A DNA stretch of 64,000 nt. Origin: Deltaproteobacteria bacterium. GTDB lineage: Bacteria; Desulfobacterota; Binatia; Binatales; Binataceae. Positions within the stretch are counted from its first letter, which is position 1. Each line of letters opens with the position of its first letter. Positions 1 to 64,000 of the stretch are shown in pieces. A program made the translations under genes and the position numbers. The stretch covers positions 1 through 64,000 of the forward strand of contig JAJYYI010000042.1 of NCBI GenBank assembly GCA_021801125.1. Reading direction: 5' to 3'. Under the pieces are notes generated by a model. That model ran no database searches. It saw only the letters and a list, made by a program, of their open reading frames with translations, and had not been told where the DNA came from.

Positions 1-117
1 AAGTTCGGGCACTTGACCCATGACCTTAAGGCCAAGCACGCCTTCATAAAAACGGCGTGAACGCTCAAGGTTGCGGACGTTCAGTACCACGTGGCCGATG
101 CGCTCGACACGAATCAT
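1..117 (-). CDS. VOC/glyoxalase-family protein, N-terminal part (truncated by window edge)
   Basis: Reverse-complement translation MIRVERIGHVVLNVRNLERSRRFYEGVLGLKVMGQVPEL, typical VOC N-terminus. Confidence 0.75.
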   Translation of the reverse strand, partial: MIRVERIGHVVLNVRNLERSRRFYEGVLGLKVMGQVPEL

Positions 118-213
118 AGTTCACCGCTCCCCCGAATCCGTAGCTCCGTTCGCTTGCCGGTCAGACTTAACGCGGTTATTGCGTTCCAGCCCGCCGTTGG
201 CTCCAGAGAGGCT

Positions 214-1245
214 TTAAACGGTCCAGAAACGACTGAGCACCGCCTGGGCCTTTTCGATCATCTCATCGGCGCGCCGGCCTCCTTCGGCACCCGGCATCGG
301 CTCGTCTGCCTCGCGTCCAAATTCTTCTAACGTGGCGCGCGCCGAGTTCGCCAAGGCCTGAAGGTCGTAGCCTCCTTCCAGTGCGGCGACTAGCTTGCCA
401 TCGCAGGTCTCCGCGGCCAGACGCTTGGCCCGCCGCGCCATCGCGGCGAACCCGGCTTCGCTCACGCGCATTTGGCCCAACGGATCGCGCGCGTGGCAGT
501 CATATCCCGCCGACACTAGTACGAACTCGGGCTCGAACCGCCGTCCGATGGGCATGAACAGCTCGTCAAAGACCCGCAAATATTCCTGGTCGTCATAGCC
601 CGCCGAGAGCGGCGCGTTAACTGTGAAGCCTGCGCCTTCGCCGGCGCCAACCTCGCCCAGCGCCCCCGTCCCCGGATAGAACGGGTACTGATGCAGCGAG
701 GCGTAGAGGACGCGCGACGAACGATAAAAGAGTTCTTGCGTGCCGTTGCCGTGATGCACATCCCAGTCGATAATCATCACGCGTTTAAGCTTGAGCGTTT
801 CAATTAAATAGGCGGCGGCTACCGCCACATTATTGAACAGGCAAAAGCCCATCGCGCGGCGCTTAAGCGCATGATGGCCTGGCGGACGGACGATCGCGAA
901 GGCGTTGTCCACCTCCCCGGCCATCACCGCGTCAACCGCCGTCAGCACTCCGCCCACAGCCAAAAGCGCCGTGGCAAAAGAACCCGGGCCGGCATAGGTG
1001 TCAGGGTCGAACTGGTAGTCGCGAAAGGCCGCCGCGCCCTCGACGAAGGCGAAGTAATCCTCGTCATGGCACAGCGTTACCTCTGCACGCGTAGCCGCCC
1101 GAGGAACTATTGAGCGCAGATTGTCTCGTTGGAACCCGCTCAGCATGTCGAGCAATATTCGCACCCGCTCAGGCCGCTCCGGATGCTCGTACGTGGCTCG
1201 ATGGTTGATATATGCGCGGTCGACAACGACCGCTGTCCTAAGCAT
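214..1245 (-). CDS. Histone deacetylase family protein (AcuC/HDAC-like)
   Basis: HPERPERV, RPPGHHA, DWDVHHGNGTQ, SAGYDCHARDPLG and LEGGYD motifs; internal ATG at 1245 preferred. Confidence 0.93.
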   Translation of the reverse strand: MLRTAVVVDRAYINHRATYEHPERPERVRILLDMLSGFQRDNLRSIVPRAATRAEVTLCHDEDYFAFVEGAAAFRDYQFDPDTYAGPGSFATALLAVGGVLTAVDAVMAGEVDNAFAIVRPPGHHALKRRAMGFCLFNNVAVAAAYLIETLKLKRVMIIDWDVHHGNGTQELFYRSSRVLYASLHQYPFYPGTGALGEVGAGEGAGFTVNAPLSAGYDDQEYLRVFDELFMPIGRRFEPEFVLVSAGYDCHARDPLGQMRVSEAGFAAMARRAKRLAAETCDGKLVAALEGGYDLQALANSARATLEEFGREADEPMPGAEGGRRADEMIEKAQAVLSRFWTV

Positions 1246-1357
1246 GGTTTGACACCCCCGAGTTGAGCTAGGATGATCAGTGCGTACCACACCGCTCAAC
1301 GTGTGCTAAGCTAAGCGCTCAAATTAATTAGTTTACGCCTTTTTTGGCCGGACGCCT

Positions 1358-2086
1358 ACGTTCGACGTTTTTGAAATAGTTTTGATTCTGGTGGTTGCGC
1401 TGGTCGTTTTGGGACCGGAGCAGATGCCGGTGGTCGCGCGCGCAGTAATTAAAATCATTCGCGAATTGCGCGCGGCGGCAAACGACACCATAAGCGAGAT
1501 CAGACAATCACTCGAAGAACTCCCTCCGGAGCGCGAGCAATGGGTTCCTCCGTCTCATGATGAGGGTCACGCGGGGATCGAAGCTCAGCCGAACGCGGAT
1601 GATCCTGCGCACTCCGCGGACACCGCAGCGTCGACCCACCAAAGAGGCCCCGAACCGGATCAGAGCCCCTTGCACCTCGACGGGTCGGTGACCTATCGGT
1701 CGTTCGAGGGTCGTCAAGAGTTGGGGAATTCGCCGGCGGCCGAGAACCCCCGGGAGCACGAGCAGGAATGGGAAACCGAAGAGGTTGCGAAGCCGCAGCA
1801 AGCGACTCCGGTTGGCGACTCGCCTCAGGTGTCCGCCGGTGCCGAAGACCACACCAGTGTCGCGCCGACAAGCGCCGACCAGGAGCACCAGACCTCCGAG
1901 AGCCCAACACCAGCGCAAAGCGCGGGTGTTCCTAATGGCGATACACCGGCGCAAGGCAACTCCTCCGGTTTAGCGCAAGCCTTGCCCGAGGGGCCCGCGC
2001 AGGCGCGTGAGGAAACTACTTCGCCAGGCGTCGACGAGCCTGCGCGCGTTTCCGGCAAATCTCCGCTACAGTCCACGCAATCGTGA
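1358..2086 (+). CDS. tatB: Twin-arginine translocase TatB-like protein; expected start codon reads ACG (ORF track starts at TTG 1382)
   Basis: (M)FDVFEIVLILVVALVVLGPEQMP hydrophobic N-terminus, amphipathic helix, followed by overlapping tatC. Confidence 0.8.
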   Translation, partial: TFDVFEIVLILVVALVVLGPEQMPVVARAVIKIIRELRAAANDTISEIRQSLEELPPEREQWVPPSHDEGHAGIEAQPNADDPAHSADTAASTHQRGPEPDQSPLHLDGSVTYRSFEGRQELGNSPAAENPREHEQEWETEEVAKPQQATPVGDSPQVSAGAEDHTSVAPTSADQEHQTSESPTPAQSAGVPNGDTPAQGNSSGLAQALPEGPAQAREETTSPGVDEPARVSGKSPLQSTQS

Positions 2087-2889
2087 GCGCTGTTCTGACG
2101 GACGAGCGAATGGCGCAAGATGACGCGGCGCGCATGCCGCTGCTCGCGCATCTCAAGGAGCTTCGCACGCGCCTTATCCGCGCGATAATCGCGGTGGCCG
2201 TGGCGTTTGTTGTCGCGTACGCGTTCGCCAATCGGTTGTTTCAGATGCTCACTTGGCCGATTCGCGAGGTTTCGCACAACCACGTTTTGCTAATCGGCAC
2301 CGGTGTCGGCGAAGCATTTTTCACCAAGATAAAGGTCGCGCTTATAGCCTCGCTCTTTCTCGCCAGTCCCGTGATCCTGTGGCAGATCTGGAAATTCGTC
2401 GCCCCCGGTCTCTATCAAGCAGAGCGGCGCGCGGCCAAGCCGTTCGTGCTTTTCGCCACGCTTTTCTTTTGCCTTGGCGGCTATTTCTGCTGGGCGGTAG
2501 TGCTGCGGGTCGGCTACGCCTTTTTTCTCGCCGAATACGCCAGCATTGGGGCAACCCCGACGATTCGGGTGAGCGAGTACATCAGCTTTTCAGCGAAACT
2601 CATGCTCGCCTTCGCGCTCACCTTCGAGATGCCGATCTTTGCGTTCTTTCTCACCAGGGTGAGAATCATCGATTACCGCATGATGCTCAAGCAGTTCCGC
2701 TACGCGGTACTGATAATCTTCGTCGTCGCGGCGGCTCTAACCCCGCCCGATATGATCTCGCAATTTCTGTTGGCCATTCCCCTGCTGTTGCTTTACGCCC
2801 TCAGCATCGCCGTTTCGTACGCCTTTCGCCTTCCTCCGCCATCGGACGGCGAGGAAGCAGAGGTTCCCAAGCAGCTTAGCGACGCCTGA
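2083..2889 (+). CDS. tatC: Twin-arginine translocase subunit TatC
   Basis: MPLLAHLKELRTRLIRAI, multiple TM segments, GTGA overlap with tatB. Confidence 0.95.
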   Translation: MSAVLTDERMAQDDAARMPLLAHLKELRTRLIRAIIAVAVAFVVAYAFANRLFQMLTWPIREVSHNHVLLIGTGVGEAFFTKIKVALIASLFLASPVILWQIWKFVAPGLYQAERRAAKPFVLFATLFFCLGGYFCWAVVLRVGYAFFLAEYASIGATPTIRVSEYISFSAKLMLAFALTFEMPIFAFFLTRVRIIDYRMMLKQFRYAVLIIFVVAAALTPPDMISQFLLAIPLLLLYALSIAVSYAFRLPPPSDGEEAEVPKQLSDA

Positions 2890-2911
2890 TTCTCGCTTAG
2901 CGCTCGATCGG

Positions 2912-3172
2912 TTACTCGGCGAGCACGAACTCAACTGAGATTACCGGTGAAAGCGAATGCAGCAAGGCTGCCACGTCGTCTTTGCTCTCGGGTGAAAAGT
3001 AAAGCTTGAGCAACTCGTTGGCCGGGTCTTCGGTGCGCAGCGTGGCTAGGTTATCGTAGCTCTCCACGATCGCCTTAAAGAGCGCCATCTGCGCCGCCGG
3101 AACGTGGATTACCCATGCCACCCATTGAGGACGGTGCGGCGGCACAATGACGCGGTTATTCCTCTCGTTCAT
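2912..3172 (-). CDS. Small conserved protein, DUF4911-like
   Basis: 86 aa ORF; family resemblance recalled, not searched. Confidence 0.5.
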   Translation of the reverse strand: MNERNNRVIVPPHRPQWVAWVIHVPAAQMALFKAIVESYDNLATLRTEDPANELLKLYFSPESKDDVAALLHSLSPVISVEFVLAE

Positions 3173-3333
3173 CCTTATGCTGCGCCGTAGCCGTCCTCAA
3201 TTTTGGTGTCGCAGTGGCCATGGCTGGGGCCGCCTATGCCAAAGGGCGAGACGCAAACGCTTCGGCGGCGACAAGTTTGGCCGAATGAGGCATCCGTGAA
3301 GGTCGAGTTGCGACGGCAGTCTAGGACAGGCCC

Positions 3334-3687
3334 TTAGTGGTGCGCGGCGGTGCGCCGGCCGCGAGGTCGCGTCGGTGCGGACTTGGCAACGGATTGGTTC
3401 AGCAGGCGATCGAGCTTCAGATTCAGATTCACGACATGGGCGGTGAGGCGCTCCACTCGTTCGCGCAACTCGCGCAAGTCGCGCTTGGACGGCAGATTGG
3501 CCAGATCGAGCAACAGTTCGAAGTTGCGGTCGAGCATCCCCTTGTTTTCTTTGAGCCGCTCGCCGGCGCGTTCGAAGCCGCGGCGCAAGCCGCGGTTGGT
3601 TTTGAACTCGTCGAAAACCGTTGACAGCGCGTCCTCGCTCAGCCGTCGCAGGCGCGAAACCAGTGTATCTGTGTCGCGGCGTGCCAT
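3334..3687 (-). CDS. Hypothetical coiled-coil protein (phasin-regulator-like helical region)
   Basis: ELRERVERLTAHVVNLNLKLDRLL heptad-like segment. Confidence 0.5.
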   Translation of the reverse strand: MARRDTDTLVSRLRRLSEDALSTVFDEFKTNRGLRRGFERAGERLKENKGMLDRNFELLLDLANLPSKRDLRELRERVERLTAHVVNLNLKLDRLLNQSVAKSAPTRPRGRRTAAHH

Positions 3688-3754
3688 TAGTCGCAGGATT
3701 CTACTACACTTTTAGTTGACAGGCATACAGGCGACCTAAGGGACGGCTCTCCAG

Positions 3755-4054
3755 ATGACGACACTAGCGCGAATCGTTAGCGTGACCTCAGGCTTTGTTC
3801 TCTTCGGCTTTCAAGGCCCGGACTCAGAGCTATTGATGACGTCGCTGGTGATTGACCTGACGCTCGCCTGTTTGACAGCGAGCTTGGCTGCCAAGCGCGG
3901 CCATTCCCGGCGTGTGTGGTTCGCTATAGGCCTGCTCGGCGGTCTCTGGGTGTTCTGCGGGGCGCTAATTCTGCTTCGCTCGCAGAGCAGCACGCCGCTA
4001 AAGGGCGGCTCGTCGACGTCGAAATCTTCGCCGGCGCCGCCGCACGCCGCCTAG
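3755..4054 (+). CDS. Small hypothetical membrane protein
   Basis: Two hydrophobic segments; no recognised family. Confidence 0.4.
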   Translation: MTTLARIVSVTSGFVLFGFQGPDSELLMTSLVIDLTLACLTASLAAKRGHSRRVWFAIGLLGGLWVFCGALILLRSQSSTPLKGGSSTSKSSPAPPHAA

Positions 4055-4241
4055 AAGGACCGGGCGGCGTCTTGTCAGGCGCGTGATTAACCACGCGATA
4101 AGCGGCCGGCGCAAGACGCGAAGGCTGACCGTAAGGCTCGGTGGTGTCAACGCAAGGCGCGATCGCTTGGTTTGATCAGGCGTGTCGTTTCCTTCCGCTC
4201 AAGCTCGTTGGCTTGTCGCGGGCTGCGCCGCCTGCTTTGCT

Positions 4242-4658
4242 CTAGCCGATTCGACCCAGGACGATCCCCAAGATCAAGCTCGTCAAGACGTAAGCCGTGA
4301 ACAAAACATAGACGAAATCGCCCTCGCGAAGAAAGAGAAGAAAGCAGAATAGAACGCGTGCCAGCGGGACCAGCGTCAGCACCATCAGGCCGATTGTCAT
4401 AACCGCGTCCGGATCCCCTTGCAGGGCATGGTGCACGATGATCGGAAAAGAGGTCGGCTGATGCGTGAGGCCGTGTTGCGCGTTCTCGAAGGTCTTCACG
4501 TAATGCTGCGATGGGCCGGTGATCGCGAGAACAAGGCCGGTAGCCAGCAGGATTACCGAGGCCACGAGGATGGAACGCAACAGAAGCGGCGTCCAGAGGC
4601 GAAGAATGCGCTCTTCCTGGTCGTTTGTTCCACGGTCAACCATCTCTGCAAATCCCAT
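4242..4658 (-). CDS. DUF1634 family membrane protein
   Basis: TM-rich protein directly downstream of and overlapping (TAATG) a TauE/SafE permease, a common pairing. Confidence 0.8.
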   Translation of the reverse strand: MGFAEMVDRGTNDQEERILRLWTPLLLRSILVASVILLATGLVLAITGPSQHYVKTFENAQHGLTHQPTSFPIIVHHALQGDPDAVMTIGLMVLTLVPLARVLFCFLLFLREGDFVYVLFTAYVLTSLILGIVLGRIG

Positions 4659-5497
4659 TAAATCCGGGACAACGCACGCCATCCCATTTCTGCTGCGATC
4701 AGTACCTGAAGCAGGATAAAGGTAAGGCGCAGCCATTTAACATTGATAAAAACCAGCATCCTGCTCCCCACGAGCGCGCCGGCGGTTACACCCAGGGCGA
4801 CGGGCGCGGCTATCGCCGTCGGAACATCACCGCGCGCCAAGAAGACCAGTGCTCCAGCCCCAGCGGTCACTCCGATCATGAAATTACTGGTTGCGCTCGA
4901 CACCTTGAGCGGCAGATGCATCACCGAGTCCATCGCAATGACCTTGAGCGCTCCTGAACCGATGCCGAGCAAGCCTGAGGTGATCCCCGCCAGCAGCATC
5001 ACCAGCGCGCCACCCGGTACGTTCTCGACCCCATACGAAATCGGCTTGCTTGAAGGGTTTGACAACGAGGCCGGGTAAACACCGGAGAGTCTCAGCCGAG
5101 TCGCGAGCCGGTCGCTCTGCGCCAGGATGCCTTCCCCTTTCTTGCGCGATGAAAAATAGGCCGACTGGAGCATCGTCAGGGAAAACAATAACTCCAACGC
5201 CCACGGGGGCACGTGGCCGGCCAAAAAAGCCCCGGCCACCGCGCCGGTCACGGTGGCGCACTCCAACACCATCGCGACCCGCAGGTTGGTCCAGCCGTCG
5301 CGTACAAAGGCCACGCTGGCGCCAGCGCTGGTTGCGACCACTGACATGAGGCTTGCTCCCACGGCGACATACATCGGCACGTGGGCGAGGATCACCAAAG
5401 CCGGGACGATAAACACCCCCCCACCCAGTCCCGAAAGAGCTCCGATGAACCCGGAGCCTAGGGCCAGCGCAAAAAGTCCGCCGAGAACTTCCAGCAT
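4658..5497 (-). CDS. Sulfite exporter TauE/SafE family permease
   Basis: GFIGALSGLGGGVFIVPALVI and GLLGIGSGALKV repeats. Confidence 0.92.
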   Translation of the reverse strand: MLEVLGGLFALALGSGFIGALSGLGGGVFIVPALVILAHVPMYVAVGASLMSVVATSAGASVAFVRDGWTNLRVAMVLECATVTGAVAGAFLAGHVPPWALELLFSLTMLQSAYFSSRKKGEGILAQSDRLATRLRLSGVYPASLSNPSSKPISYGVENVPGGALVMLLAGITSGLLGIGSGALKVIAMDSVMHLPLKVSSATSNFMIGVTAGAGALVFLARGDVPTAIAAPVALGVTAGALVGSRMLVFINVKWLRLTFILLQVLIAAEMGWRALSRI

Positions 5498-6089
5498 CTT
5501 GATTCCTAAGCCGAAAGGCCGAGAAGTAGTTTAACCCTTCCTTACGACGCTTGCATGTCGATGGCGCGCGACTGCCGCATTCTAGGGCAGGTGCGGGCCG
5601 GCACGCGCTCGTCATTGCCTACGTTCTGTATGACGACCGGGAGGCGAGAACCTGTCAACCATGCCGGCTAAAACCGCCGCGTTCAATTAAATGGTTAATC
5701 CGCGACAATCGGCTTTGAAGGGAGCGCGCGCCCGGCCCTCGTTCAGCCCATGGGTCGGTGCCTCAGATTCGGGCCGGTTCTCGAAAAACCGCGGCTTGAG
5801 CGCCAAGCCTGCGCTCGCCTGTCCCGATTCGCCGCTCGTGACAGGCTTGCCGTCCGTAGCTTAGCGGGGCCGCGCAGGGCCCTGTTCACGTGATCGTAGG
5901 CTTCGATATAATCGCCGGCGTAATAAGATACCATATGAATCCGATAGCGCTGAACCACAAGCCAACTCGAGCGCCGTGCTGATGTGCCAAGGTTGAAGTT
6001 ACCATCGGCAACTCCGATCGCCGCAACAGAAAAATCCCTCGGACCGACAGCAGACCTGGAAGGTCGGTGCTCGCTCCGCTGATGGCCCC

Positions 6090-7265
6090 GTGAAGCCGCT
6101 TCGCGTCGCGGTTGTATGCGACTTCCTGGAAGAGCGCTGGCCCAGTATGGAGCTGGTCGCGCAGAAGCTGTTCGACGGGCTTGCGTCCAACAACGCTTCG
6201 GCTGACATTCAACCCAAGCTCATTCGGCCGCGGTTCGTGCGAACGGCGACGCGAATTCCCCACATCAACACGCGAAAGGCTCTGTTCAACGCCGACCGTC
6301 TTCTCAACCGCTTCGTTAACTATCCGGCGTTCTTGCGACGGATTCGCGACAATTTCGACGTCTTTCATATCATTGACCACAGCTACAGCCATCTTGTTCA
6401 CCAGCTCCCCAGCCATCGCACAGTGGTAGCGTGCCACGACCTTGACACGTTCAGGTGTCTGCTCGCCCCCGACCTCGAACCTAGGTCCGTCGCCTTCAAG
6501 GCTATGACCCGGCGGATTTTGCGCGGTCTTCAACGCGCTGCGGTCGTGACCTGTGACAGCTGCGCGACGCGCGATCAAATCCTCGCTCACAAGGTAGTGC
6601 CGGCCGATCGCCTGGTTGTGATGCCCAACGGAGTGGACGGCGCTTGCTCGCCCGACCCCGACCGGTTCAGCGACCAGCGCATTGCGCGGTTGCTAGGGAA
6701 TCCATCGGCGGACGCGGTGGAGTTGCTCCACGTAGGGACAACCATCGCGCGAAAGAGGATCGATTTGTTGTTGCGGATTTTCGCCGAGGTGCGCAAACTG
6801 GTTCCTTCGGCGCGCCTGCTGCGCGTGGGCGGCGAGTTTACAACGGCACAGCGCGAGCTTGCGAGGGATCTGCAAATCGAAGATTCCGTCGTGGTGATGC
6901 CATACTTGGAACGAAGCGACCTCGCCGCAGTGTACCGGCGCGCCACTATGCTGCTGTTGCCATCAGAGGGCGAGGGCTTCGGTTTGCCGGTGGTTGAGGC
7001 GATGACGTGCGGAACACCGGTAGTCGCGAGCGACATCCCCGCGTTACGCGAGGTGGGCGGCGCCGTGGCTGAGTACTGCCCCGTCGGCGATGTCGCTAGC
7101 TGGACCAAAACTATCCTCGCTCTTTTCGAGGAAAGACGCGCGCAACCGCAGCGATGGGCGACGCGGCGGGATGAAGGTCTTCGTTGGGCCGCCCGCTTCA
7201 GTTGGGACGCGTACGCGTCCCAGAGCATCTCAATCTATCGTCAACTGGCCGCATCCGCGGCGTGA
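6090..7265 (+). CDS. Glycosyltransferase family 4 protein
   Basis: C-terminal ...LLLPSEGEGFGLPVVEAMTCGTPVVASDIPALREVGG motif. Confidence 0.93.
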   Translation: MKPLRVAVVCDFLEERWPSMELVAQKLFDGLASNNASADIQPKLIRPRFVRTATRIPHINTRKALFNADRLLNRFVNYPAFLRRIRDNFDVFHIIDHSYSHLVHQLPSHRTVVACHDLDTFRCLLAPDLEPRSVAFKAMTRRILRGLQRAAVVTCDSCATRDQILAHKVVPADRLVVMPNGVDGACSPDPDRFSDQRIARLLGNPSADAVELLHVGTTIARKRIDLLLRIFAEVRKLVPSARLLRVGGEFTTAQRELARDLQIEDSVVVMPYLERSDLAAVYRRATMLLLPSEGEGFGLPVVEAMTCGTPVVASDIPALREVGGAVAEYCPVGDVASWTKTILALFEERRAQPQRWATRRDEGLRWAARFSWDAYASQSISIYRQLAASAA

Positions 7266-7466
7266 CAGGCCTGAGTCCTGCCGCGTCATCGCGGCGTGCA
7301 GAAGCGAAGGCTCTCACTTCGGTCCTCGCCGCAGCGAGTTCAAGGAGACCCGCCTGGAGGGCGGCTACGGGCGAGGAGATAGCGGCCGTCGCCGAGCTCG
7401 TGAGCGACCAAGGGCCCGATCCGCGGCAGGTTGCCGCGTGGCCCTCATCTCCACGTGGCGACGACG

Positions 7467-7769
7467 CTAGTTGAACCCTCCGATGGCCAATTGGCGCATG
7501 GTGGGAATCAAGAACGACTGCATGAAATAAATCGCGAAAATCACGACCATCGGCGAGAAGTCAATCCCCCCGAACATCACGGGCATGTGCGTACGTACCC
7601 AGTCGAACACCGGCTCAGTAAGCGAGTATATCGCGCGGACGATGGGATTGTACGGGTTCGGCTCGATCCAGCTCATGATGGCCGCGATGATTACGACCCA
7701 GAAGTAAAGCTGCAAAAGCATCTGCAGCATCTGCGTGATAGTGATTACGAAATTTGCCCAGATAACCAC
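7467..7769 (-). CDS. YggT family membrane protein
   Basis: SWIEPNPYNPIVRAIYSLTEPVFDWVR motif; neighbours proC. Confidence 0.92.
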   Translation of the reverse strand: MVIWANFVITITQMLQMLLQLYFWVVIIAAIMSWIEPNPYNPIVRAIYSLTEPVFDWVRTHMPVMFGGIDFSPMVVIFAIYFMQSFLIPTMRQLAIGGFN

Positions 7770-7781
7770 GACAAGCTCAGT

Positions 7782-8660
7782 CTACCTGATCCTGCCAAGT
7801 TCACGCGACCTCGCCGCCGCGGCTCGAACCGCGCCGGCAACGACCGTGGTAAAACCCTGCTGCGAAAACGCGCTCAACGCGGCCTCGGTGGTGCCGCCAG
7901 GCGAGGCGACCATCCGAATCAGCTCGTCCGGGCCGAGCCCCGACTCTCGCATCATCGCGACCGCCCCGAGGAGCGTTTGCAGCGTCATCTTAAGCGCAAG
8001 CCGCGGTTCGATTCCTTCGCTCGCCGCGGCGTCGGCTAACGCCTTAGCGAATAGGTAAACGTACGCGGGGCCACTGCCGGAAAGAGCCGTGACACCATCC
8101 AGCGCCGCTTCGTCTTTTATCGCCACGGCTTCGCCGACTGCACCGAAGATCTTTAGCGTCAGCGCCTCGTCGGCGGTGCTGGCGCGCGCTCCGCGCACCA
8201 CGGCCGCCATCCCGCGCCCGACCATCGCCGGGGCGTTCGGCATGACGCGTACGACCCGTGCCAATGAGCCTAATTGCCCCTCTAAGTGATTGAGTGTGAT
8301 GCCGGCGGCGATCGAAATGAAAAGCCGGCCGGCTTTGGGTTTGCTTTTGGCGCTGCTGCGCGCCGAAACTGATCGACCAGCCTGCGCTTGAGAGGTTTGT
8401 TCGAGCGCGCGCTTCGCATCTTCAAGCACGGTGTCGATTATCTGAGGTTTTACCGCGACCACGATCGCCGGAGCGTTGACGATAACCTCCGGGTTTTTAG
8501 TCGTCGTCTCGATGCCCAGCGTGCGCGCCAGTTTTTGCCGGCGCTTGGGCTCGGGGTCGGCGGCGATGATTTCGGTTGCCTTGAAGACCTTCTTTTCGAG
8601 CAGGCCGCGGATCAACGCCTCGCCCATATTGCCTGCGCCTATGAATCCAAGTTTCTTCAT
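7782..8660 (-). CDS. proC: Pyrroline-5-carboxylate reductase
   Basis: GFIGAGNMGEALIRGLL, MPNAPAMVGRGMAAV, ALSGSGPAYVYLFAKALADAA. Confidence 0.96.
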   Translation of the reverse strand: MKKLGFIGAGNMGEALIRGLLEKKVFKATEIIAADPEPKRRQKLARTLGIETTTKNPEVIVNAPAIVVAVKPQIIDTVLEDAKRALEQTSQAQAGRSVSARSSAKSKPKAGRLFISIAAGITLNHLEGQLGSLARVVRVMPNAPAMVGRGMAAVVRGARASTADEALTLKIFGAVGEAVAIKDEAALDGVTALSGSGPAYVYLFAKALADAAASEGIEPRLALKMTLQTLLGAVAMMRESGLGPDELIRMVASPGGTTEAALSAFSQQGFTTVVAGAVRAAAARSRELGRIR

Positions 8661-9373
8661 CTGACGCGCTCACTGAAGATCGCCCGCCCAATCCGGACGA
8701 TAGTGGCGCCCTCCTCGATCGCGACTTCAAAATCGTCGGACATTCCCATCGAAAGCTCGCCCAGCTCAAGACCCGTCGAGCGTGCAAGGTCGTCTCTCAA
8801 CTCGCGCAGGCGCGCGAAACTGCGGCGGGAACCCTCGGCCGCCATCGGCGGCGCGGGAATGGTCATCAGGCCGCTCACCTTTACGATCCCGCGCACGGCG
8901 TCGAGCAGCGCCTCCACTTCCTGCGGCGCCACGCCATGCTTCGTGGCTTCATCGTCTACGTTTACCTGGATCAGCACTTCCACCGGGGCGGTCTCGTCCA
9001 ACCGTGCGAGACGGCTTGCAAGGTGCACGGAGTCGAGACTATGAATCAAACCGAAACAGCCCAGAGCTTGCGCAACTTTGTTGCGTTGAAGATGACCGAT
9101 AAGGTGCCATCGGATGTCGGAGAGGTCGGCCAGCGCCGCTCGTTTCGCGACCGCCTCTTGAACGTAGTTCTCGCCAAATTCCCGCGCGCCCGCGCGATGG
9201 ACGGCCCGCATTTTCTCGGGTGGTTGAGTCTTGCTTACCGCGACCAGCCGGACGCTATCCGGGGTGCGTCCGCTGCGGCGAGTGGCCGCTGCAATGCGTT
9301 CGCGCACGGAGTTGAAACGCTCGCAGGTCTCGCGCTCTAAGTCCGATACCAGGTATTCCTTCATCTCAACCAT
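8657..9373 (-). CDS. YggS/PLPBP family pyridoxal phosphate-dependent protein
   Basis: VRLVAVSKTQP, FGENYVQE, WHLIGHLQRNK, LSMGMSDDFEVAIEEGAT. Confidence 0.96.
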   Translation of the reverse strand: MVEMKEYLVSDLERETCERFNSVRERIAAATRRSGRTPDSVRLVAVSKTQPPEKMRAVHRAGAREFGENYVQEAVAKRAALADLSDIRWHLIGHLQRNKVAQALGCFGLIHSLDSVHLASRLARLDETAPVEVLIQVNVDDEATKHGVAPQEVEALLDAVRGIVKVSGLMTIPAPPMAAEGSRRSFARLRELRDDLARSTGLELGELSMGMSDDFEVAIEEGATIVRIGRAIFSERVR

Positions 9374-9403
9374 ATGAAAAGCCTGATTTCGGTGCGGCGG
9401 CGC

Positions 9404-9976
9404 TCAAGAAGCCGGAGAAAGGTAGCGTTTCAGCGCGGGCAGCGCCTTCTCTATAGGCAGGCCCATCACGTTTGTGAACGAACCCTCGATATGTTCGACG
9501 AAGCCGCGGCCCATTCCTTGGATACCGTAGGCTCCGGCCTTGTCGAATGGCTCACGGCTGAGGATGTAGGCGTCTACTTCCTGAATTGTCAGCGTGCGAA
9601 AACTTACCTGCGATAAAACCGCCTCGGCCTCCAGAACGTCTTCTCTTTGAGCGATAGCGAACGCGGTGATGACCGTGTGAGTGCGGCCCGATAGGCGTTT
9701 GAGCGTCCGGCGGGCTGCTTCCGGGTCTTTCGGTTTTCCGATTGTTTCGCCTTCCAGCTCGACTATGGTATCGGCCGCCAGCACCAGGTGCGCGGGGTTG
9801 ACACGGGAAGCAGCCAGAGCTTTTGCGCGCGCCATCCGCAGCGCGAACTCACGCGGCGGCTCGCCTTCATGCGGCTCTTCGGCCACCGCTGTTGCCAGCA
9901 CGTCGAACTCAAGACCCGCAGCGGCAAGAAGATCGCGCCGACGGGGAGACGCGGAGGCGAGGATGAATCGTCTCAT
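9404..9976 (-). CDS. maf: Maf family nucleoside triphosphate pyrophosphatase
   Basis: LASASPRRRDLL, LAADTIV, SGRTHTVITA, YGIQGMGRGFVEHIEGSFTNVMGLP. Confidence 0.96.
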   Translation of the reverse strand: MRRFILASASPRRRDLLAAAGLEFDVLATAVAEEPHEGEPPREFALRMARAKALAASRVNPAHLVLAADTIVELEGETIGKPKDPEAARRTLKRLSGRTHTVITAFAIAQREDVLEAEAVLSQVSFRTLTIQEVDAYILSREPFDKAGAYGIQGMGRGFVEHIEGSFTNVMGLPIEKALPALKRYLSPAS

Positions 9977-10204
9977 TGTTTCGTTTTGATGCGCTATAGC
10001 TTTAGATCGAAGACGCCCGAGCCACGGCTTCCAAGAGCTACGTTGTATAATGCAGTGGTCGCGTGCAAATCTCAACCCGTGCGAATCTCACCATGGAACG
10101 AGTGTCTGCACGGCGGAGGGACGCGGGTACCACCACGGGCGTGGATGGCCGGCTGGGCGGCTTTGCGTCTGGCGCAGTAGGTTTTGGGAATTAGGAGCTA
10201 AGGC

Positions 10205-12409
10205 GTGATGGATGAGGGGCAGGTATTTCCCAAGCCTAAGGAGCGTTTGGCTGGTTTCGCACGATTCGTCTTGGCGCTGACTCTGGTGTTTGCCGGTGGC
10301 GGCTTGGCGAGTGCTTTGCGCATATCGGAGATCGCTGCGCTATCGACTAACACCGCCAATGCCGCGGTTGGGTCCGCGCAGCAAGAGCAGGTGCGCCGCG
10401 AGTTTTTGCGTGGTTATCAGGCCCAGGTCGACGGCGATTACGCGCAGGCGGCGCGGGTTTTCAGCGCGCTCGAGGGACGTTATCCTGAGCTCGGCGACTA
10501 CGTTCTGTTCTATCTGGGGCGCGCGCAAAGCAAGCTCGGATCGGCGAGTGCGGCCGAGGCGAGCTTCGAGCGATTATTGCGCTCTTACCCGCAAAGTCTT
10601 CTGGCTGAGCGCAGCGAATTCGAATTGGCCAAGCTAGCTCTCGAGCAAGCGCAGTTTACGCGGGCCGAACAGATTGCGGTGCACCTGATGCCTAAAATTA
10701 CCTCGACCGAACTGGAAGGCGAGACACGAGTGGTGCTAGCGGGAGCGCTCGTCGGTCGCAGAGAGATCCGCGAAGCCGACGCGCAGTTGGAACAAGTGCG
10801 CCAGGAGATGCCCCATTCCGCCGCTGACGCGAAGGCCCGCGTGATGCAGACCGAATTACGCCAGCTTTATCCCAGCATAATCGGGCTGCACACGGCAGAG
10901 GAATTCAGGAGCGAAGCCGAGTTGTTGTACAGAGAAGGCCTCGCGGCTCAAGCCCTAACGGCCGTCGATAAGGCGCTGAGCCTGCATCCCAGCGCGGACA
11001 TGACGGCGGAGATATTGTGGATCGAGGCTCGTGCGGCGGCGCATGTTGACCGCGCGCGCCAAAAACGCGCGCTCGACCGGTATCTGGAATTGGCGCCGAA
11101 CGGCGCGGCGGCGCCCCAGGCGACCTACGCGCTGGGGCTATGGTATTGGCATGAGGATCAGACCGCGTTGGCCAGGGATTGGTTTGCCCGCGTAGCGCGC
11201 AGATTCGCCGCCAGCCCGCTGGCAGCCGAGGCGATGCTGCGGGCTGCGCGCATCGCCGAGGAGGAAGGCGATTTAAATCTGGCGCGCACCGAATATCTGC
11301 GCTTGGCCGCCCGTTACCCACAAAGCGACGCGGGCGAACAGGCGCAATTCCGCGCGCCATGGATGCTATACATGAGCGAGAACTATCGCGCCGCAGGCGA
11401 ACAGTTCAGCGGGCTTCGCGAGCGGACGCCCGCCGGCGCCGCTCGCGACCGCTTCGGCTACTGGGAGGCGCGAGCGTGGGAGAAATCGGGTCAGCCTGAC
11501 AGAGCGCGCACCCGCTTCGCGACAGTCGCTCAGAGCCTCGCCAGCAACTACTATCCGGCGCTCGCCGCTCGCAGAATAGGCGAGGATCCTCCAATCTTGG
11601 CAACTGTCGATCTGGTGGCCGGAAGATCACCCCGGGTCAACGGTCCGGCGGCGTTTCACCTGGTGCGAGCCGACGAGCTTGCCGCGCTGGGGCTAAAGCG
11701 CCAAACGGCCAACGAGTTGCTCGCATTAGTGAAATTCGCCAGGGAGCAATCGAGCCTGCGTAACTTTGTGCTGGTCGAGCTGCAGGCCGCTCAAGCCTAC
11801 TACGACGCGATCATGGTAGCGGTGGAAATGGAGCAGCGTGGCGAATTGGACTCGGCCGCGGCGGAACGCTTGCGCTATCCGCGCGCCTACTGGGACTGGA
11901 TCGGTCCGATCGGCGCTCGCATCGGCCTCGACCCTTATCTGTTGCTCGCCGTGGCGCGCCAGGAAAGCCTCTTCAACCCGAACGCCCGCTCCCCAGCCGA
12001 CGCGCGGGGGCTTATGCAGTTGCTGCCGGCAACCGCCGGGCGGCTTGGCAACGGGCCTCGCGACCAGGTCGATCTTTATGACCCGCAGCGTAATCTGGAA
12101 CTCGGTGCGCTTGAGTTAAAGCGTTTGTTAAATCGCTTTGGGGACGACCTATTCAAAGCGGTTGCCGCTTATAATGCCGGCGAGCAGGCGGTTGAGCGCT
12201 GGAACTCCAGTTTCTCTGGAGACGACGACGAATGGGTTGAAAATATCGAGTACAAAGAAACCCGCCGCTATGTAAAAAGAGTCATCGGCGGCCTGCGCGA
12301 ATATCGGATGCTGTACGGACCGCCGACGCATCGCTCCACCCCAAGCCGCGCGGGTAGTGAGGAGTTCACGCCGGCCGCTGACGCCCGAGGCGGTGCGGCG
12401 CAAGAATAA
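10205..12409 (+). CDS. Lytic murein transglycosylase (Slt70-like, TPR-rich)
   Basis: ARQESLFNPNARSPADARGLMQLLPATA and AYNAGEQAVERW in the C-terminal SLT domain. Confidence 0.95.
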   Translation: MMDEGQVFPKPKERLAGFARFVLALTLVFAGGGLASALRISEIAALSTNTANAAVGSAQQEQVRREFLRGYQAQVDGDYAQAARVFSALEGRYPELGDYVLFYLGRAQSKLGSASAAEASFERLLRSYPQSLLAERSEFELAKLALEQAQFTRAEQIAVHLMPKITSTELEGETRVVLAGALVGRREIREADAQLEQVRQEMPHSAADAKARVMQTELRQLYPSIIGLHTAEEFRSEAELLYREGLAAQALTAVDKALSLHPSADMTAEILWIEARAAAHVDRARQKRALDRYLELAPNGAAAPQATYALGLWYWHEDQTALARDWFARVARRFAASPLAAEAMLRAARIAEEEGDLNLARTEYLRLAARYPQSDAGEQAQFRAPWMLYMSENYRAAGEQFSGLRERTPAGAARDRFGYWEARAWEKSGQPDRARTRFATVAQSLASNYYPALAARRIGEDPPILATVDLVAGRSPRVNGPAAFHLVRADELAALGLKRQTANELLALVKFAREQSSLRNFVLVELQAAQAYYDAIMVAVEMEQRGELDSAAAERLRYPRAYWDWIGPIGARIGLDPYLLLAVARQESLFNPNARSPADARGLMQLLPATAGRLGNGPRDQVDLYDPQRNLELGALELKRLLNRFGDDLFKAVAAYNAGEQAVERWNSSFSGDDDEWVENIEYKETRRYVKRVIGGLREYRMLYGPPTHRSTPSRAGSEEFTPAADARGGAAQE

Positions 12410-12432
12410 AGGGGGAGCGCTGGATTTTCTTT

Positions 12433-13122
12433 ATGGCAATGAGTGCAAAAAGGTTTAAGGCGATCTTTTTCGACCTGGACGGGACCTTGATTGACATCCG
12501 CGGGCCGCTTTACGCCTCCGTGCGGTACGCTTTTGATTGCATGGGTGCGGAGCCGGCGCTGACCCGCGAGCGCTACGAGGAACTGCTTCTGCGAGAGGGG
12601 TTGTCGCTGGGCGTGGCGGAATCACAAAGACGGCAATATGCCAAGCTCGTCCTATCACACTTCATGGCCCAAGCTCAGGACGCGCAATTCGAGATCCTTC
12701 CCGAGGTTCCCGAAGCGTTGACCGAGCTTAAGCGGCGCAATTACACGACGGGCGTCGTGACGAGCCGCCCCGGCGACGCGGAGGCGATTAGCTATAAGCT
12801 CAACGCTTGCGGTTTGGCCGGGCTGCTGGACCACGTGCTCACCGCGCGCATCAACAACCTAAGCGCGCTCGATAAGACAGAGAGCCTCGCCCTTGCGTGC
12901 GAGCGTGCGGGCGTCTTGTCGGCGCATTGCGCATACGTCGGCGATGAGCCGCGCGATACGATGGCGGCACGAAATGCCAAGTTCGGCATGGCTATCGCGG
13001 TAGCCACCGGTGCTGCCGGTTTCGAGCATCTGCGCGGCCATCCCGAGTTCAAGCCTGGTCATGTGCTGCACTCGATGGGGCAGCTCCCCGAACTGATGGC
13101 GCGCCTGGACCTCGACGATTAA
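12433..13122 (+). CDS. HAD-superfamily hydrolase (phosphoglycolate phosphatase-like)
   Basis: IFFDLDGTLID, VVTSRP, YVGDEPRDTMAARNAKFGMAIAV. Confidence 0.92.
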   Translation: MAMSAKRFKAIFFDLDGTLIDIRGPLYASVRYAFDCMGAEPALTRERYEELLLREGLSLGVAESQRRQYAKLVLSHFMAQAQDAQFEILPEVPEALTELKRRNYTTGVVTSRPGDAEAISYKLNACGLAGLLDHVLTARINNLSALDKTESLALACERAGVLSAHCAYVGDEPRDTMAARNAKFGMAIAVATGAAGFEHLRGHPEFKPGHVLHSMGQLPELMARLDLDD

Positions 13123-13319
13123 AACGGCTGGGCTGGCGCCGGACTTAAGCAACCGCGCATTCGTCTGATTCCCAACGAAAAGAGATTAGCGGTCAGGCAA
13201 GCGAATACCTGTCCGGCGCGCGCTGAAGCCTCGGCGCTGATCGCTGTCAGGACCGAGCGACATGAGTTCGCGATAATTCTCACCTGACTCACTTGCTCGA
13301 CCCTCGCGCCGCAAGACGG

Positions 13320-13835
13320 TCAGCGCGTGAGCGCGGCGATTACTTTGTCGACTGCAGCCTCGGCTTTGGCCTTCATCTCCTCATTGGTCGCATCCTGGAT
13401 TGGATGGGGGACGAAGATCCGTCGCACCTCCGGCAAGCCGAGGGCGTCGGCCTGCCTTTGCGCAGCTTCAACGAAAACGTCCGACGCCAAGAAGACCGCC
13501 GGCTTAGCGCTGGTTTCAAACCATATTGAGTCGTGCACACTGCACGTCGTGCACGACCCTCAATCGGCGAGGGCTTCGATTACGAAGTCGTTCTCCGCGG
13601 CGATAGTGCGCCTTAGCTCTTCCGGCGCGGGCTTGGTAAAAGTCGGCTTGCGGTACCGGTTGAATTTCACTTCCGGCAGCCGCTCGCTGAGCAACTCCGC
13701 GAGCCGATCCAGAAAGACGTCGCCGCGCGGTTTGCTGATATCGAGCAGAGCCACGGCGCCGTGAAGTTGTGGCGTCCGTGCGGCAAGAGTTCGTCTTACC
13801 GGCACACGCTCGTCGGTCGGATCGATTATCTCCAT
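13320..13835 (-). CDS. UGSC-family selenoprotein; in-frame UGA at 13562..13560 read as selenocysteine
   Basis: ORF 13560..13856 (MEIIDPTDERV...FVIEALAD) and ORF 13320..13538 lie in the same frame across one TGA. Joined product reads ...EALAD-U-GSCTTCSVHDSIWFETSAKPAVFLASDVF..., matching the named UGSC motif. Confidence 0.87.
13528..13559 (-). promoter_or_regulatory. Putative bacterial SECIS stem-loop immediately 3' of the UGA
   Basis: GGGTCGTGCAC-GACGTGCAGT-GTGCACGACTC: 11-bp stem with a single G-U wobble. Two further pairs can form around a G bulge, leaving apical loop GTGCA that starts with G. Confidence 0.75.
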
Positions 13836-13842
13836 GGTTTGC

Positions 13843-15456
13843 TCACACCTCCTCAATCACGCGGCTTACGCTTCGCGCGGCGGCCCTGTCGTACCATCCG
13901 GCGAAAATCGCCGTGAATTTTCCGGCTTCGCCGCCGGCGACGACAATGTTGATTCCTTCCGCCTCGCGGAACTTCGGGATGCGGCGCGCCAGATCGGCGG
14001 TTGTCGGCTCCTTGATCCCTAGGACTCCGGGCGCCGTTCCGACCGCGCACTCGGAACTCGGCAGCAGTTCGGAAAGCGGCCGAGCCGTGATCTCCTGAAT
14101 TCGTTCGCGCACCTGAGTTTTGGTCCATCCGTCGCGGGCAAATACGGCGGCGTGCTCCGGCGCGACCACGATCAGCACCTCCGGCTCGTAGTCATGCGCC
14201 TTGGGATGCCCGCAGGCCTCGAGGCCCAGACCCAGGCTTGCGGCGAGCGAGCTTGCAGTGCGCGACGTTTGATCCCAAACCTGGCGCGAGCCGGACTCGA
14301 GGGGAAAGACGGTAACCACGCTTTGCTCGGGCTTAAATCCGCGCTCCACGTGAAGCGGTTCCCACGGAGTCCGTTCTTCCCATTCCGCGAAGCAGGTCGT
14401 GTATTTGCCGGCAGAGCCTAGCGTGGTTTGCTCAACTTCGCCTGGGCGTGCTCCGCCGAGATTGCGCATCACGAGCTTCAACGCGCGCCCGATCGTGGCA
14501 TTGGCGCGGTTCCCGTACCCGAGCACCATGCGTCCCATATTCATCACGATCCTATGGCGAATCGGGCCGTTGACGACAATCACCGGTGTTGCACCCCAAG
14601 TCGTCGCCATCACGCCGTGGACGTTGAACTCGGGGGTGCATGCCGCCTCAAGGGCGGCGAGCACCACGGGCAGATATTCGGGTTTGCACCCGGCCATCAC
14701 AGCGTTCGCCGCAACCGTTTCGACGGTCGCCGGGGCCATGTTCGGCGGCACGATTGCGACCACTTCCTGCGCGTCGCGCCGCGTGCCCTTCAGCATCGCC
14801 ACCACACGCTCCGGCGTTGGGGGTATCACCGGAAGGCCGTCAGTAAGCCCACGCTCGAACATGAATTCGAACGGGTCCTCGGCCGAGCCCAACTCGATTC
14901 GGCGCGCCCGCAAGCGCGAGCCTGACGCTTCCGCTTCAAGCCGCTGCGCCGCTTGGGGCTCGAGCGACTTCGAGCCGCATCCCGCGCGCCAGGCTGGATA
15001 GCTGTTCCAATCAAGCGCCGGTTCGGCAACGCCCGCAAGCGCGGCAAATTCCTTGAACGTGCTGCGCCACTCGTCACGCACGAAGCCTTCGAGGCGGCGC
15101 AATTCGCTCCCGTCCGCTCGCACCAGGACGATCGTCGGTACGATTTCAATCGCGAAGCCGTAGGAAACCTTCAACGCCGAGTCGTCGAGCATCGGAACTT
15201 CGAGCCCGTGGCGCGCGACCAACTTAAGGTTGCCTTCGCGCTCCTGGCCGATCGCCCATATATCGGCCTTCGCACGCATCGCACGAAAGGCCGCGTCGAT
15301 CAACGGCACCGAAAGGTCGCACGTCGGGCAATCCTCCTTGACGAAGCAGAGCATCGCGGGACGCTCCCCTGGAAAGGTGCGTTGCGTTCCTGCGGCATCG
15401 GTCAAGATGAACGGAGGCAAATTGTTTGAACTTCGTTGTGTCCCCACGCCGAGCAT
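13843..15456 (-). CDS. Thioredoxin-fold (CPTC) domain fused to a large UGSC-associated domain
   Basis: MLCFVKEDCPTCDLSVPLIDAAF...IEIVPTIVLVRADG thioredoxin-like region, then FERGLTDGLPVIPPTPERVVAML...; overlaps/abuts the start of the UGSC gene. Confidence 0.75.
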   Translation of the reverse strand: MLGVGTQRSSNNLPPFILTDAAGTQRTFPGERPAMLCFVKEDCPTCDLSVPLIDAAFRAMRAKADIWAIGQEREGNLKLVARHGLEVPMLDDSALKVSYGFAIEIVPTIVLVRADGSELRRLEGFVRDEWRSTFKEFAALAGVAEPALDWNSYPAWRAGCGSKSLEPQAAQRLEAEASGSRLRARRIELGSAEDPFEFMFERGLTDGLPVIPPTPERVVAMLKGTRRDAQEVVAIVPPNMAPATVETVAANAVMAGCKPEYLPVVLAALEAACTPEFNVHGVMATTWGATPVIVVNGPIRHRIVMNMGRMVLGYGNRANATIGRALKLVMRNLGGARPGEVEQTTLGSAGKYTTCFAEWEERTPWEPLHVERGFKPEQSVVTVFPLESGSRQVWDQTSRTASSLAASLGLGLEACGHPKAHDYEPEVLIVVAPEHAAVFARDGWTKTQVRERIQEITARPLSELLPSSECAVGTAPGVLGIKEPTTADLARRIPKFREAEGINIVVAGGEAGKFTAIFAGWYDRAAARSVSRVIEEV

Positions 15457-15648
15457 CTTAGCGCTTGGGCGCGGGCGGCGAAAGGATTGGCACGAGCCGG
15501 CGCCGGCGCACCGTTGCTGCCAGCTTTCGAAGAAACCGACGTAAGCACTCGTCGATGCAGGCGGTCAGCCGTGATCCGCGGTCAGTTTCGCGACGTACCG
15601 AAGCGAAGTCTCAGCCGCGCAATAAGCGGCCGTCAATTTTTGTCGCAG

Positions 15649-16515
15649 TCAGCCCTCGCGCTGAGCGAGCGCGAGAGCCAGCTCCGCGCGCATCGCTTGC
15701 GCGGCGCGCCGCGCCGCCTCCGGCGGCTTCCTGCTCGTGTCGTTCCGATACGCATACATGATCGCGCGGCTGGCATTGACGACCACGCCCGGAGCCGGCG
15801 CGTCGGAAGCGGCAGCCAAAGCGTCGGCGGCGCTCGCGCCTTGGGCGCCGTAACCGGGCACGAGGATCAGCGCTCGCGGCATCAGGATGCGCGCGCGTTC
15901 AGCGTGAGCCGGATAGGTCGCGCCGATGACCGCGCCGACGGAGCTGAGTCCCGCTTCGCCGACAAACGGCTCGCCCCATTTATGGACCTGTTCCGCGACC
16001 AGTTCCCACAACGGACGGTGGGGGGCCGGCAGATCTTGGAAGTCGCCCGACGACGGATTCGAGGTCTTGACCAAAACAAAAAGACCGCGCCCGCTTTCTA
16101 CATACGGCAGAAACGGCGCGATCGCGTCGGCGCCAAGGTAGGGATTTATCGTCATCGCGTCGCTCGCGAAGTTGCCCCGACCCAAGAACGCCTCGGCGTA
16201 AGCGGCGGAGGTGGAGCCTATATCGCCGCGCTTTGCGTCCGCGATAACCGGCAAGTCCAATCGGCGAGTGAAAGCCATCGCCTCGGCGAGCGCCCGCATC
16301 CCGTCGAGTCCCCGCGCCTCGAAAAACGCCAGTTGGAATTTAACCGCTACGACTTGGTCAGCGCAGGCTTCGATGATCTCCGAGCAGAAGCGGTTCAGCG
16401 AATAGTCGGTCGGCACGCCGGGCGCTTGCGGGCTGTCTAGCTGTGGGTCGACACCGAGCACGAGCACGCTTTGCTTGGCTTGTGAAAGCTCGGTTACACG
16501 GTCGGTGAAATTCAT
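15649..16515 (-). CDS. pyrF: Orotidine 5'-phosphate decarboxylase (type 2)
   Basis: LGVDPQLDS, VVAVKFQLAFFEARG, VIADAKRGDIGSTSAAYAEAFLG. Confidence 0.95.
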   Translation of the reverse strand: MNFTDRVTELSQAKQSVLVLGVDPQLDSPQAPGVPTDYSLNRFCSEIIEACADQVVAVKFQLAFFEARGLDGMRALAEAMAFTRRLDLPVIADAKRGDIGSTSAAYAEAFLGRGNFASDAMTINPYLGADAIAPFLPYVESGRGLFVLVKTSNPSSGDFQDLPAPHRPLWELVAEQVHKWGEPFVGEAGLSSVGAVIGATYPAHAERARILMPRALILVPGYGAQGASAADALAAASDAPAPGVVVNASRAIMYAYRNDTSRKPPEAARRAAQAMRAELALALAQREG

Positions 16516-16582
16516 CGACGAAATCATTGCACAACCGCAGAGGCTGAATAAACCAAGTCGCCCTCCCTGGTGTATTTTCCCA

Positions 16583-17290
16583 TTAGTCCAATGGCTGACG
16601 AAGTTTCTTCACAACGCTTCTTCCACGGCTGGCGCCGTCGGCCGCGGGTCCGCCCACCCGCGGTGTCGGCGACCTCGGCTTGAGGCTCTGCCACAAGTAC
16701 CAGACCGCCACCGTGCGGTATGGGCGCCAGATCTCGCCGAGGCTTCGAAGCTCGCTCGTCTTCGGCATCCGCTCCATCCCGTAGGCCTTGGCGACCGCAT
16801 TGCGAAACCCGAGATCGTCAACCGGCAGGACGTCGGGGCGGCCGAGGTTGAACATGAGGAACATTTCGGCTGTCCAGCGGCCGATACCTTTGACTTGGGT
16901 GAGTTCGCTGATGATTTCCTCGTCCTCCATGACGCTGAACCGCGCCAGGTTGAGTGTTCCCGAAGCGATACGATCTGCCAGATCCTTCAAGTAGAGAATT
17001 TTCTGCCGCGACAAGCCGACGGTCCGCAGCTTTTCATCGGGCGCGCTTGCCACCTGCTCCGGCGTGGGGAAGGCACGCGAGTCGAAGATGCCGACGAAGC
17101 GATCGTAGATTGCCTGCGCGGCGGATCCGGCGAGCTGTTGGAAGATGATCGCTCGCACGAGTACTTGAAAGCGCCCGCGCCTGAGCATCATCTGAAACGG
17201 TCCCACCTGCGCGATAATTTCGGCAAGCGTCCTGTCGGCCGCGCGCAGGAATGCGACCGCTTCCTCGGCGTAATTCAATGGCGTCTTCAT
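16583..17290 (-). CDS. DNA-3-methyladenine glycosylase 2 family (HhH-GPD)
   Basis: LTQVKGIGRWTAEMFLMFNLGRPDVLPVDDLG. Confidence 0.93.
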   Translation of the reverse strand: MKTPLNYAEEAVAFLRAADRTLAEIIAQVGPFQMMLRRGRFQVLVRAIIFQQLAGSAAQAIYDRFVGIFDSRAFPTPEQVASAPDEKLRTVGLSRQKILYLKDLADRIASGTLNLARFSVMEDEEIISELTQVKGIGRWTAEMFLMFNLGRPDVLPVDDLGFRNAVAKAYGMERMPKTSELRSLGEIWRPYRTVAVWYLWQSLKPRSPTPRVGGPAADGASRGRSVVKKLRQPLD

Positions 17291-17395
17291 CGGCGTAAAT
17301 TACCCAAGTGCTCGTCAAAAAAGTTTTTGCGGCTCGCGGCGGCGGCGAGATGCGCGGCGAAAGTCTTTGCTTTTAGCATCGAAAAACCTCAAACG

Positions 17396-19992
17396 CTATC
17401 GCGAGCGGGTTTCTTGCTGCATCCCCGCGAAGTTCCAGCCAAACGCTCTCCAGCCCACGGCGATCAGTACGATCAGCGCAGCGTATCCCCAGTCGGCAGG
17501 CGAAATCGGCTGCATTTGCATCAGACTCGCCAAAGGGCCGAACGTCATGCATAGCGGAAGACTGGCGGCGACGCCTGCTACCACCGCCCAGAAACGGAGT
17601 CGTCGCGGCCACGGGGCGTGCCACCACGGTCGGCTGCCGGCGAGTTCCGCCCACGCTAGCATCAGGCTACCGCCGATGACCACCGCCATCGCGGCGCTTC
17701 TGGCATACGCGGCCCCGAGGGCCAGCCGATACGCGTAAAGCCCTAGCGCGCCCGCCATTACCAGCGCGCCGGTCAACGCCGCACGCACCGCGGGCCACAG
17801 CGGCAGCAGCGGCGCCGCTGGCGCTCGCGGAGGATCTCTCATCACGTCGCTCACCGGCGGCTCTCCTTCGAAGACCAAGGCCGCGGTCGGATGGACCACC
17901 AGCTCGAGCCAGACGAGGTGAACCAGTTGCAGCAGAATCGGCATACCCAGCGCGGGCGCCAGCAGCGCCAGGCCAACAACGGTCGCCTTGAATCCGACGA
18001 GGAAGAAAAAGGCCCGCCGGATATTCTCAAACACCTGCCTGCCTTCGCGAATCGCCGCGACCAGTCCGCCCAGTTCGTCTCTGAGCAAGACCATCGCGGC
18101 CGCCCCGCGCGCGATTTCGGTTCCGCGCTTGCCCATGGTGATGCCGATGTTGGCGCGGCGAAGCGCGGGGGCGTCGTTGATCCCGTCGCCGGTCATCGCG
18201 ACGATCTCGCCGGAGCGGACCAGGGTGTCGACGATGGCGTATTTTTGCTCGGGCCGCACGCGCGCAAAGATGCTCGAGTGGGCCACAAGATCGGTCAAGC
18301 GCTCCGGCGTGACGCCGTCGAGGTCGGGTCCATTTACTATCTTGTCGTCTTGATGGATGATTCCGGCGGCTTCGGCAACGGCGTGCGCCGTGATTGCATG
18401 GTCGCCGGTGACCAGCTTGAGATGCAAGCCTGCTTCTTGGCATTGCCTGACGGCTCCGACGACGCCTTTGCGCAATGGGTCGCGAAATGCCAGCAGGCCG
18501 TAAAGTCTAAGTCCGCGTTCGTCATGCTCGCGATCTCCGTTGAATAGGCCGTTCTCCTCGGAGCGCGCAGAGACATCTGAGAGAGCGGCTCCGGAAGCCT
18601 GCTTTGGCGCGGCCGGCTCGCCTGCCCATCGTCCGGCCACGGCCAAAACGCGCATGCCTTTATCAGCCATCGCAGCGTGCGCGGCCTCGACCGCGGCGTG
18701 CTCGCTGATGTTGAGATGGCAGTGTTCCAAAATTCCCTCGAGCGAGCCTTTAGCGACGATTCGCGCTTGCGCGGAAAGCCCGTCGCCGCCGTCAGTCCGG
18801 GCGATCCAAACGTGCGACATGTGTTTTCCCGCGGCTTCGAAAGGGTAGTCGTAGGCGAGCTGCCAGCGAGCATGAAGAGCGGCGACGTCCACTCCGTACG
18901 CGCGGCAGTGAGACAGAATCGACTGTTCGATCGGATCTGCGGCGTCGAGCTCGCAAGCGAGCGCCGCGGCTTCCAGCAGGGTCTTGGCCGATGAGCCGAT
19001 TCCAAGGGGTTCATGACTTGCCAGACCGTAGTGGCCCTCGGTCAACGTGCCGGTCTTGTCGAGGCATATTACGGTGGTTGATCCGAGCGCCTCGACGCTG
19101 GAGAGCCGGCGAGCGAGGACTCCATGGCTGCTAAGCCGCCAAGCGCCGAGGCTTAAGAAGAGCGCCATCACCAGCGGATATTCCTCGGGTGCGGCCGAGA
19201 TCGCCAGCGTAACCGCATATAGGAATGACCGCTTGAGCGTGTTCCCGCGCAGCAGCATCAGCACGAACACTCCCACTGCCACGGTCACGGCGAAGATGAG
19301 TAACTTGCGCGCCATGCGCGCGGTTTTGCGCTCCAGCGGAGTGCGCTCCTCTGGTGACTCCCTCATCAGGCGCGCGATGTCGCCGTAACGGGTCCGCTCG
19401 CCGGTGGCGGTGACCTCGAGGTAGCCGTGGCCGCTCAGCACGAGCGAGCCTGCGAACACGCTGTTTTCCTCGCCGGTTACCTCGTCGCTCGTCTTGTCGG
19501 TCGCGACCTTGTGCTGTGGTTCAGCCTCGCCGGTCAGATGCGATTCGTCCAGGGCGAGGTGGCGCACCATCGGACAGTTCCGTCGGCATGCACCACGTCG
19601 CCCTCGCCGACCAACAAGATGTCCCCGGGCGCCACCTCCGCGGTCGGGATCTCGCGATGACGGCCCTCGCGGACTACTCGCGCCCGCGGCGCGACGGCGC
19701 TTGCCAGCCGACGCAGCGCCTTGCGCGCCCGCAGCTCGAACAGCACGTCCACGATAAGCACCGGAACCGCGGCGACGGTCAAGACGATTGCGTCGTGGCG
19801 GTTGCCCAATGCCGCGTAGAATGCTGCCGCGCCGAGCAGCATCAGCACCATCGGGTCGGCCAAGGCGCCAATCACCTCTTTGACCCGCGCGGTCTTGGAG
19901 AGCCGTACAAAACGATTGGGTCCGAATCTCTTGAGCCGGGCCGCAGCTTCAGCCTCGCTGAGCCCTCGGAACCCTTCAGGGGTGAATTGCAT
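17396..19992 (-). pseudogene. Cation-transporting P-type ATPase interrupted by a frameshift near 19560-19575
   Basis: N-terminal ORF 19534..19992 ends ...VVHADGTVRWCATSPWTNRI*. ORF 17396..19570 resumes ...HLALDESHLTGEAEP and carries DKTGTLTEG and MTGDGINDAPALRRANIGITMG. Confidence 0.85.
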
Positions 19993-20261
19993 CGCCTACA
20001 AGATAGCGACTCGTTCTCGGGCTCACTACCCCGACGTCATTCTCGTCCCGCTCGGCGCAAGTCGCCGATCGGTCCGAATTTTCGCGAGTTCGCTTTTCGT
20101 TTGCCGCATCGTGAGATCACTGCCTCCTGTCTGCGTATCCCGGAGTCCGGGTCGGGGTTATGAGAAAGGCGGTCGCTGCCCTGAAGGCGCGCTAATAAAG
20201 AGGCGGCGAAGCGCGGGCGCAAACCGCGGCTGGGAGGCGGAGAGTAGGATTGACTAAAATT

Positions 20262-20308
20262 CACCATCGGGTTAATATCTGAAATCGGTAAGTCACCAGG
20301 TGGTTAAT
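20262..20308. promoter_or_regulatory. Imperfect direct repeat upstream of tetR (candidate operator)
   Basis: CACCATCGGGTTAAT at 20262 and CACCAGGTGGTTAAT at 20294, 12/15 identical, 32 bp apart. Confidence 0.4.
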
Positions 20309-20317
20309 TAGCGTTCC

Positions 20318-20977
20318 ATGCGAGACCTCGAGCGGACACGGGAGAAGATCCTTTCAGCGGCGCGGACCGAGTTTTGCGCCAAGGGACTGGCCGGCGCGCG
20401 CACGGCAGCGATCGCCCGGCGCGCAGGCGTGAACAAGCGGATGCTCTTCTATTGTTTCGGTTCAAAAGAAGAGCTGTACAACGAGATACTGCGGCGCAAA
20501 AGCGCGGAAAGCGCGCGTTTTCTTGAGTCCGTGTCGGACGAGGTGGGCGCGGCGCTGGTCCAGTGGGACGGCAATTGCCGCGAGGATCCTGACTGGGTGC
20601 GTTTGCTTGAATGGGAGGCGCTCGAATCGGGTGCTGGCCCGGTAGTAATCGAAGAGACTCGGCGGCGGCTGTTCAAGGCGGCACTGGCGAAGTTGCGGCG
20701 CGCACAAGAGAAGGGAAACGTGTCATTAGGCTTGGATCTTACGCAGCTCTTCCTCTCCTTGGTAGCGGTAACGGTCTTCCCCTACGCATTTCCCCAGCTC
20801 GTGCGTCTTATCAGCGGCAAGGAACCGAGCGACGCGGACTTTGTCGCGCGGCGCTCGGAGTTTTTGCACTGGCTTGGCGAACGGCTCGCGCTTGCTGAAA
20901 CGGGCGTGCAGGCCGCTCCAAGTAACAGGCGGCCGAACGCACGAGTCGAAAGCGGAATACGACGAAGCGCGCGGTAG
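20318..20977 (+). CDS. TetR/AcrR family transcriptional regulator
   Basis: TREKILSAARTEFCAKGLAGARTAAIARRAGVNKRMLFYCFGSKEELYNEI. Confidence 0.94.
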   Translation: MRDLERTREKILSAARTEFCAKGLAGARTAAIARRAGVNKRMLFYCFGSKEELYNEILRRKSAESARFLESVSDEVGAALVQWDGNCREDPDWVRLLEWEALESGAGPVVIEETRRRLFKAALAKLRRAQEKGNVSLGLDLTQLFLSLVAVTVFPYAFPQLVRLISGKEPSDADFVARRSEFLHWLGERLALAETGVQAAPSNRRPNARVESGIRRSAR

Positions 20978-21031
20978 AACCGTAACGTTGGATACCGCGC
21001 AACCCTAGAGCTGCGTGGGCTAAGTACAGCG

Positions 21032-22288
21032 ATGATGATGTACGAAGCGGAACTCGAACGAGGCGGCGAGGCTTTGCTGGCCGAAGGCCGAAAGAATCAC
21101 CAGGCCGACGAACAGGAATCGCTGCGCCAAGAGGTCGCGATTCTGCGCGAAGAGGTGCAACGCCTGCGCGAGCGGCAGGAGGCCCTGCAGCAGCACGCCC
21201 TGCAACAGGCGCCTTCGGTTATAACTCAGGATGGCGAGTTTGGAGTGGACGGGCAGGGTCATCACGAGCCGAAGCACGATGAGCCTCCCGACGCCGAGCC
21301 GCGACGCCGCACGGGCCGGATCATTCTGCGCGCTGCGATCGCAGCGGTCGTAATGGCGTTGCTTGCGGTGGGCAGCGACCATTTGTGGCAATACGTCAGC
21401 TCGTACGAGACGACCGACGACGCGCAGATCGATGGCCATCTCAATTCCGTGAGCTCGCGTATCAACGGCACGGTGATCGGCGTCTATGTTGACGACACGC
21501 AATACGTAAAGGCCGGCCAGTTGATCGTTGCGCTCGACCCGCGCGATTACACGGTCGCGGTGGAGCGGGCTCGCGCCGATCTAAAGCAGGCACAGGCGCA
21601 GGTGGAGTTGGCCAAGGCTAACTACCAGACCGCTACAGCGAAGCTTAGGGCTTCCCAGGCCACCAGCGTCAAGGCGAACAGAGACGTGCAGCGGTACGAG
21701 GAACTGTTCAACCGGCGCGTGATTTCGCGCGATCAGTACGAAGAACAAATTCGCGTAGGCCAAGTTGACGCGGCCACGGTCGAGGCCGACCGCGCCACGG
21801 CCGCCTCGGTGGAAAAGGACGTCGCCTCCAAGGAGGCCGCTGTGCAAAGCGCTAAGGCGGCGCTCGACCAGGCGGTGCTCAACCTGAGCTATACGAAGAT
21901 TTACGCGCCGGTTAGCGGCGTGGTCGGGAAAAAGACCGTCGAGATGGGGCATCGGATCGAGCCGGGGCAACAACTGATGGCGATCGTCCAGCTCGACGAT
22001 ATCTGGGTCACGGCCAACTTCAAGGAAACGCAAATCCGCAAGATGCGCGTGGGCCAACCTACGACGATTTACGTCGACGCCCTTGGCCGCGACTTTAAGG
22101 GCTACGTCGAAGGTCTGCCGGGAGCCAGCGGCGAGAAGTACAGCCTCTTGCCGCCTGAAAACGCGACCGGGAACTACGTTAAGGTGGTGCAGCGGCTGCC
22201 CGTGCGGATCCGCTTCGACAAAGGACAAGACCCCGACCATCGCTTGCGCCCGGGGATGTCGGTGGAACCGACGGTCTGGCTGCGATGA
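21032..22288 (+). CDS. HlyD/EmrA-family membrane fusion protein
   Basis: TDDAQIDGHLNSVSSRINGTVIGVYVDDTQYVKAGQLIVALDPRDY. Confidence 0.94.
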   Translation: MMMYEAELERGGEALLAEGRKNHQADEQESLRQEVAILREEVQRLRERQEALQQHALQQAPSVITQDGEFGVDGQGHHEPKHDEPPDAEPRRRTGRIILRAAIAAVVMALLAVGSDHLWQYVSSYETTDDAQIDGHLNSVSSRINGTVIGVYVDDTQYVKAGQLIVALDPRDYTVAVERARADLKQAQAQVELAKANYQTATAKLRASQATSVKANRDVQRYEELFNRRVISRDQYEEQIRVGQVDAATVEADRATAASVEKDVASKEAAVQSAKAALDQAVLNLSYTKIYAPVSGVVGKKTVEMGHRIEPGQQLMAIVQLDDIWVTANFKETQIRKMRVGQPTTIYVDALGRDFKGYVEGLPGASGEKYSLLPPENATGNYVKVVQRLPVRIRFDKGQDPDHRLRPGMSVEPTVWLR

Positions 22289-23907
22289 GCGCGGCGCAGG
22301 CGAGCACGAAAGTTTCGACCCAGCCTGCGCCAGCGGCAGCCGAACTTTGGAGGCCGCACCACAACCCGTGGCTCGTGGCGCTAACGGTGACGCTGGCGAC
22401 CTTTATGGAGGTGCTGGATACCAGCATCGCCAACGTCGCTCTGCCGCACATCGCGGGAGGGCTCGCCGCGAGCTCGGATGAAGCCACCTGGGTACTAACT
22501 TCCTACCTGGTTTCCAATGGGATCGTTCTGCCGGTGAGCGGATGGGCTTCGGGCTTGGTCGGGCGCAAACGCTTTTACATGCTGTGCGTCCTGCTCTTCA
22601 CGATCAGTTCTTTCCTATGCGGGGTAGCCCCGAGCCTGCCGCTTTTGATCCTCTTTCGCACGTTGCAGGGCGCCGGCGGCGGCGGCTTGCAACCCAGCGA
22701 ACAGTCGATATTGGCCGACACCTTTCCGCCCGAGAAATTCGGGATGGCGTTTGCGGTCTATGGAATGGCGGTCGTGCTCGCGCCGGCCATCGGGCCGACG
22801 CTGGGCGGATGGATTACCGATAATTTCAACTGGCGCTGGATTTTCTTCATTAACGTGCCGGTAGGAATCCTCTCCTTGTTTTTGTCTTACAGGATGATCG
22901 AGGACCCGCCGTATCTTAAGCAACAGGTGGCCGAGGGTCGCGCGAAGCTGAAAATTGACTATATGGGGCTGGGTTTGATAACCCTGGGCTTAGGATGCCT
23001 GCAGGTCGTTCTAGACAAGGGGCAGGAGGACGACTGGTTTGGCTCGCGCCTGATCGTGGTCCTTACGATAATCACAGCGGTGTCGCTCGTCGCTTTTATT
23101 ATTGCGGAATGGCGGACCAAGCAACCGGTTGTCGATCTGCATTTGTTCAGGAACTATACCTTCGCCATCGGCAACGGGATGATGTTTTTCCTCGGCGTGG
23201 TTCTGTACGGCACGACCGTGCTGCTGCCGTTGTTCCTGCAGGAGCTGATGGGTTACACGGCGGAACTCTCGGGCATGGTGTTGTCGCCGGGCGCGGTGGT
23301 GATCATCGCGCTGCTGCCTCTGGTGGGAGCGTTGGTTTCGCGCATGGATGCGCGCTGGTTAATTCTGTTTGGCCTGGTCTTGAGCGCGGTGGCGATGTAC
23401 CACATGACCAACCTGAGCCTTGATATCGACTTCAAGACGGCCACGTTATGGCGCTGCTACCAGACCGCCGGTCTGGCATTTCTCTTTATCCCGATAAATA
23501 CGATGTGCTACGTAGGCGTGCCACGGGAAAAAAGCCGCGAGGTTTCAAGCCTGATCAATCTTTGCCGCAACGTCGGGGGAAGCGTCGGAATCTCGATGGC
23601 AACCACGATCGTCGATCGTCGTGCTCAGTTTCATCAGGATCGGTTAATCACTCATGCGACGACGTTCGATCCGACGTTTCACGCCCGGCTCACTGAGCAA
23701 ACTCGATCCCTGTTCCAAAGCGGGCTTAGCATGCACGACGCGGCGAATCAGACCTACGCGCGGCTTTACTCGGATATTCAAGCCCAGGCGACGGCTCTCT
23801 CGTATATCGACACGATGTGGGTCTTCACGATCGTCTTCGCGGTAATGATTCCGTTCGTGTTCCTCATGCGCAAGAGCGATCCCACAAGGGGCGCCGCGGT
23901 GCACTGA
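22285..23907 (+). CDS. DHA2-family (EmrB-like) MFS multidrug efflux permease
   Basis: FMEVLDTSIANVALPHIAGGLAAS, multiple TM helices, GINVP-like FFINVPVGI. Confidence 0.95.
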   Translation: MSAAQASTKVSTQPAPAAAELWRPHHNPWLVALTVTLATFMEVLDTSIANVALPHIAGGLAASSDEATWVLTSYLVSNGIVLPVSGWASGLVGRKRFYMLCVLLFTISSFLCGVAPSLPLLILFRTLQGAGGGGLQPSEQSILADTFPPEKFGMAFAVYGMAVVLAPAIGPTLGGWITDNFNWRWIFFINVPVGILSLFLSYRMIEDPPYLKQQVAEGRAKLKIDYMGLGLITLGLGCLQVVLDKGQEDDWFGSRLIVVLTIITAVSLVAFIIAEWRTKQPVVDLHLFRNYTFAIGNGMMFFLGVVLYGTTVLLPLFLQELMGYTAELSGMVLSPGAVVIIALLPLVGALVSRMDARWLILFGLVLSAVAMYHMTNLSLDIDFKTATLWRCYQTAGLAFLFIPINTMCYVGVPREKSREVSSLINLCRNVGGSVGISMATTIVDRRAQFHQDRLITHATTFDPTFHARLTEQTRSLFQSGLSMHDAANQTYARLYSDIQAQATALSYIDTMWVFTIVFAVMIPFVFLMRKSDPTRGAAVH

Positions 23908-24005
23908 CCGCCTCAGCCTGAAGCAATTGCAAAACCAGACACCGCGGCGTCAGTCTCGCCGCGTTCTGTTTTCACCGCGCCGTTGAAACGCGAGCCCCAG
24001 AAGTT

Positions 24006-24458
24006 CTAGCCCTTTTTGATACTTGGAGCGATCTCCACGGGAACTTTGCGCGCTCCCACGGATGCCGGTATCGGCACGGTCAGCTCCAGCACTCCGTTGC
24101 GGTATGACGCCCTTATCTGGTCGGCGTCTACTCCCGTGGGCAGCGTCAGTGAGCGCTCGAAGCTGCCGTATCTGACTTCGCGACGGAGGAAATCGCGTCC
24201 TTTGTCTTCGTGTTCGTAGTGGCGCGAGCCCTTAATCCTAAGGATGTTTCCGGTCACGGTTACGTCAACGTCTTTTGGGTCGACTCCTGGGAGGTCGGCG
24301 CGTACAATCAACCGGCCGCCCTCGATGAATGATTCGATCGGAGGCGCTGCGAAGGTAGTCTCGCTGCTGCCTAAGAAACGCGTGAATAATTCGTCGAAAT
24401 CGCGGCTGAACCGTTCAAGCTCTCTGGTTGGCGACCAAACGCGAAGCTCCCTTGCCAT
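24006..24458 (-). CDS. Hsp20/alpha-crystallin family small heat shock protein
   Basis: RADLPGVDPKDVDVTVTGNILRIKG ... FERSLTLPTGVDADQIRASYRNGVLELTVP. Confidence 0.95.
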   Translation of the reverse strand: MARELRVWSPTRELERFSRDFDELFTRFLGSSETTFAAPPIESFIEGGRLIVRADLPGVDPKDVDVTVTGNILRIKGSRHYEHEDKGRDFLRREVRYGSFERSLTLPTGVDADQIRASYRNGVLELTVPIPASVGARKVPVEIAPSIKKG

Positions 24459-24590
24459 GCTCTATTTCACCTCCTGCCGCCGACCGTCCGGCGAAACGAC
24501 TTCCGCATTCTCTGATGGGAACTTAACCACGAGAGGCGCTTGGACAAGAAGGCAAACGATGTAACCCGGCGCGCAGGTCGCAGACGCGCG

Positions 24591-25349
24591 TCATTCCGTG
24601 TTTGCGGCGTTGTCATCGCCGCTCGCGAAAGGGTCGGAAACCTGATGCTCCGACTTGGCCGAGGCGGTACCATGCGGTGGCGGTACCTGACCCGGCCCCA
24701 AGAGAGCCGCGGAAGCGGCCGCGCTGGGGACGCCGTTCGCCGACGGCTTCCCGACCGGCTGGTTTGACACGGGCTGAGTCGCCGCCACGGCCGACGGGCC
24801 GGCGGAAGGAGACAGCCCGGTCGGGGACGACGGCTTGTTGGCCGAAGACGCGCCAGGCCGCGCGGGATTTGCGGCCCCGGACGGAGAATGGCTGCCGGCC
24901 GACGGAGGTGGAGACTGCTCGCGGTAACGGCTCTGGCCAAACTTTGCCAAGGCGATCGCTCCAATCGCCGCTACGAGGATCGCAATCCATGACAAGCGCC
25001 GCGTCGGCCGCTTGGTTTCCAGCATCACTGGTTCCGCCATCCGGGCCGACTCATTCTCGATATATTGGAACTCGCGCACAAAACGCATGGCCAGGTCTTC
25101 GCCGTCCAGGCCGAGCGTGTTTGCGTATCGGCGAAGGAAGGGAACTAGGTAAATCTGGTCCGAGACTTTCTTGTAGGACTCCCCCTCCAGCATCTCAACG
25201 TAGCTTAATGACAGGTGTGTGCGCTGAGCGGCCTCCTGACGGCTGAGCCCGAGCTTCTCCCGGGCAGTGATTAGTACCTGTCCGAGAGTCGGTGGAGAAC
25301 CGCTCTCGTCCTTCGCGCCCTCAGACGGACGCTTTGCTTTGGTGTCCAC
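24591..25349 (-). CDS. RodZ-like HTH (HTH_25) protein with one TM segment and a Pro/Ser/Ala-rich tail
   Basis: LGQVLITAREKLGLSRQEAAQRTHLSLSYVEMLE ... YLVPFLRRYANTLGLD. Confidence 0.85.
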   Translation of the reverse strand: MDTKAKRPSEGAKDESGSPPTLGQVLITAREKLGLSRQEAAQRTHLSLSYVEMLEGESYKKVSDQIYLVPFLRRYANTLGLDGEDLAMRFVREFQYIENESARMAEPVMLETKRPTRRLSWIAILVAAIGAIALAKFGQSRYREQSPPPSAGSHSPSGAANPARPGASSANKPSSPTGLSPSAGPSAVAATQPVSNQPVGKPSANGVPSAAASAALLGPGQVPPPHGTASAKSEHQVSDPFASGDDNAANTE

Positions 25350-25445
25350 TGTTAAGCTGGTCCTTATGCTTTAGCTTTGTGCGACTTCGATGCTACCGGT
25401 GGGGCGATGGAATCGGGTCTGATGCCCAAAAAGCCTGAAAGAGCA

Positions 25446-25949
25446 TTAATTCGAACTGCTGGCTGCTTGACCGGCCTTGGTGGGCTGGGCGGCTGGTTTT
25501 GGCGGCAGCCCACCGTTCTTAATCTTTTCGAGTTCCTGCTTGGCTTGTTGCACATACGGCGGATCGGGCCTGCTCTCGAGTTCGGATGCTCTGTTGCCGT
25601 AATCGACCGCGTTTTGCCAGTCATGATTCCAATAAGCGACCATGCCTAGGTAGTCGTACGCCGGTCCGAACATTGAGTCATACTCTATCGCCGTATGGAA
25701 CTCCTTGGCGGCGGCAATCATTTCACGTCGCTGAAAATAGTCTTCGCCGCGACGAGTGAAAATTTCCGCCGCAAGTTCACGCAACTGGAGGTTTCCCGGG
25801 TCGTCGGCTAGAGCGGCCCGGACCTGACGCGCGGCGTCATCCAGACGCCCCTGCTTCAGGGCGACCTCTCCGTCGTCATCGAGAATCGCACTACATGCCG
25901 GAACAAGGCAGATAAGGGCAGCTAGCGCCAGATACTTTGACATTTTCAT
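25446..25949 (-). CDS. TPR-containing lipoprotein
   Basis: Lipobox-like LVPACS; TPR-like repeats. Confidence 0.7.
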   Translation of the reverse strand: MKMSKYLALAALICLVPACSAILDDDGEVALKQGRLDDAARQVRAALADDPGNLQLRELAAEIFTRRGEDYFQRREMIAAAKEFHTAIEYDSMFGPAYDYLGMVAYWNHDWQNAVDYGNRASELESRPDPPYVQQAKQELEKIKNGGLPPKPAAQPTKAGQAASSSN

Positions 25950-26463
25950 CAGAAGTTATGCTTTCAATTTTTACCGCCTGTGGCCGGTTATGCCAACTCC
26001 CCCGAGCCAACGCATCGTCCGGTCAGCGAGTATCCTGTCGCCTCGCTTTGGCTTAAGGCGGCTAAGCTTCAGGCGCGCCAAAGCGGGCCACGATCCGAGT
26101 CGAGAGGAAAGGAAGGCTTGGTGCTCGGTACTCGCTCGATCCAGTGCTTTGCCTTGAGCGAAGCAGAACAAACGCGACGCAGAAAAGCCGTTTAAGCTGA
26201 GCCGGAACTCGGGTCGCAGAACATAGAGCTTGGCTGCGGATCGCCGGCCGGACGTGGAAAACGAATTCATGATCGGCAGGCTCTGGGCAACGCACCCTAA
26301 TTCGCGGCCACTTCCGGCTTAGCTTCCCGAGGCCCGCTCAAGCCTACGGTGCCCGCCGTTTTCTTGAAAATCAAACCGCTGCCGGTCAACACTCGGAAGA
26401 TCAACGCGGCGCGATAGCGCAACGGCGCATGGGCGGGGAGACAGTTTTCTCGGTTTGAGAGAA

Positions 26464-26538
<75 letters not shown>

Positions 26539-26936
26539 CCAAGATTGAGACTTTAGGCCGCCTCGTAACTTCTGTCAAATCGCCACGGCGTGTCGGCGTG
26601 TGCTCGGCGATGTTCCATCGAACACGCCTTCCGCGTGGCCGACGCGAGTCTACGGAGGCCGGTCCGCAATGACTATGCAGCAGACGCCGCGAACCGAATG
26701 CGCGCGCCGCTCGCGTAGCCGAGAGTACGGTCTCTTCTGCGGGCCGACGTGGTACTTGCGCAACGACAAAGATAGCGTTGACCCTCGCGTTACATGGGCC
26801 GACCGCGATGCTCAGTCTCGTCGTACCAGACTCGAAAGCCCAGCGCGAGCCAAACGTTGCATTCACCGCGCGGGGGTCGCGGTCAGCAATTGAAGAATGG
26901 ACACGGAGCGTTAACGCGAGTGTGCCGTTGAATAAC

Positions 26937-27431
26937 TTAAGGAAGCTGGACCTCTCCTAACCTGCTGTTTAGCAGCCCAAAGTGGACGCCAATCCAACGT
27001 TTGATGAAAAAGTCGAGACTGACTAAACCCGGTCCGCTCACCATCAACCAGAAAAACGTCAGCATATACAGCGGATCATCCAAGGCAACGAAATCAGCAA
27101 ACCCGTTGGCTTCCTTTATCTGCACCGTAGCGGTGGCCACGGCCATGTCGATAATGAGCGGAATGCACGCGATTCGGGTCACAAGTCCGACGATGAGCAG
27201 AAGGCCGCCAACCGTTTCTGTGTACCCCACCAACAGCAGGCTCAGGTGCGGATAAGGGATGCCCCATCCGACAAACACTTTCGTGAAATCGGCTACCCTT
27301 TCAATCTTTGGTAATCCGGATTCGAAAAAGAGGTAACCGAGGAAAACGCGGATGAGAAGGGGAGGTAGCCACTGAATCCAGCCTGCTACGCTGAGCAGAA
27401 CATTGGCTAAAAGTCCGACGGCTTTTTTCAC
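26937..27431 (-). CDS. DoxX family protein at the end of the putative bufferin operon
   Basis: LLIRVFLGYLFFESGLPKIERVADF...VGYTETVGGLLLIVGLVTR. Confidence 0.88.
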   Translation of the reverse strand: MKKAVGLLANVLLSVAGWIQWLPPLLIRVFLGYLFFESGLPKIERVADFTKVFVGWGIPYPHLSLLLVGYTETVGGLLLIVGLVTRIACIPLIIDMAVATATVQIKEANGFADFVALDDPLYMLTFFWLMVSGPGLVSLDFFIKRWIGVHFGLLNSRLGEVQLP

Positions 27432-27447
27432 TGTTGTCTTCGCGCGG

Positions 27448-28293
27448 TTATCTTCGCTGCGGGCAACGGGTTGCCGCCCTCTGCGCTCTGAGGTCGCAAA
27501 CGGCCAGCACGCCGTCAGCCAACCACCGACCAAGAAGCCGATTAATCGCTTCAGCCGGATCTTCGCCGAAATGCGCGCGGGCCAGGGTCTCGCATATTAC
27601 GCAGAAAGCGGCGCCTTCTGATGCGACCCGCAGGGCCGCGCTCTCGGCCGGTTCCAATTCGCGGAAATAAACGTCCATTTGATTGCGCCAAACGAGTAAA
27701 ACAGTCCGCTCGCGGTGTGGGTTGCGCCACGGCGTTGCGTTGTCAATCGCCCGTCGAACGTCTCCCACTCGCCATTCGCATTCCAACATTCGCGAGGCCG
27801 GATGAGTCCTGAGCACAAGCGTTGGCCAAGCTTCGGGCGCGAGCTTGCGCATCTCGTCGGCATCCAAGACGGGGCTGTCCGGCGCGATAAACACTTCTGT
27901 GATCGCCTGATCCAGTCGCGCCAATTCGGCAACGAACGGAAAGTCCAAGAGAATTGAATGGTCGCGCAGAAAGGTGGGGAAATGCCGGCCGGCGTGATCT
28001 ATCGAAGGTTCGGTGGGCGGATGATGCGCGATATATGAGCGCGCTAGCGCTTCGAAGCGCGCGTCACCTAGCACCGTCGAGGTGGCGGGAAAATCCTCCC
28101 TCAAGCAGCTCAGCAAGCGAAGAAAGTAGGCCTCGGTGTATATCTGAAGGCGCCGCGCCGCAGGCAAGCCGACGTCCCCACGCAGCGCGCGCTCGGCCAC
28201 GCTGCGATAGAGCCGGCCGTCAACGCTGCCATCGGGGGTAGTGATGCCGGCGTAAATGAGGCGTTGAAGTTGCTTCAGGCGCATGATCTGCAA
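27448..28293 (-). CDS. DUF2063 (BufC-like) protein, MNIO partner
   Basis: RLQIYTEAYFLRLLSCLREDFPATSTVLGDARFEALARSYIAHHPPT. Confidence 0.9.
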   Translation of the reverse strand: MQIMRLKQLQRLIYAGITTPDGSVDGRLYRSVAERALRGDVGLPAARRLQIYTEAYFLRLLSCLREDFPATSTVLGDARFEALARSYIAHHPPTEPSIDHAGRHFPTFLRDHSILLDFPFVAELARLDQAITEVFIAPDSPVLDADEMRKLAPEAWPTLVLRTHPASRMLECEWRVGDVRRAIDNATPWRNPHRERTVLLVWRNQMDVYFRELEPAESAALRVASEGAAFCVICETLARAHFGEDPAEAINRLLGRWLADGVLAVCDLRAQRAATRCPQRR

Positions 28294-28313
28294 TCCACTA
28301 TTATTTATTATTC

Positions 28314-29165
28314 CTAACCCAACGCGGTGCGAGCCCGTTGCCGCGCTTCGTCAGCGACGGCGGCGAGCCTTGAGAATTCCGGAATGTTGTCATCCCATTC
28401 GATAAGCGTCGAAACCGGTCCGAAACGACGCACCGCCTGCTCGTAAAGCCTCCACACCTCCTCGCGAATTGGGTGATCATGCGTGTCCAACAGGTAGCCG
28501 CCATGATCGCTGTGACCCGCGAGGTGAAACTGACCGACGCGGCCGATGGGGATGGCGTCGATGTAGACGCGCGGGTCGAAGCGGTGATTAAAAGCGCTGA
28601 CGAAGATGTTGTTGATATCCAGGAGGATGGCGCAGTCCGCCTCCTCAGCCACCGTTGCTAAAAAATTCCATTCGCTCATCGTCGCGTTCGCGAATTCGAA
28701 GTAACTGGAAACGTTCTCGAGCAGAATCGGCTGGCCAAGAATCTCCTGCACGATGCGGACTCGTTGCACGACATGCCGGAGCGTTTCGTCCGTGTACGGA
28801 AGCGGTAGCAAGTCATGCAGGCTGCGCCCGCCGACCCCCGTCCAACAGAGATGATCGGAGATCCAAGCCGGCTCAAAACGCCGCGCAAGCGACGCAAGAC
28901 TTTTCAGGTAACCGCGACGGATCGGGTCGGTCGACCCGATCGAGAGGCTGACCCCGTGGAAGACCACGGGGTAGCGTTCCCGTATTCCTTCCAGGACCTT
29001 AAGCGGCTGCCCGCCCGGCACCATGAAGTTCTCCGAAATCACTTCGAACCAATCCATTGGCGGATGCTGCTCAAGGACCTGCGAATAGTGAGGTCGACGA
29101 AGGCCCACTCCAAAGCCGAGAGCCGGAAGGTGAGCGCATGCTAAAGAAACCGCCTTTTCGAACAT
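28314..29165 (-). CDS. MNIO/DUF692 family multinuclear iron oxygenase (BufB-like)
   Basis: GFGVGLRRPHYSQVLE, WFEVISENFM, WISDHLCWTG, LLENVSSYFEF, LLDINNIFVSAFNH. Confidence 0.95.
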   Translation of the reverse strand: MFEKAVSLACAHLPALGFGVGLRRPHYSQVLEQHPPMDWFEVISENFMVPGGQPLKVLEGIRERYPVVFHGVSLSIGSTDPIRRGYLKSLASLARRFEPAWISDHLCWTGVGGRSLHDLLPLPYTDETLRHVVQRVRIVQEILGQPILLENVSSYFEFANATMSEWNFLATVAEEADCAILLDINNIFVSAFNHRFDPRVYIDAIPIGRVGQFHLAGHSDHGGYLLDTHDHPIREEVWRLYEQAVRRFGPVSTLIEWDDNIPEFSRLAAVADEARQRARTALG

Positions 29166-29227
29166 TTTGCCAGCTCGTTCAGCGAGATTTTCCAGAATAA
29201 AGAAACTTTTGTACGGCGACTTAGGGA

Positions 29228-29270
29228 CGTGGGCGGGTGCGTCGGAGAAAGCCCCACGTACCCGCCCGTG
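29228..29270 (-). promoter_or_regulatory. Stem-loop between bufA-like and bufB-like genes
   Basis: GGGCGGGT at 29231-29238 pairs with ACCCGCCC at 29260-29267, with partial flanking pairing; no T-tract downstream on the transcribed strand. Confidence 0.4.
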
Positions 29271-29288
29271 ACCTGATGAGACAGGGTG

Positions 29289-29558
29289 CTACATCTTCAT
29301 AGCTTTGCCGCCCTTTTCGATGCACTCGGCTGCGGTCTTCGTATAAATTATGCCTTGTCCCTTGCAGGAGTTCTTGCCCGGTCCGGCGCTGGTCGCGGTC
29401 TTGCAAGCGCTCGCACCCTTGCATGAATTTGCGCCCAGGCATTTGACCTGCGCGGCCTGTGACGTTGAGGAGTCCGAACCCGCTGAGCTGGGCGTGGTGA
29501 GAAACAAAAGCGCCACGGTGCTTGCCAAGAGCGCTCCCGGAACCGTGATCTTTTTCAT
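29289..29558 (-). CDS. BufA-type (bufferin) Cys-rich exported precursor
   Basis: Signal peptide followed by KCLGANSCKGASACKTATSAGPGKNSCKGQGIIYTKTAAECIEKGGKAMKM; adjacent MNIO and DUF2063 genes. Confidence 0.88.
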   Translation of the reverse strand: MKKITVPGALLASTVALLFLTTPSSAGSDSSTSQAAQVKCLGANSCKGASACKTATSAGPGKNSCKGQGIIYTKTAAECIEKGGKAMKM

Positions 29559-29721
29559 ACGCACCTCCATTTGCTACGTTTTCGAGCCCGTTGAGGGCCG
29601 ATTTGCCTATGAGCGTACTGTCTTCGGAGGCGGCTTAGCGTTACAGCGGCGGACCGGTGCGCTATTTTAAGCGAACCAGTGGCGTTCTGATGGCGGCCTG
29701 GGGTTTGCGGAACCTGCTCGT

Positions 29722-30381
29722 ATGGTATCCCAGATGAAACGAAGTCCCAGCGCTCAAGACGTGCCCGATGAAAATGAGCCTGACCTACTTGCGCGCCTGC
29801 TGGACGGGGACGAGGCGGCGTTTCGCGACCTGGTCTTGTCCTATCACAACTCGCTCGTCCGCTTGGCGATGACCTTTGTCGCCGAGCGCGCCGTGGCGGA
29901 GGAGGTGGTACAGGAAACCTGGCTTGGGGTGGTACACGGTCTTCGTGATTTTCAACGTCGCTCTTCGCTTAAGACTTGGATCTTTCGCATTCTGGCAAAT
30001 CGCGCCAGAACGCGAGGCAAGCGCGAGGCTCGCTCGATCCCGTTCTCTTCGCTCCAGGGTCCTGGATCCCAATACGAGCCTGCGGTTGACCCCAGCCGTT
30101 TCGACGCACGCGGGATGTGGACGGATCCACCTCGGTCGTGGAGCGACGTTGGGCCCGACGAACTGCTGGCTCGTCGGGAAACGATGGGCATGCTGCAGCG
30201 AGAGATCGAGAAGCTGCCGCCGAATCAACGCGCGGTGGTGATCCTCCACGACGTGGAGGGGATCCCATCCGCGGAAATCTGTAACATTCTCGAAATCAAC
30301 GAGACTAACCAGCGGGTGCTTCTGCATCGTGCACGCGCGAAACTAAGGCGTGCGCTCGAACAGCACCTCGGTAATAGGTGA
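29722..30381 (+). CDS. ECF-family RNA polymerase sigma factor
   Basis: AEEVVQETWLGVVHGL, LKTWIFRILANRARTR, LPPNQRAVVILHDVEGIPSAEICNILEINETNQRVLLHRARAKLRRAL. Confidence 0.95.
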   Translation: MVSQMKRSPSAQDVPDENEPDLLARLLDGDEAAFRDLVLSYHNSLVRLAMTFVAERAVAEEVVQETWLGVVHGLRDFQRRSSLKTWIFRILANRARTRGKREARSIPFSSLQGPGSQYEPAVDPSRFDARGMWTDPPRSWSDVGPDELLARRETMGMLQREIEKLPPNQRAVVILHDVEGIPSAEICNILEINETNQRVLLHRARAKLRRALEQHLGNR

Positions 30382-30387
30382 ACGCCG

Positions 30388-30627
30388 GTGTTAAGCTGTA
30401 GGGAAATCACCGAACTTGCCAGTGACTATTTGGAGGGCGAGCTGCCGCTGGGCAAGCGACTCTTCATCCGTGTGCATCTATGGATGTGCACGCATTGCCA
30501 AACCTACCTGGCCCAGTTGAGAAAGGTCATCGAGCTCCTACGGCGAGTGCCGAAAGAGCCGCCCAAAGAAGAGTTGCTGGAAATCCTGTTGCCGGAATTC
30601 AGACGGAAACATCGCGGCCAAGCTTAG
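30388..30627 (+). CDS. Anti-sigma factor with ZAS-type zinc-binding motif
   Basis: HLWMCTHC (HxxxCxxC); short ORF immediately downstream of the ECF sigma gene. Confidence 0.85.
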   Translation: MLSCREITELASDYLEGELPLGKRLFIRVHLWMCTHCQTYLAQLRKVIELLRRVPKEPPKEELLEILLPEFRRKHRGQA

Positions 30628-30824
30628 AGTCGCGGAGTCGATGCCTTGGCGCGGGGAGAAGAGCAGCGTCGCGCCGCCCTTGCCGGTGCTTTTACTCCCC
30701 CGCGAACCAGGTGACGCTCCCGAATGGGAGCGCGCGCGGACCCGGTCTAAAGGCGCGGCATCATCGACTTGCCGAAGCGGATGCGCGGACACTTTCTTGC
30801 CGCTCGCCTCGTTCTAAAAGTCGG

Positions 30825-31697
30825 TCAACCGACCTTGTACTTGCATAGGTCGCAAGACATTCGCGTCAGACCTTCCCGCGCCTCCCGCACGCGCAGGAAG
30901 AGCACGTCCAGCAATCGCGGGTCGTCACCCAACGTCGGCGCGCACAGTGCTTCGGTTTCGGGACACTCTTGGCGGAAATTCGCGAGCGCCGTCTCGATGC
31001 GCCGCACCAGGACGCCGCTGAAAAAGAGGTAGGGTGCCACGATCACGCGGCGATACGGAAGGCGACTTAGTTTGCGTAGCCCTTGCGGGAGCGAAGGTTC
31101 CACGACGCCGCAAAAGGCGCATTCGACGGTAGCCAAGCCGCGCCGCTCCCACAAAAGCCGCCCCAGTTTGTAGATGTCGCTGTTAGCGTCAGGATCGCTT
31201 GAGCCTCGGCCGAGCAGCAAAACCGCCGTGTCGCTCGCGGCACGTTCTGGCGCCGCACTTTGCGCTTGCGTTATCCGGTCGCTGAGTATCTCGACCATCA
31301 GCGGATGCAGCCCGAGCGGGGCGGCCTGAGTGAAGCGCACCGAAGTAAAGCGTGCGCGCGCCGCCTCGACGTGCGTTGGGATGTCGACCTTCGCGTGTCC
31401 CGCAGCGAGGAGCAAAAAGGGCGCGATAACGATTTCCTCGGCGCCCCGGCGCACCGCACGTTCCAGGGCCTGGGGGATCGTTGGCTCGGCGAGCTCGACG
31501 AAGGCCGGTTCAACCAAGCCGTCGGTGCGCCGGCGGACCTGGTCGGCTAGCTCAAGAAATGACTGATTAGCCTCGGCGATACGGCTGCCATGACCAACCA
31601 GTACGATCGCGACGCGCTTCATCTCGCTTCGTCGGTCAAAATCGGGCACCGGGCGGCTGTAGCTTCTGGCGCGCCTCGACAGGTTTGAACTCATCAC
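30825..31697 (-). CDS. cbiX: CbiX-type sirohydrochlorin cobaltochelatase with C-terminal CDLCKYK
   Basis: VLVGHGSRIAEAN, PFLLLAAGHAKVDIP, GRGSSDPDANSD, CDLCKYK. Confidence 0.93.
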   Translation of the reverse strand: MMSSNLSRRARSYSRPVPDFDRRSEMKRVAIVLVGHGSRIAEANQSFLELADQVRRRTDGLVEPAFVELAEPTIPQALERAVRRGAEEIVIAPFLLLAAGHAKVDIPTHVEAARARFTSVRFTQAAPLGLHPLMVEILSDRITQAQSAAPERAASDTAVLLLGRGSSDPDANSDIYKLGRLLWERRGLATVECAFCGVVEPSLPQGLRKLSRLPYRRVIVAPYLFFSGVLVRRIETALANFRQECPETEALCAPTLGDDPRLLDVLFLRVREAREGLTRMSCDLCKYKVG

Positions 31698-32074
31698 GTC
31701 GTGCTCAGAACAGTCACTGCCGGTTTGTCGGCGTAGCGCGCCTTCAGCGCCTCGAACGCCGCATGGCGCGCCGGGTCGAAATCGGACTTGGCGCGGTTGG
31801 TGCGCGGCACGTAGCAGGTGAGCACCGTGTCACCGGCGGCGTTGAGAAAGCGCACGAAGCAGTTGCGGTCGGCGCTGTCGGCGATCTCCGCGCGTGCCAG
31901 TGCGCTTTGCTGGACGTGCAGATGATCGGGGCCGGCGCCGATCTCGATGGTCAGGTACTCCTCTCCGCTTCGCACGGCCGGTTTGCCGCAAAGCTCGGCG
32001 ATCGCCCCCTGGTTGCGCACGACGAAACGAATCTCGTCCCAGTCGGCGAGCCCTTCGAGCAGCTGGGTTATCAT
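31694..32074 (-). CDS. Uncharacterised protein embedded in the cobalamin operon
   Basis: ATGA overlaps with cbiX and cbiG; family not recognised. Confidence 0.8.
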   Translation of the reverse strand: MITQLLEGLADWDEIRFVVRNQGAIAELCGKPAVRSGEEYLTIEIGAGPDHLHVQQSALARAEIADSADRNCFVRFLNAAGDTVLTCYVPRTNRAKSDFDPARHAAFEALKARYADKPAVTVLSTT

Positions 32075-33153
32075 GCGGCGTTAACCTCGTGAACCAGGGC
32101 GACCGCCAGCGTGACGCGCCCGCACTTGCATTTGGGTACCAGCACCGCCGACGCGCCCGCGCTGAGCATCGCGGCGGGCTCGGCCACGCCCAGCACGCCG
32201 GTGTGTTTCAGCACCATCGGCGAGGGACTGGGAATCAGATGCTCGACGCGGTTGATCTCTTCGCGTTCGTAGGCGACCAGCGCAAGCCCGCGCTTCTGTG
32301 CGAAGGCGCAAAGCCCGGGTTCGTCTTTCTTTAAGATGTAGGTGGCGAGGTTGCGCACGCTCAGCGCTGATAGGCCATGATCTCGAAGCACTGTCTCAAA
32401 GGCCTGCTCGATTTCCTCGATCGCCGTGCCGCGATCGCACCCCACGCCCACCACCAGCGACTTAGGCCGCACCCAAAGCGTGGGGATTTTGGCCGGCATT
32501 TGCGCGGCGAGGATGCGATGGGAAACTATCACGGCGGCGCGGAAGCGGTCCTCGAGCTCGCCGAGCGAGGCGATGCGCGTTACTCCCTTGGCCGCGAAGG
32601 GCTCCAGGTTGGGCATCCTCACGTTCGGCTCGGCGAAGATCGCGACCCTCTCCCCATCGACCAGCATCCCGCTCACGACCTTCAGCGCTTCCCAGTTTTC
32701 GATCTCCGCGCCCAGTTCCTTGGCCAGCATGTCCGGCGCGAGCGTCTGATTCACGTCGGTACCTGTGGTGACGACCGGTATCGCGCCGAGAACCTCGCCC
32801 AGCTCGCGCGCCAATTGGTTAGCGCCGCCCAAATGGCCGGCGCACAGACTTATCGCGAAGCGTCCGGTGATGTCGATAACGACGATTCCGGGGTCGAAGC
32901 GCTTATCGACGATATAGGGCGCGATGGTCCGCACGACGATTCCGGTCGCCATCACGAAAATCAATCCGTCGTAGGCGCCGAAGATTTCCTTGACCAGCGG
33001 CGCAAGGCCGCCCTCGAAGCGCCGCCAATGGGACGGCGCTTCGGCGTCGTACTTGCGGGCGACGAACACCTCGCACTCGGGCCGAGAGTTCTGGATTCGC
33101 CGGCACACGTCGACGCCTTGCCGAGTCAGCGTTATGGCTGCCAGCCTTGTCAT
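32071..33153 (-). CDS. cbiG: Cobalt-precorrin-5A hydrolase CbiG
   Basis: FVMATGIVVRTIAPYI, SLCAGHLGGANQLARELG, VVGVGCDRGTAIEEIEQAF. Confidence 0.95.
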   Translation of the reverse strand: MTRLAAITLTRQGVDVCRRIQNSRPECEVFVARKYDAEAPSHWRRFEGGLAPLVKEIFGAYDGLIFVMATGIVVRTIAPYIVDKRFDPGIVVIDITGRFAISLCAGHLGGANQLARELGEVLGAIPVVTTGTDVNQTLAPDMLAKELGAEIENWEALKVVSGMLVDGERVAIFAEPNVRMPNLEPFAAKGVTRIASLGELEDRFRAAVIVSHRILAAQMPAKIPTLWVRPKSLVVGVGCDRGTAIEEIEQAFETVLRDHGLSALSVRNLATYILKKDEPGLCAFAQKRGLALVAYEREEINRVEHLIPSPSPMVLKHTGVLGVAEPAAMLSAGASAVLVPKCKCGRVTLAVALVHEVNAA

Positions 33154-34001
33154 TCGTCGCTTCCGCCGTCCGCGGCAGGGCTCGGGCGCAAGGAAAGCCC
33201 GGGTGTCTGCCCTTCGAGCGTCTCGTGGGTCTCGAGATCGTACTTATTCGCGTAGCCGCGCGGGGTGACGACCAACCCTTCAAAGCTCTGCGTGGAGGTG
33301 TTGCCGATTATCACCGTCGTGAGCATCCCAATCTCATGCTCGTGCAGCCGGGCAAGGTCGGAGACCACTACGTTCTGCAGCTTGCGATAAGCGCTCTTGA
33401 CGATCCCGACCGGGGTCGTGGCGGGGCGATATTTTAGGACTATTTCCTGGGTCCTCTTGAGCTGCCAGTTGCGCCGCTTCGATTGCGGATTATAAAGCGC
33501 GATGACGAAGTCGGCCGCCGCCGCGGCCTCCACGCGCCGTTCGATTATATCCCACGGCGTGAGCAGGTCAGAGAGGCTTATCGCGGCAAAGTCGTGGGTC
33601 AACGGCGCGCCAATCAGGGATGCGCACGCCGAAAGTGCGGTGATTCCCGGAATTACCTCGACGTCCGGGTTGTCGCCTGGCTTCCATCCCATCTCGCGCA
33701 GGCATTCGAAGGTCGGGCCAGCCATCCCGTAGATGCCGATGTCCCCGCTGGAGACGAGCGCGACGGTTTTTCCCTCTCGCGCGATCTCCACCGCTTCGCT
33801 AGCTCGATCCAACTCCTCGGTCATTCCTTTGCGGATGACCTGCTTGCCTTCGAGCAGGTCGGCGATAAGCTTGATATACGTCGAATAGCCGATCACGACG
33901 TCGCTCTGGCGTATTGCCGCCAGCGCTCGCGGCGTGATCTGATCGTGATCGCCGGGTCCAAAGCCCACCAGAAGCAGTCGTCCACGAGCCCCGTTATTCA
34001 T
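33150..34001 (-). CDS. cbiH: Precorrin-3B C17-methyltransferase
   Basis: LLVGFGPGDHDQITPRA, SSGDIGIYGMAGP, ALYNPQSKRR. Confidence 0.95.
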   Translation of the reverse strand: MNNGARGRLLLVGFGPGDHDQITPRALAAIRQSDVVIGYSTYIKLIADLLEGKQVIRKGMTEELDRASEAVEIAREGKTVALVSSGDIGIYGMAGPTFECLREMGWKPGDNPDVEVIPGITALSACASLIGAPLTHDFAAISLSDLLTPWDIIERRVEAAAAADFVIALYNPQSKRRNWQLKRTQEIVLKYRPATTPVGIVKSAYRKLQNVVVSDLARLHEHEIGMLTTVIIGNTSTQSFEGLVVTPRGYANKYDLETHETLEGQTPGLSLRPSPAADGGSDE

Positions 34002-34828
34002 GGCGTTACCTCGCCGGGCTTTTGCGCGCCGGCCTCCTTTGCGCGCGCCGATGCGCGCTTGCGAAAGCCGTGGCTGAATTGCGGGTCGTAGAGCCGCGAC
34101 TTGCGCTCGCCGGCGCGCTGCTTGATCGCCGGATCGAGCGTGTCGCCAACGAGAATCATGGCCTGGGCGCGAATCCCCGCCGCTGTGCTCTTCGCTGCGA
34201 TGTCCTCCAGCGTGCCGCGCACGATACGCTGGCCGGGTTGGGTAGCGTTGGCGACCACCGCGACCGGGGTTTCCCGCCCGTAGCCGGCGCTAAGCTCCTC
34301 CACGACGCGCTCGATTAACGTTGCGCTGAGAAAAATCGCCAGTGTCGCGCGGTGATCGGCAAGCTCGCGCAGCCGCTGCCCGGAGGGCATCGGCGTGCGC
34401 CCTTCAGCCCGCGTCAGAATCACCGTCTGCGCCATTTCCGGAACGGTTAGTTCGTGGCCCAGCACTGCGGCGGCGGCAAAGGCAGAGCAGACCCCGGGGA
34501 TTATCTCGTATGGGACTCCGGCGCGCTCGAGTTCTACCATCTGTTCGTGAATAGCGCCGAAGACCGACGGGTCGCCGGAATGAACTCGCGCGACCAGTTT
34601 ACCGCTGCGCGCGCCGCTCACCATGAGTTCGACCAACTGCTCCAGATGGAGCCCGGCGCTGTCGTGAAGCTCGGCGTCGGCCCGCGCGTTCGCAAAAAGC
34701 CCCTGATCGAGCAGCGAACCGGTGTAAATTATGACGTCGGCCTGGCTGATCACGCGATGAGCGCGAAGAGTGAGCAGTTCGGGGTCGCCGGGTCCTCCGC
34801 CGACGAAGCATACCTTACCTGAATTCAT
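33998..34828 (-). CDS. cbiF: Precorrin-4 C11-methyltransferase
   Basis: VCFVGGGPGDPELLTLRA, VRVHSGDPSVFGAIHEQM. Confidence 0.95.
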   Translation of the reverse strand: MNSGKVCFVGGGPGDPELLTLRAHRVISQADVIIYTGSLLDQGLFANARADAELHDSAGLHLEQLVELMVSGARSGKLVARVHSGDPSVFGAIHEQMVELERAGVPYEIIPGVCSAFAAAAVLGHELTVPEMAQTVILTRAEGRTPMPSGQRLRELADHRATLAIFLSATLIERVVEELSAGYGRETPVAVVANATQPGQRIVRGTLEDIAAKSTAAGIRAQAMILVGDTLDPAIKQRAGERKSRLYDPQFSHGFRKRASARAKEAGAQKPGEVTP

Positions 34829-35625
34829 TAAATCGGCTCCACTGCGGCGCCGTTCTCGCTCGGCCGCGCCTGCGCGGCTTGCGCCTGCAAGGCGCGCACC
34901 AGCGGAACACCGCGTTTACTGACGATTAGCGTCGTCAGATAATGCAGCCGTTTGGCGCGGTACGCCTCAAGCTCTCGCGTGACGATCTCCTGCTTAGTGC
35001 CTACACGGCTTGCGAGAAGTGCGCGGTCGCGCAAGCCCAGTTCGTCCAGCACTTCGACAACTTGGTCGAGCACGGCGCCGACCTTCATCAGGACCACCAC
35101 GTCGAACCGTTCCAGCAGTTCCTTCAGCTCATGCTTCTGATAGGTTGCGGGCACGATCGCGATCGCCTCGTCCGCCTGGCCCAGAGCGATGCGGCCCGCT
35201 GCCGCCGCCGCGCCGAGAGAAGAGACGCCGGGTACGATCTCGACCGCGACCTCGGGAAACTCCTCGGTGATGATCTCGTACACGTGCAAGAAGGTTGAGT
35301 AGAGCATCGGGTCGCCTTCGGTGATGAAGGCCACTGAACGATTCTCGCGGAGATGGCTGACGATCGCGCGCGCCGACTCGTGCCAGATGGGGATGAGCCG
35401 CGCGAAGTCCTTGTCCATCGGGAAGAGCAGCCCTTCAAGCCGCTGACGGCTTAGGTCGAGCATCGGCTTGATGATTCTGAGGGCGTAGCTCGACCCCCCG
35501 GGCTTGCACGACGGATAGCAGATCACGTCGGCCGCGCGCAGAATGCGCTCCGCCTTGAGCGTAAGCAGCTCGAATTCGCCGGGCCCGACGCCTACGCCGT
35601 AAAACACCGCGCCGCGAGCGCTCAT
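34828..35625 (-). CDS. cbiL: Precorrin-2 C20-methyltransferase
   Basis: GVGVGPGEFELLTLKAERILRAADVICYP, ITEGDPMLYSTFLHVYE. Confidence 0.95.
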   Translation of the reverse strand: MSARGAVFYGVGVGPGEFELLTLKAERILRAADVICYPSCKPGGSSYALRIIKPMLDLSRQRLEGLLFPMDKDFARLIPIWHESARAIVSHLRENRSVAFITEGDPMLYSTFLHVYEIITEEFPEVAVEIVPGVSSLGAAAAAGRIALGQADEAIAIVPATYQKHELKELLERFDVVVLMKVGAVLDQVVEVLDELGLRDRALLASRVGTKQEIVTRELEAYRAKRLHYLTTLIVSKRGVPLVRALQAQAAQARPSENGAAVEPI

Positions 35626-36248
35626 GTCGTCTCCTGTGCGTCAGAGCGCGTCTCGGATTTGACCGCACTGATGATAAAAATTGGATTTAGCGCTTCGAAC
35701 CGCAGCAGGTCCAGAATCGGTTTGCTGCGCGAAACTTGCACCAAGGTAACGTCGAACTTGAGCTCCAGGGCCTTGAGCGTGTCTAGCGCCGCGCTGAGAT
35801 TGTCGAGGGTGATCGCGTTGATCACGAGCCGGCCGTTGGGGCGCAGCCTGGCGAGCGAGGTCTTGATCACTTCGCCCATCTCGCCGCCACTGCCGCCGAT
35901 AAACACCGCATCAGGTTCCGCCGCGATCTGCGCCAGGGCCTGAGGGGCGCGGCCGTGAATCACCTCGATCACATGGCCAAGCTCGAATTTGGCGACGTTT
36001 TGCCGCGCGATCTGCGCGTCTTCGGCATTTTTTTCCAGCGCAAAGACCTTGCCTTCATTGCCCACCAACATCGCGGCTTCAATTGCGACCGAGCCGGTGG
36101 CGGTTCCGATATCCCAGATAACGTCGCCCGCGCCTGGCGCCAGTCGCGCCACGCTCAGCGCTCGTATCTCGGCCTTGGTGATAAGTCCCTTCTCAGGCTT
36201 GCGTTGGAAGAAAGCCTCGTCAGGCAATCCTATCGAAAGACGTTTCAT
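35622..36248 (-). CDS. cbiT: Precorrin-6Y C5,15-methyltransferase CbiT-type subunit
   Basis: GLPDEAFFQRKPEKGLITKAEIRALSVARLAPGAGDVIWDIGTATGSVAIEAA. Confidence 0.94.
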   Translation of the reverse strand: MKRLSIGLPDEAFFQRKPEKGLITKAEIRALSVARLAPGAGDVIWDIGTATGSVAIEAAMLVGNEGKVFALEKNAEDAQIARQNVAKFELGHVIEVIHGRAPQALAQIAAEPDAVFIGGSGGEMGEVIKTSLARLRPNGRLVINAITLDNLSAALDTLKALELKFDVTLVQVSRSKPILDLLRFEALNPIFIISAVKSETRSDAQETT

Positions 36249-36261
36249 ATAGTGCGAAACC

Positions 36262-37617
36262 TCAAGGCCGGTCCGCGGCGATCAGGATCAAAACGTTGAG
36301 CGCCGATACCGCCTCCAGCTTTGCGAGTTCTTCTAGCGACAACTCGCGCACGCGCTCGGTCGGACTCCCCAGGTCCTCGCACAGAAAGGCGCGATAACCG
36401 CCGGCGCCAGCTTTGAGCAGTTCTCGCGCGACCACGGGCGGGGTGTTCGACGGATCCGTGAAAATGCCCACCTTGCGATGGGGGACGATTTGCTCGACCT
36501 TGAGCGGGCGGGCGTGGAAGCTTAAGAAAGCCGCGTCGTCCCACGGCTCTTTGATCCGCGCGAACGCCTCCTGAATCGCGCTCGGCGCCGGCACAATTTC
36601 GACCTGCTCCTTGCCGAGCTTGTTCACGAGGTACCTGGCGACACCGTAAAAGTTCGGATCACCGGAGGCCAAAACCACCGCCGGCTCGCTCGTTTCCGCA
36701 AGCGTGCGGGCAAGCTCCTCCAGGTTCGCCCGAATAACGAAGCGGCGCGCCGGATGGTCGGTGAACAGCGCCAGATGACGTTCGCCGCCGCACAGCAGCT
36801 TCGCGCCGCGCACGGCTCCGAGCGCCCGGGCCGAAAGATCCTGCGCTCCGCCGGTGCCGACGCCGACGACGGTCACCGCGCTGCGCAGCGAGGGTTGGGC
36901 GCTAAGCTCATCCGCGCGTGTCCGCGTCGCGCCATCTTCGCGAACGGCGCTGCTTGACCGGCCGTCGGCGGCCTGCGCGGATGATCCGGCGCGTTGCGCG
37001 GCGATTGCCAGCAACGCGTGGATAATCGCAACCGCGATAGTGCTGCCGCCCTTGCGCCCGTGCGCGACAATCGCGGGTACGTCAAGGCGCAGCATCTCCT
37101 CCTTGCTTTCGACCGCGTTGACGAAGCCGACGGGCACCGCGATCACCAGCGCCGGCTTTACCCGTTCCTCGCGCGCCAAGCGCGCAATCTCCAGCAACGC
37201 CGTGGGCGCGTTGCCGACGGCCACCACGCTGTTATGCAAGAGCGGGCTCGCCCGGCGCATCGCCGCCACCGCCCGCGTTAGATTCAATCGCGAGGCTTGC
37301 TCGATTACCTGCGGGTCGGAAATAAAGCAGTGCGTGACGATCCCGAAACGGGCCAGGCGCGGCGCCGAGAGGCCCGCGCGGATCATCTCGACGTCGGCCA
37401 CGAGGTTGCATCCCGAGGCCAGAGCAGCGATTCCGGCTTCGAGGGCATCGCGATGAAAAACGATATTGTCCTTGAACTCGAAGTCGGCGCTGGCGTGGAT
37501 TACCCGACGCACGATCGTCCACTGCTCGGGCGTAAAGTGATGGGCGCCGGCTTCGCGATCGATTGTGGCAAAGCTCTCTTCTTCGATTTCGCGCCCGGTG
37601 GCAGTTATCTGCTGCAT
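36262..37617 (-). CDS. Fused precorrin-8X methylmutase (CbiC) and CbiE methyltransferase
   Basis: N-terminal IEEESFATIDREAG...VVAVGNAPTALLEI...VPVGFVNAVESKE (CbiC); C-terminal VVGVGTGGAQDLSARALGAVRGAKLLCGGERHL (CbiE). Confidence 0.93.
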   Translation of the reverse strand: MQQITATGREIEEESFATIDREAGAHHFTPEQWTIVRRVIHASADFEFKDNIVFHRDALEAGIAALASGCNLVADVEMIRAGLSAPRLARFGIVTHCFISDPQVIEQASRLNLTRAVAAMRRASPLLHNSVVAVGNAPTALLEIARLAREERVKPALVIAVPVGFVNAVESKEEMLRLDVPAIVAHGRKGGSTIAVAIIHALLAIAAQRAGSSAQAADGRSSSAVREDGATRTRADELSAQPSLRSAVTVVGVGTGGAQDLSARALGAVRGAKLLCGGERHLALFTDHPARRFVIRANLEELARTLAETSEPAVVLASGDPNFYGVARYLVNKLGKEQVEIVPAPSAIQEAFARIKEPWDDAAFLSFHARPLKVEQIVPHRKVGIFTDPSNTPPVVARELLKAGAGGYRAFLCEDLGSPTERVRELSLEELAKLEAVSALNVLILIAADRP

Positions 37618-37662
37618 CGGCCTGTCATCCTCGATCCACCCGCTTGGCGGATGCGCTCAGCT

Positions 37663-38838
37663 TTACGCTCGAGCATCGTTCGGTCGACTTTCCTTCAGAT
37701 GCTCGAGCGCAGCATCGGCGGCATAAAGCCCCAAAAGTTTCCCGTCGAAGTCGGTCAGCATCACGCTAATCGCAAGCGGTTCACCGGCGAAACGGCGCAG
37801 ATGCTCCGCGGCGGCGGTGCAAACCTGGTCGGCCAAGGCGGTAAGCCCGCCGGCCAGCGCGATCTCCAGCGCGTGGCGGGCGGTGTTCGCGTTTTCAATT
37901 TGCGCAGCCAGTTGTGGGTCAGCGCCTAGCTTTAGCGCCATCCCGGCCAATAGCCCCAGATTCACTTTGGAGCCGGCCGCGTGGGTCATTTTCTTGCCAT
38001 CAGCGATCTTGGACAGCTTGCCTATCATGCCGGCGAAGATAGCGTGGCGCACGCCCTTGCGCGCCGCCCAATTCGCCGCGTAGCCGGCGAAATCCCCCAT
38101 TTCGATGAAGGCGACCTCTGGAAGATGCGGCAGAAGGGCCATGGCGAATTTTTCGGATTGTCCCCCCGTGGTGAAGACCAGTTCGCGCTGGCCGGCGCTC
38201 AGCGCGACGTCGATCGCGCGGGCGATGCTGGCGCGAAAGGCCGCGGTCGAAAATGGCGTGACAAGGCCGTTGGAGCCTAAGATTCCTATCCCGCCAATCA
38301 CACCTAAGCGCGCGAGCAGAGTTTTCTTTGCCAGCTCCGCTCCGTTGGGCACCGATATCGTCACTCGCGCGCCGAGGTCGCCGCGCTTGAGGTCGTCGAG
38401 CGCCTGGCGCACCGACTCGGAAATCATTCGGCGGGGCACGCGCGTAATGTCGGGCTCGCCCACTTCGAGCCCGAGACCGGCGCGCGTCACCTTACCGACG
38501 CCTTCTCCTCCGAGGATCGTGATCGCGGGGTCTTCGCTCAGTTCGACCGTCGCGAAGATTGCGGCGCCGTGTGTGACGTCAGGATCGTCGCCGGCATCCT
38601 TGATAATTGAGCAGGTCGCTGAATGGGCGTCGGACTCGCAGCGTGCCACTGCAAAACGGGCCGGCGTGCGATTGGGCAAAAGAATCGTCACCTCGCTCTG
38701 GGCCGTTTTAGTCAACAGGGCGGTAGTAGCCGCCTTAGCGGCGGCTGCTGCGCAGCTACCGGTCGAAAAGCCGGTCCGGAGCTGCTTTTTAGGCTCGAGC
38801 TGTTTGTTGGCTTGCGCCACGTAGTTTCGTCCGGGCAA
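37663..38838 (-). CDS. cbiD: Cobalt-precorrin-5B C1-methyltransferase CbiD
   Basis: LRTGFSTGSCAAAAAKAATTALL, GGEGVGKVTRAGLGLEVGEPDIT, VFTTGGQSEKFA. Confidence 0.95.
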   Translation of the reverse strand: MPGRNYVAQANKQLEPKKQLRTGFSTGSCAAAAAKAATTALLTKTAQSEVTILLPNRTPARFAVARCESDAHSATCSIIKDAGDDPDVTHGAAIFATVELSEDPAITILGGEGVGKVTRAGLGLEVGEPDITRVPRRMISESVRQALDDLKRGDLGARVTISVPNGAELAKKTLLARLGVIGGIGILGSNGLVTPFSTAAFRASIARAIDVALSAGQRELVFTTGGQSEKFAMALLPHLPEVAFIEMGDFAGYAANWAARKGVRHAIFAGMIGKLSKIADGKKMTHAAGSKVNLGLLAGMALKLGADPQLAAQIENANTARHALEIALAGGLTALADQVCTAAAEHLRRFAGEPLAISVMLTDFDGKLLGLYAADAALEHLKESRPNDARA

Positions 38839-39034
38839 AAGTCTCGCTTGTCAGTTCGGCTGCAATTCGCCGGTGCCGGATCGCTTCGAGGCAAAAAGAA
38901 GCAACCGCGAAGGCCGCGTGCGCCGGTACGGTCAGCCGCCGCCCCGCCCGCCGGGTATCGCCCTATTCACATTGACAGGAACTGGCGTTGCGTGACTCCG
39001 CCGGCTCTCCTGCTCCCCGCAGACCAGCCCCGGA

Positions 39035-39230
39035 ACGCCATTCGGCAGGTCTCCTGACTCTCGGATCAACCTACTTGCGGCAACCTTCCCGCTGCGCACC
39101 CGTCTCAGGTAACCATAGCAGCAGTGGCAGAGGAGCGCTTTCGTCCCCGATCACAGTGGCGGGGGCCGTGTCGGATTCGCACCGACTTCCCTATTAAGGC
39201 CTAGCCGCCGTCCGGCTTACTAACCGGTAT
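39035..39230 (-). ncRNA. Cobalamin riboswitch
   Basis: RC contains GGGAAGTCGGTGCGAATCCGACACGGCCCCCGCCACTGTGA and B12 box AGTCAGGAGACCTGCCG, upstream of cbiD. Confidence 0.95.
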
Positions 39231-39478
39231 ATCGGCGCGCAGTGGAAAGTCAAGACGATTCGGCGTAACGGAATCGCGCCTGGACCGTTGCCCAACTGGC
39301 CGCTGCGAGGCCAACAAAGGGGCTCCCGAGCAGATTTCCGGCCTCGCGAAAGCAACAAGCGGCAGACCTGAGGCGAAGATCGTTCGTCCGCGGATGAGAC
39401 CCGACGTCCGGACGCTTCACCCAGAGCGGCATTCCTCTGCCTAGGAACCACCGTGTGCGTTGCATTACCGCGCGCTTG

Positions 39479-40690
39479 TCAGCCCAACACACCGTTTTCC
39501 TTCAGGCGCGCGATCTCCTCCCAGCTAAAGCCGAGTTCCAACGCGACCTCTTCGCTATGCTGCCCCAATTCGGGCGCCGGTCGATGCGGCGTGTCGGGCA
39601 TAGAACTGAATCGCACCGGGTCGTTGACCACGCGGCATTCAGGAATGCGCGGATGATCAACGGCGGCAAAGGTACCGATCGCCTGCGCCTGCGGGTCTGC
39701 AAGCACCTCTGCGTTAGTTTGCACGGGTGCCCAGAACAACTCGTGACGATCGAAGATCTGAGCCCATTGATCGCGGGTGCGCGTCGCCACGATTTCAGCT
39801 ATCGCGCTGATTAATTCGCGTGAATTGCGCCGGCGCGCCTGACTATCGCAAAAGCGCGAATCGTCGACCCATTGCGGCCGTTCCAGGGCGGCGCAAAAGT
39901 TCGGCCAATGGCGTTGATCCTGCAGCATCACGAAGAAAATCCAGCGACCGTCCTGACACTGATAGGAGTTCCAGAGGGGATTCGGTCGCGCGTGCCGGCT
40001 CTCGGGCTGAGGCGGCGTACCGCACAACAGTCCTATCGTCAGATCGGTGGCGTTCATCCAGAGCCCCATCGAAAATAACGACAGGTCGACTTCGCATCCG
40101 CGACCGGTCCGTTCTCGCGCAAGCAGCGCCGCCGATATAGCGCCGGCCATTCCCAACCCGGCGGCGTGATCGATCATGCCCGGACGCTGCGCCGGAGGAG
40201 GCTCGCCGGGTTCCGCCACGGTCGCCATCAGGCCAGACCGTGACCATCCGGCTGCATAATCGAAGCCCGGACGCAGGCGGTCTGGCCCGGTATGGCCATA
40301 AGCGTTGAGGCTGGCATAAACCAGGCGCGGATTTCGCTGCCTAAGCGAGGCGTAATCGAGCCCCATCTCTTCGAGCGCGTCCAAGCGCAGATTGGTCACA
40401 AAAACGTCAGCCAAATCAATTAGGCGCCAGGCAAAATCGCGCCCTTGCGGATGGCGTAGGTCCACGGCGACCGAGCGCTTGTTGAGATTGTCAAGCTCGT
40501 AGCCTGGCGGAATAACCAGCGCTTCGTTGCCGCGCGCCGAAGTGGTCAACGCACGGATCGGGTCTCCGCCTTTTGGGCTTTCGAGCTTAATCACGTCGGC
40601 TCCCCAGCGGCCTAAAATGGCGGCCGCCGAAGGACCTGCGACCCACATCGCGACCTCAGCAACGCGAAACCCATCCAGCGGTCCTCGCAT
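39479..40690 (-). CDS. CaiB/BaiF family CoA transferase
   Basis: PLDGFRVAEVAMWVAGPSAAAILGRWGADVIKLESPKGGDPIR; NKRSVAVDLRHPQGRD. Confidence 0.95.
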   Translation of the reverse strand: MRGPLDGFRVAEVAMWVAGPSAAAILGRWGADVIKLESPKGGDPIRALTTSARGNEALVIPPGYELDNLNKRSVAVDLRHPQGRDFAWRLIDLADVFVTNLRLDALEEMGLDYASLRQRNPRLVYASLNAYGHTGPDRLRPGFDYAAGWSRSGLMATVAEPGEPPPAQRPGMIDHAAGLGMAGAISAALLARERTGRGCEVDLSLFSMGLWMNATDLTIGLLCGTPPQPESRHARPNPLWNSYQCQDGRWIFFVMLQDQRHWPNFCAALERPQWVDDSRFCDSQARRRNSRELISAIAEIVATRTRDQWAQIFDRHELFWAPVQTNAEVLADPQAQAIGTFAAVDHPRIPECRVVNDPVRFSSMPDTPHRPAPELGQHSEEVALELGFSWEEIARLKENGVLG

Positions 40691-41118
40691 AAAGCCATCC
40701 TCCTCGACGCTGACCCGCAGTCACGGCGTCGCGGTCGCCGGCCTGCCGGCAAACCATTTCAGGTGGGGACAGGTTGAGCAACTGCGTTCGCCTTTGCCCG
40801 CCGATCCTTGACCTTTTTTCATAACAAGCTCGCTGGGTGCGGGAAATAGCCGGGCGGTTTGAGATGATGCCGCAACCTAGACTTGCCTGAATGCCTTTTA
40901 TCGCACCAGCTCGCGCTCGGTCTCTCGCAGGCCCGGATGACCAAACGAGAAGCCGAAAGACCACTTTGGCAACCGCGGGAAAGCCTTGTTGGCGAACGCG
41001 ATGGACGGGCTCGCTCGTCTTGACCGTGCGCAAAGACGCGTTGTATAGGTCAGATACTGTCAAGGGGGCAGAGCTCCGACCTGTGCTGTGGGTACCTTTT
41101 GGAGGGGGCAGCACTACG

Positions 41119-41765
41119 TGAGCGTGCCGTTAGACCATCTCCGGAACTCTCGCGGCCAAGCTGCAAGCGCTTGCGCCGCCCGCGCCCTGTTATCCGCCGC
41201 ACGCACGCTTTCGCGGCGCGCCCTGTTGAAGGCTGCGGTCTGTGCCGGGTTAGCGCTTAACCTAACTGACGCGGTGCGCGCTGACGACGTAGACGTCCGC
41301 GCCATGCGTCCCGAGGTGGGGGACGTTTTGGTTTTCGCCAACGAAGCTACCCCGCGCAAGATGATACGGGTACCGGACTTGCCCGTGGGCGGCGCACCGG
41401 TGTTCGCCTGGCCGATGGACCCCAGGACAGGCATCGTTCGCGACGGCACGCGGCTCAATCGCCTGTTGGTGCTTCGCTTAGACCCGGCGAAGCTTTCCGC
41501 GGTGACCCGCGCTCATGCGGCTGACGGCGTCGTGGCTTACTCTGCCGTCTGCACGCACGAGGGATGTCCGGTGACCGAGTGGTTAAGCCAACAGCGCGTG
41601 CTTCAGTGTCCGTGCCACGGCTCGCAGTACGACCCCGCCGATGTCGCGAACGTGGTCAAGGGCCCGACGCTTTATCGGCTGGCCAACCTTCCGCTTCGGA
41701 AGGTGGATGGAGCACTGGTGGTGGCCGGCAAATTTATTGGCAGGCTTGGGGCCCAAGGAGCCTGA
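41119..41765 (+). CDS. Exported Rieske [2Fe-2S] protein, Tat-like signal
   Basis: SRRALLKAAVCAGLAL leader; CTHEGC ... CPCHGS Rieske cluster ligands; start codon uncertain (ORF from 41088). Confidence 0.88.
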
Positions 41766-41883
41766 CTTCTTACCTCGACTCATCCCTCACGACTAGTCCC
41801 TGAAAGGCCCGTTGGCGCGCTCGCTTTTGGTTTCGCACCAAGCCTGCGCATCCAAGATGAGCTCAAAGAGGGGGGACTAAACT

Positions 41884-43620
41884 ATGAGTCGAAACGCGCT
41901 TAGGCGCTTGGCGGCGCTGGCGGCGCTAGCCTGCGTCGGATTTTTCGCCTCATCCGCGGCCGCCGACAGCATCGAGAATTACCGCACGGTCTCGGATCAG
42001 CGCCTGCAGTCGCCCGAGCCGGAGAACTGGCTGATGATCCGGCGGACGTACAACGGATGGGGCTACAGTCCGTTGTCCCAGATCAATCGCGACAACGTCA
42101 AGAACCTCGTGCCGGTATGGCTGTTTTCCACCGGCGTTACCGAGGGGCATGAGTCTCCGCCGATCGTCAATAACGGCGTGATGTTCATCTCCACTCCTCA
42201 AGCGCAAGTGATCGCCTTGGACGCGAAAAGCGGCAAGGAATTATGGCGCTACCGAAAGCAGCTTCCCGAAGATCTCTTCCAACTTCATCCCACCAACCGC
42301 GGCGTAGCCCTCTACGGCGACCGCGTATACGTGACGACCACCGACGCGCATCTGATCGCCCTGGAGGCGAAGACCGGAAAGGTGGCTTGGGACCGCACCG
42401 TTTCGGACTATAAGAGCGGGTACTACATGACGTGCGCGCCCTTGATCGTAAAGGGTAAGGTGATCGTAGGCACCTCGGGTGGAGAGTATGGCGTGCGCGG
42501 CTTCGTGGCGGCCTTTGACGCGGCCAACGGAGAGCCGCTATGGAAGACTTTCACCATACCCGGGACGGGTGAGCCAGGCAACGAAACCTGGCCCGGTGAT
42601 TCCTGGAAACACGGCGGAGCGCCGGCCTGGATGACCGGCAACTACGACCCGCAGCTCAATCTCGTTTACTGGGGCACGGGCAACCCCGGGCCCTGGCCGC
42701 CGAATGTGCGCAAGGGCGACAATTTGTACGCGACGTCCGTGCTCGCTATCGACCCTGAGACCGGAAAAATCAAAGCCTACCATCAGTACCAGTGGAACGA
42801 CGCCTGGGACTGGGACGAGGTTCGCGCACCGTTAATCATCGATATCGATAAAGGCGGGCAGGTAGTCAAAGAGCTGGTGCACTCGGGGCGCGACGGCTAT
42901 TTATGGCAATTCGAACGGCGGTCCGACAAGATCAGCTATCTGTCGGCGCAGCCTTTCGTTTACCAGAACGTCTTCACCAATCTCGATCCCGAAACCGGCC
43001 GTCCGCAGTATGATTCCAGGCGCATTTTCTCCAGCACCAGCAGCGCTTCTTTTTGCCCTTCGCTGTGGGGCGGCGACGACTGGGCGCTGGAAGCGTACAG
43101 CCCCAAGACCGGCTACTTGTACATTCCGGTCAACGAGAATCTTTGCAGCAAGCTCGAGGGCAAGCTCGGTCCTTACGAAGCAGGGCAACTCTTCATCGGC
43201 GCCGACATCAGCAAGAACTTGGCCTACGTGCGGGAAGGTGCTGACCATATCGGGGAGCTGCAGGCCTGGGACCTGAAGAATAATCGCAAGGTTTGGACGC
43301 ACGTTTTCCCCAAGTCACAGAACTTTGGCGGGATATTGGCCACCGGCGGGAACGTCATTTTCATGGGCGGCACCAACGACCGGATGTTTCGCGCATTTGA
43401 CGCCGAGACCGGAGACGTGCTCTGGGAGCAGCCTACGAATTCCGGTGTGGTCGCGCCGCCGGCAGCCTACGAAGTGGACGGCGTCGAATACATTGCCGTG
43501 CAGTCCGGATGGGGCGTCGATCCGCAGCGCGTCCAGGACATCTTCAACAAAGATTATCCGCAGTACCGCGGCGTGGTTCCGCAGGGCGGCGTCGTGTGGG
43601 CGTTCGCGCTCAGGAAGTAA
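41884..43620 (+). CDS. PQQ-dependent methanol/ethanol-family dehydrogenase
   Basis: Signal peptide, tryptophan-docking repeats, TCAPLIVKGKVIVGTSGGEYGVRGFVAAFDAANG, WDWDEVRAPLIIDID. Confidence 0.93.
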   Translation: MSRNALRRLAALAALACVGFFASSAAADSIENYRTVSDQRLQSPEPENWLMIRRTYNGWGYSPLSQINRDNVKNLVPVWLFSTGVTEGHESPPIVNNGVMFISTPQAQVIALDAKSGKELWRYRKQLPEDLFQLHPTNRGVALYGDRVYVTTTDAHLIALEAKTGKVAWDRTVSDYKSGYYMTCAPLIVKGKVIVGTSGGEYGVRGFVAAFDAANGEPLWKTFTIPGTGEPGNETWPGDSWKHGGAPAWMTGNYDPQLNLVYWGTGNPGPWPPNVRKGDNLYATSVLAIDPETGKIKAYHQYQWNDAWDWDEVRAPLIIDIDKGGQVVKELVHSGRDGYLWQFERRSDKISYLSAQPFVYQNVFTNLDPETGRPQYDSRRIFSSTSSASFCPSLWGGDDWALEAYSPKTGYLYIPVNENLCSKLEGKLGPYEAGQLFIGADISKNLAYVREGADHIGELQAWDLKNNRKVWTHVFPKSQNFGGILATGGNVIFMGGTNDRMFRAFDAETGDVLWEQPTNSGVVAPPAAYEVDGVEYIAVQSGWGVDPQRVQDIFNKDYPQYRGVVPQGGVVWAFALRK

Positions 43621-43638
43621 CTGTAGGCGCGAATTTTC

Positions 43639-43680
43639 GCAGTCAGGGGCGTGTCGTCTGCGCGGCACGCCCCTGACTGC
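43639..43680. terminator. Perfect 15-bp hairpin 3' of the PQQ dehydrogenase gene
   Basis: GCAGTCAGGGGCGTG / CACGCCCCTGACTGC with a 12-nt loop; lacks a T-tract. Confidence 0.6.
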
Positions 43681-43757
43681 CGCGGTTGAGGCGAAGGGAG
43701 GTCGCGCGCGGGTTGCATTAGCTTGCGTTCGCCGCACTTCTTTGGCCTCGCGTATCG

Positions 43758-43801
43758 AAAAACGTTCGCTGCTCCAGCTGTCGAGCCGAGCGAACGTTTT
43801 T
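43758..43801. terminator. Bidirectional Rho-independent-like terminator
   Basis: AAAAACGTTCGCT ... AGCGAACGTTTTT perfect 13-bp inverted repeat with A- and T-tracts. Confidence 0.75.
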
Positions 43802-43924
43802 GACTTGTCGCTAAAGTTCACAAACAATCTTTCTTTAGTTGCACACTACACGGCCGGCGTCCGGAAGCGGCGAGCATGCGCCGGACGAGCAGCTGTTAGC
43901 GCAAGGAAGGCGAGAGGAGCGACT

Positions 43925-44323
43925 ATGGCTAGCGAGCTGTTTGAAAACGGGCTTAAAGTTCGTCGGGAGGTCTTGGGAGCGGAGCATGTCGATCGCTCGC
44001 TGGCTGCCGCCGACGACTTCTCGCGTCCACTCCAGGAGCTGATTACCGAGTATTGTTGGGGAAAAGTCTGGAACCGGCCGGGCTTGCCGCGACGCACCAG
44101 GAGCATGCTTAACCTGGTGATGTTGACCGCGCTCAACCGGCCGCACGAACTCAAGCTCCATATAAGAGGCGCGCTCAACAACGGTGTAACCAAAGACGAG
44201 ATCAAAGAGGTTTTCCTGCAGGCCGCGATATACTGCGGCGTGCCGGCGGCGGTCGAGAGCTTCAGAATCGCTCGAGAAGTTTTTGCCGAGGACGAACCGA
44301 AAACCCGCGTCGAGAAAAAGTAG
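43925..44323 (+). CDS. Carboxymuconolactone decarboxylase family protein
   Basis: ITEYCWGKVWNRPGLPRRTRSMLNLVMLTALNRPHELKLHIRGALNNGVTKDEIKEVFLQAAIYCGVPAA; ATG at 43925 preferred over 43325. Confidence 0.93.
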   Translation: MASELFENGLKVRREVLGAEHVDRSLAAADDFSRPLQELITEYCWGKVWNRPGLPRRTRSMLNLVMLTALNRPHELKLHIRGALNNGVTKDEIKEVFLQAAIYCGVPAAVESFRIAREVFAEDEPKTRVEKK

Positions 44324-44405
44324 GGCCGCGGTTTCGTTTTCGCACGACAACGTTGTCCGGTCGGAGGACGCCGGAAGGCGTTTCGGCTGGTTTAGGCGAG
44401 CAGCC

Positions 44406-45218
44406 ATGGAAGACTCATACGAGCTTTTCGCGATTCGTTTCGCCACGATGGAGCGGACAGCGGCGGAGAACTTTCTTGACGGCGATCCGCATAACGGACC
44501 GATGCCGATGGACTATTTCGTTTGGGCGGCGATCGGCAGGCGGCGCACCTACGTGATCGACACCGGGTACAAGCAAACCGTCGCGGCCAAACGTGGACGC
44601 ACGTTTTTGCGATGCCCGGTGCAGACTCTGCGCGAGATCGGCATCGATCCCGCTTCGCAGACCGACGTAATCTTGACCCATATGCATTACGACCATGCGG
44701 GCAATTTCGACCTGTTTCCCAACGCACGTTTCCATCTTCAGGATGCCGAGATGGCGTTTGCGACCGGCCGCTACATGAGCCATCGAGCGATCGGCGGCGT
44801 GTACGAGGTCGATGACGTCGTCGGTCTGGTGCGCGCGGTTTTTGACGGCCGCGTAAAATTTCACGCGGGAGATGTCGAGCTCGCCCCGGGCTTGAGCCTG
44901 CATCATCTCGGAGGTCATACCATGGGTCTTCAGGCCGTGCGCGTGAGAACCGCCCGCGGATGGGTCGTGGTCGCCTCCGATGCCAGCCATTACTTTGCGA
45001 ACATGGAGCAGGGGCGCCCGTTTCCCTTGGTTTTTGACGTTGGAAAAATGTTCGATGGGTTCGCGAGGCTCAGGAATCTGGCTGACTCGCCGGAACACAT
45101 CGTGCCCGGCCATGACCCCCTGGTACGCCAGCTCTATCCGCCGGTGGGCGAGCGGTTGCGCGACATTATCGTGCGGCTCGACGCGCAACCCGCAAGCAGA
45201 CCGCGGACTGACCGGTGA
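44406..45218 (+). CDS. MBL-fold hydrolase, N-acyl homoserine lactonase-like
   Basis: ILTHMHYDHAGN, GHTMGLQAVRV, VASDASHY, HIVPGHD; ATG at 44406 preferred. Confidence 0.9.
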   Translation: MEDSYELFAIRFATMERTAAENFLDGDPHNGPMPMDYFVWAAIGRRRTYVIDTGYKQTVAAKRGRTFLRCPVQTLREIGIDPASQTDVILTHMHYDHAGNFDLFPNARFHLQDAEMAFATGRYMSHRAIGGVYEVDDVVGLVRAVFDGRVKFHAGDVELAPGLSLHHLGGHTMGLQAVRVRTARGWVVVASDASHYFANMEQGRPFPLVFDVGKMFDGFARLRNLADSPEHIVPGHDPLVRQLYPPVGERLRDIIVRLDAQPASRPRTDR

Positions 45219-45251
45219 CGTACTTGTCCGGTATAAAGGTCGGAGCGAGCG

Positions 45252-45273
45252 AAGCGATAATTTGCTATCGCTT
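45252..45273. promoter_or_regulatory. Short palindrome upstream of coxB (operator or hairpin)
   Basis: AAGCGATA-ATTTGC-TATCGCTT perfect 8-bp inverted repeat, 31 bp before the coxB start. Confidence 0.35.
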
Positions 45274-45304
45274 GATCAACGCCTTTTCGCCAGGCTGAAA
45301 TAAC

Positions 45305-46237
45305 GTGACCGCCCTAGATACGCTGAACGCCATATCGCCACAAGCCGACGCTATCTCGCGGCTGTTTGTCGGCGTGCTGACTGTCCTCGGCCTCATCTTC
45401 GCTGTCGTGGCCGTGCTCGTGACGTTTGCCGTGTTGCGTTACCGAGAAAAGCCGGGAGTGCAGCTTCCTAGGCAAATCTACGGGTCGCATCGCCTGGAGC
45501 TCACCTGGACCGCGATTCCCATCTTGCTGCTCGTCGGGATTTTCGTTTTCACGGTGAAAGTGATGCACGCCGCGCGACCTCCGGAGGACGTTCGCGCGCC
45601 GGACATTCTCGTAGTGGGCCATCAGTGGTGGTGGGAGGTGAATTATCTTAAGTCCGGGATCGTCACAGCCAACGAGCTTCATATTCCGGTCGGGCAACGT
45701 CTGCTAATCCGGCTCGAGTCGGCGGACGTGATCCACGACTTCTGGGTGCCTCGTTTGGGCCCCAAGCTCGACGCGATTCCTGGACATCCGGGTTATCTGT
45801 GGCTTGAGGCGGATCAGGCAGGGACTTATAGAGGCGCCTGCGCCGAGTTTTGCGGCGCCGAGCATGCCTGGATGCGGCTTGAGGTGATAGCTCAGCCGCA
45901 GGATGAGTTCGCTGCCTGGGAACAGGCGCAACTAGCGGTTCCGGCGGCGCCCACGTCTGCGCAGGCGCTCGCCGGCATGAAGCTGTTCGCGGAACGTACG
46001 TGCGTTAATTGCCATCGGCTTGCGGGCACGTCCGCCGACCAGCGCGTCGGGCCCGATCTGACTCATCTTGCCGACCGGCGATTTCTCGCCGGTGGCGCCG
46101 CGTTGAACACGCCGTCGAATCTGGCGCAGTGGCTCAAGGACCCGAACAGCATCAAGCCCGACAGCCGAATGCCGAATTTTCAGTTCAGCGACGCCGAAGT
46201 CGCGGCGCTGGTCGCGTATTTGGAGAGCACCAAATGA
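45305..46237 (+). CDS. coxB: Cytochrome c oxidase subunit II with fused cytochrome c domain (caa3 type)
   Basis: GACAEFCGAEHAWM CuA motif and CVNCH heme motif. Confidence 0.95.
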   Translation: MTALDTLNAISPQADAISRLFVGVLTVLGLIFAVVAVLVTFAVLRYREKPGVQLPRQIYGSHRLELTWTAIPILLLVGIFVFTVKVMHAARPPEDVRAPDILVVGHQWWWEVNYLKSGIVTANELHIPVGQRLLIRLESADVIHDFWVPRLGPKLDAIPGHPGYLWLEADQAGTYRGACAEFCGAEHAWMRLEVIAQPQDEFAAWEQAQLAVPAAPTSAQALAGMKLFAERTCVNCHRLAGTSADQRVGPDLTHLADRRFLAGGAALNTPSNLAQWLKDPNSIKPDSRMPNFQFSDAEVAALVAYLESTK

Positions 46238-47913
46238 AAGGCCATGAGTTGACCGGAGGCGGAATCGGCGCAGCCGTCGCCGATGAGCACGCCGCCTGGG
46301 CTCCCCACGAAAGCTTGCTTGGATGGGTCGCCTCGGTCGATCACAAGCAGATCGGCATCATGTACATGGTCGCCGCGATGGTCTTTTTCGCGCTGGGTGG
46401 GATCGAGGCTCTGCTGCTGCGCATCCAGCTTGCGGTGCCGCACAACAACTTTCTTTCGCCGGAAACTTTCAACGAGCTTTTCACGATGCACGGCACGACC
46501 ATGATTTTTTTGGTCGCGATGCCGCTGCTGACCGGCTTTACGGTTTACGCTGTGCCGCTGATGATCGGCGCGCGAGACATGGCTTTTCCGCGCCTTAATG
46601 CGTTGAGTTTCTGGCTTCAAGTATTCGGCGGCGTGATGCTCTACTTCAGCTTTTTCACGCACGGCGCGCCGAACGCGGGATGGTTCAGCTACGCGCCGCT
46701 GAGCGAGAACGCCTATTCCTTCGGGAGCGGTCAGGATTACTGGATATTGAGCCTGCTAGTGATGGGGATTGGAACCGTCGCGGGCGCGATCAACGTGATC
46801 GTCACCGTGGCGACGCTGCGCGTGCCCGGAATGACCATGCGGCGCTTGCCGCTATTCGTCTGGATGACCTTCGTCAATTCGTTCCTGATGCTGATGGCCT
46901 TGCCCGTGCTCAATGCGGCGATTGTGATGCTGCTGATCGACCGCTTGCTGCACGCGCATTTCTTCACGCCGGCCAGCGGCGGATCCGCTCTTCTCTGGCA
47001 GCATTACTTCTGGGGCTTCGGTCATCCCGAGGTGTATATTGTAATTCTTCCCGCCTTCGGCATCATTTCCGAGATCATACCGGTCTTCTCGCGCAAGCCG
47101 ATCTTCGGCCACGAATTCGTGGCCGCCTCGACGGTGGCGATCGCTTTCCTTAGCTTCGCAGTGTGGGCCCATCACATGTTCGCGGTTGGCTTAAGCCCGG
47201 TCGCCAACCTGTTTTTTGCGGTCACGAGCATGTCGATAGCGGTGCCGACGGGCGTCAAGATCTTCAACTGGACGGCCACCCTGTACGGCGGTCAACTCAG
47301 ATTTACGACCGCGATGAAGTTCGCGGTTGCCTTCCTGCTGATGTTCACGGTCGGCGGGCTGTCAGGAGTGAGCTTTGCGGTGGTGCCGATCGACTGGCAG
47401 TTGACCGACACATACTACCTTGTAGCTCACCTCCATTACGTCTTCTTCGGCGGAACCGTGCTCGCGGCGTTCGCCGGTACGTACTATTGGTTCCCCAAGC
47501 TGACGGGCCGTATACTTTCGGAACGACTCGGCACGTGGCACTTCTGGCTGACCATCATCGGGCTCAACCTGACCTTTTTCGTTCAGCACCTGCTCGGGAT
47601 GATGGGGATGCCGCGGCGCGTGTTTACCTATCCGGATCTGCCGTATTGGGGAGGCTTGAATATGGTCTCGACGATTGGCGCGTTCGTGTTGTTGTTTGCT
47701 GTGGCGATCTTCCTGTGGAACCTGCGCGTCAGCTTTGCCCACGGCGAGGAAGCCGGCGACAATCCGTGGGACGCCTGGACCCTTGAATGGGCGACTACCT
47801 CTCCGCCTCCGGTCGACAACTTCACGCGCGTGCCGCCGGTTCGCGGGCGCCGCCCGCTGTGGGATTTGGCCCATCCGGAATTGGCCGATGAGCTTCAAAG
47901 AAAGGCGCAGTGA
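46234..47913 (+). CDS. coxA: Cytochrome c oxidase subunit I
   Basis: WVASVDHKQIGIMYM, HGTTMIFLVAMPLLTGF, WGFGHPEVYIVILPAFGIISEIIP; ATG 46234 overlaps the coxB stop. Confidence 0.95.
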   Translation: MKGHELTGGGIGAAVADEHAAWAPHESLLGWVASVDHKQIGIMYMVAAMVFFALGGIEALLLRIQLAVPHNNFLSPETFNELFTMHGTTMIFLVAMPLLTGFTVYAVPLMIGARDMAFPRLNALSFWLQVFGGVMLYFSFFTHGAPNAGWFSYAPLSENAYSFGSGQDYWILSLLVMGIGTVAGAINVIVTVATLRVPGMTMRRLPLFVWMTFVNSFLMLMALPVLNAAIVMLLIDRLLHAHFFTPASGGSALLWQHYFWGFGHPEVYIVILPAFGIISEIIPVFSRKPIFGHEFVAASTVAIAFLSFAVWAHHMFAVGLSPVANLFFAVTSMSIAVPTGVKIFNWTATLYGGQLRFTTAMKFAVAFLLMFTVGGLSGVSFAVVPIDWQLTDTYYLVAHLHYVFFGGTVLAAFAGTYYWFPKLTGRILSERLGTWHFWLTIIGLNLTFFVQHLLGMMGMPRRVFTYPDLPYWGGLNMVSTIGAFVLLFAVAIFLWNLRVSFAHGEEAGDNPWDAWTLEWATTSPPPVDNFTRVPPVRGRRPLWDLAHPELADELQRKAQ

Positions 47914-47922
47914 GCAAACGCG

Positions 47923-48477
47923 ATGTTGTCCAGGGGCAAGCTCGCGATGATCCTGTTTATCGTCTCCGAGGCGAACTTCTTCGCGCTGTTGGTGATCGCC
48001 TACGTCTACTATCACGCGATGGATAGCAGCGGCTCGACCGGAGCCGGCGCGCTTGACGTGGTGACGACCGGCCTTTATTCGATCTGCTTGTTTGCCAGCA
48101 GCGCGACGTTGTGGGCCGCCGATTTAAGTTTGCGCCGCAAGCAATACCAGAACCTCTCGCTGTGGCTTTTAGCGACGATTGCTCTTGGCGCGATTTTCCT
48201 TTTCGGGCAAGGGCGAGAGTATGCGCGGCTTTTTGCCAGCGGCATAACGATCAGCCGCGATCTTTTCGGCACCACGTTAGTCACCCTTACGGGATTTCAC
48301 GGATTGCATGTTTTTCTCGGTCTGTGCGGCTTAACCACGCTCGCTGGTCTCGCCTTGAGGGGACGAATCCGCGAGCGCGAGGCGCAGGCGGTCGAGGCGG
48401 TCGGACTTTATTGGCACTTTGTCGACGCGGTGTGGGTGGTGATTTTCGGCGTCGTCTACCTGGGTTCGGTGCTTTAA
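47923..48477 (+). CDS. coxC: Cytochrome c oxidase subunit III
   Basis: MILFIVSEANFFALLVIAYVYYH ... GFHGLHVFLGL ... LYWHFVDAVWVVIFGVVYL. Confidence 0.93.
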   Translation: MLSRGKLAMILFIVSEANFFALLVIAYVYYHAMDSSGSTGAGALDVVTTGLYSICLFASSATLWAADLSLRRKQYQNLSLWLLATIALGAIFLFGQGREYARLFASGITISRDLFGTTLVTLTGFHGLHVFLGLCGLTTLAGLALRGRIREREAQAVEAVGLYWHFVDAVWVVIFGVVYLGSVL

Positions 48478-48480
48478 GGC

Positions 48481-49278
48481 ATGGAAAAGCTTTTGGCAAC
48501 GTGGGACCTCGAGCCTACGGTCATCGCCGGCGGCGTCTTGCTGCTTGCCGCCTACCTGCTGTGTCATCCTTGGCGCGGCTGGCGCGCGGCGGCGTTCGTT
48601 GCGGGAGACCTGATGCTTGTGCTCGCGCTGATCTCGCCGCTTGACGTGCTGGCCGACAACTACCTTTTTAGTGCGCACATGGTGCAGCATCTGATCCTTG
48701 TGCTCGGCGTTCCACCGTTATTGCTGTTGGGGCTCTCGCAGCATGTTGCCGCGCGCGTCGTCAGTGTGCCGGCGCTGGGCAGGGCGGAGCGTTACTTGAG
48801 TAACCCAATAGTGGCGTGGGGCTTTTTCACCTTTACGCTTTGGGTGTGGCATCTTCCGCTGCTTTACGACGCCACTCTCGCGAGCGAATCGGTTCACGTG
48901 TTCGAGCATCTGACCTTTCTACTCAGCGCGACGATTTTCTGGTGGCTGATCTACTCACCGCTCGAGCGCTTGCGCTTGGGCTCGGCAAGCGCCATCGCGT
49001 ACCTTTTCACGGCGGCGCTTTCCAATAGTTTGTTGGGGATTCTTCTGACCTTCGCCCGTCCCGGCCTTTACGCCCCATATTTGAACCCGGTGGATCGCTA
49101 TGGGCTGGCTTCGCTGCTGCGCAACTCGTTGGCTCTCGATCCGGCGACCGATCAGCAACTAGGCGGCCTTATTATGTGGGTGGTGGGCGCCCTGGTTTTT
49201 CTCGCAGCTATATTGGGCGTCGTGAGCCGATGGCAGCACTCCGCTGAACCCGAGGAATCGTGGAGCGCAACCGGATGA
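48481..49278 (+). CDS. ctaG: Cytochrome c oxidase assembly protein CtaG (caa3-type)
   Basis: NYLFSAHMVQHLILVLGVPPLLLLG; FFTFTLWVWHLPLLYDATL. Confidence 0.92.
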   Translation: MEKLLATWDLEPTVIAGGVLLLAAYLLCHPWRGWRAAAFVAGDLMLVLALISPLDVLADNYLFSAHMVQHLILVLGVPPLLLLGLSQHVAARVVSVPALGRAERYLSNPIVAWGFFTFTLWVWHLPLLYDATLASESVHVFEHLTFLLSATIFWWLIYSPLERLRLGSASAIAYLFTAALSNSLLGILLTFARPGLYAPYLNPVDRYGLASLLRNSLALDPATDQQLGGLIMWVVGALVFLAAILGVVSRWQHSAEPEESWSATG

Positions 49279-49505
49279 GCGAACATGAACTTAACGGCAC
49301 GGCCGAAAGCAAAACGGCTGACGGATGGACTGCCCCTGTGCCGCAGGAGATTCCGCCCCCGAGCTATTCGCCGGCGATGCTGGCGATGGGGATTACGCTG
49401 GCGCTGTGGGGAATCGTGACGGCATGGCCGGTTTGGACGGTTGGGTTAGCGTTGACCCTGCTGTCGCTGCGTAGATGGCTCGGAGAATTGATTCATGGTG
49501 AATGA
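49275..49505 (+). CDS. Small membrane protein, probable oxidase subunit IV-like
   Basis: Single/double TM ORF within the oxidase operon, overlaps neighbours. Confidence 0.7.
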   Translation: MSEHELNGTAESKTADGWTAPVPQEIPPPSYSPAMLAMGITLALWGIVTAWPVWTVGLALTLLSLRRWLGELIHGE

Positions 49506-50031
49506 GATCGGAAGCGTTTCTCAGACCGGCGAGCAGCTAAGCCCGGAACGCCGCGCGTTTCTCGCCCGATTGAGCATCGTGCTGGCAAGCGTAAGCGCCC
49601 TTATCGTAGCGATTCCGGTGGTGGGCTTTATCCTGGGGCCGCTGTTCGAAAAATTGCCTCGGGTGTGGCGCAGAGTGGGAGCGTTGGATGACTTCAAAGT
49701 AGGGGAGACGGTAAAGGTGGACTTCGTTGACCCGTCGCCCCTGGCGTGGGCTGGCGTGACCGCGGAGACCGCCGCCTGGTTAAGGCGTACGGATCAAAAC
49801 ACGTTCATCGCGTTTAGCTTGCACTGCACACACCTGGGATGTCCGGTGAGATGGATTGACACGGCGGATCTGTTTCTATGCCCGTGCCATGGCGGGGTCT
49901 TTTACGCGGACGGCCGCGTCGCGGCGGGCCCTCCGCCGCGTCCGCTTCCGCGCCTTCCGGTGCGGGTGCGCGGTGGGCAAGTGGAAATTTTGGCCAGTGC
50001 CGTGCCGCTCTCGGGCTGGTCCTCACGATAG
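49495..50031 (+). CDS. Rieske iron-sulfur protein of the bc complex (QcrA-like)
   Basis: CTHLGCPVRW ... CPCHGGVFYADG. Confidence 0.93.
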   Translation: MVNEIGSVSQTGEQLSPERRAFLARLSIVLASVSALIVAIPVVGFILGPLFEKLPRVWRRVGALDDFKVGETVKVDFVDPSPLAWAGVTAETAAWLRRTDQNTFIAFSLHCTHLGCPVRWIDTADLFLCPCHGGVFYADGRVAAGPPPRPLPRLPVRVRGGQVEILASAVPLSGWSSR

Positions 50032-50037
50032 AGTGCC

Positions 50038-51489
50038 GTGGCCGCGATTGGAGCAATGAAACTTCTTCGACGTGCAATCCAGGCATTTGACGATCGCACC
50101 GGGCTGGTCACCGCGATGCGTCAAATTGCGATGCATCCGGTGCCGCCGGGAACGGGATGGTCTTACGTTTTCGGCAGCGCTGTGATGATCGCGTTCATCA
50201 TTCAGGTGGTCACCGGCACGGCCTTGGCGATGGGTTACGTAGCCTCGGCGGGCGATGCTTATCAGGCGCTGGGGTTTATCACGAACAACGCCTTCATGGG
50301 GAGCTTTTTGCGCGGGATGCATTTTTTCGGTGCTTCCGCGATGGTGCTCCTGTTAGGCATCCACATGACGCAGGTGTTCGTGATGGGGTGCTACAAGTAC
50401 CCGCGGGAACTTAACTGGATAACCGGCGTGGTGCTGCTCGTGCTCGTCGTGGGTATCGGGTTCACCGGACAGCTGCTGCGCTGGGATCAGATTGCTGTGT
50501 GGGCCGTGGTGGTTGCGGCGGAACAAGCCAGCCGGGTTCCGGTCATCGGCACGCCCTTGGCGCGGTTTATCCTGGGCGGCAACACGCTCGGCGCCCAGAC
50601 CCTAAGCCGCTTTTTCGCGATGCACGTGTTCTTCATCCCCGGGCTGATCTTCGCGTTCGTGGGCATTCACCTTTTGCTGGTGCTGCACGACGGCATCTCG
50701 GAGCCGCCGGTCTTGGGCGAAAAGGTTGAGCCCAAGACCTACCTGGCGCGTTACCATAAGCTGCTCGCCGAGCGCGGCGTTCCATTTTGGCCTGACGCGG
50801 CGTGGCGCGATGTGGTGTTCGGCTTCGCTGTAGTAGTGGCGATCGCGCTGCTTGCGTGGTTCGCCGGTCCGCCGCGGCTGGGTCCGCCGCCCAACCCGAG
50901 TCTGCTCGCGCAAGACCCGGCCCCCGACTGGTATTTGCTCTGGTACTACGCCGCCTTGGCACTTATACCGCACGGGCTCACCGCGCCGTTCATTGTGCTG
51001 GCTCCGGTTATCGGTATCCTCATACTTCTGATTGTGCCGCCGCTTTGGAACCGCGGCGAGCGCCATCCGCTAAAGCGCCCTTGGGCGGTAGCGGCGACGA
51101 TCATCGTGTGGCTTGTGGTGGGGACGCTCTGGCTCGAAGGCATCAAAGCGCCCTGGTCGCCGCGCTTTGAAGCGAAACCGCTGCCCGTGGCCGTGATCGG
51201 TGCGTCCAGCGGCCCGGTATACCGCGGAGGCGTATTGTTTCACACCAAAGGATGTGAGTTCTGCCACGCTGTTTCCGGGTACGGCGGTGCGCGAGGACCG
51301 GACTTGAGCACGATTGGCGACCAGCTTACGCGCGAAGAGCTGACCAGCCGTATCCTCAACGGCGGTTACAACATGCCGGCCTTCGCGTCGATCCTGAGAC
51401 CCGACGAGCTGACCGATGTCGTGGCCTTCCTGCAGTCGCGAAGCGTCAAGCGCTCTTCGCCGGCGCAGCAGGCGTTGGCGACACACTGA
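50038..51489 (+). CDS. Cytochrome b fused to a C-terminal cytochrome c domain
   Basis: Cyt b: GFTGQLLRWDQIAVWAVVVAAEQASRVPVIG; C-terminal KGCEFCHAVSGYGGARGPDLS heme c motif. Confidence 0.93.
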   Translation: MAAIGAMKLLRRAIQAFDDRTGLVTAMRQIAMHPVPPGTGWSYVFGSAVMIAFIIQVVTGTALAMGYVASAGDAYQALGFITNNAFMGSFLRGMHFFGASAMVLLLGIHMTQVFVMGCYKYPRELNWITGVVLLVLVVGIGFTGQLLRWDQIAVWAVVVAAEQASRVPVIGTPLARFILGGNTLGAQTLSRFFAMHVFFIPGLIFAFVGIHLLLVLHDGISEPPVLGEKVEPKTYLARYHKLLAERGVPFWPDAAWRDVVFGFAVVVAIALLAWFAGPPRLGPPPNPSLLAQDPAPDWYLLWYYAALALIPHGLTAPFIVLAPVIGILILLIVPPLWNRGERHPLKRPWAVAATIIVWLVVGTLWLEGIKAPWSPRFEAKPLPVAVIGASSGPVYRGGVLFHTKGCEFCHAVSGYGGARGPDLSTIGDQLTREELTSRILNGGYNMPAFASILRPDELTDVVAFLQSRSVKRSSPAQQALATH

Positions 51490-51621
51490 GTCGAGCCGGG
51501 ATCACTAACCACCGCTGGGAAAGCTAGCTCGCGATTTTTATGTCGAAGAATCGGCGCGACTCGTTCCAGGTGGGCCGAGTGTTCATCTCGCCGCACAGCT
51601 GCCTCATCTTGAGCGCGATCT

Positions 51622-51644
51622 CTTGCGCGCGCTCCGCGCGCAAG
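51622..51644. terminator. Candidate hairpin between convergent transcription units
   Basis: CTTGCGCGCG-CTC-CGCGCGCAAG perfect 10-bp stem. Confidence 0.4.
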
Positions 51645-51725
51645 GTTTACGTGGCAATGCTCGATAATGACATCGGGCCTGAAACCGAGCCAAGCAGGCT
51701 CCGCAAGCTCGGCGAAAACGTGGCC

Positions 51726-52199
51726 CTACGTTCCAGCCCGGATGGTACGGGCCGCATAACAGTCCGGCGCGGCGTAGTGAATGTGCAGGTAGGCCGCGCG
51801 AGGGTCGGCGAGAAGTCCCCCAATTGCGCTCTCCAATTCACGTCCGTCGCCAAGCTGCCATCCGACCATCATGGCGTCTGCGTCGAAAGCCCGCATCACT
51901 AACGTGCGCAGGCGCAATTGCTTGGGAACCTGATTTTCTTCGGCGTATTTTTGCTCAACCTGGCGATTGTAGACCGCAAAGCGCATCCGATAGGGCGAAT
52001 TGGTGGCGTGGTGCTCCTAGTTGACGAGCAGCAGCTCGTCGCCGGGGCTGGAGTTCGTCAGACCAAAGCGACACGGATAGCCTGGCGTGGGAGCATCGGC
52101 GATCTTGCGAACCGCACCCTGTTTGGTCAATTCTTCGTCAGATGAATCGAAAAAGTGGGAGAAGTGCTCTGCCGGCAGCCCTATGATTCGGAATCCCAT
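51726..52199 (-). pseudogene. DUF1203-like protein interrupted by an in-frame TAG
   Basis: MGFRIIGLPAEHFSHFF...PGDELLLVN-TAG-EHHATNSPYRMRFAVYNR...VMRAFDADAMMVGWQLGDGRELESAI...AYLHIHYA; both halves in the same frame. Confidence 0.82.
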
Positions 52200-52603
52200 G
52201 TTCGTTGCTACGCGATAAATGGTATTCTGTGCGTAGAACCTTGTGACGGTTTGGATGTAAACTCGAACGTTAAGCGTTTCTACGAACCCGCCCAGCCCCA
52301 TCACGTCGCGTAATTTTGTGGCAACAAGGAAGTGGCGGCCGCGCCATCGTCTTAAGGCCGACGCGGTCCTGATGTTTCACGAGCTGAGACAACCCGGTTC
52401 GTTTGGCAGGATCAAACCGATACTGCGAGCCTGAGGTGCGCCGCGCGCGAGCTATTGCTAGTTGCGCGCGCTTGATCTAATTTGCCGCTACGAGTTTTTT
52501 GCCAGAGCCTTACCCGTCATCGAGCACCCTCTATGGTTCGCTCCCATGCGGCCGCGAGTTTCGGGCCGAAATCGACGCCGGCTGGCCGGCTGCATCGCGC
52601 ATC

Positions 52604-53584
52604 ATGAGCGAACCTCCCGGCGAATTTCAGTTAATCCGTGCGCTCTGCCGCGGGCTTCGCAACAGCCGCGCCACACTCGTAGGGCCTGGCGACGATTGCG
52701 CTGTGCTTGCCGTCGACGGTGTAAAGCTGTTGGCGACGGTCGATTCGCTCGTTGAGGACGTTCATTTTAAGCTCGATTGGTTTACGCCTGAGAAACTGGG
52801 CGTGCGGGCCCTTACGGTCAACCTAAGCGACGTTGCGGCGATGGGCGGCGACCCCACGGCTTGCGTGATTGACCTTGCCCTTCGCGACAATTTGCCGGAA
52901 CGGTTCGCCGAGAGGCTTTACCGCGGGCTTAAGAGCGCTGCGCGCGAGGCCAAGGTTGATATCGTGGGCGGCAATGTTACGCGAGCCGGTCAGGTGATGA
53001 TCTCGATCTCGCTCTTAGGCCGCATCCGCGCGGGCATTCTGGAGCGCGACAACGCGCGTCCCGGCTATGGCATCTTTGTCACGGGCACGCTGGGCGACGC
53101 CGCGCTGGGATGGCGCATCCTCGATGGCCGGTTGCGCGCCGCCGGCCGCACGCGCCGCTTTCTCGTCCAACGCTATATCAGTCCCAGTGCGCGTTTGAGC
53201 GCGGGGCGAGCGCTTGCCGAATTGATTCCGACCCCGGCTGCTATTGACCTTAGCGACGGATTGGCCGGCGACCTTCGGCACATTCTTGAGGCTAGCCGCG
53301 TGAGCGCCGAGGTCGATGCCGGGTTGATTCCGGTGTCCACGGCCTACCGCGCAGTGGTCGGTGATGATCTCGAATTGGCGCTGTCGGGTGGGGACGACTA
53401 CGAGTTGCTGTTCTGCATGCCGGAACGCTATTCCGGGGACGAATTGAGTCGGCGACTGGGTGTTAGGGTGACGCGAATCGGTCGCGTGATGAAGCGCGGG
53501 TCGGGACTTAAGATCGCAAACCTCGCCAAACCGCCTTATGCGGGCGCACTGCGCGGCTGGGATCATCTGAGGCAAAGTTCCTAG
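52604..53584 (+). CDS. thiL: Thiamine-phosphate kinase
   Basis: EFQLIRALCRG, GPGDDCAVLAVDG, VDSLVEDVHFKLDW, LSDVAAMGGDP; ATG 52604 preferred. Confidence 0.95.
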   Translation: MSEPPGEFQLIRALCRGLRNSRATLVGPGDDCAVLAVDGVKLLATVDSLVEDVHFKLDWFTPEKLGVRALTVNLSDVAAMGGDPTACVIDLALRDNLPERFAERLYRGLKSAAREAKVDIVGGNVTRAGQVMISISLLGRIRAGILERDNARPGYGIFVTGTLGDAALGWRILDGRLRAAGRTRRFLVQRYISPSARLSAGRALAELIPTPAAIDLSDGLAGDLRHILEASRVSAEVDAGLIPVSTAYRAVVGDDLELALSGGDDYELLFCMPERYSGDELSRRLGVRVTRIGRVMKRGSGLKIANLAKPPYAGALRGWDHLRQSS

Positions 53585-53870
53585 GATGGTGCTCCGTGAA
53601 GAAGTGCACGAACGGGATTGCGATTTGAGAACTTCCGGTTCGCGGAAACTGCGAAAATAAGGATTCGAGTTGTCGTTGTTGGCTGATGTCCAGGATTTAT
53701 CCGCAATCCCGGATCATGATTCAAGAGCGATTGGCGCAAAGTCATCACGCCGCGAGAGGTTGGGCGCTGTCCCGTGATGTTCCATACTATGTCACTCCAG
53801 GTTGCTCTAGCTAAGAAAGGTGGCACGGCTTAGTTACACGACCTTGGAGCGGCCCTAGCCGGGACCGTCG

Positions 53871-55079
53871 ATGTCCGTCGTGCCGTTCATTATCGTGGCG
53901 CTGATCTTCTTTAGCGCCCTCCTGGCGGCCAGCGAAACTGCCTTGTTCTCGCTAGCGCGGCTGGACCATGCGCGCGCCGCTATTGGCGGTGAGAGTGAGC
54001 GAGCCGTCGAGCGTATCTTACGTCGGCCGCTCGAATTCCTTATCGTGCTCGGCACGCTGAGCGAATCGACGAACATCTTTGCGGAGTGTCTGGCTGCCGC
54101 TTATCTGCTTGCCAGCTTCGGGCGCACCGGCGCATACATGACGGTTCCCCTGATGTTCGTGGTCGTGCTGCTGTTCGCGGAGGTAACGCCTAAGACGTTC
54201 GCGCTGGGCCGACCGGGGACTATAGCGAGGTTGACCGCTCGGCCGCTCGCGGCGATTACGGCCGCTATTTCACCGCTCGTCAGCGCGTTGCTTTTGCCTA
54301 TGGAGGCGCCACGGGCCGAGGCGGTTTCGGAGGCGGAGTTCAAGACGCTGTTGCGCATCAGCGAGGACCAAGGGCTGGTGGAATCCGGCGAGCGCGAGCT
54401 AATCCACCGAATTTTCGACTTCTCTCATCGACGCGTGTCCGAGGTGATGACGCCGTACGAGGCCGTCTTCTCGCTTAGCATCGATACGCCGCCCCAACAG
54501 TTGTCGGCGCAGTGCGCCCGCGGGCATTTCTCGCGGATTCCCATTTATCGGGGTGACCCGCGCAACGTGGTGGGGTTGCTGCATATCAAGGACCTCGCGA
54601 TGCGCCGGCTGGAGCCGGTACCGCTGCGGTTGGAACGGCTCGTGCGCCGGCCGAGGTTCGTCCCGCCAGGTAAGCGCGTGGGCGAACTCTTCGAGGAAAT
54701 GAGGCGGGACCGCCTGCAAATGGTGCTCGTGGTGGACGAGTTCGGAAAGCTCCTCGGCCTGGTGACCTTCGAGGACCTTCTGGAAGAGCTGTTTGGCGAC
54801 ATCCGCGATGAGTTCGATCCCGAGAGCCCCCAGATGGCGCCCTTTGCGAGCGGCGAGATGCTGGTCAGCGGATCGATCAATCTCGACCGTCTCAATCAGT
54901 TCCTGCAAAGCCGCGGCCTTAGGCCGATCGACGGGAGCGGACCGACCTTGGGTGCGCTCATCGCGCAACAGTTGGGGCGCGCTCCGCGCCGCGGTGAACG
55001 TTTGCGCCTTGGCGACCTGGCGGCTGTGGTGGAGCGAACGCGCGGCACCACGGTAGAGGTGGTTCGACTAAAACCATGA
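53871..55079 (+). CDS. CNNM/CorC-HlyC family transporter (DUF21 + CBS pair)
   Basis: FFSALLAASETALFSLARLD; VMTPYEAVFSL; VVDEFGKLLGLVTFEDLLEELFGDIRDEFD. Confidence 0.94.
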   Translation: MSVVPFIIVALIFFSALLAASETALFSLARLDHARAAIGGESERAVERILRRPLEFLIVLGTLSESTNIFAECLAAAYLLASFGRTGAYMTVPLMFVVVLLFAEVTPKTFALGRPGTIARLTARPLAAITAAISPLVSALLLPMEAPRAEAVSEAEFKTLLRISEDQGLVESGERELIHRIFDFSHRRVSEVMTPYEAVFSLSIDTPPQQLSAQCARGHFSRIPIYRGDPRNVVGLLHIKDLAMRRLEPVPLRLERLVRRPRFVPPGKRVGELFEEMRRDRLQMVLVVDEFGKLLGLVTFEDLLEELFGDIRDEFDPESPQMAPFASGEMLVSGSINLDRLNQFLQSRGLRPIDGSGPTLGALIAQQLGRAPRRGERLRLGDLAAVVERTRGTTVEVVRLKP

Positions 55080-56359
55080 GCCCGCTTGCTTTCACCAGCG
55101 CGCTGTTGGCCTGCCTTGGGTGCGAAGCCTTCTTTGCTGCCAGTGAGATGGCGCTGGTCGCGTGCGACGAGATCAAGGCCAAAGCGGAGAGCGAACGTGG
55201 CGACCGGCGCTCCCAACGTCTCACCAAGCTGCTTCAGCGCCGTGACCAGGTAGTGGCGCTGACCTTGACCGTGGCCAATCTTGCTACGATCACGGCCTCC
55301 ACGTTGACCACTGCGTATCTGCATCATGTGAACGCTCAACTTGATCTGTTGGCTCCGTTCCTGCTGGCGCCCGTCGTGCTGCTCTTTGGTGAGGCGTTGC
55401 CAAAATACTTCACGCTGCGCCATCCGCTCAGGTTCGCCAAGTTCGGCGCCTTGGTGCTGTGGCCTCTACTGCTGGTGCTGATGCCTTTGATATGGTTCGC
55501 GACCGCTCTCAGCCGAGCTTTGCGCCGCCTGGCGGGCGTGCCGGCCCAAGCGGGCAGTGTGTTCTTGAGCCGCGAAGACCTGACCCGCCTGGTGCAGCGG
55601 GAAGGTTACAACCGCCAAGTCGAAAGCGACGCGATTCTACCGGTTGAACGCAGCATGATCAGTCGTCTTTTCCGCTTTAGCCGACTCGAAGCTCGCCAAG
55701 CGATGGTGCCCTTGGTTCGGGTCGAGGCGGTATCGCAGGATGCCAGCTTGGCCGAAGCGATCGAGATCGTGCGGCGCGAGGGCTTTAGCCGACTGCCGGT
55801 GTTCGAGCGCCAGATCGTGAACATCGTGGGGGTGATTCACGTCTTTGATCTGTTGCAAGCCGTTGATCTGTCGCAGCCGGTGGGTGCCGTGATGCGCACG
55901 GTGAGCTACGTTTCGGAAGCGTCGCCGCTCAGGGATATACTTGCGCTCCTCCAGCGCACCGGCGACAACCTGGCCGCGGTGGTCGACGAGCACGGCGGCG
56001 CCAGCGGGATCATCACGATGGAGGATTTACTGGAAGAGATCGTCGGCGAGATTGAAGACGAGTACGACGTGCGCGAGGAGCACATTCGCGTGCTCAATAG
56101 CCGCCAGATAGCGGTCACCGGGCGGGCGCAGATTACCGAACTCAACGAGCGCCTCGGCCTTCGTCTTCCTGAAAGCGACGACTATACTACCATTGCGGGC
56201 TTGGTCATCGAGCGCCTGGGGCATATTCCACAGGCGGGCGAGCAGCTCAAGCTTGGCGGTATGACGATCAGCGTGGCGCTCAGCGATGCCAGGACCGTGC
56301 AAGAATTAGTACTAAACCTTTCTCAGCCGCTGCGCGGCGAGCAGGTGCGCCGTCCGTGA
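55076..56359 (+). CDS. Second CNNM/CorC-HlyC family transporter
   Basis: CEAFFAASEMALVACDEIKAKAE; VVDEHGGASGIITMEDLLEEIVGEIEDEYD; ATGA overlap with previous gene. Confidence 0.94.
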   Translation: MSPLAFTSALLACLGCEAFFAASEMALVACDEIKAKAESERGDRRSQRLTKLLQRRDQVVALTLTVANLATITASTLTTAYLHHVNAQLDLLAPFLLAPVVLLFGEALPKYFTLRHPLRFAKFGALVLWPLLLVLMPLIWFATALSRALRRLAGVPAQAGSVFLSREDLTRLVQREGYNRQVESDAILPVERSMISRLFRFSRLEARQAMVPLVRVEAVSQDASLAEAIEIVRREGFSRLPVFERQIVNIVGVIHVFDLLQAVDLSQPVGAVMRTVSYVSEASPLRDILALLQRTGDNLAAVVDEHGGASGIITMEDLLEEIVGEIEDEYDVREEHIRVLNSRQIAVTGRAQITELNERLGLRLPESDDYTTIAGLVIERLGHIPQAGEQLKLGGMTISVALSDARTVQELVLNLSQPLRGEQVRRP

Positions 56360-57129
56360 CCGAGCGGGCCGTGCAGGAAATTCTCGAGCAGGTGGCTCGC
56401 GGCCAGCTCGCGGTGCGCGGTGCGATGAGCCGGTTGCGTCACTTGCCATTCGAAGACCTCGGTTTCGCCAAGCTCGATCATCATCGTCGCCTAAGACGCG
56501 GTCTTCCCGAGGTGGTGCTGGGCGAAAGTAAGAGCGCCGAACAGATCGTCGATATCGGGCGCCGCGTTAACGCGGCAGGTTACAATCTGATCGTGACGCG
56601 CCTGGTGGCTGAAAAGGCGCGAGCGATCCGCCGTCGTCTGCGCAAGTTCGTCTACCGGCCCGAAGCTGAGCTCGGATGCATTGTCAGCGAACCGACGCGA
56701 ACGTCAGGCCATGGCACGGTTATGGTGATCAGCGCCGGCACTTCCGACCTGCGCGTCGCTGAAGAGGCGGCGCAATGTGCGGAGCTGTTCGGGAATCGGG
56801 TCGAGCGGCTTTACGACGTGGGCGTTGCGGGGCTCCATCGCTTGACCGCGAACGTTGAGGCGCTAAAAAGCGCCGCTGTGCTTATCGTCGTGGCCGGCAT
56901 GGAGGGAGCGTTGCCTTCGGTTGTCGCAGGCTTGCTGGACAAACCGGTGATAGGAGTGCCGACCAGCGCGGGCTACGGCACGGCGTTAGGCGGACTAACC
57001 GCGCTGTTCGGGATGCTCAATAGTTGTGCCGGTGGCGTGACCGTGGTCAATATCGATAACGGCTTCGGCGCGGCGTTTGCCGCGACGCTGATCAACCGGA
57101 CAGGCCTTAATTGGGCGGATGGCGCTTGA
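56356..57129 (+). CDS. larB: LarB-type nickel pincer cofactor biosynthesis protein (NaMN carboxylase)
   Basis: VVLGESKSAEQIVDIGR; VISAGTSDLRVAEEAA; GVPTSAGYGTALGGLTALFGMLNSCAGGVTVVNIDNGFGAAF. Confidence 0.93.
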   Translation: MTERAVQEILEQVARGQLAVRGAMSRLRHLPFEDLGFAKLDHHRRLRRGLPEVVLGESKSAEQIVDIGRRVNAAGYNLIVTRLVAEKARAIRRRLRKFVYRPEAELGCIVSEPTRTSGHGTVMVISAGTSDLRVAEEAAQCAELFGNRVERLYDVGVAGLHRLTANVEALKSAAVLIVVAGMEGALPSVVAGLLDKPVIGVPTSAGYGTALGGLTALFGMLNSCAGGVTVVNIDNGFGAAFAATLINRTGLNWADGA

Positions 57130-58469
57130 TGGCCGGGCATAAGACGTTGACCAGCGGGCGCACGCGTCGCGCGATGAAAATCGGCGGTCTCGCCTCGCAG
57201 GTAGGATCGAGTTACCTATGGGCTTCTTTGCGCCAGCTTATGCAAGGCGGCGAAGAAGGCCGCCGGTTTTTGTACGACGCGCACATCAAAAACGCCCGCC
57301 GCATCGTCGAGAGTTCCAAGCAGCTGCGCGGCGCCTTTATGAAGCTCATCCAGATGCTCTCGATGCGCGCCGACATGCTCCCGACCGAAGCGCTGGACAT
57401 CCTGAAGGCGACCCAGTCGAACGTGCCGCCGATGGATTACGCGATGATGAGCGCGCAGATCAAGCGCGAGTTGGGAGCGGAGCCGGATCGTCTGTTCGCC
57501 AGCTTCGAACCGGTGGCATTCGCCGCGGCCTCGCTGGGCCAGGTTCATCGCGCGCGGCTTAAAAGCGGCGAGGAGGTTGCTGTCAAGATTCAGTACCCCG
57601 GAGTCGACAAGACCGTCGAGGCGGACCTGCGCAACCTCAAGCTCCTGCTGCAAACCTTCGCTGCGTTGGCTCGCGACGTCATGCGTCAGAAGATCGAGGT
57701 GCGAAAGATCTACCTCGAACTCGAGGAGCGGCTTAAGGAAGAACTCGACTACGTCTCCGAAGCGCGTAACATGGCCTACTTCGGGCGCCTACTCGCCGAC
57801 GATCCCGAGGTAATCATCCCGCGGGTCATCCAGGAGTTAAGCTCCCGGCGCGTGCTCACGATGACCTATCTTGATGGTTATTCGCTTGCCGACGTGCTTG
57901 TGCCTGGGGTGGACCCCGAACTCAAGGTGTGGCTCGCAAAAAAATACTTCGCGCTGGTTTGGCGCCAAATTCTGGAGTTCGGAGTGCTTCACACCGATCC
58001 CCATCCGGGGAATTATCTGGTTCGCTGGGAGCCCAAGTTGGGGATTCTCGATTTCGGATCGATTCGCCGCTTTCCGGAGCCGATTCGTCGCGCGCAACTC
58101 AAGCTTGCATTGGCACTTGTGCATCACGACAAACCTGCGCTGGGCCACTCGCTGATCGCTCTGGGTCATCTGGATCCGAAACAGGACACGGCCCCGATGG
58201 TGAAGATCATCCATACGTTATTCGAACCGATCCTCGTCGACCGACCCTACGATCCTAATGAATACGACTCGGTGGCCAAGGCGCGCGAGGCGAGTGAGAT
58301 CGCCTTCGCGCACAAGCTTTACAAGTCGCCGCCGCATAGCGTGTTCATGTTGAGGGCGCTGATCGGCCTGGACGGCATCATGAAGCAGCTTGGCGTCGTT
58401 GCCAATTACCGCGAGATTTTCTGCGGCTGCGTGCGCCGCGCCGCTGAAGTGCGCGGGCTGGCTGTTTGA
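57129..58469 (+). CDS. ABC1/AarF/UbiB family atypical kinase
   Basis: GAFMKLIQMLSMRADMLP, AAASLGQVHRARLKSGEEVAVKIQYPGV, LHTDPHPGNYLVR, GILDFGSIR. Confidence 0.94.
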   Translation: MAGHKTLTSGRTRRAMKIGGLASQVGSSYLWASLRQLMQGGEEGRRFLYDAHIKNARRIVESSKQLRGAFMKLIQMLSMRADMLPTEALDILKATQSNVPPMDYAMMSAQIKRELGAEPDRLFASFEPVAFAAASLGQVHRARLKSGEEVAVKIQYPGVDKTVEADLRNLKLLLQTFAALARDVMRQKIEVRKIYLELEERLKEELDYVSEARNMAYFGRLLADDPEVIIPRVIQELSSRRVLTMTYLDGYSLADVLVPGVDPELKVWLAKKYFALVWRQILEFGVLHTDPHPGNYLVRWEPKLGILDFGSIRRFPEPIRRAQLKLALALVHHDKPALGHSLIALGHLDPKQDTAPMVKIIHTLFEPILVDRPYDPNEYDSVAKAREASEIAFAHKLYKSPPHSVFMLRALIGLDGIMKQLGVVANYREIFCGCVRRAAEVRGLAV

Positions 58470-58732
58470 CCCGACTTTCCCACCCGTAAGTAATTTGCTT
58501 AACGCTCGAAGCTCCTCAGGCTAAGGTCTGCGACCGCGGCCCAGCGGAAGACCACAGGGCGGGGTGCCCCGGACGGCTGGTGCTCGATCTGAGCCGGGTG
58601 GCCGAGCAGAGTTCGCCGGCGGGCTTGCCCTTCGCCGCGATTCAGAGCGCGACCTTCCGAATGATGCCCGCCGGCTTCTAGTTCGAGATGGGGACTATCC
58701 TCGAAGGCTTAAGGATCTCGAGCCGCAGAGAG

Positions 58733-59635
58733 TCAATGCAGCCATCGCGTCGGCCAAGCGCCGGTCGAGCGATGAGCTGGCGACTGACTAATGTTCGACT
58801 GAGAAGGCGGATGGTCTTCTGCGCGTGAGGCCGGAGGGCTTGGCCTGAAGCGTGCGCTTAGCAGCAAGAACGGTCCCGAAAGCACGTACCCGATGGACAG
58901 AATCAACACCGAAACCTGCGGCAAAACCATTAGCACACCGATGCCGATCATCACGGCGGTGACCGTTTCGAGCGAGACTCGACGCTTGATGTTTATCCCC
59001 TTGAAACTAGGGTAGGGAACCGACGAAACCATCAGGCAGGCCAGCACCAACGCGATGGGCGTCATCAGCACGGGCAAGGCGCGGCCCAAGTCGAGTTCGA
59101 AGTAACTGCAGGCCAAAACTGAGGCAGCCACCGGCATCGCCGCGCCCGGCACCGGCAAGCCGGCGAAACGGCGCTTGTCGCTGCTCGGCGCCTGCACGTT
59201 AAACCGCGCCAGACGCAACGCCGCGCAAACCACAAACGCCGCGCATACTACCCATCCCCACGCGCCGAGTGGCCGCAGGGCCCAGACGTAGAGCAGGGTT
59301 GCCGGGGCGGCGCCGAAGGCGACTACGTCGGCGAGGCTGTCGTATTCGACTCCGAACTGGCTCGTCGACTGCGATACCCGAGCCAGTCGCCCGTCCAAGC
59401 CGTCGCAAAAGAAGGCGACCATGACCAGGGTCGCCGCCAGCTCCAGGTGGCCGTTCGCGCTTGATACCATCGAATAGAAACCTATCGCCAGGCCCAGCGA
59501 CGTCACTACCGAAGGCAACAGGTAAACGCCGCGCTTGAAGGGCGCAGCCATACGCTGGCGGGGCTTTGTCAGGCGCGCGGAAATGCCTCTGATGCGCTTG
59601 GTGCGCGGCTGTTCCGTCTCGGTGTTCTGTTTCAT
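58733..59635 (-). CDS. pssA: CDP-diacylglycerol--serine O-phosphatidyltransferase
   Basis: CDGLDGRLARVSQSTSQFGVEYDSLADVVAFG. Confidence 0.94.
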   Translation of the reverse strand: MKQNTETEQPRTKRIRGISARLTKPRQRMAAPFKRGVYLLPSVVTSLGLAIGFYSMVSSANGHLELAATLVMVAFFCDGLDGRLARVSQSTSQFGVEYDSLADVVAFGAAPATLLYVWALRPLGAWGWVVCAAFVVCAALRLARFNVQAPSSDKRRFAGLPVPGAAMPVAASVLACSYFELDLGRALPVLMTPIALVLACLMVSSVPYPSFKGINIKRRVSLETVTAVMIGIGVLMVLPQVSVLILSIGYVLSGPFLLLSARFRPSPPASRAEDHPPSQSNISQSPAHRSTGAWPTRWLH

Positions 59636-60375
59636 TGTTCGAACTCTGCGATCACGGTCTCGCCCGCGCGGACATGATCTCCTACGCGAACGGTCACACG
59701 GCAATCGGGTGGCAGGTAATGGTCCACGCGACTGCCGAACATAATCAGGCCGATGCGCGTGCCTTTCGCCACCGATTGTTCAGCTTGCACCAGGCATACG
59801 ATGCGCCGCGCCAGATAACCCGCGATCTGCATGATGGCGTATCGTCGCCCGTCATTACCGCATATCAGGACCAGGTTGCGCTCATTATGGGTCGCCGCCG
59901 AATCGCGAAAGGCGGCCTTGAAGTCGCCCGCGGTATGCTTGGTTTCGACTACCTGTCCGGCCACCGGCGCGCGGTTGATATGCACGTCGAGAAGCGACAT
60001 AAAAACGCCGACCAGGGTAAAGTCCTGCTGCTCTTGCGACAGCGTGGCCTGGCGAACCTCAACGACGCGTCCGTCAGCCGCCGAAACGACGGCTTTGTCG
60101 GAGACGGGCGGTTGTCTTTGCGGGTCGCGGAAAAACAAGCTCGCCCCGACCGCGCACGTCACGAACAATAACGCCAGGACATGCCAGCCGAGCAGCAGGC
60201 TGAACGCAGCCAGAATAATCAGCGCGCAAACCACCGGCGCCCCTTCGGGCGCGATTCCCGCCGCGCCAAACACGCGCGAGAGCCGTCCCCCGCGCTCTCG
60301 CGGGGGACGAAAATTCGCCGTCTCCACCGCGGTCAGTTCTTGGCGCGGTCGACCAGGCGCTGGCTTTCGAGCCAC
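59632..60375 (-). CDS. psd: Phosphatidylserine decarboxylase
   Basis: [38 protein letters not shown] overlap with pssA. Confidence 0.94.
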
Positions 60376-61349
60376 GGCATGAAGGAGCGCAAGCGATTGC
60401 CGACGGCCTCAATCGGATGGCGCTCCGCTTCCGCGCGCAACTCACGAAAGCGCGGCAGGCCGGCGCGATATTCCTGAATCCATTCGTTGGCAAATTTGCC
60501 GGACTGAACGTCGGCGAGAATCTGCTTCATTGCTGCCCGCGACGGTTCACCGATGACCTTCTTTCCGCGGGTCATGTCGCCGTACTCGGCCGTATTGCTA
60601 ACCGAGTAGCGCATATTTCGGATGCCGCCCTCGTAGATCAGGTCGACGATTAGCTTCACCTCATGCACGCACTCGAAATAGGCCATCTCCGGTGCGTAGC
60701 CGGCCTCGACCAATGTTTCAAAGCCGGCTCTAATGAGTTCGGTCAGACCTCCGCACAAGACCGACTGCTCTCCGAACAGGTCGGTCTCCGTTTCCTCCTT
60801 GAAGGTGGTCTCCAAAATCGCGGCCCGACCACCGCCGATCGCGGCGCCGTACGCAAGGCCGACCTGGTGCGTGTTCCCCGATGGATCCTGATGCACGGCG
60901 AGCAAACAGGGCACCCCACGCCCCTGGGTGTATTCGGACCGCACCAAGTGGCCGGGGCCCTTGGGAGCGATCATGAAGACGTTGACGTCAGGCGGGGCGA
61001 CGATGAATTTGAAATGGATATTGAATCCGTGGCCGAAGGCCAGCGATTTGCCCGCCTTGAGCGCCGGCGCGATCTGAGCCTGATAAATCTCAGACATCAT
61101 CTCGTCGGGCGTGAGCATCATGATGATATCCGCTTCGCGTGCAGCCTGCGCGGTCTCGGCGACGGCCAACCCCTGGTTTATCGCCTTGGCCCACGAAGGA
61201 CTGTTTTGCCGCAGCCCGACTCGCACGTCCACGCCGCTGTCGCGTAAATTGAGCGCGTGCGCGTGGCCTTGGCTGCCGAAGCCTATGATCGCGACCTTTT
61301 TCTTGGCCAACAGGGAAAGATCAGCATCCCGATCGTAGTAAATTTTCAC
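60333..61349 (-). CDS. ilvC: Ketol-acid reductoisomerase
   Basis: [47 protein letters not shown]. Confidence 0.97.
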
Positions 61350-61871
61350 TCATCCCTCCTCCCGTGCCTGGCGCTGATTGCCGTTGAGTTGTACCGATCG
61401 CGCCATCGCTACGCTGCCTGTCCGCACTATTTCCTTGATTCCGAACGGGCGCACCAAGGCGACAAATGCCTTGAGCTTTTCGTTATCGCCTGTGATTTCC
61501 ACGGTCAGCGCGCGCGGGCCGATATCTACCACGTGCCCGCGAAAGGCGGTGACGATGGAGTCAAGCTCGGCCCGATTGCGCTCGTCGACCGCGACCTTGA
61601 CCATCATCATTTCCCGCTCGACCGTATCAACTCCCTGGAAGTCGAGGACTTTGATTACCGGAACCAGCTTGTTCAGTTGCTTGTTGATCTGCTCGAGAAT
61701 CTCATCAGGGCCGGCGGTGACCAGGACGATCTTCGACACCGTTGGGTCAAGGGGCTCTTCGTTGACCGTCAGGCACTGGATATTGAATCCACGGCCGGCG
61801 AACAACCCAACGACCCTGGCGAGAACGCCGAATTGATTTTCGACCAGAATTGAAATCGTATGACGCGGCAT
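61350..61871 (-). CDS. ilvN: Acetolactate synthase small subunit
   Basis: HTISILVENQFGVLARVVGLFAGRGFNIQCLTVN. Confidence 0.96.
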   Translation of the reverse strand: MPRHTISILVENQFGVLARVVGLFAGRGFNIQCLTVNEEPLDPTVSKIVLVTAGPDEILEQINKQLNKLVPVIKVLDFQGVDTVEREMMMVKVAVDERNRAELDSIVTAFRGHVVDIGPRALTVEITGDNEKLKAFVALVRPFGIKEIVRTGSVAMARSVQLNGNQRQAREEG

Positions 61872-61949
61872 GTGTATGGGAACGAGATCCTATTTGGTTA
61901 AACGATGACGCCCCCGTGAGATGGAAAGTTGCGAACTTCGCGGTTCGGG

Positions 61950-62177
61950 TCAAGCTGACTGACGATAACGCGACAGGATTTGCATGATCCTATCTTTCGA
62001 CGCAAGTTTGAGCTTTTGAATTCGCTTTTGCTCTACTTCTTCCTCGGCGGTAAGGTACACTTTTTTGCGTAGCGCATCGAGCTTCTGTTTGAACTCCAGA
62101 TGCTCGTCGTAGGCCGCCCGCAACTCCTCGTCATGCGCAGCATGCTCCTGGATAAGCCGTTCTTCTCTCGGCTCCAT
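61950..62177 (-). CDS. DUF465 (YdcH-like) family protein
   Basis: LDALRKKVYLTAEEEVEQKRIQKLKLASKDRIMQIL. Confidence 0.88.
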   Translation of the reverse strand: MEPREERLIQEHAAHDEELRAAYDEHLEFKQKLDALRKKVYLTAEEEVEQKRIQKLKLASKDRIMQILSRYRQSA

Positions 62178-62210
62178 GGATTCATTCCTCCATCCATTTT
62201 TACTGTTTGG

Positions 62211-62972
62211 TCACCTCGTAATCGGTTGTGGGAGCCGTGCTTGCGCCGGTCGTACGTACAGGGGCTCAAGAGATGCCACTGAGTCGGTACGACCGGCGGC
62301 AATGCGCGCCGCGCCTATGGCGCTGAGGGCCGCCGCGCATCTTTCGGGTGTCGGAAAAATGAAAATCGCCCCGCGCCCCGAGGCAAGCGTGCGCAGTCGT
62401 TCCTCGATTGACGCAGCGTCGCCGCTCACTAAAGCGAGTCCTTCCGTTATCGACGCCGATAGGCCCGCGACGTCGAGCAGCTCTGACGGCGACGTCTGCT
62501 CCAGTCCGTCCTCGTTGACTCGGAAGGCAGCGCTATAGAATTCGTTCCGCCGCGCGTCGATTATCACACGGACCTCCGCACCGTTACGTACCTCCGGATG
62601 GTCCAAGGCGCAGGCCGCCATGCTTTCGAAGGTGGACACGCCGACTATGGGGCAACCGGCGGCGAAGGCCAGCCCCTTACCGTAGCTGAGGGCGATTCTC
62701 ACGCCAGTGAACGAGCCGGGTCCGACACCGACCGCGACTCCTCTTAACTCGCTCAACTCGACGCCCGCGCGCCTGAGCAGCGCTTCAACCATCAGCGGCA
62801 GGCTTGCTGCGTGTGATTGATTTGCTTTGCCGGTCGCAGTGCCAAGGACAGCCTGTTTATTGACCAGTCCCAGGAGCATCGGAGAGGCGGCCGTATCTAA
62901 TCCTAGGACCAAGCCGGCCGCTGCGGCTTGGCCAAGCAACTGTTCAACCTTGTGCAAGCCGCGTAATGTCAT
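62211..62972 (-). CDS. tsaB: tRNA threonylcarbamoyladenosine biosynthesis protein TsaB
   Basis: LGLDTAASP; GVAVGVGPGSFTGVRIALSYGKGLAFAAGCPIVGVSTFESMA. Confidence 0.93.
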   Translation of the reverse strand: MTLRGLHKVEQLLGQAAAAGLVLGLDTAASPMLLGLVNKQAVLGTATGKANQSHAASLPLMVEALLRRAGVELSELRGVAVGVGPGSFTGVRIALSYGKGLAFAAGCPIVGVSTFESMAACALDHPEVRNGAEVRVIIDARRNEFYSAAFRVNEDGLEQTSPSELLDVAGLSASITEGLALVSGDAASIEERLRTLASGRGAIFIFPTPERCAAALSAIGAARIAAGRTDSVASLEPLYVRPAQARLPQPITR

Positions 62973-64000
62973 TGAAGATTACAAACGCCATTAACGCCGC
63001 CAGCAGCACGAGGCCCGCCTGCTGAGCAAGCTCGCGATGGCGCACCTGCAGCGGACGGCCTCGTAAGCCCTCGATCGCGAAAAAAAGCAGATGGCCCCCG
63101 TCGAGCATCGGCACCGGGAAAAGATTGATAATGCCAAGCTCAAGGCTCAGCATCGCCATGAAGAGGCCTAGATTGGCCACGCCCTGATGGGCCTGCTCGC
63201 CAGCCAACCGCGCGATCATTATCGGCCCTCCCAAGGTCTCGCGCAGAGGCGCGGCGCCGGTAACGATTCGAGCGATTCCCCCGACCAGCATTGCAGTCAT
63301 CTTAGCGGTCTCGGTCAGCGCCCGTGCGCCGGCACTCAAGGGCCCGAAACGCTGCATATAAGCATCGCCGCGTGGCAGTACCCCAATGACCCACGGTCCT
63401 GACGCGCTGTTTGCCGGGTTTTGCCCCGATTCGCGCTGGGCGCGAATCACGGTTGTTAGCACCTGGCGCGCTCCCTGCTCCTGGCGCTCAAACTCGACAC
63501 GAAGGGCGCGGCCGTCGCTCTTTTTGACCAAGTTCGACAACTCTTCCCAGCTTCTGACCGCCCGTTGGTCGATTCTAACGATGCGGTCTCCCGCGCGCAG
63601 ACCCGCGTGCTCGGCGGGTAGGTTCGGCTTAACTTGTCCGATTACCGGCAGCAGAGTAGGCACGCCGTAGACAAAAACCAACGTCAAAATTACGGGCACG
63701 AAGAGGATGTTCGCCAACGGGCCGGCAAGGACGATCGCGGTGCGCTTGCCAAGCGGCTGAGTGGGAAAGGCTTGGCGTCGCAGCGCCCCAACCAGGCTTG
63801 CCGGCGGGGTTTCGCTCAACGTGTCCAAAGCCTTCTCCACGGAATCTTGCCGTACGACCTCCTCGACCAGCAACGACTCTTCAGTTCGCAACTCGCGGCC
63901 GATTTGCTGCCGAAGGAGATTTGCGCCGTTTTCCCGCGCGCTCAGGCCGACGATGTTCTTGGCAACCTCGAGCAGTCGTTCGTCCTCGGCCGAATTCGCC
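62944..64000 (-). CDS. rseP: RseP-type site-2 intramembrane metalloprotease, N-terminus beyond the window
   Basis: GKRTAIVLAGPLANILF, PDZ region, MLSLELGIINLFPVPMLDGGHLLFFAIEGLRGRP; frame stays open to base 64000. Confidence 0.9.
   Translation of the reverse strand, partial: ANSAEDERLLEVAKNIVGLSARENGANLLRQQIGRELRTEESLLVEEVVRQDSVEKALDTLSETPPASLVGALRRQAFPTQPLGKRTAIVLAGPLANILFVPVILTLVFVYGVPTLLPVIGQVKPNLPAEHAGLRAGDRIVRIDQRAVRSWEELSNLVKKSDGRALRVEFERQEQGARQVLTTVIRAQRESGQNPANSASGPWVIGVLPRGDAYMQRFGPLSAGARALTETAKMTAMLVGGIARIVTGAAPLRETLGGPIMIARLAGEQAHQGVANLGLFMAMLSLELGIINLFPVPMLDGGHLLFFAIEGLRGRPLQVRHRELAQQAGLVLLAALMAFVIFNDITRLAQG

Follow-up and report, generated by a model that had tools for sequence, protein, structure and literature searches.

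The question raised by this locus is whether an in-frame TGA on the minus strand ends a gene or is read as selenocysteine (Sec), and what the protein encoded across it might do. The window, by which is meant the whole stretch of 64,000 nucleotides that was analysed, comes from a member of the Binataceae. In it, a single minus-strand frame (13320..13835) runs from an ATG at 13835 to a stop codon at 13322..13320, and is interrupted by a TGA at 13562..13560. Seven sense codons separate this TGA from a GTG at 13538, the start of the downstream open reading frame. An earlier note on this DNA had placed two open reading frames, 13560..13856 and 13320..13538, in one minus-strand frame, with the TGA and the seven codons as their sole separation and EALAD-U-GSC-TTC as the junction. 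Reading through the TGA bears out the frame, the coordinates and the junction, the peptide spanning the UGA being AENDFVIEALAD-U-GSCTTC. The joined product is, however, 171 amino acids long plus the stop, one fewer than the 172 given earlier, with Sec as residue 92. A sequence resembling a ribosome-binding site, GGAGGTG (13845..13851, minus strand), lies upstream of the ATG, where it overlaps the end of the preceding gene.

The coding signal is continuous across the TGA. The codon-usage score per codon is alike on either side (0.26 and 0.23), as is GC3 (0.71 and 0.72), and this TGA is among the top few in the window when TGA codons are ranked by coding signal on both sides; the two ranked above it are read as ordinary gene boundaries. 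Taken with an end-to-end match to a curated protein family, the agreement in codon usage and GC3 makes the junction more than chance.

The family in question is that of the UGSC proteins, to which the product had already been assigned in the earlier note. The joined protein matches the NCBIfam model NF041046, 'UGSC family (seleno)protein', with 163.1 bits (4.3e-48; curated cut-off 125 bits) and the Pfam model PF24696 with 160.2 bits (7.1e-47; cut-off 25 bits). Both matches pass their cut-offs over the full model and span the UGA, and the UGSC motif is present with Sec. Searches of Pfam and NCBIfam, even at an E-value of 10, returned UGSC models only, apart from a DUF. An ortholog in a genome of the same genus is 86% identical. 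The assignment of the gene as a UGSC-family selenoprotein is nearly certain. It is a new member of an already known and published family (PMC2398784, PMC13188914), one that is among the most abundant selenoprotein families of aquatic metagenomes (PMC2398784), and it is ordinary in kind.

Under translation table 11 the locus is nevertheless two open reading frames, and the TGA could be a real stop, in which case the joined protein would be a read-through artefact from a pseudogene or from two separate genes. The conservation of the codon argues against this. TGA occupies the Sec position in 80 of 80 related loci, which are the top-ranking 80 among 385 relatives and lean towards close homologs, and which span, by record title, Chloroflexota, Actinomycetota, Acidobacteriota, Proteobacteria and others. 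Across 57 related genomes, one TGA is found in all but two of the UGSC matches listed; one exception is a fragment that lies beyond the Sec site, and the other is a full Cys copy (CGSC) in a genome without SelA and SelB. Of eight more distant homologs read on plasmids, seven, haloarchaea included, have Cys at the U position; the eighth, from Acidovorax, has UGA. A random sense codon at the UGA in close relatives, which the earlier note had named as a refuting result, did not turn up; the rare sense codons that do occur there encode Cys.

The Acidovorax gene is a fusion of UGSC with the partner protein described below, located at 4923-7418 of plasmid p2-T1 of Acidovorax sp. T1, with UGA at the Sec codon. 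It is annotated as a hypothetical protein of about 96 amino acids that stops at the UGA, and the rest of the gene is unannotated. The expectation that standard gene callers would truncate UGSC genes is therefore borne out, and such truncation still persists in current annotation.

Directly 3' of the UGA lies a SECIS-like hairpin (13528..13559, minus strand), for which the evidence comes from folding, shuffling and synonymous-site invariance. It has a minimum free energy of -21.2 kcal/mol, with z -4.6 against dinucleotide shuffles and z -3.6 (p 0.005) against synonymous-codon shuffles. In 65 distinct UGSC sequences the hairpin region gives a mean z of -1.34 against synonymous shuffles, with 31% at p <= 0.05, as compared with mean z values of -0.13 to -0.37 and 3-19% at p <= 0.05 for control windows taken from other parts of these genes. 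That only 31% of homologs exceed the synonymous shuffles individually counts against the hairpin, and an Rfam scan for SECIS gave no model match at this site. The three codons at +6 to +8 from the UGA (TGC AGT GTG) are free of synonymous variation in 81 of 81 loci. The search pattern had fixed the third base of codon +8, but this cost no locus, since the window and every one of the 80 loci retrieved satisfied it. At other invariant residues of UGSC loci the synonymous variation is about 0.5 to 2 bits.

The earlier note had supposed that the host decodes UGA as Sec and had named the absence of selA, selB, selC and selD as evidence to the contrary. All four are present in the host assembly, which comprises 3.5 Mb in 150 contigs and is 96% complete. 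It contains tRNA-Sec (68.8 bits, anticodon TCA), selB (381.9 bits) and selD (381.8 bits), the last two adjoining one another on contig C30, as well as selA in two complementary pieces at the ends of two contigs (model positions 1-241 and 240-444). The features expected of a bacterial selenoprotein, namely selA, selB, selC (tRNA-Sec) and selD in the genome and a stem-loop immediately 3' of the UGA, are all found here. Among the related genomes the Sec trait tracks the UGSC gene: of the 39 genomes that have a UGSC gene of the UGA type, 38 have SelB over the cut-off, as against 12 of the 18 others (Fisher p 0.003; 57 genomes). In the host selD itself the active site includes an in-frame UGA (...ARCKAAG-U-AGKL...), and the gene is predicted to encode a selenoprotein. 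A PrdB-like gene on contig C8 of the host genome also carries an in-frame UGA (...LLVPV-U-PVCHQSVGL). With UGA in the UGSC gene, in selD and in the PrdB-like gene, the host genome is therefore predicted to encode at least three selenoproteins.

If the UGA is translated, it might instead be read as another amino acid through a recoding to Trp or Cys. Such a recoding could draw on one class-level relative (G035), a metagenome-assembled genome rated 100% complete, in which no SelA, SelB, SelD or tRNA-Sec was found over the cut-off even though a dozen UGSC matches occur in it, almost all of them containing an in-frame TGA. The explanation for this genome is either missing contigs or something unusual. 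The window's own genome, however, has the full Sec set, its selD and PrdB-like gene carry UGA at classical Sec positions, and long genes in the window end normally at TGA, all of which makes recoding a very remote prospect. A real stop is just as improbable, given the conservation of the protein across the UGA, the Sec genes in the assembly, the hairpin that follows the UGA, the invariant synonymous sites there and the Cys found at the U position in Sec-less organisms, in addition to the TGA shared by loci of several phyla. Thus, it is near certain that the UGA (13560..13562, minus strand), the U of UGSC, is decoded as Sec, which the ribosome would read with the help of SelB, tRNA-Sec and the hairpin immediately after it.

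Some indication of what the selenoprotein does comes from its neighbours. Seven base pairs upstream in the same operon is a gene for a partner protein of 537 amino acids (13843..15456, minus strand), which has an N-terminal thioredoxin (Trx) domain with a CPTC motif and an uncharacterised domain of about 350-360 amino acids. The Trx domain matches ResA-type proteins in both profile and fold searches. The large domain has no match in Pfam or NCBIfam; a sequence search of the PDB with the partner returned Trx-domain matches only, as did the top 50 hits of a Foldseek search. The large domain is present in 68 of the 80 UGSC loci, ending less than 300 bp upstream of the UGSC gene in 60, and is absent from the other 12 within the DNA examined around each. 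A profile search found it adjacent or fused to UGSC in all eight plasmid homologs, and in two relatives a single chain comprises UGSC and a second large domain. In seven Chloroflexota loci, two or three tandem copies of the large domain surround UGSC, which suggests multi-subunit or paralogous substrate-binding parts.

On an Arthrobacter plasmid the gene order is trxB-trxA-partner-UGSC, and trxB is also found near UGSC on plasmids of Roseovarius and Variovorax. Because the Trx-partner fusion in the window and these trx operons agree, the evidence points to thioredoxin as feeding the pair formed by UGSC and its partner. The other neighbours of UGSC genes include TRAP/TTT organic-acid transporters, CoA-transferases, isocitrate lyase/PEP-mutase-like genes and LysR genes, a set typical of small-acid catabolism and made up of catabolic rather than stress genes.

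A UxxC motif with redox partners such as trxA and trxB nearby could also denote an ordinary thiol or selenol redox protein of the thioredoxin-fold type, a peroxide or disulfide reductase similar to the Trx and Prx selenoproteins. A thioredoxin-like fold was in fact suggested for UGSC when the family was described (PMC2398784). The AlphaFold (AF2) model disagrees, although this rests on prediction: it has a pLDDT of 93.3 and a repeating beta-alpha sheet in which strands and helices alternate, with Sec placed after strand 3 and before the next helix. Its best matches among solved structures are flavodoxin-like, with modest TM-scores of 0.4-0.5, and no thioredoxin was found among the top 50 PDB matches with Foldseek, while the viral library gave weak, generic alpha/beta matches. 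A flavodoxin-like rather than a thioredoxin-like fold is thus predicted. As the UGSC profile also aligns with those of GrdB and PrdB and not with the partner's own Trx domain, and as the neighbours are catabolic, a thioredoxin-fold redox role is considered unlikely, though less so than either a real stop or a recoded UGA.

GrdB and PrdB are Sec-containing subunits to which UGSC appears related. When GrdB was translated through its UGA and compared with UGSC by hhalign, the probability was 94.7 and the score 59.6 over 83 columns, with Sec aligned on Sec. The maximum score for 60 column-permuted GrdB alignments was 21.7, and that for the reversed alignment 20.4; masking the motif left the register unchanged and gave a score of 35.6. 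With six GrdB sequences the comparison was suggestive only (probability 32), the probability rising to 79 and then 95 as more diverse sequences were included. A set of PrdB-like sequences aligned in the same register, Sec on Sec, with a score of 38.1 and a probability of 64.6. The GrdB-family proteins of relatives have ILTST, then UGA, then GTxTRxG in 18 of 18 examined, and PrdB-like proteins with UGA, found by tblastn after a first regular expression for their tails had found nothing, number 21 of 21.

In the other direction, a GrdB sequence weakly matches the UGSC models (E about 0.01). The window protein has no match to the GrdB and PrdB family models, sequence searches of the PDB with UGSC and with the GrdB family found no relatives, and the partner's large domain gave no signal against GrdE, GrdB or UGSC profiles. 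Since there is no match to the GrdB/PrdB models and the partner is unrelated to GrdE, UGSC is, on profile comparison, a relative rather than a member of this group, with a similarity confined to the C-terminal ~85 residues. A GrdE/PrdA-type subunit, which bears the pyruvoyl group in GrdB/PrdB-type enzymes, was not seen beside UGSC. The Pfam GRDB model ends just before Sec, so that GrdB matches report 'no stop inside', and the link between UGSC and GrdB may have gone unnoticed for this reason; no paper stating it was found in the literature searched. Together with the operon evidence, this relationship would be the part that is new to specialists.

The explanation that best fits these observations overall, and one that can be held with good confidence, is that the gene encodes a genuine UGSC selenoprotein that provides the Sec subunit of a two-protein reductase with its co-encoded partner. 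That UGSC is the Sec-bearing subunit of such a pair is most likely, and we infer that the two form a physical complex. Its activity, likewise inferred, is best read as that of a Sec reductase that depends on thioredoxin and whose substrate is a small carboxylate imported by the cell. Protein B of glycine reductase binds the substrate and sets ammonia free, thioredoxin serving as the reductant, and carbon-selenium bonds are formed and broken (PMC10298544, PMC13188914); for a GrdB-like operon, cleavage of the C-F bond in fluoroacetate has been proposed (PMC10838667). From the relationship to GrdB and PrdB, the reaction might be a reductive cleavage at a carbon of the imported carboxylate, a proposal that falls only a little short of an even chance. 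By this analogy, the carboxylate would be bound with the help of the partner's large domain, and the Sec selenolate, at the end of the central strand of the flavodoxin-like fold, would attack its carbon. The Se-bound form, or a selenenylsulfide with C95 (of U-x-x-C) or C98, would then be resolved. The CPTC Trx domain of the partner would regenerate the selenolate and would itself be reduced by the cell's thioredoxin reductase.

A family of 'function unknown' thereby gains a hypothesis open to experiment, in which the partner protein, the electron donor and the class of reaction are all named. Since Cys versions occur on plasmids of cultured strains, among them Arthrobacter sp. ERGS1:01 and Roseovarius sp. 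THAF8, no selenium machinery would be needed to test it.

Compared with the UGSC family as defined by NF041046 and PF24696, the window protein shares the full-length match, the UGSC motif and the UGA at the Sec codon, and nothing sets this copy apart; the fusion of its partner to a Trx domain is common to close relatives too. UGSC/Unknown_1 fusion selenoproteins were reported in 2008 from the GOS survey (PMC2398784). The two relatives in which UGSC is joined to a second conserved domain resemble these, whereas the window has two adjacent genes, the second of which has a Trx domain in addition. Unknown_1 is likely to be the same as the partner's large domain. With GrdB (PF07355/TIGR01918), selenoprotein B of glycine/sarcosine/betaine reductase, and PrdB (TIGR04483) of D-proline reductase, UGSC shares the near-constant use of Sec and, in its C-terminal ~85 residues, an alignment that includes U-G-[ST]-x-T-x-C and E-x-x-G-[IV]-P, but the N-terminal part of GrdB is without counterpart in UGSC. 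The use of thioredoxin as electron donor by glycine reductase (PMC10298544, PMC13188914) is a further likeness. It is tentatively suggested, as something more doubtful than the reaction itself, that UGSC proteins as a whole and the GrdB/PrdB Sec reductases are sister branches. UGSC would then be the catalytic subunit of an enzyme, widespread but unrecognised, that cleaves small organic acids reductively and in dependence on thioredoxin; a new partner domain would replace GrdE/PrdA in it, and haloarchaea and Sec-less bacteria would possess Cys versions.
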